Shown here: positions 1 through 42,270 of the stretch, one piece after another
Layout: each line of letters starts with the position of its first letter
How positions within the stretch are numbered: the first letter of the stretch is position 1
Assembly (NCBI GenBank): GCA_018606725.1
Contig: JAGYID010000024.1
Coordinates: 1-42,270, forward strand
Origin: Acidobacteriota bacterium
Lineage (GTDB): Bacteria > Acidobacteriota > Polarisedimenticolia > Gp22-AA2
DNA length: 42,270 nucleotides
Direction of reading: 5' to 3'
Position numbers and translations under genes: made by a program
Notes under the pieces: model-generated
The model's input: only the letters and a program-made list of their open reading frames with translations
Databases searched by the model: none
What the model was told of the DNA's origin: nothing

Positions 1-104
1 ACGAGGGCGAATATCGGGCATATTCAACCGAGGAGCAACGCAGCGGGCCGGGATGCAGCGACCGCCGAACGTAACAAGACTTCGGGGACGCGACACTAGT
101 CCCG

Positions 105-536
105 CTACGAGCCTGTCCGAGTATTGGGCTGGGCCGCGCCCGGACGCGGAGCGACGAGCAGCGCGTAGATCAGCACCGCCAGCCCGATGAACAACGGGAT
201 GAGGCCGACGGTCCAGACCGGCCTATCCTCGTGAACCATCGCCCCGAGGAACACCGCCACGCCCAGCCCGACCGCCGTCGTGATCAGTCCGCCGAGCTTC
301 AGTCCCTCGCGGCGACGGCGCAGCCGGGCGGCCTCCTCCTCGTGCAGCATCGCCAGCACCGCCTGGCCACTGGCCCCCGACGCCTCGGCCACCTTCTTGA
401 GAACCTCGGCACGGTAGTAGGCCTCCCGCTCCCGGCGCCGTTGCTCCCCCCAGGAGGCGATCGCCAGGAAGGTGAACAGCGCCACGGCACCCACGATCGG
501 GATCATCATTCCGAAAATCGCGTTAAAGTCGATCAT
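105..536 (-). CDS. Small membrane protein of unknown function (DUF6249-like, tentative)
   Basis: Encodes about 143 residues. A hydrophobic segment lies near residues 8-25 (start MIDFNAIFGMM), followed by a charged, probably helical stretch rich in Arg, Glu and Lys (EQRRREREAYYRAEVLKKV). Two more hydrophobic segments follow at about 75-95 and 103-122. The start at 536 was chosen because GGAGG (546-550) sits 9 bases upstream; the same frame stays open further upstream without coding support. The layout of one membrane segment, a charged region with an 'EASG' turn, then two membrane segments resembles the DUF6249 type, but this is recalled, not tested. The last ten or so residues are encoded by a dispersed repeat (115-149), so the natural C terminus may have been altered. 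It is divergent from the sigma factor gene. No function can be assigned. Confidence 0.6.
   Translation of the reverse strand: MIDFNAIFGMMIPIVGAVALFTFLAIASWGEQRRREREAYYRAEVLKKVAEASGASGQAVLAMLHEEEAARLRRRREGLKLGGLITTAVGLGVAVFLGAMVHEDRPVWTVGLIPLFIGLAVLIYALLVAPRPGAAQPNTRTGS
115..149. repeat. Dispersed short repeat, copy A
   Basis: Begins GTCCGAGTATTGGGCTGGG and ends CGGACGCGG. It matches copy B (5713-5745) except for two substitutions and a two-base indel, and shares its core with copy C (34182-34217). This copy lies inside the 3' end of the minus-strand membrane protein gene and encodes its last residues (PNTRTGS). Confidence 0.6.
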
Positions 537-655
537 CGATCTCGACCTCCATGTCGAATCGGGAGCGATCTCCCGGTCGGGCGCTATCAACGGCCGCGCA
601 TGGCCGCCGGAGCGTCCCCCCTGTCCGACCGGTCTGACGCCGGCGCGGCCCGGCC

Positions 656-681
656 GGTTGCATCGTTTGTAGAATGCAACC
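656..681. promoter_or_regulatory. Perfect inverted repeat upstream of the ECF sigma gene
   Basis: GGTTGCAT (656-663) and ATGCAACC (674-681) form a perfect 8-base inverted repeat with a 10-base spacer. The sequence TAGAAT (670-675), five of six matches to a -10 box, overlaps the right arm. The element ends 42 bases before the sigma factor start codon. It may be an operator or part of the promoter; no convincing -35 is visible. Confidence 0.4.
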
Positions 682-723
682 TGGGGCGCCGCGACCGCGT
701 CCAACCGTGGGGACAGGAGCCGG

Positions 724-1287
724 GTGAAGGCGGAACAGGATGCGCTCGACGTACGACGGGTGCTCGCGGGGGAGACTGCCGCCTTCGAGGCGATCGTCCG
801 TCGCTGGCAGGGGCCGCTGGTCAACCTGGCGTACCGCTTCTGCCGCGACCGCGGGCGGGCGGAGGAGATGGCCCAGGACGCGTTCCTCAAGATCTTCAAC
901 GCCCTGCCGACGTGGCGCGGCGATGCCGCCTTCTCGACCTGGATGTTCGCCACCGTCATGAACCTGTATCGTTCCAGCCTGAGACGAATGGCGCCGCCTA
1001 CGGTGCCGCTGGATGCCGCGGCCGGGCTCGCCGACCCCCGCACCGGTCACGGCCTGTTCGAGGACGAGGATCGGCGTGAGGCGATCCGCCGGGCGGTCGG
1101 GGCGCTCCCGTACCGCTACCGCGACGCCATCACCCTGTTCTATTTCTTCGAAATGGACGTGCAGGCCGCAGCCCGGGCCCTGAGCCTTCCGGAGGGGACC
1201 GTCAAGGCCCGGCTGCACCGGGGCCGCGCGCTGTTGCGGCGCCGCCTGGCCGGTCTGTGGGCGGCGCCGGCGGTCGAGGAGGCATGA
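724..1287 (+). CDS. RNA polymerase sigma factor, ECF (sigma-70) family
   Basis: A 187-residue ECF sigma factor, which would direct RNA polymerase to a dedicated set of promoters. Region 2 spans about residues 30-87, with the core-binding and -10 recognition stretch around RAEEMAQDAFLKIFNAL and FSTWMFATVMNL. Region 4 spans about 125-175, with the helix-turn-helix around LPEGTVKARLHRGRALLRR. There is no extra C-terminal domain. The start is GTG at 724, with AGGAG (715-719) 4 bases upstream. The stop overlaps an ATG of the next gene, as is usual for sigma/anti-sigma pairs. An inverted repeat lies just upstream. The cognate stimulus cannot be read from sequence. Confidence 0.92.
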   Translation: MKAEQDALDVRRVLAGETAAFEAIVRRWQGPLVNLAYRFCRDRGRAEEMAQDAFLKIFNALPTWRGDAAFSTWMFATVMNLYRSSLRRMAPPTVPLDAAAGLADPRTGHGLFEDEDRREAIRRAVGALPYRYRDAITLFYFFEMDVQAAARALSLPEGTVKARLHRGRALLRRRLAGLWAAPAVEEA

Positions 1288-1289
1288 CG

Positions 1290-1676
1290 ATGGACGACCT
1301 GGATCGGATCCTCTCGACCGAGATCCGCCTGACGCCCTCTCCGGAGTTCACCATCACGGTCATGGCGGCGGTCCATCGCCGGGCCGACGCGCCGCCGCCC
1401 CTGCCGTTCCCCTGGCGCCGGGGGGCGCTCGGCGGCGGACTCTGCCTGGCCCTCACCCTCGGGACCCTGCTGCTCGCGGCGCTGCTCCCGGTCGTTTCCG
1501 GCGTCGCACCGTCGGGAGGGGCCACCGGCTGGACCGCCGGCGGCGCCGGGGCCGCCGCGGCGCTCCTGCGCGCCCGGTTCGTCGCCTGGCCGCCGACCGC
1601 CCCGGCCCTGCTCCTGCTGTCGCTCGCCGGCAGCTACCTCGCGATCCGCCTGTCGCTGCGACCCGCCCGGGAGTAA
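1290..1676 (+). CDS. Putative membrane anti-sigma factor
   Basis: Encodes about 128 residues: a short acidic cytoplasmic N terminus (MDDLDRILSTEIRLTPSPEF) and two hydrophobic segments (about residues 48-70 and 105-122) separated by a Gly/Ala-rich loop. It follows the ECF sigma factor directly. Two ATG codons are possible. The one at 1284 overlaps the sigma stop but lies 1 base from GAGGAGG (1276-1282). The one at 1290 lies 7 bases from GGAGG and is preferred. The short pre-membrane segment could hold the sigma factor at the membrane. No zinc-binding HxxxCxxC motif is present, so it is not a ZAS-type anti-sigma. The role is inferred from position and topology. Confidence 0.6.
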   Translation: MDDLDRILSTEIRLTPSPEFTITVMAAVHRRADAPPPLPFPWRRGALGGGLCLALTLGTLLLAALLPVVSGVAPSGGATGWTAGGAGAAAALLRARFVAWPPTAPALLLLSLAGSYLAIRLSLRPARE

Positions 1677-1685
1677 TCTGGGCCG

Positions 1686-2918
1686 GTGCGGGCCGGCTCC
1701 GATCGCGTCATTCTCCATCTCGATATGGACGCGTTCTACGCGGCGGTCGAGGTCCGCGCCTGCCCGTCCCTGGCCGGCAGGCCGCTGATCATCGGCCACC
1801 CGGGCCGGCGGGGCGTCGTGTCCACCTGTTCGTACGAAGCGCGGACCTACGGGGTGCGCTCCGCCATGCCGTCGGTGACCGCCATGCGTCTCTGCCCGCA
1901 GGCCGTCTGGATGCCGGTGCGGATGGGCCTCTACGTCGAGGAGTCGCGGGCGATCGCGGCGATTCTCGCGGAGGTCACGCCGGCTCTCGAGCCGTTGTCG
2001 ATCGACGAGGCGTTTCTCGACCTGATCGGCGTGGCCACGGCGCTCAACGACGGCCGCGTGGTCGAGTCACTCGCCGACGGCCGGCGGGTCGCCGCCCGCC
2101 TCAAGGAGCGCATCAGGAACGAGCGCCAGCTGACCGCTTCGATCGGCGTCGCCCCGAACAAGTTCCTGGCCAAGATCGCCTCCGACCTGGAGAAGCCCGA
2201 CGGCCTGGTGGTCCTGCCGGCCGCGGATATCCCGACGCGTCTCTGGCCGTTGCCGGTGGCGCGGTTGTGGGGGGTCGGCCCGCGCACGGCGCCCCGGCTG
2301 CAGGGCGCCGGGATCCGGACCATCGGCGATCTGGCGCGCGCCGATCGGCGGACCCTGGCGCGGCTGGTCGGCGCCGACGCGGCCGTCCATCTTCAAGAGT
2401 TGGCGCGCGGCGAGGACGACCGGCCGGTCGAGCCGCGCCGCGACGCCAGGTCGGTCTCGGAGGAGCGGACCTATGGCGATGATCTGCGCGATCCCGATGC
2501 GATCGACCGGGCCCTGCTGGCGCGCGCCGAGGGGGTGGCCCGCCAGCTGCGCCGCGACCGGCTGGCCGGACGCACGATCAGGATCAAGGTCCGCACCGGC
2601 GACTTCACAACCTGGACGCGGGCCGCGACGCTGCCGGCCCCGACCGATCTCGCCGAGGTGATCGTGCGCGCCGCCCGCGCGCTGCTCCGCGATCGGATCC
2701 GGCTCGGCAGCGCGGGGGTCCGGCTGCTCGGCGTCGGCGTCAGCGGGCTCGCCGCGGCCGGCGCCGGGCAGGGCGCGCTGTTCCCCGAACCCGGCGAGGA
2801 GCGCGCCCGCCGGGTCGCCCTCGCCGCCGACGCGGTGCGCGACAGGCTCGGCGACGGCGCCATCACCCGCGCCCGGCTGCTGCGGCGCCCGGCAGGGCGT
2901 CGGCCAGCAGGTCGATGA
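1686..2918 (+). CDS. dinB: DNA polymerase IV (Y-family translesion polymerase)
   Basis: Encodes 410 residues, longer than E. coli DinB (351). Y-family polymerase that copies damaged DNA with low fidelity. Catalytic carboxylates are visible: Asp13 in HLDMDAFYAAVE and Asp107-Glu108 in SIDEAFLDL. The steric-gate region FYAAVE and the CSYEARTYGVRSAMP finger motif are present. Helix-hairpin-helix thumb residues lie around 195-235 and the little-finger domain around 250-360. The last 40 or so residues are Arg/Ala-rich and replace the usual beta-clamp peptide region; no clear clamp-binding motif is seen. The GTG start lies 9 bases after the putative anti-sigma stop, suggesting co-transcription with the ECF pair. 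The 3' end overlaps the convergent lhgO gene by 56 bases. Confidence 0.95.
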   Translation: MRAGSDRVILHLDMDAFYAAVEVRACPSLAGRPLIIGHPGRRGVVSTCSYEARTYGVRSAMPSVTAMRLCPQAVWMPVRMGLYVEESRAIAAILAEVTPALEPLSIDEAFLDLIGVATALNDGRVVESLADGRRVAARLKERIRNERQLTASIGVAPNKFLAKIASDLEKPDGLVVLPAADIPTRLWPLPVARLWGVGPRTAPRLQGAGIRTIGDLARADRRTLARLVGADAAVHLQELARGEDDRPVEPRRDARSVSEERTYGDDLRDPDAIDRALLARAEGVARQLRRDRLAGRTIRIKVRTGDFTTWTRAATLPAPTDLAEVIVRAARALLRDRIRLGSAGVRLLGVGVSGLAAAGAGQGALFPEPGEERARRVALAADAVRDRLGDGAITRARLLRRPAGRRPAGR

Positions 2919-4134
2919 TGTGCCGGCCGATGACGATCGAGGCGGTGGCCGCGGGCGATGGGACGTTGAGCACGTGGACCATACCGGCCGCGCGGACGAT
3001 CCGGAAATCGGCGAGCAGCCGGCCGCCGCGGTCGACCGCCTGGGCCCGCACGCCCGTGCCGCCCCGGACCAGGTCGGCGGGGACGAGATCGGGAAGGAAC
3101 CGCTGCACCGAGCGGGCGAACGCCGCCCGGCTCAGGGAGCGTCGCGCCTCCGCCAGTCCGGTCCGCCAGAAGCGCGCGGCCATTCCCCAGAAGCCGGGGT
3201 CGAGGAGCATCCGCGCCGCCTCGGCGAGGCTCACGTCGCCGCGGCGATACCCCTCCCGCTTCCACGCCAGGACGGCGTTCGGACCGGCTTCCACGAGGCC
3301 GTGGACCGTGCGCGTCAGGTGGATGCCGAGGAACGGGAAGCGGGGATCCGGCACCGGGTAGATCAGCGCCCTGACCAGGTGCCGCCGCCCGGGAACGACT
3401 TCGAAGTATTCGCCGCGGAACGGCACGATGGCGCAGTCGATGTCGGCTCCGGCCATCCGGGCGACCGTGTCACTGTGCAATCCGGCGCAGTTGACGATCA
3501 GGCGGGCGGCGAAGGCGCCGGACGTGGTTTCGACGACGGTGTCACGATCGCCGCCGCCGCCGCCGCCCGCCGCGCCGCGGCCGGTGCCGGCCCCCCGGAT
3601 ACCGATGACCGCCGCCCCGGTCCGGATCACGCCACCGGACGCGGTCACGATTTCGGCAAAGGCCCGGCTGACCGCCTGAAAGTCGGTGACCGCCGTCCCG
3701 GGGACGTGTAACGCCCGCAGGCCCCGACAGCAGGGCTCGATCTCCCGCAGCAGCTCCGGGCCGATCAGCGCCAGGCCCGGCACGCCGTTGGCGGCGCCGC
3801 GGCGCATCAATTCCTCGAGGCCCGGCAGCTCGCGCTCGGCGGTCGCCACCACGACCTTGCCGCAGACCGCGTGCGGCAGGCCGCGCTCGCGGCAGAAGGC
3901 CAGCAGCGCGGCCGCCCCTTCCACGGCGAGCCGCGCCTTCAGCGATCCGGGGCGGTAGTACAGGCCGGAGTGAACCACCCCGCTGTTGTGGCCGGTCTGG
4001 TGCGTCCCGACGCGGTCTTCCTTCTCGACCACCAGCAGCCGCGCACCGGGGGCGCGGCGCGCCGCCTCCATCGCCGTCGCCAGCCCGACGATGCCGGCGC
4101 CAATGACGACCAGGTCGAAGCGCGGCGTGGTCAT
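2863..4134 (-). CDS. lhgO: L-2-hydroxyglutarate oxidase
   Basis: A 423-residue FAD-dependent oxidoreductase of the DAO superfamily. LhgO oxidises L-2-hydroxyglutarate to 2-oxoglutarate, recovering a by-product of the TCA cycle or lysine breakdown. The FAD-binding GAGIVG motif (12-17), the acidic end of the Rossmann fold (VVEKED) and the family signature HQTGHNSGVVHSGLYY (45-60) are all visible. A glycine-rich insertion (about 181-198, six consecutive Gly) looks like low-complexity expansion in a loop. Transcribed convergently with dinB, with which it overlaps 56 bases. Upstream, 111 bases separate it from the divergent secreted Asp-box protein. The ribosome-binding site is weak. Confidence 0.93.
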   Translation of the reverse strand: MTTPRFDLVVIGAGIVGLATAMEAARRAPGARLLVVEKEDRVGTHQTGHNSGVVHSGLYYRPGSLKARLAVEGAAALLAFCRERGLPHAVCGKVVVATAERELPGLEELMRRGAANGVPGLALIGPELLREIEPCCRGLRALHVPGTAVTDFQAVSRAFAEIVTASGGVIRTGAAVIGIRGAGTGRGAAGGGGGGDRDTVVETTSGAFAARLIVNCAGLHSDTVARMAGADIDCAIVPFRGEYFEVVPGRRHLVRALIYPVPDPRFPFLGIHLTRTVHGLVEAGPNAVLAWKREGYRRGDVSLAEAARMLLDPGFWGMAARFWRTGLAEARRSLSRAAFARSVQRFLPDLVPADLVRGGTGVRAQAVDRGGRLLADFRIVRAAGMVHVLNVPSPAATASIVIGRHIIDLLADALPGAAAAGRG

Positions 4135-4163
4135 CGCCGCGAATCACCAGTCGGCGATTGAGG

Positions 4164-4192
4164 TTGACGCCGCCGCCAGAGCGTCGTAAGAG
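4164..4192 (+). promoter_or_regulatory. Candidate sigma-70-type promoter of the Asp-box protein gene
   Basis: TTGACG (4164-4169) and TAAGAG (4187-4192) are separated by 17 bases and lie 53 bases before the start codon at 4246. The -35 matches consensus at five positions, the -10 at only three. The assignment is tentative. Confidence 0.35.
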
Positions 4193-4245
4193 ATCCCCAA
4201 ACGGCTCGCCGCGCCGTCCAAGCGTTCATCCCATTGGAGGTGCGC

Positions 4246-5706
4246 ATGAAGACCCTCTCAGGCCCGTCCGTCCCATTCGCGGCGCGGGCTCTTTCCGCCG
4301 CCGCCGTCCTGTTCGTCGCGGTCGTCCTGTTCGTGCCGGCGATTCTGCCCATCATGGTTGACGGGGTCGACGCCGCCCCGCGCAAGTATCGCAGCGTGCG
4401 CTTCGGCGTCGACCTCCGATTGGGTGGCGACGCCGGGGCGTACCAGAGCGAGCCGGCGATCGCCGTCAACCCGGCGAGCCCCGCGAACATGGTCGCCGCC
4501 TTCATCGACTACGCCGACAGGCCCCGCCAGGATCGGGTCCGCACCGTGGCCACGAACGATGGCGGCGCCACCTGGACCGCCAGCGCCGCCGCTCCCCAAC
4601 TGGACACGCGGAACGCCACCGCCGACCCGTCGGTCGCCGGTGACAGCGTCGGGACCTTGTACCACGCCTACCTCGAGTTCGGGGTGAACGCCAGCACGGC
4701 GAACGACGTCGACGTCGTGGTGGCCAGGTCCACCGACGGCGGCCGCACCTTCCCGACCTTCACCGTGGCGGCGGCCCACAGCGACACCGTGTCGTTCGAC
4801 AAGCCGTACATGACGGTGGACACCCAGCCCAAGAGCCCCTTCAAGGGGACGATCTACGTCGCCACCATGGACTTCTTCAGCGGCGTGAACGTGATCGTCT
4901 CGCGGGACGGCGCCGCGACCTGGTCGGCGCCGCTGCTCGTCGCCCCGTTTCCCTCAAACCCGACCGGCTTCAGCCAGTCGCCCCTGCCGGTGGTCGCTCC
5001 CGATGGCACGGCCTACGTCTTCTACGCCGAGTACGACTCGTTCCGCGAGCCGCGCGTGACCAGCATCCTCTACACCCGCTCCAGGGACGGCGGCTCGACC
5101 TGGAGCCCGGTCGCCGCGGTCGCCGCCAACTTGCCGAGCCCGGGGGAATTCACCCTGAAGAATGCCGACCCGGAATTCGGATCGACGCTTGGCCGCGGCG
5201 TGGAGGCCTTCTCTTTCCCGGCCGCCGCCATCGCCCCGAACGGCACGATCTTCGTCGTCTGGGTCGATTTCCCCCGCGGCTCCTGCCAGTTCCTCGGCGG
5301 CTCCCCCTCGCCCTGCACTGACGCCGACGTCCGGATGTCGGTGTCGAGGGACGGCGGCAGGAGCTGGAGCGCGCCGGTCAAGCTGAGCGACGACACCGGC
5401 GCGACCGACCAGTTCTTCCCCTGGATTGCCACGCACCCCGACGGCCTCGCCAGCATCATGTGGCTCGATCGGCGGCTCGACTCGCGCAACATCGACTACG
5501 ACGTCTTCTATACCAATACCTACGACGGAAAGACTTTCCTGCCCAATGTCCGGGTCAACATGCTGCCGTCGCTTCTCGGAGCGCTGCACTGGATCGGCGA
5601 CTACCAGGGGATGGCGGCCACCGCCGACGGCGTCTTCCCGATCTGGAACGACGCCCGCAGCGGCAGCCCGGCGGTGTTCTTCGCCCGCGGCACGCTCGGG
5701 CCGTAG
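4246..5706 (+). CDS. Secreted Asp-box (BNR repeat) protein with sialidase-like fold
   Basis: Encodes 486 residues. The N terminus has a signal peptide: MKTL, a hydrophobic run to about residue 35, and a likely cleavage near VDAAP. The mature part carries at least five Asp-box motifs of the form S/T-x-D-G-G-x-T/S-W, at about residues 103-110 (TNDGGATW), 162-169, 219-226 (SRDGAATW), 279-286 and 367-374. These mark a six-bladed propeller as in sialidases and related exported proteins. No Arg triad or FRIP motif typical of true sialidases is evident, so the enzymatic role is open. The ATG at 4246 was chosen because TTGGAGG (4234-4240) is 5 bases upstream. A dispersed repeat follows the stop. Confidence 0.85.
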   Translation: MKTLSGPSVPFAARALSAAAVLFVAVVLFVPAILPIMVDGVDAAPRKYRSVRFGVDLRLGGDAGAYQSEPAIAVNPASPANMVAAFIDYADRPRQDRVRTVATNDGGATWTASAAAPQLDTRNATADPSVAGDSVGTLYHAYLEFGVNASTANDVDVVVARSTDGGRTFPTFTVAAAHSDTVSFDKPYMTVDTQPKSPFKGTIYVATMDFFSGVNVIVSRDGAATWSAPLLVAPFPSNPTGFSQSPLPVVAPDGTAYVFYAEYDSFREPRVTSILYTRSRDGGSTWSPVAAVAANLPSPGEFTLKNADPEFGSTLGRGVEAFSFPAAAIAPNGTIFVVWVDFPRGSCQFLGGSPSPCTDADVRMSVSRDGGRSWSAPVKLSDDTGATDQFFPWIATHPDGLASIMWLDRRLDSRNIDYDVFYTNTYDGKTFLPNVRVNMLPSLLGALHWIGDYQGMAATADGVFPIWNDARSGSPAVFFARGTLGP

Positions 5707-5712
5707 CAGCGG

Positions 5713-5745
5713 GTCCGAGTATTCGGCCGGGCCGCGCGGACGCGG
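5713..5745. repeat. Dispersed short repeat, copy B
   Basis: Begins GTCCGAGTATTCGGCCGGG and ends CGGACGCGG, 6 bases after the stop of the Asp-box gene and just beyond the convergent cbiX stop. A weak hairpin adjoins it: GCGGGG (5742-5747) pairs with CCCCGC (5757-5762), without a T tract. It is the closest relative of copy A (115-149) and shares GAGTATTCGGCCGGG with copy C (34182-34217). Confidence 0.65.
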
Positions 5746-5752
5746 GGGGGGT

Positions 5753-6154
5753 TCAGCCCCGCACCGCCTCCGTGGCGAGATCGCGCAGCAGCAGGGCGAA
5801 GCGGGGGTCGTCGCCGATCGTCGGCAGGACTTCGACGACCAGCTCCGGAAACCGCGCCCGCACGGCGGCGGCCTGCGCCGGGATGTCGCGGTCGACGTGG
5901 GCGCCGCCGGCCATGAACAGGGGGAGGAGCCGGAGCCGCCTGACGCCGTCGCGCGCCGCCTCCCCGGCGGCTTCCATGAGCGTCGGCGGGATGAGCTCCA
6001 GGCAGGCGAGTCGCACCGCCCCCGCCCCCAGCTCGCCGATCAGGGCCGCGGTCAGGCGGTCGAACGGCTCGCGCCAGCGCGGGTCGCGGCTGCCGTGCAC
6101 GACCAGGATCAGCCGGGTGGCCCCGGCGGGCGGGGTCTGTCGCGACGGGCGCAT
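5753..6154 (-). CDS. cbiX: Sirohydrochlorin chelatase-like protein (CbiX, short form)
   Basis: A 133-residue single-domain chelatase of the CbiX/SirB type, which inserts cobalt or iron into sirohydrochlorin for cobalamin or siroheme synthesis. Both metal-binding histidines are visible: His20 in LILVVHGSRDPRW and His86 in PLFMAGGAHVDRDIP. The length fits the short CbiX form, which acts as a dimer, rather than the two-domain bacterial form. No other tetrapyrrole gene is nearby, so the metal cannot be told from context. It is divergent from the oxidoreductase with only 23 bases between start codons, and convergent with the Asp-box gene. Confidence 0.88.
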   Translation of the reverse strand: MRPSRQTPPAGATRLILVVHGSRDPRWREPFDRLTAALIGELGAGAVRLACLELIPPTLMEAAGEAARDGVRRLRLLPLFMAGGAHVDRDIPAQAAAVRARFPELVVEVLPTIGDDPRFALLLRDLATEAVRG

Positions 6155-6177
6155 GGTGCGGATATACTACGCGCTCC

Positions 6178-7242
6178 ATGCGCCCCGTCGAACAGTCCTG
6201 TTACTGGATGGCGACCCGCGCCCGCCAGGCCGGCCCGCCCTGGAGCGGCCGGCGCGAGGCCGACATCGCCATCATCGGGGCCGGCTTCACCGGGCTGTGG
6301 ACGGCGAACACCCTCAAGCGGCTCGAGCCGAAGACCGACGTCGTCGTGCTCGAGCAGGGGCTCGCCGCCTACGGCGCCTCCGGGCGCAACGCCGGCATGC
6401 TGGTCGAGTCGGTCGATCACTCCCATTCGCTGGCGGTGCAGCATTTCGGCTGGGATGAGGCGAAACGCCTGGCGCGGCTCGGGGCGGAGAACCTCGATGC
6501 GCTGGTCGGCTTTCTCGACGAGCGCGGCATCGACTGCGACCTGGAGCGGACCGGGCAGCTGCACGTGGCGCTGACGCCGGCGCACCTCGAGGAGATGCGC
6601 GCCGCCATGGACACCGCGCGGCGGCTGGGCATCGATGACGGCCGGCTGCTGAGCGCCGCGGAGACGCGCGCCGAGGTGCACTGCGATCGCTATCTGGGCG
6701 GCACGTTCAACCCCCGCTGCGGCATCCTCAATCCGGTGAAGCTGGTCGAGGGGCTCAGGCGGGAGGCGGAGCGCGCCGGCGTGGCCGTCTTCGAACGGAC
6801 CAGGGTCGAGAGCATCCGCGCCGACGGCGCCGGCGTCAGTGTGAAGACGCGGGCGGAGGGCGACGGCGGGGCGCCCGGGGAAGTGCGCGCCCGCAAGGTC
6901 ATCCTGGCGACCAATGCCTACACGCACCACCTCGTCCCGCGCCTGCGGCACCGCTTCCTGCCGCTGTACGACTACATCCTGGTGAGCGAGCCGTTGACGG
7001 CCGGACAGATGGCGGCGATCGGCTGGCAGCGCCGGCAGGGGGTCGCCGACGTCCGCACCTTCTTCAAGTATTACAGACTGACGGCCGACAATCGGATCCT
7101 GTGGGGCACCAGCGAAGCGGCCTACTACCGCGGCAACCGGGTCGACCGGTCGTGCGACCACTCCGAGAAGCACTACGCCGAGCTGCGCGACAGCTTCGTC
7201 CGGCATTTCCCGGCGCTGCGCGATCTGCAGTTCCCCTCATGG
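6178..7242 (+). pseudogene. FAD-dependent oxidoreductase (DAO family), C-terminally broken
   Basis: The first 355 or so codons encode a DAO-family flavoprotein. Visible are the FAD-binding motif IIGAGFTGLWTA, the acidic strand end (VVVLEQG) and the YGASGRNAGM region. A middle part ends in ILWGTSEAAYYRGNR and RHFPALRDLQFPSW. Relatives then continue with a conserved W-G-G-P region and a GxSGHG FAD-closing motif over about 100-125 residues. Here that part is absent from all three forward frames. The same frame stays open to 8016 but runs out of frame through yfiR and gives Arg/Pro-rich nonsense. A deletion, frameshift or assembly join near 7242 would explain this. The product is probably inactive. 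Start and fold are sure; the exact end is not. Confidence 0.7.
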
Positions 7243-7342
7243 GCGGATGACGACGTTCCGTCCCCACGGAACGCTGGCCCTCGCCGGTCAGGACGTCACG
7301 CAGTGACCAGGGTCGTCCTGGTCATCGAGGTGGGGGGCTGGT

Positions 7343-7957
7343 CTGGTCGTCGCGGCGCGCGTCCGAACGAGGGTACTCCTGGGGACTGCCGTCCTCACCG
7401 CGGTGGTGAGCGCCGGCGTGACCGCCGGCGTGGCCGCCCCGCCCGACCGCGCCGCCGAGCCGGCCTGGTCCCCCGCCCTCGAGCACCAGGTGAAGATCGG
7501 GTTCCTGTACAACTTCGCCAAGTTCGTCGAATGGCCGATCGACGCGTTTCCCGAACCCGGCGCGCCGCTGACCATCTCCATCCTCGGCGGCGATCCGTTC
7601 TGCGACAGCCTCGAGCGCTCGCTGCAGGGAAAGACCGTCAACGGCCGCGTCATCGCCGTCCGGCGCCTGCGCCGGGTCGATCCGCAGGACCCCGGGCAGA
7701 TCCTGTTCATCGGTCCCTCGGTCGGCAAGGAGGCCGGCCCGGTGCTGGCCAGCCTGCGCACCGTGCCGGTTCTGACCGTCGGCGACATGGCGGAGTTCGC
7801 CGCTCTGGGCGGCGTGATCAACTTCACCATCGAGGATCACAAGGTCCGCTTCGAGATCAACCTCGACGCGGCCGAGCGCGCCCATCTCCGGGTCAGCTCG
7901 CAGCTCCTGACGGTCGCGAAGATCGTGCGGGAGCCGTCCCGGGCGGGGGGGCGCTGA
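7343..7957 (+). CDS. YfiR-family periplasmic regulator
   Basis: YfiR domain (formerly DUF4154), a small periplasmic repressor fold that in Pseudomonas binds the periplasmic domain of the cyclase YfiN. The hallmark KIGFLYNFAKFVEWP lies near the mature N terminus, and the domain runs to the stop. The frame is open from 7307. It encodes a good signal peptide (basic RVRTR, hydrophobic VLLGTAVLTAVV, then GVAA) that lies largely upstream of the first canonical start, GTG at 7403. The only plausible initiation codon before it is CTG at 7343, with GAGGTGGGGG just upstream; alternatively the true start was lost in the rearrangement that broke the preceding gene. The stop is one base before the histidine kinase ATG, so the two are translationally linked. 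Confidence 0.85.
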   Translation: MVVAARVRTRVLLGTAVLTAVVSAGVTAGVAAPPDRAAEPAWSPALEHQVKIGFLYNFAKFVEWPIDAFPEPGAPLTISILGGDPFCDSLERSLQGKTVNGRVIAVRRLRRVDPQDPGQILFIGPSVGKEAGPVLASLRTVPVLTVGDMAEFAALGGVINFTIEDHKVRFEINLDAAERAHLRVSSQLLTVAKIVREPSRAGGR

Positions 7958-7958
7958 C

Positions 7959-9920
7959 ATGCTGCGGCTGCGACAGCTGCCGTTCCGTCACAAGGTCACC
8001 CTGGCCCTCGCCCTGATCAGCGTCCTCGCCCTGCTGCTGGCGAGCGGCGCGTTCATGACCTATGACGTCCTGTCGTTCCGCGCCCGGATGGTCGACGACC
8101 TGAGCACGCTGGCGGAGATCATCGGCAACAACAGCACCGCGGCGCTCGCCTTCAACGATCCGCAGGCCGCCGCTCTGGTGCTCGGCGCGCTGCAGGCCAA
8201 GCCGAACATCGTCGCGGCCTACCTGTACACCCCCGACGGCCGGCAGTTCGCCTCCTACCGCGGCGACGGCGCGGCGGCGCCCCCCGCCGAGCGGAGCGGC
8301 TACCGGTTCGAGCCGGGAGCGCTGCTCCTGTTCCGGACCACGATGCTCAAGGGCGACCCGGCGGGCATCGTCTGCCTGCGCTCGGACCTCGGCGAGTTGC
8401 GCGCGCGGATCGAGCGCTATGCTTCGGCCGTCGGCCTGGTGCTGCTCGTCTGCATCGTCGTCGTGCTGGCGCTCTCCTCCCGCCTGCAGACCGTCCTGAC
8501 GCGGCCGATTGTCGAGCTGGCGGAGACCGCCAGGATCGTGTCGCAGAACCGGGACTACTCGGTGCGCGCCCTCGCGGGGGGAGCCGACGAGGTCGGAGCG
8601 TTGACCCGCGCCTTCAACGACATGCTGGCGCAGATCCAGGAGCGGGACGCGGCGCTGCAGATGGCCCACGATCTGCTCGAAGCCCGGGTCGACGAGCGCA
8701 CCGTGCAGCTGCGGGCCGAGATCGCCGAGCGCCGGCAGGCCGAGGAGGCGCTGCGGCAGAGCGAGGAGCAGCTGCGGCAGTCGCAGAAGATGGAGGCGGT
8801 CGGGCGGCTGGCCGGCGGCATCGCCCACGACTTCAACAATCTCCTGACCGGCATCACCGGCTACGGCCAGCTGCTGGGGCAGCAACTGGGGCCGGACAGC
8901 CCCCATCGCCGCTACGTCGAGGAGATCAGGAAGGCGAGCGACCGGGCCACCGCCCTGACCCGGCAGCTCCTCGCCTTCAGCCGCAAGCAGCTCCTCGAGC
9001 CGAAGACCATCGACCTGAACAACCTGGTGCTGAACATGAACGCCATGCTGCGCCGCGTCATCGGCGAAGACATCCAGCTGGGAAGCTCGCTGCACCCGGG
9101 TCTCGGGGTGGTCAAGGCCGACCCCGGGCAGATCGAGCAGGTGATCCTCAACCTGTCGGTCAACGCCCGCGATGCCATGCCGCAGGGAGGGAGGCTGACG
9201 ATCCGCACCGCCAACGTCATCGCGCGGGCCGGCGAGTCCGGCGGCTGCGTGCCCGACGAGGCCGGCCCTCTGGTCCTGCTCGAGGTGAGCGACACCGGCT
9301 GCGGCATGGACACCGAGACGCGCTCGCGCATCTTCGAGCCGTTCTTCACGACCAAGGCGAAGGGCAAGGGGACCGGGCTGGGGTTGTCGATGGTGTACGG
9401 CATCGTCAAGCAGAGCGGCGGGCAAATCGAGGTGCGCAGCACTCCGGGCCAGGGCGCGAGCTTCTCCATCCTGCTGCCGCGGGTGGAGGGGGCCGTCGAG
9501 CCGGACCAGCCCCGTCCGGCATCGGCCAAGGTGGCCGGCGGGAGCGAGACGATCCTCCTGGTCGAGGACGAGTCGATGGTCCGGGCGCTGGCCCGCGACG
9601 TGCTGAAGATGAACGGCTACCGCGTCATCGAGGCGGCGCACGGCCTCGAGGCGCTGGCCATCAGCCAGAAGCACCGCGGCACCATCCATCTCATGCTGAC
9701 CGACGTCGTCATGCCGCACATGAACGGCCGCGAGCTGCACGAGAAGCTGGCCCCGCTGCGTCCGGGACTGAGGGTCCTCTACATGTCCGGCTACGCCGAG
9801 GCCGGGATCGTGCACGACGGGGTGATCGACCCTGGCACCTCGTTCATCCCGAAACCGTTCACGCCGGAATCCCTGGCCGCCAAGGTCCGCGAAGTGCTCG
9901 ATGCGGCCGCGAGGAACTGA
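7959..9920 (+). CDS. Hybrid sensor histidine kinase (CHASE8-HAMP-HisKA-HATPase-REC)
   Basis: Encodes 653 residues. A first membrane helix (about 13-33) precedes a periplasmic CHASE8 domain recognisable by [19 protein letters not shown] second helix (about 155-175), a HAMP linker and a coiled coil (190-280, heptads of Arg/Glu/Gln) follow. The kinase core has the phospho-accepting His290 in [11 protein letters not shown] and an ATPase with N, G1 (DTGCGM), F (FEPFFTTK) and G2 (GTGLGLS) boxes. A C-terminal receiver domain carries Asp582 in LTDVVMP and an invariant Lys in PKPF. CHASE8 is the domain that YfiR-type proteins bind in YfiN cyclases. Adjacency to yfiR (one base apart) and to a TonB receptor suggests one sensory unit. 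No DNA-binding response regulator is adjacent. Confidence 0.95.
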
Positions 9921-9966
9921 TGCGCATCACCATGCGTTCGGACCCGTTCACACGATGGAGACCACG

Positions 9967-11970
9967 ATGACCCCTGCCGCATCCAGGGCGTTCGCAGCGA
10001 GGGCAACGGGCCTTCTCCTGTCGATCGCTATCGCCGGCACCGTCTTCGCCGCCGCCGGCGGCGCCGGTGACGCCCAGGCTCCCGATCTGACCGACCTCAG
10101 CCTCGAGGAGCTGATGAACATCGACCTCGTGGTCGGCGCGTCGAAGTACGAGCAGCGGGTGACCGAGGCGCCCGCCTACGTGACAATCGTGACCGCGGCC
10201 GACATCCAGGCCTTCGGGTACCGGACCTTGGCGGACATCCTCGCCAGCGTCCCGGGGTTCTACTCGCGCAACGACCGCAACTACTCCTACGTCGGGGTGC
10301 GCGGCTTCCAGCGTCCGAACGACTACAACCTGCGCACACTGCTGTTGATCGACGGCCATCGCGCCAACGACAATGTCTACAATTCGGCGCTGATCGGCAC
10401 GGAGGGGGTCCTGAACGTCGACGACATCGATCGCGTCGAGGTCATCCGTGGCCCGTCGTCGTCGATCTACGGCGCCGGCGCCTTCTTCGCGGTCATCAAC
10501 ATCCTGACGCGCAAGGGCCGCGATCTGAACGGCTTCGAGGTGGCGGGTGCGGCGGGCAGCTGGGACACGCAAACCGCCCGGGTGAACTGGGGAACGAGGA
10601 CCGCCGGCGGCGCCGAGGCGTACCTGGGCGGGTCGGGGCTCTGGAGCGGCGGGCAGGACTTCCACTATCCGGAGTTCAACGACCCCCTCAACAACCCCCT
10701 GTCGGCCAACGGCGGCGATGCGGAGGGCGTCGACCAGGACCAGTCCTGGAAGGCGATCGGCAAGTTCGCCTGGCGGGGGTTCAGGGCGGAAGTGGCGCAA
10801 TCGTCGCGGCGGAAGGTGCTGCCGGCGGCGCCCTACCAGACCCTGTTCAACGACCCCGACAATCGCACCCTGGACGAGCGGGGCTTCCTCGATCTGCGCT
10901 ACGAGGCCCCGATCGGATCGAAGACGACCCTGAGCTCGGGGTTGTACGCGGACCGCTACTATTACCGCGGCGACTACGACTATGCCGCACCTGACGGGCT
11001 TTACATCGAGAAGGCCTACGGCTATACCCGCGGCGCCGAGGTCCAGCTCACCGCCCGCCCGAGCCCGAAACACACGCTGGTCGCGGGGGGCGAGTTCCGC
11101 GACCACTATCGCCAGGATTTCTACGCCGATGACGACACCACCCTGTACTTCGACGACCATCGCCGCTCCAGCGACTGGGGGCTGTTCATCCAGGATCAGT
11201 ACGCGCCCTCGAAACGCCTCCTGTTCAACCTGGGTGTCCGCCACGACGGGTACGAGACCTTCGGCGGCAGCACCAATCCGCGCCTGGCGATGATCTACGA
11301 CCCGACCGACAGCATCGTGTTCAAGTTCATCTATGGTCACGCCTTCCGGGCGCCCAGCTTCCAGGAGCTGTACTACGGCACCGGCGCCAATCCGGATCTC
11401 GACCCGGAGCGGATCCGCACCTCCGAATTCGTCTACGAGCAGTACATCGGCCGCAACCTGCGCCTGTCGGGCACTTTCTTCGACAACGCGGTCACCGACC
11501 TGATCAGTCTCAACACCGCGACGGTGCTGTTCGAGAATGTCTCCGCCATCGATTCGCACGGCACGGAGCTGGCTCTGGAGCGCAGCTGGCGGAGCGGCGC
11601 CTCGTTGCGGATCGACTACGCCGTGCAGGAAACGACCGAGCGGTCGACCGGCGACCGGTTGTCCAACTCGCCGCGGCATCTCGCCAAGTTCCACCTCGTC
11701 CTGCCGCTCGCGGGCGAGAAGCTCTCCGCCGGCGCCGAGATCCAGTACACCGGCGACCGCACCACCCTCGCCGGCAACGACGCGGGCGGCTACACCGTCC
11801 TCAATCTGACGTTCCTGAGCCGCAACCTGACCCCCGGGCTGACGCTGTCGGGCAGCATCTACAACCTGCTCGGCGAGGCGTACTTCGACCCCGGGTCGTC
11901 GGGCAACACGCAGGACGTCCTGCAGCAGGACGGCCGGAACTACCGCCTCAAGGTCATCTGGAAGTTCTGA
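9967..11970 (+). CDS. TonB-dependent outer-membrane receptor
   Basis: Encodes 667 residues. The signal peptide (hydrophobic run at 12-30, cleavage near DAQA) leads into the segment [14 protein letters not shown] that precedes the plug in one large receptor subfamily. The plug domain spans about 60-185 ([46 protein letters not shown]). The rest is a beta-barrel ending in an aromatic residue (KVIWKF), as outer-membrane barrels do. The start at 9967 is preferred over the in-frame ATG at 9955 because TGGAG (9956-9960) is 6 bases upstream. It lies 46 bases after the kinase stop on the same strand, probably in the yfiR-kinase operon. The substrate is unknown. Confidence 0.93.
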
Positions 11971-12007
11971 CGAGGGGGCGTCCGGGCCGGCGACCGGCGC
12001 GGGCCGA

Positions 12008-12520
12008 TCAGCGGGCCCGGCGCGGCGACAGGATGGTGCCGCGGCAGCGTCGCGCGCCGCAGCGGCAGGCGTAGCGTTCCGGCGGTTCTTCCTCCTCGCC
12101 GCCCTCCCTCCGGACGGAATAGTCGTAGGTCAGCTCCTCCCCCGGCCGGATGTCCCGGGCGGCGGTGATGAACACGCGCCCGCCCTCGATGAGCGCGTCG
12201 CAGTTGGGCTCGCAGGAGTGGTTGATGAAGCGCGAGGCGTTGCCGCCGACGGCCGCGTCAACGACGGTGTGGCGATCGATCGTGAACAGGTACGTGTGGT
12301 GCCGGCGCATCGCCGCGTCGTCATAGCGCCGGTCGGCCTCGGCGTGGTCGATCCGTTCGCCGGCGTACTCGATGAGGCGCGTCCCGCGCGCGATCCGGCG
12401 GGTCGCGAACCCCCCCTTCCCCTGGATCGGCGAGTCGCGGACTTCCAAGACCCTGCGTCCCGGCAGCGGCCGTTCGGCCCGCAACGGTCCGCCCTTTCCC
12501 CTGGGCCGGCTTGTTCGCAT
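12008..12520 (-). CDS. SET-domain protein-lysine methyltransferase
   Basis: Encodes 170 residues. The SET core is nearly intact: [21 protein letters not shown] (about 34-54), the SAM-binding NHSCEPNC pseudoknot (100-107) and the catalytic-tyrosine motif ELTYDY (129-134). It is followed by a post-SET Cys cluster (C152, C154, C159) that with Cys107 should bind zinc. Family knowledge says such enzymes transfer methyl groups from SAM to lysine. The substrate here is unknown; candidates include ribosomal or DNA-binding proteins. An acidic run (GEEEEPPE) separates SET from post-SET. The start at 12520 is supported by AGGAG (12526-12530), 5 bases upstream. Divergent from cysK and convergent with the TonB receptor gene. 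Confidence 0.88.
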
Positions 12521-12588
12521 CCCCGCTCCTTCCTCGCGCGCTGCGGCCGGACGCACCGGAGGCCTGCGCGCCCGGGGCCAACCTCGGG

Positions 12589-12594
12589 TATGAT
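12589..12594 (+). promoter_or_regulatory. Candidate -10 element of cysK
   Basis: TATGAT, five of six matches to the -10 consensus, sits in an AT-rich island of the GC-rich 111-base gap between the SET gene and cysK, 37 bases before the GTG start. No clear -35 is visible. Confidence 0.4.
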
Positions 12595-12631
12595 AATTGT
12601 CCCCCAAGTCCCACTACCCAAGGAGTGTGTC

Positions 12632-13564
12632 GTGACGATTCCTCAGGATGTGACGCAGCTCATCGGCAATACGCCCCTGGTCCAGCTCCACAAAGTGACG
12701 GATGGCGCCGGGGGCATCGTGGTGGCGAAGCTCGAGTACAACAACCCGGCCAAGAGCGTCAAGGACCGGATCGGCCTGTCGATGATCGAGGCCGCCGAGC
12801 GCGACGGCAAGATCAAGAAAGACACCATCCTGGTCGAGCCGACCAGCGGCAACACCGGCATCGCCCTCGCCTGCGTGGCGGCGGCGCGCGGCTACAAGCT
12901 GACCCTGACCATGCCGGAGACGATGAGCAAGGAGCGCCGCATGCTGCTGCGCGCCTACGGCGCCGAGCTGATCCTGACGCCGGGGACGGAGGGGATGAAG
13001 GGGGCGATCGCGCGGGCCACGGAGATGGCCGCCGGCGACCCGCGCTACCTGATGCTCAACCAGTTCGAGAACCCGGCGAACCCGGAGGTGCACCGCAAGA
13101 CGACCGCCGAGGAGATCTGGCGGGGCACCGACGGCAAGGTCGACATCCTCATCTCGGGGGTCGGCACCGGCGGCACGATCACCGGGGTCGGCGAGGTGAT
13201 CAAGTCGCGCAAGCCGTCGTTCCGGGTCGTCGCGGTCGAGCCGGCCGCCTCGCCGGTGCTGTCCGGCGGCAAGCCGGGGCCGCACCCGATCCAGGGGATC
13301 GGCGCCGGGTTCATTCCGAAGATCCTGAACGTCAAGATCATCGACGAGATCATCCAGGTGCAGGCGGACGACGCCATGAAGGTCGCCCGCCGGATGGGGG
13401 CCGAAGAGGGGCTGCTGGTCGGCATTTCCTCGGGGGCGGCGACCTGGGCGGCGGTGCAGGTGGCGCAGCGGCCGGAGAACAAGGGCAAGCTGATCGTCGT
13501 CATCATCCCGTCGTTCGGCGAGCGCTACCTGTCGACGGCGCTGTACCAGAACCTGGCGGTCTGA
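12632..13564 (+). CDS. cysK: Cysteine synthase (O-acetylserine sulfhydrylase)
   Basis: A 310-residue PLP enzyme that makes L-cysteine from O-acetyl-L-serine and sulfide. The PLP lysine is Lys44 in [11 protein letters not shown]. The substrate-binding loop PTSGNTGIA (about 70-78), the PLP-phosphate loop [10 protein letters not shown] and the C-terminal [12 protein letters not shown] motif are all present. Length and motifs fit CysK. The start is GTG at 12632, with AGGAG (12621-12625) 6 bases upstream; longer open reading upstream crosses the divergent SET gene and is not coding. The serine acetyltransferase gene follows 54 bases later, so the two steps of cysteine synthesis are encoded together and the proteins may form the cysteine synthase complex. 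Confidence 0.96.
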
Positions 13565-13618
13565 CGCGGCGCGCGGCCGCGGCCCAGGCGGCCGGACGCA
13601 GCGTCCCGGAGAACGGCG

Positions 13619-14329
13619 GTGTTTCGCAACCTCAGGCGCGATCTGCAGGCGATCTACGATCGCGATCCGGCGGCGCGCAACGGTCTCGAGATCGTCCTGA
13701 CCTACCCGGGGCTGCACGCCCTGTGGTTCCACCGCGTGGCGCGCCGTCTCTGGCGGATGCGCTTGCGCTGGCTGGCGCGGCTGGTCGCCCACGTCGGACG
13801 CACCCTGACCGGCATCGAGATTCACCCGGCGGCGCAGATCGGCCCCGGGTTCTTCATCGACCACGGCATGGGCGTGGTCATCGGCGAGACGGCCGAGATC
13901 GGCCAGAACGTCACGCTCTACCACGGCGTCACCCTCGGCGGCACATCCTGGAACAAGGGCAAGCGCCACCCGACGCTGGAGGACGACGTCGTCGTCGGCG
14001 CGGGGGCGAAGATCCTGGGGCCGATCCGGATCGGCGCCCGCACCCGGGTCGGCGCCAACGCCGTGGTCGTCAAGGACGTCCCGCCCGATTCGGTGGTGGT
14101 CGGCATCCCCGGCCGGGTCACCCACCGGCACGGCCACCGCGCCACCATCGACGAGACCGGTCACGCCCACGCCGTCGATCTCGACCACGGCGCCCTGCCC
14201 GACGTCACGGCGCGCGCCCTGAAGGCAATCGCCGACCGGGTCCACGCCCTCGAAGCCAGGACCGGTCTTCCGGCGCCGGCGCCGCCGTCGCTCAATAACG
14301 AGGAAGAGACCTGGTATTACCAGATCTGA
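13619..14329 (+). CDS. cysE: Serine O-acetyltransferase
   Basis: A 236-residue enzyme that acetylates L-serine with acetyl-CoA to give O-acetylserine, the substrate of CysK. Helical N terminus (1-65) and a left-handed beta-helix of hexapeptide repeats (about 66-150). The active-site motif [18 protein letters not shown] (Asp81, His82) and [10 protein letters not shown] are visible. The C terminus ends in isoleucine (TWYYQI), as expected for the tail that inserts into the CysK active site. A His-rich stretch ([19 protein letters not shown], about 160-178) is unusual and might bind metal or simply be a linker. GTG start with GGAG (13608-13611) 7 bases upstream. Ends 21 bases before the convergent sucA stop. 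Confidence 0.95.
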
Positions 14330-14350
14330 ACGCGATGGGTCGGTCGGAGC

Positions 14351-16837
14351 TCAGCGATCGGTCGCGTCCTCGGCGCGCAGGAATGCGAGCGACAGCAGGG
14401 CCTCCTGCTCGAGGAGGTGCGCGGCGTGGGAGCCGGTCGCCGGGCTGGCGCTCTCGGAGCGGGTCACGGCGCGGACATGGCGCCCGTCCAGGAGGCGCTG
14501 CAGCCGCGCCTGGATGAACGCGAGGGCCCCCATGTTGCGCGGCTCCTCCTGGACCCAGACGATCTCCGCCGCCTGCGGGTGCCGCGCCAGCGCCGCGACG
14601 ATCTCCGGCCCGGGGAACGGGTAGAGCTGCTCGAGACGGAGGACGGCGGTGGTCCGGTCGCCACGACGATCGCGCTCGGCCTCCAGCTCGTGGGCGATCT
14701 TGCCGCAGCAGAGCAGGATCCTCGTCGCCGCCGGCGCGCCGTCGTCCGGAATCACCGTCCGGAAGGCCCCGGCGGCGAAGGCCTCGATCGGCGAGGCGAC
14801 CGCGGGCGAGCGCAACATCCCCTTCGGGGTCGCCACCACCAGCGGCTTGCGCCAGCGCCGCAGCGCCTGCCGGCGCAGCAGGTGAAAATACTGCGCCGCC
14901 GTCGTCGGCTGGCAGACCTGGATGTTGTGATCGCCGGCCAGGGCGAGGAAACGCTCGAGGCGGGCGCTGCTGTGCTCCGGTCCCTGCCCTTCGTAGCCGT
15001 GCGGCAGCAGCAGCACCAGCCCCGACAGCAGGCCCCACTTGGTCTCCGATGCCACCAGAAACTGGTCGATGATCACCTGCGCGCCGTTGGCGAAGTCGCC
15101 GAACTGCGCTTCCCACAGGACCAGCGCTTCCGGGTAGTCGCGGCTGTAACCGAACTCGAAGCCGAGCGCGGCGGCCTCGGACAGAGGCGAGTCGATGACA
15201 TCGAATCGCGCCTGTCCCGCATGGAGGTGTCGCAGGGGGACGCGCTCCGCGCCGGTCCCGACATCGAACAGCGCCGCGTGACGCTGGTTGAACGTGCCGC
15301 GGCGACTGTCCTGGCCGGACAGGCGCACGGGGATCCCCTCGTGCAGGAGCGCGCCGAGCGCCAGCGCCTCCGCCATCCCCCAGTCGACCGGTCTCCGCCC
15401 CGACCCCATCTCCAGCCGCTGCTCGAGCCCCCGGGCGACTTTCGGGTGCGGCCGGAATGTCCCGGGCAGGGCGGTGATCAGGCGGGCGATCTCCGCCAGC
15501 CGCCCGGCATCGACCGCGGTCGGCACTTCCAGCGACTCGTCATGGCGTCCGCCGACGTAGGGGTTCCAGTACGCCGGCAGGCTCCGCAGCGACGGGGCCC
15601 GGCTCATGGCGCGACCCCTTTCGAGTTCCGCCTCGAAGCCGGCGTTGATCGTCTCTTGAAGCCGCGCCTGGGCGTCCCCACCCTGGCCGAGGCGCCCGGC
15701 GTACGCCTGCCACAGCATCGGCTGGGCATCGATCGCCCGGTACAGCAGCGGTTGCGTGGTCGTCGGGTCGTCCACCTCGCTGTGGCCGTAGCGACGGAAG
15801 CCGATCAGGTCCACGACCACGTCGGTGTGAAAGGCGGCGCGGTACTCCGCCGCCAGCCGGCCGGCGCGCTGTACCGCCTCGGGGTCGAGCCCGTTGACGT
15901 GGATGATCGGGACGTCGAGCCGCTTCGCGGCGTCGGAGGCGAAGCGGGACGAGTGCAACGCCGGCGGTTCGGTAGTGAAGCCGATCAGGTTGTTGACGAT
16001 GACCTGGAGGGTGCCGCCCACGGAGTAGCCCGGAAGATCCGCCAGGTTGAGCGTCTCGGCGGCGATCCCCTGGCCGGCGAACGCCGCGTCGCCGTGCAGG
16101 GTCACCGGCAGCACCCGATCGCGGCCGCCGGCGCCGCAGCGGTCCTGTCGCGCCCGCGCCCGGCCCATCGCGACCGGGTCGACCGCCTCGAGATGGCTGG
16201 GGTTCGACACCAGGTGCACGGACACCGCGCCCGACGGCGCGCCGTAGGTGCCGGTCGCCCCCTTGTGATACTTCACGTCGCCGCCGCCGAGGACGCTTTT
16301 CGGCTCGAGATCCTCGAAGCCGGCGAAGATCGACGCCGGTGGGACGCCGACGATGTGGTGCATGACATTGAGCCGTCCGCGGTGGCTCATGGCGATGACG
16401 GCGATGACGGCGCCCGCCGCGGCGGCGGCGCCGAGGATCGCATCGAGCAGCGGGATGAGCGAGGCGGTCCCTTCCAGGGAGTACCGCTTGGTCCCGATGT
16501 AGCGCTGGTGCAGGAAGCGCTCGAACAACTCCGCGGAGGCGAGCCGCTCGAGCAGCGCCTGCTGCGTCCCGGGCGCCGGCGGCGGCGCCGGCCGCTCCAT
16601 CCGTTCGGCGATGAAGCGGATCCGCTCGGGGTGCGGCAGGTGCATGAATTCCACCCCGATGGGCCCGCAGTAGACCGCCCGCCAGCGGGCCGCCTGCCCG
16701 CCGTCGGCGTCGCGCCGCGCCTCGGCCGCCTCGATGTCGGGATGCCGGAACGGCGCGAGCCGGCCGAGCGGATCGAGGTCGGCCATCAGGTAACCCCAGC
16801 GCCGGTAGACGTCGGCGGGATCGGACAGCGCGCTCAC
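14351..16837 (-). CDS. sucA: 2-oxoglutarate dehydrogenase E1 component
   Basis: An 828-residue thiamine-diphosphate enzyme that decarboxylates 2-oxoglutarate in the TCA cycle. Motifs seen: RYIGTKRYSLEG, the substrate-site HRGRLNVM, the TPP-binding GDAAFAGQG followed by NNLIGF, and in the second half LSGQDSRRGTFNQRHA and HGYEGQGPEHSSAR. E. coli SucA has 933 residues. Here the product begins at YRRWGYLMADLDPLG, so the N-terminal segment that docks the E2 subunit is missing. A TAG codon directly precedes the GTG start, so no longer start is possible in frame. No sucB or lpd gene is in the window. The spacing to the divergent ankyrin gene is 202 bases. Confidence 0.94.
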   Translation of the reverse strand: MSALSDPADVYRRWGYLMADLDPLGRLAPFRHPDIEAAEARRDADGGQAARWRAVYCGPIGVEFMHLPHPERIRFIAERMERPAPPPAPGTQQALLERLASAELFERFLHQRYIGTKRYSLEGTASLIPLLDAILGAAAAAGAVIAVIAMSHRGRLNVMHHIVGVPPASIFAGFEDLEPKSVLGGGDVKYHKGATGTYGAPSGAVSVHLVSNPSHLEAVDPVAMGRARARQDRCGAGGRDRVLPVTLHGDAAFAGQGIAAETLNLADLPGYSVGGTLQVIVNNLIGFTTEPPALHSSRFASDAAKRLDVPIIHVNGLDPEAVQRAGRLAAEYRAAFHTDVVVDLIGFRRYGHSEVDDPTTTQPLLYRAIDAQPMLWQAYAGRLGQGGDAQARLQETINAGFEAELERGRAMSRAPSLRSLPAYWNPYVGGRHDESLEVPTAVDAGRLAEIARLITALPGTFRPHPKVARGLEQRLEMGSGRRPVDWGMAEALALGALLHEGIPVRLSGQDSRRGTFNQRHAALFDVGTGAERVPLRHLHAGQARFDVIDSPLSEAAALGFEFGYSRDYPEALVLWEAQFGDFANGAQVIIDQFLVASETKWGLLSGLVLLLPHGYEGQGPEHSSARLERFLALAGDHNIQVCQPTTAAQYFHLLRRQALRRWRKPLVVATPKGMLRSPAVASPIEAFAAGAFRTVIPDDGAPAATRILLCCGKIAHELEAERDRRGDRTTAVLRLEQLYPFPGPEIVAALARHPQAAEIVWVQEEPRNMGALAFIQARLQRLLDGRHVRAVTRSESASPATGSHAAHLLEQEALLSLAFLRAEDATDR

Positions 16838-17000
16838 CTACCCTTCCGCCGCGCCCGGACCTGCGATGCGGCAACCGCCTGCCGTCCGCGCCGCGTGGCG
16901 ACCCTCAAAATAGCCCCGAACCGTCGCTTCGTCCAGACCCGCCGGCCGGCCCCGCCGCGGTGTCGACGAACTGATCGCCGCCACTCCGGATTTTTCCGTC

Positions 17001-17006
17001 TATAAT
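17001..17006 (+). promoter_or_regulatory. Candidate -10 element of the ankyrin-peptidase pair
   Basis: A perfect TATAAT lies 33 bases before the ATG at 17040, in a locally AT-rich stretch. No good -35 is found 16-18 bases upstream, so it may need an activator or another sigma factor. Confidence 0.45.
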
Positions 17007-17039
17007 CCGTTCTCCGAATCCTGAGGGAGGCTGGGCGCG

Positions 17040-17618
17040 ATGGAACCGCGGGATGAGATCTTCGAGGTCGTGCAGCTGGGCAATGCGACCCGGGTCGAGG
17101 CGCTGCTGGATGCGCACCCCGACCTGCTGAACGCCCGCAACGCCAATAACGATTCGCTGCTGCTGGTGGCGGCTTACGCCGGCCGGCGGCCGATCTTCGA
17201 GTCGCTCCTGAAACGCGGCGCCGCGGTCAGCCTGTTCGAGGCATCGGCGCTGGGTCTCTTCGATCGCGTCAGGGACGAGGTCGACCGGCATCCGCCCTCG
17301 CTCGGCCAGTACAGCCACGACGGCTGGACGCCGCTGCATCTCGCGTCGTTCTTCGGCCACCTCGACACCGCCCGGCTGCTCCTCGACCGCGGCGCCGACG
17401 TCAACGCCCGCTCGAAGAGCGAACGGTTCGCCCGTTCGAATACCCCGTTGCACGCCGCCGTCGCCAACCGGCAGACCAAGGTCGCGGAGCTGCTGATCGA
17501 GCGCGGCGCCGACGTCAACGCCAGGGATGGATCGGGTTACACGCCCCTGGCGCTGGCCGCCAACAACAAGAGCGACCTGCTGGTCATCCTCCTCCTCGAG
17601 AAAGGGGCCCGGGTCTGA
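17040..17618 (+). CDS. Ankyrin-repeat protein
   Basis: Encodes 192 residues without signal peptide or membrane segment, so probably cytoplasmic. About five ankyrin repeats can be read: an N-terminal unit with DLLNARNANNDSLLLVAAYAG, a degenerate unit (ASALGLFDRVRDEV), then clear repeats at GWTPLHLASFFGHLDTARLLL, NTPLHAAVANRQTKVAELLI and GYTPLALAANNKSDLLVILLL. 'RGADVNAR' turns occur twice. Ankyrin proteins act by binding partners; the partner here is unknown. GGGAGG (17025-17030) is 9 bases upstream of the start. The zinc peptidase gene begins 5 bases after the stop, so the two are surely co-transcribed and may work together. Confidence 0.9.
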   Translation: MEPRDEIFEVVQLGNATRVEALLDAHPDLLNARNANNDSLLLVAAYAGRRPIFESLLKRGAAVSLFEASALGLFDRVRDEVDRHPPSLGQYSHDGWTPLHLASFFGHLDTARLLLDRGADVNARSKSERFARSNTPLHAAVANRQTKVAELLIERGADVNARDGSGYTPLALAANNKSDLLVILLLEKGARV

Positions 17619-17623
17619 GATCG

Positions 17624-18829
17624 ATGCTCGCCCGGGTCGCCGACGAATACGTCCGGCTGGCGCTGGCCGTCGGCCGGCACGACGACACCTACATCGATTA
17701 CTACATCGGTCCGGCGGCCTGGAAGCGCGAAGCCGCCGGCGATGCGCCCCGGCCGATCCCCGAGCTCCTGGAGCTCGCCCGCGAGCTCGGGCGACGCGCC
17801 CGCCGGGCCTCGCCGTCGTTGCGACGGTCCTTCCTGCTCGGCCAGATCACCGCGGTGGGGGGCTATCTGCACCGGCGCGCGGGCGGCTCGCTTCCGCTCG
17901 CCGAGGAAGTCGCGCTGGTCTACGACGCCGACGTCGCCTTGTCCCGCGTTCCACTGGCGCGCATCGAGAGAACGCGCCGCAGCCTCGAGGCCGTGGTGCC
18001 GGGACGCGGCCCGCTGGCCGCGCGGCTGGCCGCTTTCCGGAAGCGCTTCACGGTGCCACAGGAGCGGATGGCGGCGGTGATCGACGCCACAATCCCACTG
18101 TTGAGGGCGCGGGTGGCCCGTCATCTGAAGTTGCCGCGCGGCGAACGATTCCGCTGGGAGCCGGTGCGCGAGAAGCCGTGGGAGGCGTACAGCTTCTACC
18201 AGGGGAATTTCTCCAGCGTCATCCAGATGAATGTCGGGATGCCGCGCACGGTGTCGCGCACCCTGGAAGTCCTGTGTCACGAGATCTACCCCGGCCACCA
18301 CACCTTCATCGCCCTGATCGAGGACCGGCTGGTGCGCGGGCGCGGCTGGCGGGAGTTCGCCGTCTGCCCGTTCTATTCGCCATTTTCCCTGGTGAACGAA
18401 GGGATGGCCAAGTGCGCCACCGACATGATCCTGACTCCGTCCGAGCAGGTCGCGATGTGCCGGGAGGTGATCGCCCCGGCCGCCGGTCTGGGACGTCTCG
18501 ATTTCACCGCATTGGCAGGGTACCTCAATGCGGTCCGGCATCATGACGATCTGGCCACCGAGGCATCGCGCCGGTACCTGGAAGGGACCTGGACAGCGGA
18601 TGAGGCTGCAGCGTTCGTGGCGCAGTACAGCGCCGACCCGCGCCGCGCCGGCGGGGCGATCGAGTTCGCCCGCCGGTTCGGCGCCTACGCCCTCACCTAC
18701 GTCATGGGGCAGCGGCTGATCGAGAGGACGGTGGGGCGCGGCCGCGATCGGGCGCGCCGCTATTTCGGGCTGTTCGGCCGGCCTCTGACGCCCGGTGCTT
18801 TGCTCAGGCGTTCTTCCGCAGCGACTTGA
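17624..18829 (+). CDS. DUF885-like putative zinc metallopeptidase
   Basis: Encodes 401 residues, lacking a signal peptide. The motif CHEIYPGHH (His219-Glu220, His225-His226) matches the HExxPGHH active site of the DUF885 family, and VNEGMAKCATD (Glu259) offers the third zinc ligand. Family members are predicted M32/M3-like zincins with carboxypeptidase or dipeptidase activity. DUF885 proteins are often near 550-600 residues with a signal peptide, so this is a shorter cytoplasmic variant. Translated 5 bases after the ankyrin gene stop. The last 26 bases overlap the convergent lipoprotein gene. Substrate unknown. Confidence 0.75.
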   Translation: MLARVADEYVRLALAVGRHDDTYIDYYIGPAAWKREAAGDAPRPIPELLELARELGRRARRASPSLRRSFLLGQITAVGGYLHRRAGGSLPLAEEVALVYDADVALSRVPLARIERTRRSLEAVVPGRGPLAARLAAFRKRFTVPQERMAAVIDATIPLLRARVARHLKLPRGERFRWEPVREKPWEAYSFYQGNFSSVIQMNVGMPRTVSRTLEVLCHEIYPGHHTFIALIEDRLVRGRGWREFAVCPFYSPFSLVNEGMAKCATDMILTPSEQVAMCREVIAPAAGLGRLDFTALAGYLNAVRHHDDLATEASRRYLEGTWTADEAAAFVAQYSADPRRAGGAIEFARRFGAYALTYVMGQRLIERTVGRGRDRARRYFGLFGRPLTPGALLRRSSAAT

Positions 18830-19601
18830 TCATCGTCTCGAAGGCGGTGCGCCCGGCGCGGACCGTCTTCTCCGGCCCGGTGAACTTGAAGAACCAGTTG
18901 GCGTCAGGTCCCTCGGCCACCGCCCCCAGGAGCATGGAACCGGGCTTCGGGGGCTGCGGCGGCCCCATCATGCCGCCTCCGGCGTAGGTGCCGGCGACTT
19001 CCACCATCAGCACTTTCATCCCGCCGACCTCGAGGCGCGACGTCTTCAGTTGATCGCCGGCCGGGGCACCGCCGGCGGTGGTGAACTGCTCCGCCCAGCG
19101 CCGGGCGTTCGACTCCGGATCGCCCCCCTGCCCGGTGCCGAAGTAGAACACCACGCACTCACCGTCGCCCGCCGGCCCGGGAACGCGGTACTGCGCCCGT
19201 CGCATCGGGTTGGCAGGCGGCACCTCGACCCAGCCAGCCGGGACCGTCCAGCCGATCTCTTTCCCCGGGCCGGGCCGCCCCACCGGGGGCAGCATCGTGC
19301 CGCCCTGCATGGCGCCTGGCTGCACGCCGCCCGGCTGCCCGGCGGACCCGTCGATCGGCGGGTGCCCCGGGGGGAGCTGGCCGGACGGAGCGGTGGACTC
19401 CGGCGCGTGGACCGCGTAGGACGGGTGCCGGCCGGCGTCCGAACCCGCGGCTTCCGACCCGGCGGCGTCCGCCGCCGCGGCGGGCGTCTCGGCGTTGCCG
19501 CTCCCGCCGGCGCCGCGATCGCCGCAACCTGTGAAGACGAAGAGCAGCAGCGCCGTCACCGCTGCGCCTGAGGATCGGGCCGTGCAGTTGAACCTCTTCA
19601 T
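18804..19601 (-). CDS. Predicted lipoprotein of unknown function
   Basis: Encodes 265 residues. The signal sequence ends in a lipobox, LFVFTGC, with Cys26 as lipidation site. Residues 27-115 are an Ala/Gly/Pro-rich, low-complexity linker. From about residue 117 a compact domain follows: IGWTVPAGWVEVPPANPMRRAQY, then GECVVFYFGTGQGGD, ARRWAEQF, and a final WFFKFTGP segment, ending in ETMIKSLRKNA. This pattern recurs in uncharacterised lipoproteins, but I do not recognise a named family. GGGAG lies 8 bases before the ATG. It shares strand with the kinase gene upstream (128-base gap) and overlaps the peptidase gene at the 3' end. Confidence 0.8.
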   Translation of the reverse strand: MKRFNCTARSSGAAVTALLLFVFTGCGDRGAGGSGNAETPAAAADAAGSEAAGSDAGRHPSYAVHAPESTAPSGQLPPGHPPIDGSAGQPGGVQPGAMQGGTMLPPVGRPGPGKEIGWTVPAGWVEVPPANPMRRAQYRVPGPAGDGECVVFYFGTGQGGDPESNARRWAEQFTTAGGAPAGDQLKTSRLEVGGMKVLMVEVAGTYAGGGMMGPPQPPKPGSMLLGAVAEGPDANWFFKFTGPEKTVRAGRTAFETMIKSLRKNA

Positions 19602-19729
19602 AAAGTCATCTCCCGGAATCGCCCGGCCCCGGCATCAACGCCGGGAGCCGATCGGTGCCCCGGAGTTTAGCCGCAAATCGGCGCCGGCGACCCGCCGCCT
19701 GTCGGCGCGGTCCGAACGAGGCACCTGCA

Positions 19730-22678
19730 TCATCGCCGCCGCAGTCGCGCCAGTCCGGCCTCCGCGTCGTCGAGCAGCGGCTGCAGCTCCGGGTCGCAGC
19801 CCCGCCATGCCGCGGCGAAGCGACCGTAGTGCTCCACGGCCCGCTCCGTCTCGCCAAGACGCTCGTCGATCGCCCCCCGCTTCAGGTGCGCAGGGATGGC
19901 GTAGATGACGTCGTAGACCGAGCCGCGCATGAACGAGGAATACCAGGGGAGGGCCTCCTCGTGGCGTCCGAGGTCTTCGAGCCAACCGGCGAGCGTGAAG
20001 CGTTCGTCCGCCTGGGCGTGGAGCAGCGACGGGAAGACGAGATCGAACCGCACCGGCCTTCTGGCCCTCAACAGCTCCTCCAGCGCGTCCTCGCGGCGCC
20101 CCTGCGACCAGGCGCAGCGCGCCCTCAGACCGGCGGCCATCTCGCGCCGGAGCGCGATCACATCGGGCGAAGAATCGGCCGCCTCGAGGGCCGCGGCGTG
20201 CCCCATCGCCGCATCGTGGTCGCCCAGGCGCTCGCTCAGGAGTCCGAGAAGGTAGAGCCGCTGGTGGACGTACAGATCCGGCCGCGGCAGGATCCCCGAG
20301 GCCGGGCCCCGGTCGGCCGCCGGTGGCGCAGGTGTCCAGCGCTGGAGCTCGGCGCGCCGCTCCTCGAGCGCGGACGCCGGCAAGCGCAGGACGGGGGAGG
20401 CGGCCATGTATCCCAGGCTCACCATCGCCTGGTCGGGATCGAGCGTCGCCGCCGCGGCCAGCTCGGCCTGCGCCGATCGCCATCGGCCCCGCGCCAGCTC
20501 CAGATGGGCGCGCCACACGTATCCGAGGGCGCGCACCTCCGGAGACCGCACCGGATCGATCGCGGCGCTGGTCAGCCTGAGGGCCCCCGCGAGGTCGCCG
20601 AGGAAGGCGGCGACCGAGCGGATGGCCCAGTTGACCGCGCGATCGCTGGCGCGCCGCAGCTCGGCATCGACGTCGTCCTCCAGGCCGGCGTCGCCGAGGG
20701 CGAAGGCCCGCGTGGCGCGCATCCAGGTGGCGGCGTCGCCGGTGGGACTCAGGGCCAGAACCCGCCCGATGCAGGTCTCGAGCGCGGCCCGGTCGCCGCG
20801 GCTTGCGGCGATGGCCACCAGGTGGACGAAGCCGTTGACGTGGTCGGGGTCGAGGGCGATGACGCGCTCCCACGCGCCGCGCGAGTCGGCGATCGGGCGG
20901 CCGCGCAGCGGGCCGCCATGAAACTGAACTTCCCCCAATTGGTACCAGGCTTCGACATCGTCGGGGTAGGTCCCGAGCAGCGAGCGGTACAGTCGCTCGG
21001 CCTCGTCGTTGTCGGCCCGCAGCACGGCGTCAAAGGCCTCGAGCAGGCGGCCGTCCCGCTCCGAGAGTCGCGCCTTGTGCCGGAGCGCCTGCCGGGCCGC
21101 CTCCAGCGCCAGATCCGCCTGCCCCGACCAGAGCGCCGCCACGCTCATCCGGTACCATGCAAGCGCGAATCCCGGATCGGCGCCGACCGAGCGCCGATAG
21201 GCCTCCACGGCGGGCTCCCGGCGCATGGCGCGCATCTCCGCTTCGCCCTCGAGATAGGCCTTCAGCGCGGCGAACGACCCGGTCGCCAGCGCCGCGATCC
21301 GGGTGAACCGCGTCTCCGGTCCCCCGCAACGGCCGGTCAGCAGTTGGGTCGTGAGGTCGTCCACCATCCCGAAGATCCCGTCCGCGTCCCCCTGGACGGA
21401 GCCCCGCGCGACCGCCCGGGCGCCGCCGCCGGCCTCGTACAGCGTGGCGTTGAGCTGCACCCGACCGCCCGCCTCCAGGACGTTGCCGAGGACGAACAGC
21501 CCGGCTCCGTGGCGCCGCGCGAGACCTTCCGCTCGGTCCGGGCTCACCGGCTCCCCCGCCTCCCGCGCCAGGCTTCCGAGCACGACGTGCGCGTCCACGC
21601 TGCGCAGATCCCCCGCGCCGTCGAGCTTGGTGCTCAGCAGGTCGACCATGCCGTCCCGCAGGTATCCGAATCGGTCGCTGCCGCGCACGGTGAACGGAAA
21701 CACGGCGATGGTCGTGGGAGAAAGCGCCACCGCCCCGCTTCCGTGCTCCGCCGTCTCGGCGCCGCCTCCCGCGGCCGGCGCCGCGCCGCGCAAGTCGAGG
21801 AGCGCGCGCACCAGCTCCCGCGCGTCGTCGTACCTCTCCGCCGGCTTCTTCCTGAGACAGCGCTGCAGGACGCGCTCGAAGGCCGCCGGCAGTCCGGGCT
21901 TCAGGCGCGACGGCGGCTCCGGCTCCGCTTCGAGGATCCGGGCCAGGATCGCCATCGCTCCCTCCGCCTCGAAGGGGCGCCGGCCGGTCGCCAGCTCATA
22001 GAGGACGGTCCCGAAGGAGAAGAGATCCGAGCGGGCGTCCACCTCCATGCCGAGCGCCTGCTCCGGAGACATGTAGGGGAGCGTGCCCTGGAGCCCCCCG
22101 CCCGGTACGCCGCCGCCGGCGATCGCCGGACCGACCGAGGAAAGGGTGCGGCTGGCGCTCGACGCCGCGTCCGGGGCGGACGATACGGACGGGGCGGGCG
22201 CGGGGACGGCGAGCCCGAAATCGAGGATCTTCACCCGGCCCTGCGGGGTCACCATGATGTTCTGCGGTTTCAGATCGCGGTGAACGATGCGGCGGGCGTG
22301 GGCTTCCGCGAGACCATCCGCCACGTCCACGGCGATGGCGAGCAGGCGGCCGAACGGCAGCGGCCCCGCGCGCCCCAGAAGGCTGTGGAGGGTCTCGCCC
22401 TCGACCAGCTCCATCGCGATGAAGGAGGCATCGTCCGCTTCATGGACCTCGTAGATGGTGCAGATGTTCGGATGGTTGAGGGCGCCCGCCGCGCGGGCCT
22501 CGCGCAGGAGCCGCGCCCTGGACGCGTCCCCGGCGGCGGGGCTGTCGGAGAGGATCTTCAGCGCCACCGGCCGCCGCAACGTGAGGTCCTCGGCCCGGAA
22601 CACCAGACCCATCCCGCCCTCGCCGATCTTCTCGACGATCCGGTAGTGCGACACCACGTCGCCGCGCTTGAGAGTCAC
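19730..22678 (-). CDS. Serine/threonine protein kinase with TolB-like and TPR regions
   Basis: Encodes about 982 residues. The Hanks-type kinase domain spans about 12-285: GEGGMG glycine loop (19-24), Lys41 in VALKIL, catalytic HRDLKPQN, DFGLA, and PYMSPEQA. A linker leads to a region around TIAVFPFTVRGSDRFGYLRDGM resembling the TolB/FlgO-like N-terminal module often placed between such kinases and TPR repeats. From about 500 to the end there are many TPR-like helical pairs (for example DPGFALAWYRMSVAALWSGQ). No membrane segment is seen. The GTG start at 22678 has GGAG (22686-22689) 7 bases upstream. The gene is divergent from the secreted subtilase, with 193 bases between. The partner and signal are unknown. 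Confidence 0.92.
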   Translation of the reverse strand: MTLKRGDVVSHYRIVEKIGEGGMGLVFRAEDLTLRRPVALKILSDSPAAGDASRARLLREARAAGALNHPNICTIYEVHEADDASFIAMELVEGETLHSLLGRAGPLPFGRLLAIAVDVADGLAEAHARRIVHRDLKPQNIMVTPQGRVKILDFGLAVPAPAPSVSSAPDAASSASRTLSSVGPAIAGGGVPGGGLQGTLPYMSPEQALGMEVDARSDLFSFGTVLYELATGRRPFEAEGAMAILARILEAEPEPPSRLKPGLPAAFERVLQRCLRKKPAERYDDARELVRALLDLRGAAPAAGGGAETAEHGSGAVALSPTTIAVFPFTVRGSDRFGYLRDGMVDLLSTKLDGAGDLRSVDAHVVLGSLAREAGEPVSPDRAEGLARRHGAGLFVLGNVLEAGGRVQLNATLYEAGGGARAVARGSVQGDADGIFGMVDDLTTQLLTGRCGGPETRFTRIAALATGSFAALKAYLEGEAEMRAMRREPAVEAYRRSVGADPGFALAWYRMSVAALWSGQADLALEAARQALRHKARLSERDGRLLEAFDAVLRADNDEAERLYRSLLGTYPDDVEAWYQLGEVQFHGGPLRGRPIADSRGAWERVIALDPDHVNGFVHLVAIAASRGDRAALETCIGRVLALSPTGDAATWMRATRAFALGDAGLEDDVDAELRRASDRAVNWAIRSVAAFLGDLAGALRLTSAAIDPVRSPEVRALGYVWRAHLELARGRWRSAQAELAAAATLDPDQAMVSLGYMAASPVLRLPASALEERRAELQRWTPAPPAADRGPASGILPRPDLYVHQRLYLLGLLSERLGDHDAAMGHAAALEAADSSPDVIALRREMAAGLRARCAWSQGRREDALEELLRARRPVRFDLVFPSLLHAQADERFTLAGWLEDLGRHEEALPWYSSFMRGSVYDVIYAIPAHLKRGAIDERLGETERAVEHYGRFAAAWRGCDPELQPLLDDAEAGLARLRRR

Positions 22679-22761
22679 CGCGGATCTCCGGCCGAGTGCC
22701 CCACATGATACCGCTTCGACCGCCGGCGTCGGGATCCCGGGTCGTCGTCGTAATCTCATCC

Positions 22762-22790
22762 TTGACACACGTTGTCGCTGACCGTATATG
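22762..22790 (+). promoter_or_regulatory. Sigma-70-type promoter of the subtilase gene
   Basis: A perfect -35 TTGACA (22762-22767), a 17-base spacer and TATATG (22785-22790). It lies about 82 bases before the ATG at 22872, in the gap shared with the divergent kinase gene. Confidence 0.65.
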
Positions 22791-22871
22791 AGGGCCATTG
22801 CGCTCCGTAAAACTGAGCCCGTGCTGCTTGCCGTTTCCGGAATCCGTGCCTCCAAACATCGGGAGGAGACC

Positions 22872-24650
22872 ATGCAGAGAAAAGCCGTCCTCGCCGCACT
22901 CGTGCTCGGTTTCGCCTGCCTGGCTCCCGGCAGTACCTCCGGCGTGGGACCCGCCGTAAGAATCAGCGTCTTCGTCCGCTTCGCTCCCCGCGCCGACCGG
23001 CAAGCGGTGCGCGCGCTGGTGGCTTCGCACGGCGCGCGGGTGCGCTACGAGTACACGCTCCTGCCCGATCTCATCAACGTCCGCGGCTTCCCCGAGGCGG
23101 CCGTGTGGGCGCTGGAGCGGGCTCCGGGCGTCTTGGAAGTGGCGCCGGACAGGGCTTTCGACCTTGATCTGGCGCAGTCGGTGCCGCTCATCCAGGCGAC
23201 TGCGGCGCAGATCGGGAGCATTGACGCGGATGGGCTCGTGGAGACCGGGGCACTGACCCGGGTGTGCGTCGTGGACACCGGGGTCGACAACACGTTCGCC
23301 GGGTACAAGGATCGCATCGTGGCGCAGTGCGACTTCGCCAATGACGATCGCAGCGCCGACGACGACCGCAACCATGGGAAGCATGTGGCGGCGGTGATCG
23401 CTTCCGCGGATCCGACCTACAAAGGCGTTGCTCCCAAGGCGCTGTTGATGGCAGCCAAGGTGTTTCGCGCCTCAGGGTCGGGCGATGAGTCCGACATCTT
23501 GGCGGGGATCGACTGGTGCGCGAACCTCGGCGAGGCGTCCTACACCGCGCCGGCATTCTGCCCCAATGGGCTGCAGCCTCAGGCGCGACCCGCCCACGTG
23601 ATCAACCTCAGCCTCGGCGGCGGCGCCTTCTCCGGTGCATGCGATGGTGACACGCTGGCGAGCAAGGCCAACGCTGCGGCCGCCAAGGGGATCGTCGTGG
23701 TGGCCTCGTCCGGGAACGATTGCCTGAAGTCGAGCATGGGGACTCCCGCGTGCGCCTCGGGGGTGATCGCGGTCGGCGCCACCTATGACGCGCCGATCTC
23801 GGGCACCTTCCTCACCGGGAACGGCAATTGCTGCACGGAGAGCAACCCTGTGACCGACCAGGTCGCCTGCTACAGCGATGCGAGCAGCATGCTCGACCAT
23901 CTGGCGCCCGGATCGGTGATCTCGACGAACCTCTCCGTCTCGGGGGTTTTTGGTACCAGCTTCGCAGCCCCGCACACCTCCGGCGTGGCGGCTCTTCTCC
24001 TCCAACGCGGTCGCGCGCTGACGCCGGCGCAGGTGGCATCGGCCATGAACACGACGCTCGACCCGGTGGTCAGGGGGGTGAGCACCGAGCGTGGCCGCCT
24101 GAATGCGCGGCGGGCCCTGGCCACCCTGCCGAGCCCCTGCCTGCCCGACGGGACCTGCGGCGCCGGCGAGGCCAGGGCGTGCTGCGCGGACATCGGGTGC
24201 GACGGCGATGCCGATGGCGCCTACGGCGACTGCGACAACTGCCCCGCGGTCTCCAACCCGTCGCAGGGTGACTTCAACCGGGACGGTCCCGGGGACGCCT
24301 GCTCCGACGTCGATGGCGACGGGGACCTGGACGCCAACGACAATTGCATCATGGTGTCGAATCCGAGCCAGGTGAACTCCGACGCGGACGGCTTTGGGGA
24401 CGCCTGCGACAACTGCACCGCCGTGGCCAACCCGGACCAACGCGATTCCGACGGCGACCGCCTGGGCGATGCCTGCGACAACTGCCCAAGCCTCCGGAAC
24501 CCCGACCAGACCGACACCGACGGCGACAGGATCGGTGACGTCTGCGACATCTGTCCGGACGGCCCCTGCCCGGCGCCCGAGCCCGGGGGTCCCACGCCGA
24601 ATCCTCAGCCCATAGACGACCCACCAGGCCCCAGGAAGATCGTCGGTTAG
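22872..24650 (+). CDS. Secreted subtilisin-like serine protease with thrombospondin type 3 repeats
   Basis: Encodes 592 residues. Signal peptide (1-24), an inhibitor-I9-like propeptide (about 28-100) and an S8 catalytic domain. The triad is visible: Asp135 (VVDTGVD), His168 (NHGKHVA) and Ser363 ([11 protein letters not shown]), with oxyanion Asn282 (SSGND). The usual HGTHV reads HGKHV, a rare Thr-to-Lys change next to the catalytic His. Many cysteines (CANLG, CPNG, CACASG, CC) suggest disulfides. From about 445 to 575 there are four or so Asp-rich repeats ([15 protein letters not shown] type), calcium-binding thrombospondin type 3 repeats. No membrane anchor follows. GGAGG lies 5 bases before the chosen ATG; the upstream in-frame ATG at 22788 overlaps the promoter and is rejected. 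Confidence 0.93.
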
Positions 24651-24700
24651 GAGGCGGCCCCCGATCCTGTCCTGGCTATGGGCGGGCGTGAGACCGGCCG

Positions 24701-25783
24701 TCAGCGCGGCCCGATCGACGCCGCCGCGCAGCAGACGCCGCGCGGGATCGGCTTGCCGTGCGGGCAGGCCTCCGGATGGCCGAGGAAGCCGCAGATCGAC
24801 TCGGTCATCACGGGGGACAGGATGTGCTCGAAGAAGCAGGCCTCCTCCTCGACCACCGCCTCGTGCATCTGGAAGGTGTTCGAGAACAGCGTCTCGGCCA
24901 GGCGGTGGCGGCGGATCAGGCTCTCGGCGCGTTTCTTCCCGGCGTCGCTGAAGCGCGGTTCCGGCGTCTCCAACAAAATACCGCGCTCCCGCATCCGTCC
25001 CAGGACCGTCGGCGTCGCCAGACGGGCGCCGAGGGCGCAGATCGCGTGGGCCGCCGGATCCCCCTCCGACACCAGCCACAGGTACTCCAGCACTTCGTCG
25101 ATCGACTCCTCGTCCTGGGCCTGGGTCAGGAACTCGCCGGCCACCCGGCCGTGCTCGAGCTGCACTTGCCGGCCGGCGCGCCGGCCGACCGCCAGGTCGT
25201 GGGTGACCATGACGATCGTCTGGCCGCGCTCGTGCATCGCCTGGAACAACTCGATGACCGCCCGCTCATTGGCGGCATCGAGCGACCCCGTCGGCTCGTC
25301 GGCCAGGATCAGCTTCGGCCGGTTGATCAGGGCCCGCGCGATGCAGACGCGCTGCTTCTCGCCCCCGGACAGGTCACCCGGAAGATGACGCAGGCGGTGT
25401 CCCAGCCCGACCTCCTGCAGGGCCCGCGCTGCTTCCTGCTCGTCCGGCATGCTGTGCAGATACTGGGCGAGCATGACATTCTCGAGGGCATTGAGATACG
25501 GGATGAGATGGAACTGCTGGAACACCAGGCCGACGCCTTCGCGGCGATAACGGATCAGCTCGGGCCGGGACATCGCCGCCAGGTCGATGCCATCGACGAT
25601 CACCCGCCCGTCGTCGGGGCGGTCGAGGCCGCCGAGAAGATTCAGCGCCGTGGTCTTCCCCGACCCGGATGGCCCCATGACCGCGACCCACTCGCCGCGC
25701 GCGATTTCAAGGTTGACCTTGTCGAGCGCCGTGACCTCCTCGTTGTAGCGGCGCGTGACGTTCTCGAAGCGGATGAAGCTCAT
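24701..25783 (-). CDS. ABC transporter ATPase fused to a DtxR-type iron-repressor module
   Basis: Encodes 360 residues in two parts. Residues 1-220 are a MacB/LolD-type ATPase: Walker A GPSGSGKTT (37-45), Q-loop at 89-90, signature LSGGEKQ (138-144), Walker B LILADEP (158-164), H-loop His195. Residues 227-352 read as a DtxR family protein: a winged-helix (IDEVLEYLWLVSEG ... TPTVLGRMRERGIL ... FSDAGKKRAESL), RHRLAE (His293, Glu297) and ACFFEH (Cys316, Glu319, His320), then GHPEACPHGKPIP and a final Cys pair. His293 to Cys316 is 23 residues, exactly as His79 to Cys102 in DtxR. The DtxR His98 position is Glu312, and Met10 appears to be Val. GGGAG is 7 bases before the ATG. It is the last gene of the iron operon, 35 bases after the permease stop. 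Confidence 0.93.
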   Translation of the reverse strand: MSFIRFENVTRRYNEEVTALDKVNLEIARGEWVAVMGPSGSGKTTALNLLGGLDRPDDGRVIVDGIDLAAMSRPELIRYRREGVGLVFQQFHLIPYLNALENVMLAQYLHSMPDEQEAARALQEVGLGHRLRHLPGDLSGGEKQRVCIARALINRPKLILADEPTGSLDAANERAVIELFQAMHERGQTIVMVTHDLAVGRRAGRQVQLEHGRVAGEFLTQAQDEESIDEVLEYLWLVSEGDPAAHAICALGARLATPTVLGRMRERGILLETPEPRFSDAGKKRAESLIRRHRLAETLFSNTFQMHEAVVEEEACFFEHILSPVMTESICGFLGHPEACPHGKPIPRGVCCAAASIGPR

Positions 25784-25818
25784 GGCGTCACTCCCCCACC
25801 TCCGGAACTCCGATCGGG

Positions 25819-26994
25819 CTAATCACCCCGCAACGCCTCCGCCGGCTGGATCGACAGCACGCGGCGCAGCGGCACCAGGACCGCGACGGCGCACACCAGG
25901 AGCGACGCCGCCAGCACCCAGGGGATGGTCGAGGCGCGGGCGGCGATCGCGGCGCCGAACAGGCGGCCGCCGATCAGGCGCGCCGACACCGCGCCGAGCA
26001 CGAGTCCCAGCCCGGCGCCGACCAGCCCGAGCAGGCCGACCTCCCCCAGGAACATCGCCAGGATGGCGCCGTCCCCGGCGCCGAGCGAGCGCTGCAGGCC
26101 GATCTCCGGGGCGCGCTCCACGACCATCCCCATCAAGGTCATCACCAGGCACAGCGCCGCCAGCAGGAGGACGACGACGGTCATCAGGGTCATCATCCGA
26201 TCGAGCCGCCCGAGCAATGCGCCCTGGGCGGCCGCGATCTGCCGCAGCGGCCGCGCCGAGGCGCCCGGCAGGGCCGCCGTCAACGCGGCGGCGGCGCGCT
26301 CCGCGGCCGCCATCCCGCCGTCAATGACGAACGCCGCCAGCGACAGCCTGCCCGATTGGCCGGTCGCGGCCTGCAGGGTCGCAAGCGGCAGGAACGCCTG
26401 ATCGTCCTCCGCCTCCCCGGTGCCGACCACCCCGGCAACGCGCGCCCTGAGGAAGGTGCCGCCCACCCGCAGCGTGATCCCCGACCCGGGATGGAGGCCG
26501 GCGCGCCGCGCCAGCGATGCCCCGACCAGGACCGGTGGTGGAACCCCGGGCGCATCGGCGCCGCTCGCCGGCCATTCCCCCTCGACCCGCCACGACGGGT
26601 TGATGCGCCGCAGCGCGGCGAAGTCGGACCCTGCGATCGCCGCGGGGACGGAGCCGGCGTTGGGGGCGGCGATGGTGCCTGACGCCAGCAGGTACGGCGC
26701 CCAGCGTCCTTCCGAGGCCCCGGCGGCGGAGCGCACCGCCGCCTCGTCCAGGCTGGCCGGTGCCCCGTCCACCGGCCGGGCGCCGGCAGGGGCGACGATG
26801 AGGTTCGGTCCGTAAGCGCGCAACTCGCGTGACATCTTGGCCACCAGGTCGGCGCGGATGTTGAGGATTGCCGCGGTCACCGTGGCACCGACGGTGATCG
26901 CCAGCAGGGCCAGCAGGAACGAGCCGCCGCGCAACCGGAACGATCGGAGCAGCAGCCGTACGGCCATCCTGCCGCGCACCGGATCAAAGCGCAC
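25819..26994 (-). CDS. ABC transporter permease, MacB/FtsX type (second of pair)
   Basis: Encodes 391 residues. Topology is that of MacB-type permeases: an N-terminal helix (about 22-45, SFLLALLAITVGATVTAAIL), a periplasmic domain of about 200 residues, and three C-terminal helices with the FtsX signature around VVERAPEIGLQRSLGAGDGAI, whose EIGL segment contacts the ATPase. Ends with PAEALRGD, typical of the family. It starts at GTG 26994, inside the last 11 bases of the upstream permease gene, so the two are translationally coupled; an ATG ten codons on (26967) is an alternative. In P19/FTR1-type iron loci, such as the one in Campylobacter jejuni, two permeases of this kind accompany the FTR1 protein. 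Confidence 0.9.
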   Translation of the reverse strand: MRFDPVRGRMAVRLLLRSFRLRGGSFLLALLAITVGATVTAAILNIRADLVAKMSRELRAYGPNLIVAPAGARPVDGAPASLDEAAVRSAAGASEGRWAPYLLASGTIAAPNAGSVPAAIAGSDFAALRRINPSWRVEGEWPASGADAPGVPPPVLVGASLARRAGLHPGSGITLRVGGTFLRARVAGVVGTGEAEDDQAFLPLATLQAATGQSGRLSLAAFVIDGGMAAAERAAAALTAALPGASARPLRQIAAAQGALLGRLDRMMTLMTVVVLLLAALCLVMTLMGMVVERAPEIGLQRSLGAGDGAILAMFLGEVGLLGLVGAGLGLVLGAVSARLIGGRLFGAAIAARASTIPWVLAASLLVCAVAVLVPLRRVLSIQPAEALRGD

Positions 26995-28315
26995 GCAGCA
27001 CCTCGAAGGGGCGGTACGCCAGGATGCGCCGCACCGGCACCACGCAGCCCAGGAGCGTGATCAGCAGGGCCAGGGCGATCGACAGCGGAACCGACAGCGG
27101 CCGGATCGCCACCGGCGCGCCGAACACCGACGCGGAGATGAACCGCGCCAGGAGCGCGCCCGCCGCCGTGCCGGCGATACCGCCGAGGAGACCGAGCCCG
27201 GCGGCTTCGGCCAGGAACAGTCCGACGATTCTCGGGTTGCCGGCGCCGAGCGCCTTCAGCAGGCCGATCTCGGAGCGCCGCTCCAGGACGCTCGTCGTCA
27301 GGGCGCTGGTCACCGTCAGCGCCGTGCCGAGCGAGGCGAGCAGGGCGATGAGCGCCATCAGCCCGGAGATGCGGCGCAGCACCGTCCCCTCCGTGTCGGC
27401 AACGCGGCGCACGACGCGCGCCTCCCCCGCCGGCAGGGCGCGGTTCAGCTCGTAGGCGATCGATGACACGAACGGCGTGCAGGTCCAGCGCTCGAACTCC
27501 TCCGGCGGCAGATCGCGCGGGTTGGCGCCCAGGCGGGCGTACACGGCAGTCTCGGGAGTCGTCAGCGCCCGCACCGCGATACGTGACACCCGGCCGCGCA
27601 GCCCCGACAGGTTCCAGGCGATCTCGATCGGCGCGACGAATGCCATGTCCTCGTCGCCGCCGGCCGACAGCACCCCGGTGACGAAAACTCCCAGGCTGCG
27701 TCCGCCGGCCGCGATGTCGACACGCTGACCGGCCTCCAGGCCGAGTCCGGCGGCCAGGGTCTGTCCGACGAGAACCTCGGGCGCGCCCGCCGGCGCCCCG
27801 GCACCTCCTGCCGGCGGCGCCGGTGCGGGGCGCTCCGCGGGCCAGCGCCCCTCGACGGTCCACAGCGGATTGAGCAACCGCTGCCCGGTGACGAAGGATT
27901 CCGGGGCGCCGCTGTCGCCCGGCCCCGGTACCGGGCGCTCGAACCAGGTGCCGCGCAGCAGCGCCGTCCGGCCGCGCACCGTGACCGGCACGTCGAGCAC
28001 CGGCGCGAACGCCAGGATGTTGTTCTTCCAGAAATTGTCCTTGACCTTGATCAGATCGGCGGCGTCGAGATAGGAGGGCAGCCGCAGCCCCGAGACGTCC
28101 TCTCCGCCGATCAGCGCCGGCGCGCTGCCGCCGGCCGGCAGGATGACGAGATTGGCGCCGAAGGCATTCAACTCGCCGCGCATCCGGTCGCCGACGTCGA
28201 GGGCGATGTCGACGAGCGCCGAGGCGGCCGCCGTCCCGAGCGCCACCGCGGCCAGGATGATCGCCTTGCGGCGCTTGCGGCGCAGCAGCGAGTCCCTGAT
28301 GATCCGCAGGAACAT
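26984..28315 (-). CDS. ABC transporter permease, MacB/FtsX type (first of pair)
   Basis: Encodes 443 residues. N-terminal membrane helix after a basic stretch (LLRRKRRKAIILAAVALGTA), a large periplasmic domain (about 45-310) and three C-terminal helices. The FtsX coupling motif reads LERRSEIGLLKALGAGNPRIVGLFL, and the end is YRPFEVLRAL. The periplasmic domain includes a Pro/Ala/Gly-rich stretch (PAPAPPAGGAGAPAGAP). The ATG at 28315 is preferred over an upstream GTG-type start because it lies 7 bases after the FTR1 gene stop with GAGG 6 bases before it. Partner of the next permease and of the ATPase-DtxR fusion. Inferred role: part of the energised step of iron import or of iron handling at the membrane. 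Confidence 0.9.
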   Translation of the reverse strand: MFLRIIRDSLLRRKRRKAIILAAVALGTAAASALVDIALDVGDRMRGELNAFGANLVILPAGGSAPALIGGEDVSGLRLPSYLDAADLIKVKDNFWKNNILAFAPVLDVPVTVRGRTALLRGTWFERPVPGPGDSGAPESFVTGQRLLNPLWTVEGRWPAERPAPAPPAGGAGAPAGAPEVLVGQTLAAGLGLEAGQRVDIAAGGRSLGVFVTGVLSAGGDEDMAFVAPIEIAWNLSGLRGRVSRIAVRALTTPETAVYARLGANPRDLPPEEFERWTCTPFVSSIAYELNRALPAGEARVVRRVADTEGTVLRRISGLMALIALLASLGTALTVTSALTTSVLERRSEIGLLKALGAGNPRIVGLFLAEAAGLGLLGGIAGTAAGALLARFISASVFGAPVAIRPLSVPLSIALALLITLLGCVVPVRRILAYRPFEVLRAL

Positions 28316-28322
28316 CGGCGCC

Positions 28323-29615
28323 TCAGCTCCCCGGCGGCGCAGTCGCCCCCGCACCGCGGAAGGTCCCGGCCTGCGCGCGAAGATCCGCGAGCCCGATCAC
28401 CAGGTCCTGCCCTTCCATGCGGTGCGGCAGCGGCAGCGGATTGCAGCCGCCGCCGATCCCGACGGTGGCCGGGTTGATGTCGGCGGCGCACGCGAGGCAG
28501 ACGAGACGCCCCCCGGTCATGATGTAGCCGCCCGGCCCGCACACCTGGCAGGCGTCGAAGCCGGCCCGCCACCGGTCGCCGACCCGGATCACGAAAAAGC
28601 GCACCACCGTGTCGTCGACCAGGACGCCATAGCGGTGCAGGCGATCCGTCGCCAGGGCGGCGGTCATCACCCTCACGTTGTCCCCGTCCGGCTGCAGCAT
28701 CTGCGGCGGATCGATGCCGCGCGGCAGCCGCGTGAAGGCGAACGACACCGTCAGCGCCGCGACCGCGACGATGCCGGCGGCGGCGAACGACCGCCGCCAC
28801 AGACGATCGCGCCGCAGCCGTGCCAGCGCCAGGCGGCGCTCCGGTCCCTCCAGGCCCTGCGCCTGCGCGACCCGCTCCCGGTCGGCCCGCCCCGGGATCA
28901 GCAGCGCGATCAGCGGCAACGCCAGGAGCGACACGATGACGATGGCATCGCTCTTGACGATCGGTCCGATGAGCCGCATCTCCTCCCGCCCGATCGGGAT
29001 CGAGCCGCGCTCGCCCAGCTCGTGCAGCCCGCCGATGAGCAGCTGCGCGGCCAGCATGAACAGCACGATGGCGGTGACCTTGAAGAAGCGGGCCAGGTCG
29101 ACGCGCGCCGTGCCGCGCACGAACGACACGCCGAACAGCACCGCGACGCCGAGCCCGATGAGGCCTCCGAGGAATGACAGCAGCGCCTCGGTCGTCAGGT
29201 TGACGGCGGCCAGGAAGATGACCGTCTCGACCCCTTCGCGCAGCACCAGGATCGCCGTCAGGGCGAACAGACCGGCGGCCGCCGCGCCGCTGCCGCCGCG
29301 CCCGGCGATCACCTCGACCTTCGACTCGATCTCCCGCTTCAACCCCCTGGCGGCGCGCAGCATCCAGACGACGAGGGTGATGACCAGCGCCGCGCCGAGG
29401 ATCATCAGCCAGCCCTCGTAGGCCTCCTCCGATACATGCAGAGCCACGAACAGGGCGGCGCAGGCGATGCTGGCGAGGATCCCGGCCGCCAGGCCACCGT
29501 ACACCGCCCGCTCCAGGCCGGCGCGCCCGGTGCGACGCAAATACAGGATGATGATGCCGACGACGAGCGCCGCTTCGATGCCTTCCCGCAGGGTGATCAC
29601 CAGCGACTGGAACAT
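28323..29615 (-). CDS. High-affinity iron permease FTR1 fused to a DUF2318 domain
   Basis: Encodes 430 residues. The FTR1 part has seven or so membrane helices and both REGxE iron-binding motifs: REGIE (10-14) and REGVE (126-130). The C-terminal DUF2318 domain (about 320-415) has five cysteines in the family pattern: C356-x2-C359, C373-x2-C376 and C391 in GGGCNPLPL. These probably bind iron or another cofactor on the periplasmic side. The same fusion is seen in Cj1658-type proteins of P19 iron-uptake loci. Here no P19 gene is adjacent. It starts 3 bases after the Fur-family gene stop, in the same operon. The gene context argues for iron uptake rather than general oxidase-linked transport. Confidence 0.94.
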   Translation of the reverse strand: MFQSLVITLREGIEAALVVGIIILYLRRTGRAGLERAVYGGLAAGILASIACAALFVALHVSEEAYEGWLMILGAALVITLVVWMLRAARGLKREIESKVEVIAGRGGSGAAAAGLFALTAILVLREGVETVIFLAAVNLTTEALLSFLGGLIGLGVAVLFGVSFVRGTARVDLARFFKVTAIVLFMLAAQLLIGGLHELGERGSIPIGREEMRLIGPIVKSDAIVIVSLLALPLIALLIPGRADRERVAQAQGLEGPERRLALARLRRDRLWRRSFAAAGIVAVAALTVSFAFTRLPRGIDPPQMLQPDGDNVRVMTAALATDRLHRYGVLVDDTVVRFFVIRVGDRWRAGFDACQVCGPGGYIMTGGRLVCLACAADINPATVGIGGGCNPLPLPHRMEGQDLVIGLADLRAQAGTFRGAGATAPPGS

Positions 29616-29618
29616 GTC

Positions 29619-30065
29619 TCAGCCCCGCCGGCGGCGGCGCCGCCCGGCGCAGGCGGCGCAGTGGCCGCGAATCTGGTGCGTGTGGCCGGTCATGACGAAG
29701 CCGCGGCGGCGGCAGACCTCGTCCTGGATGCGCTCGACGTCATGGCTCTCGAACTCCAGGATCAGGCCGCAGTCGGTGCAGATCAGATGATCGTGGTGGT
29801 GCCGCCCGACCATCAGCTCGTAGCGCGCCTGGCCATGGGCCATCTCGAGCTTGTGGATGATCCCCGCCTCGATCAGCCTCGGCAGGTTGCGGTACAGCGT
29901 GGCGCGCGACACGGGGTGACCGGCGCGGCGGAAGCCCGCCAACAGCTGGTCCACGTCGAAGTGACCGCGCGTCCCCAGCACCTGGTCGAGGATGACGCGG
30001 CGCTCGCGCGTCATCTTGAGGCGGTTCCTGCTGAGGAAGTCCGCGAATCGTTCGATCGCCTGCAC
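29619..30065 (-). CDS. Fur-family metal-dependent transcriptional regulator
   Basis: Encodes 148 residues. The winged-helix N-terminal domain (about 10-85) has the recognition helix PVSRATLYRNLPRLIEAGII. The dimerisation domain holds the metal-site cluster RHHHDHLICTDCG (His89-91, His93, Cys96, Cys99) and GHTHQIRGHCAAC (His128, His130, Cys136, Cys139). Four cysteines in two CxxC pairs suit a structural zinc. The C terminus is a run of arginines (141-147), which is unusual. Given its place as first gene of an FTR1 operon, iron is the likely metal, though Zur or PerR functions cannot be excluded by sequence. GTG start. A Fur-box-like dyad lies 47 bases upstream, so autoregulation is expected. 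Confidence 0.93.
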   Translation of the reverse strand: MQAIERFADFLSRNRLKMTRERRVILDQVLGTRGHFDVDQLLAGFRRAGHPVSRATLYRNLPRLIEAGIIHKLEMAHGQARYELMVGRHHHDHLICTDCGLILEFESHDVERIQDEVCRRRGFVMTGHTHQIRGHCAACAGRRRRRRG

Positions 30066-30111
30066 GCCGGCGCCCCCCGGGAGACGGTCCGGGCGCCCGG
30101 CCGGCTCCTAG

Positions 30112-30128
30112 TTGCAACTCAGTCTCAA
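30112..30128 (-). promoter_or_regulatory. Fur-box-like operator of the iron operon
   Basis: On the minus strand it reads TTGAGACTGAGTTGCAA, an inverted repeat of two 8-base arms around a central G, with six of eight pairs matching. It resembles the classical Fur dyad in its TTGAGA and CAA ends. It abuts the -10 element, so a bound Fur dimer would block polymerase. Confidence 0.65.
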
Positions 30129-30156
30129 TTATGACCGGGGGTCGCGCCGCTGTCAA
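30128..30156 (-). promoter_or_regulatory. Near-consensus promoter of the fur-FTR1-ABC operon
   Basis: On the minus strand: TTGACA (30156-30151), 17-base spacer, CATAAT (30133-30128). The -35 is perfect and the -10 matches five of six. The -35 overlaps the stop codon of the upstream MFS gene (30153-30155). The start point would fall near 30121, inside the Fur-box-like dyad. Confidence 0.75.
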
Positions 30157-31358
30157 ACCGGCCGTCGGCGCTCCTCCGGCGGCGGATTGCGGCGGCAGGC
30201 CGCGTAGAGCAGCACGTCATAGGCGATCTTCATTCCCGAGCCGATGACGAGCGGGGTGGCGAGCGACAGGCTCTGCATGAACAGCCCGGCAAACGACGGG
30301 GCGACCGCCCAGGCCCCGACCCGCACGATGTTGGTGACCCCCGAGGCGATGGTGCGCTCCTCCGGGCGGACCATCCCCATGACGTACGACTGGCGCGTCG
30401 GGACATCCATCTCGACCAGCCCCTCGCGCAGCAGGAACAGCAGCGCCGCCACCGGGAAGCTGGGCGCCCAGGCGACGGTGACCATCAGCAGGCTCGAGGG
30501 GATGTGGGTGAACACCATCGTATTGACCAGGCCGATCCGCCGCGCCAGCCAGGCCGCGGCGAGGTGGGACAGGGCGTTGGCGAGGCGGGCCAGGAAGAAC
30601 AGCGGGCCGATGGCGCTCTCCCCCACGCCGAAGGTCTTGTAGAAGAAGAAGCTCAGCATGGCCGTGGTCATGAAGCCGCCCGCCAGGCTGTCGAGCGCGA
30701 ACAGGCTGCCGATGGTCCAGAGCCTGCGCCGGGTCTCCGGGGTGATCCGGCACGCTGCCGCGCCGGCCCCGTTCTCCACCGCCGGACTCAGCTTGAGGTA
30801 GAGCGCGGCGGTGAGCAGGAACAGGAGAACGTAGACTCCGAGGGTCAGGCGGAGCGATGGCAGCTCGCCGATGTCCCCGACCTGCCGGAGCAGCGCCGGC
30901 AACCCGGCCAGCAGACCCCCGAGGGCATGCCCCAGGTCCTGCAGGACGTTGTACCAGGCGAACACGGTGGTGCGGCGGGCATCGCCGGCCGTCGCCGGCA
31001 GGATCGCCTGCTCGATGATGAGCGCCGCGCCCCGGTCCCGTCCCATGCCGTTGACCATCCCGAGGAAGGCGGTGGCGCCGACGACGAACGGGTCGGCAGC
31101 GACAGCGAAGGCTGCCCCGCCGAGCGCCGACAGCAGGGCCAGGAGCAGAAGCGAGGTCCGTCGCCCGAGCCGGTCGGCGGAGAGCGTCGCCACGACGGCG
31201 GCGAGCGCCCCGCCCAGGAGACCGGCTCCGATCACGTAGCCGATGCGCGCCGGGTCGAACTCCAGGCGTGCGAGGTAAATCCCGAGAAGGACCCCCACCG
31301 TGCCGGTGGCGAGCGCCCGGAGGAAGGTGGCGGCGAACAGAATGTCGCGGTCGCTCAC
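30153..31358 (-). CDS. Major facilitator superfamily transporter
   Basis: Encodes 401 residues with about 12 membrane helices. The MFS motif A between helices 2 and 3 reads ADRLGRRTS (loop after VATLS). Other features include the conserved GMGRDRGAALIIEQAILP segment, FAWYNVLQDLG, and a mid-protein cytoplasmic loop (ITPETRRRLW). The start at GTG 31358 is supported by GGGAG 7 bases upstream; an open extension of 38 codons further upstream has no ribosome-binding site and would overlap the divergent promoter. It lies on the same strand as the iron operon and its stop overlaps that operon's -35. The substrate is unknown; a link to iron is suggested only by position. Confidence 0.88.
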   Translation of the reverse strand: MSDRDILFAATFLRALATGTVGVLLGIYLARLEFDPARIGYVIGAGLLGGALAAVVATLSADRLGRRTSLLLLALLSALGGAAFAVAADPFVVGATAFLGMVNGMGRDRGAALIIEQAILPATAGDARRTTVFAWYNVLQDLGHALGGLLAGLPALLRQVGDIGELPSLRLTLGVYVLLFLLTAALYLKLSPAVENGAGAAACRITPETRRRLWTIGSLFALDSLAGGFMTTAMLSFFFYKTFGVGESAIGPLFFLARLANALSHLAAAWLARRIGLVNTMVFTHIPSSLLMVTVAWAPSFPVAALLFLLREGLVEMDVPTRQSYVMGMVRPEERTIASGVTNIVRVGAWAVAPSFAGLFMQSLSLATPLVIGSGMKIAYDVLLYAACRRNPPPEERRRPV

Positions 31359-31405
31359 TGACGGACTCCCGTGGGGCGCTGATCTTACAGGGGCGCTGAT
31401 TCTAA

Positions 31406-31435
31406 TTGACAAGTCCGCGAAGCGTGGCATATAAG
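31406..31435 (+). promoter_or_regulatory. Sigma-70-type promoter of the large subtilase gene
   Basis: TTGACA (31406-31411) and TATAAG (31430-31435), with an 18-base spacer, sit 103 bases before the ATG at 31538 in the gap shared with the divergent MFS gene. The leader of about 95 bases shows no obvious riboswitch. Confidence 0.65.
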
Positions 31436-31537
31436 CGGTGACATCGCTTGCCGGCTGCAATGTCACAACCAACCGATCGACCGTCCGGGCGGTATGCCGT
31501 GACGAAGCGCAACCTGACGCGCGGGAGGGAGACCCCG

Positions 31538-34162
31538 ATGAGTAGGCACGCGCAATTCGGGCTGGGTGTTGTCTGTCTGTCCCTGGTCGTCCTGTCCATG
31601 GGAGCGGTGCGGCGGGCGCCGGGGGACGTGAGCCGCGGGCTGCCCGCCGGCGACGGACCGCTGGCCGCCGGTACCATCACGACGCCGACTCTCTGGTTCG
31701 TCGAGATGCAGAGCGCCCCGCTGGCCGAGACCAAGACCAACACCAGGGCCGAGGAGTCGAAGTACATCCAGAAGCTGCGCAAGGAGAAGCGGGCGTTTCG
31801 CGTCGCCGCCGCAGCGGCCGGGATCGGATTCCGGCAGCGCTATTCCTACGACGTGCTGTGGAACGGGGTGGCGCTCACGGTCGAGGCGCGCGATGTGCTG
31901 GCGCTGTCGCGACTTCCGGGGGTGGCCAACCTCTACCCGGTGGTCGCCACCGACGCGCCGGAGCCGGCCGTCGCCTACTCCCCCGGCGACAGCGCGCCGG
32001 AGCTGTTCACCGCCATCACCATGACCGGTGTTGTGGAGGCCCACTCCTCCGGCTGGACCGGCGCCGGCGTCCGGGTGGCGATCATGGACACCGGTCTCGA
32101 CTACAACCATCCCGATCTCGGCGGCGGCTTCGGCCCCGGCTACCGGGTCGTCGGCGGATATGACTTCGTCGGCGACGCCTACAATTCGAGCGATCCGGAC
32201 CACACCACGCCGCACCCCGATCCCGACCCGATGGACTGCGCCGGTCACGGCACGCACGTCGCCGGCATCGTCGGCGCCAGAGGCACGATCACCGGTGTCG
32301 CTCCGGATGCCACCCTGCGGGCTTACAAGGTCTTCGGATGCACCGGCACGACCGACACCGACGTCATGCTGGCCGCCATGGAGCGGGCCCTGGCGGACGG
32401 CAACCAGGTCCTCAACATGAGCATCGGGTCGGCGTTCAGCTGGCCGCAGTACCCGGCGGCGCGCGGCGCCGACAACCTGGTCAACCGGGGCGTCGTGGTG
32501 GTCGCCTCGGCCGGCAACGCTGGCGCCAACGGGCTGTACTCGACGAGCGCCCCCGGCGTCGGCAAGAAGACCATCGGCACCGCTTCGGTCGACAACAACC
32601 GGGTCCACGTGCCGGCCTTCGCCCGGTCGGATGGATCGCTGGTCGGCTACGCGCCGATGTCGTTCTCCCCCGCTTTCCCGACCTCGGGCACCGTTCCGCT
32701 GGTCGACGCCGGGCGCGGCTGCACGATCGACGGGCCGCTGCCGCCGGCGGTCGCCGGCAGCGTCGCGTTGATGGTGCGCGGCACCTGCTCGTTCCGGGAG
32801 AAGGCGACCAACGCCCGCAATGCCGGCGCCGTGGCGGCATTGATTTACAACAATAGCCCCGGCGTCTTCTTCGGCACTCTCGGCTCCGCCTTCGACATGC
32901 CGACGGCGGGGCTGTCGCGGGAGGACGGGCTGGCGCTCGTGGCGGCGCTGCCGCTCAGCATCACCTGGACGGCGATGCTCACCGACGCCCCGAATGCCAG
33001 CGGCGGCCTGATCAGCAGCTTCTCCGCCTTCGGCTTGAGCCCCGACCTGTCGCTCAAACCCGACCTGTCCGCCCCCGGCGGGCTGATCTTCTCCACCCTG
33101 CCACTGGCCCAGGGGGGCTACGGGCTGAACAGCGGCACGTCGATGGCGGCGCCGCACGTGGCCGGCGCGGCGGCGCTGCTGCTGCAGGCGCGGCCGCGCA
33201 CCAACAGCCAGACGGCGCGCGATATCTTGATGAACAGCGCCCGGCCCGGGCTGTGGTTCGGCAGCCCGGCGCTCGGCCTGCTGGAGAACGCGCACCGTCA
33301 GGGAGCGGGGCTGCTCGACATCGACGCCGCCATCAGGTCGACGACGAAGGTCACGCCCGGCAAAATCGCCCTCGGTGAAACCGAGAACCACCCGATCACC
33401 AGCGCGATCACCGTGGAGAACAACGGCAGCACCGAGGTGACCTACGACCTCACCAACGCCCCGGCGCTGGCGACCGGCCCGAACACGTTCGCGGTGAGGT
33501 TTTTCTCGGCCGATCCGCGGGTGGCATTTGCGGGGCCGCAGGTGACACCGCCGGCGAATGAATGGGATCCCTACACGCTCAAGGTGCCGGCCGGCGGCTC
33601 CACGACCGTCAATGTCACGGTGACCGAGTCGCCGTTCCTGGCGAACGGCGGGATCTTCGGCGGCTACGTCGTGCTGACGCCGCTGGGCGGCGGGCGCGCC
33701 TCGCGCGTGCCGTACGCCGGCTACCGGGGCGATTACCAGTCGATTCTGGTCCTGAACCCGGCGGCGTCCACGTTCGGCAACCCGTTGCTCCGGCCGGACA
33801 AGAACCTCGGCGCCAGCGGTCCGGTCACCATCGATCCGACGGCGAAGGAGACGGCCAAGGTCTTCTTCCACCTCGACCACCAGGTCCGGCGGCTGCGGAT
33901 CGAGGCGTTCGATTATGCCTCCGGCCGCTCCTACGGCCGGCTGGGCGAGATCGGCTACGTCGAGCGCCATCCGACGCCCGACGCGTTCAGCTACCTTGAA
34001 TGGGATGGCCGGACGAAGTTCGGTCTCCTGCCGGACGGGGCTTACTTCCTGCGTCTGTCGATCCAGAAGGCGCTCGGCGAGGACAACCCGGGCGACTGGG
34101 AGTCCTGGGACTCGCCGGTGATCACGATTTCCGGATCGACCGGCGGCGAACCGCTGCCCTAG
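31538..34162 (+). CDS. Secreted subtilisin-family protease with PA insert
   Basis: Encodes 874 residues. Signal peptide (1-22), inhibitor-I9-like propeptide (about 50-140) and an S8 domain with Asp184 (IMDTGLD), His237 (GHGTHVAG) and Ser535 (SGTSMAAPHVAG); Asn327 (SAGN) is the oxyanion residue. A protease-associated (PA) domain is inserted between His and Ser at about 385-475 (GCTIDGPLPP ... GTCSFREKATNARNAGAVAALIYNN). After the catalytic domain, a beta-rich region (from about 600) includes a segment like the Fn3-type domain of lactocepin/C5a peptidases, and a final YLEWDGRTKFGLLPDGAYFLRLSIQ repeat-like stretch. No cell-wall anchor. GGAGG (31524-31528) is 9 bases before the ATG. Confidence 0.93.
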   Translation: MSRHAQFGLGVVCLSLVVLSMGAVRRAPGDVSRGLPAGDGPLAAGTITTPTLWFVEMQSAPLAETKTNTRAEESKYIQKLRKEKRAFRVAAAAAGIGFRQRYSYDVLWNGVALTVEARDVLALSRLPGVANLYPVVATDAPEPAVAYSPGDSAPELFTAITMTGVVEAHSSGWTGAGVRVAIMDTGLDYNHPDLGGGFGPGYRVVGGYDFVGDAYNSSDPDHTTPHPDPDPMDCAGHGTHVAGIVGARGTITGVAPDATLRAYKVFGCTGTTDTDVMLAAMERALADGNQVLNMSIGSAFSWPQYPAARGADNLVNRGVVVVASAGNAGANGLYSTSAPGVGKKTIGTASVDNNRVHVPAFARSDGSLVGYAPMSFSPAFPTSGTVPLVDAGRGCTIDGPLPPAVAGSVALMVRGTCSFREKATNARNAGAVAALIYNNSPGVFFGTLGSAFDMPTAGLSREDGLALVAALPLSITWTAMLTDAPNASGGLISSFSAFGLSPDLSLKPDLSAPGGLIFSTLPLAQGGYGLNSGTSMAAPHVAGAAALLLQARPRTNSQTARDILMNSARPGLWFGSPALGLLENAHRQGAGLLDIDAAIRSTTKVTPGKIALGETENHPITSAITVENNGSTEVTYDLTNAPALATGPNTFAVRFFSADPRVAFAGPQVTPPANEWDPYTLKVPAGGSTTVNVTVTESPFLANGGIFGGYVVLTPLGGGRASRVPYAGYRGDYQSILVLNPAASTFGNPLLRPDKNLGASGPVTIDPTAKETAKVFFHLDHQVRRLRIEAFDYASGRSYGRLGEIGYVERHPTPDAFSYLEWDGRTKFGLLPDGAYFLRLSIQKALGEDNPGDWESWDSPVITISGSTGGEPLP

Positions 34163-34181
34163 GAGCCTTTCCCAGGAGCCG

Positions 34182-34217
34182 GTCAGAGTATTCGGCCGGG
34201 ATCGCGCGCCCGGGAGG
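34182..34217. repeat. Dispersed short repeat, copy C
   Basis: Begins GTCAGAGTATTCGGCCGGG, 19 bases after the stop of the large subtilase. It shares the core GAGTATTCGGCCGGG with copy B and is more diverged downstream. A hairpin follows: CGGGAGG (34211-34217) with CCTCCCG (34225-34231), loop of 7, no T tract. Confidence 0.55.
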
Positions 34218-34277
34218 ACCCCACCCTCCCGCGTCCGCTCCCGCCGATTCCACCCGGGCCGCCACGCGGGGGTCGAT

Positions 34278-34306
34278 TTGACACCCCCGCGGGGCGGCTC
34301 TACGTT
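34278..34306 (+). promoter_or_regulatory. Candidate promoter of the exported protein gene at 34367
   Basis: A perfect TTGACA (34278-34283) is followed after 17 bases by TACGTT (34301-34306), a weak -10. The spacer contains the palindrome CCCCGCGGGG (34285-34294). The remaining sequence up to the start codon is GC-rich without other features. Confidence 0.4.
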
Positions 34307-34366
34307 TATCGCCGGCTCCGGCGGCGGCCGCAGGGACGGCCGGGCCCGGAGCGCGAGGGAGGCTTG

Positions 34367-35266
34367 ATGAAGCGACTGGCGACGGCGATGCTGCTGTGCG
34401 GCGCCTGGGTCGGGACGGCGGCCGCCTCCGACTTGCAGGACGGGCTGGAGGGACGCTGGCGGGGCGCCTGGGTCCTGACGCGGGTCGAGACCTACGCCGA
34501 TTGCGCCGGGCTGCACACCAACAACCGGGTGAACGGCAACCTGGTCGACGGCCGCGGGCGATTCCGTTTCGCCGCCGGCGAGCTCGCCAAGATCGTGAGC
34601 GTCGATCTGAAGCGGTCCCGTCTCGATCTCGACATCAAGCTGACCGAGCCGAACCTGGTGTCCCACACCGAAGGTCCGTTCACGCTGTTCAGCGAGGCGA
34701 ACTGCCAGATCGAGCTCCAGGTGGAGGTGCCCCGCAGCGCCGTCAGCGGCAAGAACCTGCCGGCGGTCGAGTCCCTATTGCAGCCGGTGCTGCTGCGCTT
34801 CGCCAGCGTCGACGAGGCGCGGCAGTCGCGCGCCTGGAACCGGCGCAAGCGCGCCGCGTACCCGCCCGATTACGATAGGACTCTCGCCCGCTACGCCGCC
34901 TGGAAGGCGCAGCGCACCAATGATGCGGTGCAGGCGCGCCTCGACCAGGCGCGCGACGAGACCGCCCGGCTCACCGACCGGATCACCAGCGACCCCGACT
35001 ACCTGCGCGGCTTCGCGGCCGGCGTCGAGGCGATGAAGGAGAGCGACCCGGGCGGCTGCAGCCAGCTCGTCGGCCTGGACCTGGCGGCGTTCGAGAAACC
35101 CCCGGCCCAGCAGGCCGCCTCGGCCAACGACGCACAGTCCCGCGCCGATCGCGGCCGCCGCGACGGTCGCCGCCTCGTCCTCGGTCTGGAGATGCTGCGC
35201 CGGCTGCCTGCCTGCTTCGTCGAGGTCCCCCGGGTCGACGACGGCACGGCGTCCTCCGGCAACTGA
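34367..35266 (+). CDS. Exported protein of unknown function
   Basis: Encodes 299 residues. A signal peptide (MKRLATAMLLCGAWVGTAAAS) is followed by DLQDGLEGRWRGAW, then a beta-rich domain to about residue 150 with VNGNLVDGRGRFRFAAGEL and LTEPNLVSHTEGPFTLF. The second half is mainly helical and charged (a likely coiled coil around DQARDETARLTDRITS), ending in an Arg-rich segment. No known family recognised. GGAGG (34358-34362) is 4 bases before the ATG at 34367; a TTG one codon earlier is less likely. The gene lies downstream of the repeat C region and is followed by another exported protein gene on the same strand. Confidence 0.8.
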   Translation: MKRLATAMLLCGAWVGTAAASDLQDGLEGRWRGAWVLTRVETYADCAGLHTNNRVNGNLVDGRGRFRFAAGELAKIVSVDLKRSRLDLDIKLTEPNLVSHTEGPFTLFSEANCQIELQVEVPRSAVSGKNLPAVESLLQPVLLRFASVDEARQSRAWNRRKRAAYPPDYDRTLARYAAWKAQRTNDAVQARLDQARDETARLTDRITSDPDYLRGFAAGVEAMKESDPGGCSQLVGLDLAAFEKPPAQQAASANDAQSRADRGRRDGRRLVLGLEMLRRLPACFVEVPRVDDGTASSGN

Positions 35267-35393
35267 ACCGCGGCGCCTCTTCCCGGCGACCCTCCCCGGC
35301 CCCCGGACCACGCTCATCCCGAAGGTCGAAGCCCCCGTCCGCCCATAGACGGGGATCGGTGATAATGGGGCCGGCCCAACGAGGAGGAGCACG

Positions 35394-35969
35394 ATGGACA
35401 GACACTCTCCACGCGTTCTGTGCGCCTGTTTGAGCCTCGCCGCGCTCGCCTTCGCCGTCGCCGGTTCGTTGAACGCCGCCGGCCCTGGAGCCGGCGCGCC
35501 GGCCGCGGTCCCGAACAACGGCAAGCCGATGTCGCCCGCCACCGCCGCCGCGTTCGACAGGCTGAAGTCGCTGCTCGGGGACTGGCAAGGGACGACCCCC
35601 GATGGCCACGCCGTCAGGGTGTCCTACCGGTTGATCTCGGGTGAAACCTGCATCCAGGAGATGCTCGATTCCAGCGAAGGCGGCGGCATGGTGTCGATCT
35701 ACTGCCCGGACGGTGACGGCCTGCTGATGACCCACTACTGCGCCGCCAACAACCAGCCGCGCCTGCGGGCCACGAAGCTGTCGGGCGACCGCAACGTCCT
35801 GAGCTTCACGTACGTCGACGCCAGCAACCTGCCATCCGAAAAGATCGGACACATGCACCGGCTCGAAGTGACATTCCAGGACTCCGACCACTTCACGCAG
35901 GCCTGGACCTATCGCAACGACGGGCAGGACGGCACCGAGAAGTTCACCTACAGCCGCAAGAACGGCTAG
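35394..35969 (+). CDS. Exported DUF1579-like or lipocalin-like protein, unknown function
   Basis: Encodes 191 residues: a signal peptide (hydrophobic 8-28, cleavage near LNAAG), then a compact domain starting at FDRLKSLLGDWQGTTPDG. Strands around VRVSYRLISGETCIQEML, VSIYCPDGDGLLMTHYCAANNQPRLRA and HMHRLEVTFQDSDHFTQAWTY give the look of a small calycin-type barrel. This pattern is common in uncharacterised exported proteins; the family name is tentative. GGAGG (35383-35387) is 6 bases before the ATG, and GATAAT (35361-35366) is a possible -10. Its stop codon forms part of the Shine-Dalgarno site of the next gene. Confidence 0.82.
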   Translation: MDRHSPRVLCACLSLAALAFAVAGSLNAAGPGAGAPAAVPNNGKPMSPATAAAFDRLKSLLGDWQGTTPDGHAVRVSYRLISGETCIQEMLDSSEGGGMVSIYCPDGDGLLMTHYCAANNQPRLRATKLSGDRNVLSFTYVDASNLPSEKIGHMHRLEVTFQDSDHFTQAWTYRNDGQDGTEKFTYSRKNG

Positions 35970-35977
35970 GAGCGAGC

Positions 35978-36460
35978 CTGGACCTCAACGTCCCGCCGTC
36001 GCCGGTCGAGCCGATTTCCCCGGACGATTCGAACCTGGCTTTCGGGATCGTCGGAGGCGCCGTCGCCGCCGCCGTCGGCGCCGTGCTCTGGGCCGCGGTC
36101 ACGAGCGTCACCCACCTCCAGATCGGCTGGATGGCGGTCGGGATCGGCGCCCTGGTCGGCCTGTCGGTCCGCAAGCTCGGTCGGGGCCGCGGCCCGGCCT
36201 TCGCCGTGGCCGGCGCGGTCCTCTCGCTGCTGGGCTGCCTGGCCGGGAATCTGCTGACCGTGTGCGTCCTGGTGGCGCACGAACGGAAGGTCGGCGTTCT
36301 CGACGTGCTGTCGCGTCTCGATCCGGCGGCCGCGGCCAGGCTGCTGATCGCGACCTTCAGCGCCATGGACCTGGTGTTCTACGCCCTGGCGGTGTACGAG
36401 GGATACAAGCTCTCGACGGCGCCGCCGGGGCCCGGCGCCGCGACGCCCGTCAGCGGGTGA
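35978..36460 (+). CDS. Four-helix membrane protein, probable CTG start
   Basis: Encodes about 160 residues with four hydrophobic segments: LAFGIVGGAVAAAVGAVLWA, IGWMAVGIGALVGLSV, AFAVAGAVLSLLGCLAGN and LLIATFSAMDLVFYALAVY. The first helix lies before the first canonical codon (GTG 36083), so translation must begin earlier. In frame there is no ATG, GTG or TTG back to the previous gene. CTG at 35978 lies 5 bases after AGGAG (35968-35972), which overlaps the previous stop, and would give a protein starting MDLNVPPSPVEP. Similar small membrane proteins with a GYMAxGxG-type second helix are widespread and uncharacterised. The 3' end overlaps the convergent methyltransferase gene by 11 bases. Confidence 0.75.
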   Translation: MDLNVPPSPVEPISPDDSNLAFGIVGGAVAAAVGAVLWAAVTSVTHLQIGWMAVGIGALVGLSVRKLGRGRGPAFAVAGAVLSLLGCLAGNLLTVCVLVAHERKVGVLDVLSRLDPAAAARLLIATFSAMDLVFYALAVYEGYKLSTAPPGPGAATPVSG

Positions 36461-37187
36461 ACTTCAGACACGACTGGTCGACGATCCAGCGCGCATCCCA
36501 GAACCCTTTCGCGTAGTCGTCCTTCGGGTTCGACAGCATCGGCGAGATCCCGGCCAGGCCGAATCCGGCGGCGGAGACCTCGCGGATGATCACGTCATCG
36601 GCGATCCGGTGGTTGTCGATATCGCGTCCGGTCGCGGTGCGCGAATCGATGATGCCGAGCACGCCGCCGGGCTTCAAGAGACGCTTCAGCTCCGCCAGGA
36701 CCTCGGAGGGGTTCTTCAAATCGTGATAGGTGCGGATGGTCAGCACCGCGTCGAACGACCCGGCCGGCAGCTGCGCCAGCGCCTTCGTCAGATCGGGGCC
36801 GAAGCAGTCCGGGTACTTCATCGGCGACTCCTCGACGTTGGCGAGAGCGAGCGGCTTGAAGCGCTTCTCGAACTCCTCGTGGTCGTAGGATGAGAAGGCC
36901 ATCACCTTCCCCTTCGGGCCGACCGCCTGGCTGAGCAGCAGGGTCAGGTAGCCGTTGCCGGGGTGCAGGTCCATGACCTTCATCCCTTCCTTGATCCCCC
37001 AGAAGGCGAACAGCGCCTCCGGCTTGTTGTAGGCGTCGCGATCCTTGTCCGTGTCGGTCCGGCCGGTGGCATTCAGATTGAGCGCGGCGGCCATGGCGGG
37101 ACGGCCGGCGGCGAGCAGCGCGCCGGCGAGCGTGAGGGATGTGAGAACGCGGGCGAGACAGCGCGGCGTCGGGCGATGGTGCATCAT
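36450..37187 (-). CDS. Exported class I SAM-dependent methyltransferase-like protein
   Basis: Encodes 245 residues. A clear signal peptide (hydrophobic 13-33, AMA-A cleavage) precedes a class I methyltransferase fold: motif I VMDLHPGNGYLTLLL (71-85), the acidic end of strand 2 (SSYDHEEFEKRF), motif DAVLTIRTYHDL and LKRLLKPGGVLGIIDSR. Motif I has D-x-H-P-G-N-G in place of the usual D-x-G-x-G-x-G, but loop glycines remain. An export signal on a SAM-dependent fold is puzzling, since SAM is cytoplasmic; such proteins are found in other bacteria, and their role is unknown. GAGGAGG lies 8 bases before the start. The 3' end overlaps the membrane protein gene. Confidence 0.87.
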   Translation of the reverse strand: MMHHRPTPRCLARVLTSLTLAGALLAAGRPAMAAALNLNATGRTDTDKDRDAYNKPEALFAFWGIKEGMKVMDLHPGNGYLTLLLSQAVGPKGKVMAFSSYDHEEFEKRFKPLALANVEESPMKYPDCFGPDLTKALAQLPAGSFDAVLTIRTYHDLKNPSEVLAELKRLLKPGGVLGIIDSRTATGRDIDNHRIADDVIIREVSAAGFGLAGISPMLSNPKDDYAKGFWDARWIVDQSCLKFTR

Positions 37188-37234
37188 GGCCTGGACCTCC
37201 TCTTGGCGACATCTGGCGGGCCGCGGGCATGGAA

Positions 37235-37274
37235 AAGCCGCGGCCTGCGAAGAAATCCTCCGAGGCCGCGGCTT
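37235..37274 (-). terminator. Intrinsic terminator hairpin
   Basis: AAGCCGCGGCCT (37235-37246) and AGGCCGCGGCTT (37263-37274) form a perfect 12-base stem with a 16-base loop. On the minus strand the stem is followed directly by TTTT. It lies 65 bases after the stop of the minus-strand gene at 37339-37710 and before the methyltransferase start, so it should end that transcript. Confidence 0.7.
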
Positions 37275-37338
37275 GTATCACGCCTGCCAACGGCCGGTCA
37301 ATCGGCGGTCCGGCTCGTCGGCCCTCGCGCTGGCGGGC

Positions 37339-37710
37339 CTATCGCCGCCAGTATCCCTGGACGTAGAGGCGCGCGCCGTCATCGTAGGCATAGTGACCGG
37401 GAACCCACACCGGCCGCGGTGCGACGATGACTGGAGGCGCCACGGCGAACCGCGCCGGACCGTAGAGAGCGGGCGCGCCGATGCCGGCATAGAAGCCGGG
37501 GCCGCCGAAGCCGAAGTAGAATCCGCTCCGGACCCTCTGCGGGATGTACGGCGGCGCGACGTAGTACGCGGGAGCGGCATACGCGACCCCTCCCGTCACG
37601 TGACAGTGGCGCTTCTGTCCCCGATAGCGGCCATGTGGACCGGCCTGCGCCGGGGTCGTCAATGTCAGCGCCACCGCCAGCACCGCGGAAACGGTCAGGA
37701 TCGTCTTCAT
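37339..37710 (-). CDS. Small exported Tyr/Pro/Gly-rich protein (YXWGXW/WxxGxW-like)
   Basis: Encodes 123 residues. Signal peptide MKTILTVSAVLAVALTL with cleavage near AQA-GP. The mature part is rich in Tyr, Gly, Pro and Ala (VAYAAPAYYVAPPYIP; FYFGFGGPGFYAGIG), and ends in VWVPGHYAYDDG and YVQGYWRR, the paired W/Y-x-x-G-x-W/Y pattern seen in small exported WxxGxW-type proteins. It contains a single His-Cys-His (HCH). Role unknown; probably a periplasmic or cell-surface protein. GGAGG lies 5 bases before the ATG. Divergent from the uracil-DNA glycosylase gene, and its transcript ends at the hairpin at 37235-37274. Confidence 0.78.
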   Translation of the reverse strand: MKTILTVSAVLAVALTLTTPAQAGPHGRYRGQKRHCHVTGGVAYAAPAYYVAPPYIPQRVRSGFYFGFGGPGFYAGIGAPALYGPARFAVAPPVIVAPRPVWVPGHYAYDDGARLYVQGYWRR

Positions 37711-37767
37711 ATGCACCTCCCGGGAAGGGTACCAAGCAAACGCCCTGCCATCGTCGAATTCGGGTCC

Positions 37768-38442
37768 GTGGGCGCGATCGCGCGCGCCATCGTCGGCTGC
37801 GAGTTGTGCCCGCGTCTCGTCCGGTATCGGCGCCGGGTGGCGCGCATCAAGAAGCGCGAGTTCAGCGACTGGACTTACTGGGGCCGGCCGGTGCCGGGAT
37901 TCGGCGACCCCGAAGCGCGCTTGCTCGTCGTCGGGCTGGCGCCGGCGGCGCACGGCGGCAACCGGACCGGGCGCGTCTTCACCGGCGATTCCAGCGGTGA
38001 CTGGCTGTACGAGGCGCTGCATCGCTTCGGCTTCGCCAGCCAGCCGACCTCGACGTCCCGCGTCGATGGGCTCCGGTTGATGGACTGTTACGTCAGCGCC
38101 GCGGCCCGCTGCGCCCCGCCGCAGAATCGTCCCGCGACGCGCGAGCTCGACGCCTGCCGCCCGTTCCTCACCGCCGAGATCGCCCGGCTGCGCCGCCTGC
38201 GCGTCGTCGTCGCGCTCGGCCGGGTGGCGTTCGATGCCTGGCTCCGGGCCGCCGGCTGGCAGGCGCATCTGCCGGCGCGCCAGCGGCCGCGCTTCGGTCA
38301 CGGCTCCGAGACCCGCCTGCCCGACGGTGCGGTCCTCCTCTGCTCGTACCACCCGAGCCGGCGCAACACCAGCACCGGCCTGTTGACCCGCGCCATGTGG
38401 CACGCCGTCTTCGCCAGGGCGCGGGCGCTCGTGGACGGCTGA
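37768..38442 (+). CDS. Uracil-DNA glycosylase, family 5 (UDGb type)
   Basis: A 224-residue base-excision repair enzyme that removes uracil, and often hypoxanthine, from DNA. The motif VVGLAPAAHGGNRTGRVFTGD (start near residue 54) is the family 5 active-site motif, lacking the Asp/Asn of families 1 and 4. Four cysteines (C11, C14, C115, C130) suit the [4Fe-4S] cluster. The SYHPSRRNTSTG motif is the C-terminal catalytic/DNA-binding loop. Start: GTG 37768 is preferred; an in-frame ATG at 37711 would touch the divergent gene's start. A possible stem with the stop codon in the loop (GACGGC/GCCGTC, 38434-38448) closes the gene, without a T tract. Confidence 0.92.
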   Translation: MGAIARAIVGCELCPRLVRYRRRVARIKKREFSDWTYWGRPVPGFGDPEARLLVVGLAPAAHGGNRTGRVFTGDSSGDWLYEALHRFGFASQPTSTSRVDGLRLMDCYVSAAARCAPPQNRPATRELDACRPFLTAEIARLRRLRVVVALGRVAFDAWLRAAGWQAHLPARQRPRFGHGSETRLPDGAVLLCSYHPSRRNTSTGLLTRAMWHAVFARARALVDG

Positions 38443-38500
38443 GCCGTCGCCGCCGCGCGCGGCGCATGGCGGCGGCTGGCCGGGCGGGCCCGAACTTGGC

Positions 38501-38506
38501 TATCAT
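38501..38506 (+). promoter_or_regulatory. Candidate -10 element of the carbonic anhydrase gene
   Basis: TATCAT, five of six matches to consensus, lies 38 bases before the ATG at 38545. An alternating CA run (38513-38523) follows it. No clear -35 is visible. Confidence 0.35.
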
Positions 38507-38544
38507 GCCGGGCACACACACACCGAACCTCGGAGGTCACGACG

Positions 38545-39122
38545 ATGCCCTGGGAACTGGACAAGGTGCTGAAGGTCAATGCGGCCTACGCGAAGAGCTT
38601 CACCAAGGGTCAGCTGGCGCTCCCTCCGGCGCGGCGCATGGCGATCCTGACCTGCATGGACGCCCGCCTCGACCCGGCGAAATACGCCGGTCTCGACGAG
38701 GGGGACGCGCACGTCATCCGCAACGCCGGCGGCCGGGCGAGCGATGACGCCATCCGGTCGCTGGTGATCTCCTACAAGCTCCTCGGGACGCGCGAGTGGT
38801 TCGTCATCCATCACACCGACTGCGGCATGGAGACATTCACCGACGAGGTGATGCGCGGGCTGCTGCGCGGCAGCTTGAAGACCGCGGCCCTGGACGCCAA
38901 GGGATGGAAGGACGTCGGTCCGGGACCGGGATCGCACGAAGGGGACTACATCGACTGGCTGACCATCCGCGACCGCAACGCCAGCGTCGTCGATGACGTG
39001 CGCCGCATCCGCAATCACGCGCTGGTGCCGGGCGAGATCCCGATTCACGGCTTCGTCTACGACGTCCGCACCGGGAAATTGATCGAGATCCCGGAGGCTA
39101 CCGCCGAGGGGCGGGCCTGCTC

Positions 39123-39126
<4 letters not shown>
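38545..39126 (+). CDS. Beta-class carbonic anhydrase
   Basis: A 193-residue enzyme that interconverts CO2 and bicarbonate. The zinc site is visible: Cys37 in TCMDARLDP, with the Asp39-Arg41 dyad, and His90 and Cys93 in [24 protein letters not shown] (57-73) is a conserved substrate-pocket segment. Size and motifs fit the small bacterial beta type. Bicarbonate supply would serve carboxylating steps, including those of purine synthesis next door, though that link is inference. GGAGG (38532-38536) is 8 bases before the ATG. The stop overlaps the convergent purL stop by four bases. Confidence 0.93.
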
Positions 39127-41354
<2,228 letters not shown>

Positions 41355-41402
41355 GCGCGTCGGCCCCGCTCCCGTCTCATCGGCGTCGGACGCTCCCCCG
41401 GA

Positions 41403-41585
41403 TCATCCCTTGGAACTGCCGAACAACTTGGCGTCGTGGTGCGCGCGCTGCCGCCTCCGGTGATCGTCGTAGCAGCAGTTCTTGAACTTCTCGCCGCTGC
41501 CGCACGGACACGGATCGTTGCGGCCGATGCCGGCGTAGTCGACCCGGTCACCGCCCGTGAACAAGCGCAACAGCCATTTCAGCAT
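41403..41585 (-). CDS. Small SEC-C motif protein
   Basis: Encodes 60 residues. The C-terminal half holds a complete SEC-C zinc finger, RNDPCPCGSGEKFKNCC (C-x-C ... C-C), otherwise known from the SecA tail and several small proteins. The N terminus is hydrophobic and basic (MLKWLLRLFTGGDRVDYAGIG), and the tail is His/Arg-rich. The ATG overlaps the purQ stop codon by one base (TGATG), so translation is coupled to purQ. A free SEC-C domain might bind SecB, ribosomes or nucleic acid; its role in a purine operon is unknown. Confidence 0.85.
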   Translation of the reverse strand: MLKWLLRLFTGGDRVDYAGIGRNDPCPCGSGEKFKNCCYDDHRRRQRAHHDAKLFGSSKG

Positions 41586-42270
41586 CAGATCCTCGTCCGG
41601 CGCGCCTGCTGCCAGGAATGGACGATCGACTCGAAGATCCGGCGCCCCTCCGCGTTGCCCAGGACCTCCTCGGCGCAGCGATCCGGGTGCGGCATCATGC
41701 CCAGGACGTTGCCGCGCTCGTTGCAGACCCCGGCGATGGCGCGCAGCGAGCCGTTCGGGTTCCACTCGCCGGTCACCTGCCCGCCGGGGTCGCAGTAGCG
41801 GAACACCACCTGGCGCTTCTGCTCGAGCTCCTTGAGGACCTCCTCCGGCGCGTAGTAGCACCCCTCGCCGTGGCCGATCGGGATCTTCAGGATGGTGCCC
41901 TGCTTGATGCGGGCGGTGTACGGCGTGTCCTGGCGCTCGACGCGCAGGTACTGATCGCGGCAGATGTACGACAGCCCGGCGTTGCGCACCAGAGCCCCCG
42001 GCAGCAGGCCGGCCTCGGTCAGGATCTGGAAGCCGTTGCAGATGCCGAACACCATGCCGCCGCGCGCCGCGTACGCTTCGATCGCTTTCATGATCGGCGA
42101 GAAGCGCGCCATCGCCCCGCAGCGCAGGTAATCGCCGTGGGCGAAGCCGCCCGGCAGGACGACGCAGTCGACGCCGGCGAAGGCGGTGTCCTTGTGCCAG
42201 AGAAAGGACGCGTCGTGGCCGAGGAGATGCTTGACGACGTGGTAGACGTCGTGCTCGCAGTTGGAGCCTG
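41585..42270 (-). CDS. purQ: Phosphoribosylformylglycinamidine synthase subunit PurQ (5' end off window)
   Basis: The glutamine amidotransferase subunit of FGAM synthase, which releases ammonia from glutamine for PurL. The visible part starts at GSNCEHDVYHVV, so about nine N-terminal residues lie beyond the right edge. Class I amidotransferase features are present: GGFAHGDYLRCGAMARF, the nucleophile Cys in FGICNGFQ, and the His/Glu pair in MMPHPDRCAEEVLG. Length fits bacterial PurQ (about 227 in Bacillus subtilis). The ATG at 42112 inside the frame is not the start. The SEC-C gene follows with a one-base overlap, then purL. Confidence 0.95.
   Translation of the reverse strand, partial: GSNCEHDVYHVVKHLLGHDASFLWHKDTAFAGVDCVVLPGGFAHGDYLRCGAMARFSPIMKAIEAYAARGGMVFGICNGFQILTEAGLLPGALVRNAGLSYICRDQYLRVERQDTPYTARIKQGTILKIPIGHGEGCYYAPEEVLKELEQKRQVVFRYCDPGGQVTGEWNPNGSLRAIAGVCNERGNVLGMMPHPDRCAEEVLGNAEGRRIFESIVHSWQQARRTRI

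Follow-up and report, generated by a model that had tools for sequence, protein, structure and literature searches.

Gene Content and Promoter Architecture of the Locus

The window, i.e., the whole stretch of 42,270 nucleotides that was analyzed, is contig C4 of a genome of 3.7 Mb in 235 contigs, one of the eight genomes of family f1 (soil Acidobacteriota, Gp22). On its minus strand, a transporter gene of the MFS type is followed by fur and by four further genes that encode an FTR1-type iron permease, two FtsX/MacB-type permeases and an ABC ATPase (Table 1). On either side of the iron operon and the MFS gene there is a subtilisin-family protease (22788-24650 and 31448-34162, both on the plus strand), and a relative of the second one also adjoins MFS in loci L041 and L043.

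Table 1. Features of the iron operon, its promoter region and two related sites of the same genome
Feature	Position	Strand	Basis and remarks
-35 hexamer TTGACA	30151..30156	(-)	direct reading and consensus scan; in 8/8 family genomes
-10 hexamer CATAAT	30128..30133	(-)	direct reading and consensus scan
Dyad TTGAGACTGAGTTGCAA, probable Fur operator	30112..30128	(-)	direct reading, conservation, operator comparison
MFS transporter gene, upstream	30153..31472	(-)	PF07690 2.8e-25; start codon uncertain
fur, 148 aa, GTG start, first operon gene	29619..30065	(-)	PF01475 6e-29
FTR1-type iron permease with C-terminal FtrD-like (DUF2318-type) domain	28323..29615	(-)	PF03239 1e-33, PF10080 9.1e-22
FtsX/MacB-type permease 1	26984..28354	(-)	PF02687, PF12704
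FtsX/MacB-type permease 2	25819..26994	(-)	PF02687, PF12704
ABC ATPase with C-terminal DtxR-like metal-sensor fold, last operon gene	24701..25783	(-)	PF00005 1.5e-34, PF02742 2.7e-24
Second Fur-family gene, PerR-like, directly ahead of a peroxiredoxin ORF	L002:1393-1932 (own genome, C211)		
Dyad copy upstream of apbE	L037:8017-8033 = C16:24516-24532 (own genome)		

The first-pass annotation had described a minus-strand promoter of the form TTGACA-N17-CATAAT, with its -35 over the MFS stop codon, and a 17-base dyad abutting the -10. On direct reading of the letters, both descriptions are exact: the two hexamers are separated by 17 bases, the MFS stop codon TGA (30155-30153) falls within the -35 hexamer, and the dyad and the -10 overlap by one base, the first T of TTGAGACTGAGTTGCAA being the last T of CATAAT. 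A consensus scan of positions 28000-32500 returns a single promoter-like site, this one, with 11 of 12 consensus positions, compared to a mean of 0.1 sites in shuffled sequence. With its two near-consensus hexamers and a spacer of 17 bases, inside the range of 16-18, the promoter fits the housekeeping-sigma type. In the same scan, the stretch from MFS to fur shows no terminator-like site. The dyad itself is imperfect, since only six of its eight half-site positions pair, and the half-sites are unlike each other (TTGAGACT vs TTGCAACT).

From the position of the -10 hexamer, transcription is predicted to start at about 30121, i.e., inside the dyad, which would give a leader of approximately 56 nt ahead of the GTG codon of fur. 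Part of the dyad would then be transcribed, and for this reason the dyad could be thought to work as a hairpin of the leader RNA and not as a DNA operator. Such a start, on the other hand, leaves only one half of the dyad in the RNA, and the leader folds no better than its shuffles (z 0.49). Folding at shuffle level rules the hairpin out as a candidate, and its probability is regarded as negligible.

Conservation of the Promoter and of the Dyad

TTGACA, a spacer, a -10 hexamer of the form [CG]ATAAT and the dyad are present ahead of fur in all eight family genomes, the spacer being 17 bases long in six of them and 18 in the remaining two. Upstream of fur, the mean pairwise identity is 92% within the dyad, 44% within the spacer (calculated from the six genomes with equal spacers) and 38% after the dyad (over up to 20 bases). 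The MFS gene lies next to fur in seven of the eight genomes, and in six of these seven its stop codon is located inside the -35 hexamer, the end of the MFS frame in the window having been set by hand for this count. MFS was not found adjoining fur in the eighth genome, G002, nor in the regions fetched from families f2 and f3. G002 keeps the promoter and the dyad without MFS, and f2 shows a related promoter and box, also without MFS; both observations support an independent promoter.

These findings bear on the proposal of the first-pass annotation that the operon has its own switch, separate from MFS read-through. The operon very probably possesses a promoter of its own, which persists where MFS is missing; the separation is less certain, because the lack of a terminator-like site between the two genes makes read-through from MFS possible. 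This lack, together with the adjacency of MFS and fur in most of the family, is also what favors a reading in which promoter-like and dyad-like strings occur by chance at the end of MFS and the operon is simply read from the MFS gene. It is hardly credible, given that promoter and dyad are kept in every family genome while the spacer diverges, that they persist where MFS is absent, and that only 0.1 promoters are expected in 4.5 kb.

All four genomes of the sister family f2 have a classical-looking box at fur, TTGAGAATGATTATCAA, TTGAGAACGATTATCAA or TTGAGAATGATTCGCAA, and in three of them this box lies further below a -10-like hexamer (by eye). A search with the f2 form gives matches in all four f2 genomes and in none of the eight f1 genomes; in G011 (f2), one extra site of this form is found just upstream of a second fur-like gene. 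The sample was widened to the 30 fur-family loci returned by a search over 60 genomes, own genome included. Within 200 nt upstream, 24 of these loci carry a dyad that agrees with the consensus at 10 or more of 13 positions, and no dyad of this quality is present over the same distance in six distant loci (L026, L028-L032). The boxes in relatives grade from the dyad of the window into TTGAGAATGATTATCAA- and TTGAAAATGATTTTCAA-type forms. Across 358 kb of loci, 28 places reach at least 11 of 13 positions of TTGAGANTNANTNTCAA, compared to a mean of 3.9 for permuted-letter palindromes (sd 4.0, maximum 21 in 100); as these loci were picked for fur or iron genes, the figures express an enrichment near such genes and not a genome-wide rate.

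Comparison with Known Fur Operators

Two versions of the feoAB1 Fur operator of Magnetospirillum gryphiswaldense are given in PMC4506495, the footprinted one and one used in crystallization. The dyad agrees with the operator cores at 14 of 17 positions (footprinted) and 13 of 17 (second version), and among all 17-mers of the window it matches both of them best. The feoAB1 operator is likewise an inverted repeat with an iron-uptake gene downstream. The element of the window differs from it in the phylum, in its TTGAGACT and TTGCAACT half-sites, in the overlap with the -10 and in that its operator role is predicted. Among known kinds, the window promoter comes closest to Fur-repressed promoters whose operator covers the -10/+1 region. 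In a literature search for Fur boxes in Acidobacteria, none of the 20 matches listed out of 341 contains the word Acidobacteria.

Because the binding of Fur to the dyad is a prediction, and because the two half-sites differ, it could be argued that the dyad is real and belongs to an unrelated regulator, its likeness to a Fur box being incidental. This is considered quite improbable: the dyad sits at fur itself, with iron genes downstream, the sites of the relatives grade into boxes of the types mentioned above, and the match to a footprinted Fur operator is close. Conservation in the family supports the assignment of the dyad as a putative Fur operator and of the promoter as the operon's own. 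It is very likely that the element as a whole constitutes the promoter and operator of a fur-FTR1-FtsX-FtsX-ABC operon, where iron-loaded Fur would bind the dyad and repress transcription when iron is plentiful.

In the proposed mechanism, a housekeeping-sigma promoter, TTGACA-N17-CATAAT, would drive the five genes. When cytoplasmic iron is plentiful, iron-loaded Fur produced from the first gene would bind the dyad over the -10/+1 region and keep RNA polymerase off, so that less Fur and less FTR1-type importer would be made; under iron scarcity, the dyad would be vacant and the operon would be expressed. The sequence, its conservation, the occurrence at two targets and the gene content of the operon are shown directly. 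We infer the start site, the binding by the encoded Fur, the iron dependence and the sign of the regulation. As a switch, this is an ordinary iron switch of an already known kind.

The apbE Gene as a Second Target

The exact 17-mer of the dyad occurs once in its own genome. At up to three mismatches, four places are found vs one for the reversed pattern, so that chance matches have to be expected at such looseness. The copies comprise one with two mismatches just upstream of apbE and two with three mismatches (L035 and L036). A close variant of the dyad stands ahead of apbE in seven of the eight family genomes.

Searching these eight genomes with TTGAGAYTSWGTYKCAR at no more than one mismatch gives 21 rows, which correspond to 17 distinct places (palindromes count twice); the reversed TTGAGAYTSWGTYKCAR pattern gives none. 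Eight of the places lie ahead of fur and seven upstream of apbE, those of the relatives being L054, L057, L059, L062, L066 and L067. The other two are L068, where a contig end repeats the sequence that stands ahead of apbE in that genome, and a site on G007:C6. G003 has no apbE site within one mismatch of TTGAGAYTSWGTYKCAR. The apbE promoters combine TTGACA with TAGAGT, or in one case TACAGT, and their dyad lies approximately 12 bp below the -10 (by eye). This indicates that the dyad need not keep a set distance from the -10, and the earlier description of the spacing at fur as ideal for repression is overstated.

With the same type of operator, apbE would be at least the second member of a small Fur regulon. 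For the Gp22 Acidobacteriota, mostly uncultured soil bacteria, the present data point to a specific Fur operator, conserved at both the fur operon and apbE, which may serve as a basis for predicting the iron regulon of this group.

Downstream of apbE in the own genome come a porin-like ORF to which Pfam gives no clear family, a protein with a weak FMN_bind match and a small unassigned protein; the four genes perhaps form a flavin-linked iron-reduction operon. Separately, the site on G007:C6 (L056:989-1005) is a perfect palindrome, TTGAGACTCTGTCTCAA, upstream of an outer-membrane-protein-like ORF (by eye), and could be a further Fur target.

The Encoded Fur Protein and Its Paralogue

The closest solved chains to the encoded protein are those of Campylobacter jejuni Fur. 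The metal-site residues, namely HHHDH, CxxC and the later E/H positions, align with those of C. jejuni and E. coli Fur (by eye). None of the NCBIfam cut-offs for Fur, PerR or Zur is reached, the best Fur model giving 76.8 bits vs a cut-off of 200, and among these models those for Fur score highest. Consequently, the name Fur rests on the relationship to C. jejuni Fur, on the operon and on the operator.

Two PF01475 genes are present in the own genome, the encoded Fur and the PerR-like gene (the labels are ours). In the other seven family genomes (63-100% complete, so that a paralogue may have been missed), a single Fur-family gene was found, which is this Fur. It is conceivable that the dyad is the operator of the PerR-like paralogue, in which case the operon would answer to peroxide or another metal and not to iron via its own Fur. 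The position of the paralogue, ahead of a peroxiredoxin ORF, is in line with this idea, and in B. subtilis fur itself is a PerR target. The seven genomes in which the paralogue was not found nevertheless keep the dyad, the upstream region of the paralogue shows no dyad comparable to TTGAGACTGAGTTGCAA, and the second target is apbE and no peroxide gene. Binding of the paralogue to the dyad is, for these reasons, unlikely, and we assign this possibility a small probability; the encoded Fur is preferred as the regulator.

The Iron-Uptake Operon

The gene order Fur-FTR1-FtsX-FtsX-ABC is kept in families f1, f2 and f3 as far as the contigs reach. FTR1 and two FtsX permeases also stand next to the ATPase fusion (described below) in seven of seven further genomes from five families, picked for carrying this fusion (L117-L123). 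In six of the seven, Fur-box-like dyads (at least 11 of 13 positions) either directly precede FTR1 or lie between it and a divergently oriented fur; in L120, no dyad of this quality was found ahead of the FTR1 operon.

The operon fits the FTR1-P19 type in its FTR1, its DUF2318/FtrD-like part, its two permeases and its ATPase. The C. jejuni FTR1-P19 system (genes 1649-1656; PMC6083913) shares these components and a Fur box with the window. In contrast to that system, FTR1 and the FtrD-like part form one protein in the window, the operon begins with fur, its ATPase has a DtxR-like domain attached, and a domain scan of the five operon genes detects neither P19 nor a thioredoxin. According to PMC6083913, whose text does not mention DtxR, it is not known which substrates the corresponding permeases and ATPase of C. 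jejuni handle.

A DtxR-like Domain in the ABC ATPase

Within the operon, the unusual part is the ATPase with its DtxR fold, which deserves a separate look. At the sequence level, residues 215-353 match solved DtxR/IdeR proteins (best 2.8e-12). A model of the C-terminal part, calculated from 25 sequences, has a mean pLDDT of 93.7 and gives Foldseek TM values of approximately 0.7 to IdeR, DtxR and DR2539; a full-length model built on 10 sequences was of low quality (mean pLDDT 61, with the C-terminus below 50) and was set aside. As modeled, the C-terminus is a complete two-domain DtxR-like fold with the metal-binding/dimerization domain. E83, C102, E105 and H106 of this part are invariant in the 25 aligned sequences and align with the like-numbered DtxR residues. 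Judging from the roles of the latter, they are presumably metal ligands. The motif H122-P...C126-P-H128...G135-x-C137 is also invariant in the 25 sequences, the place of H79 is occupied by Q in four of them, and that of H98 by E in the window protein. The modeled part is thus similar to the DtxR/IdeR/MntR repressors in its two-domain fold and ligand-equivalent positions, and differs from them in being joined to an ABC ATPase and in that its sensor role is putative.

Besides Fur at the promoter, the operon may possibly contain a second iron sensor, the DtxR-like part of the importer's ABC ATPase, a two-sensor proposal that we regard as tentative and rather less probable than not. Iron bound by this second sensor would act on the ATPase directly and provide a fast feedback below the level of transcription. 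With its own metal-sensor fold, the ATPase offers a case in which direct metal feedback on a transporter can be tested. No ABC-DtxR fusion was described in the paper titles or abstract openings found by literature search, which is no claim of absence.

The window ATPase is the only PF02742 match in its own genome. Within the phylum, 146 of 297 genomes match the domain at 1e-10; a good many of these matches are weaker and may represent ordinary DtxR proteins. In several acidobacterial families, ABC-DtxR fusions follow FTR1/FtsX genes, and all six further fusions scanned by Pfam combine ABC_tran with PF02742 (L092, L093, L096, L099, L102, L111). The three other proteins scanned by Pfam (L094, L095 and L101, from G045, G016 and G044, respectively) combine PF02742 with FeoA and are stand-alone proteins. 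If the two-sensor proposal is true, one DtxR-like module would appear as if attached to two unrelated iron importers, through an ABC ATPase and through FeoA. Two of the three DtxR-FeoA genes are located no more than 3 kb from fur (L124, L125).
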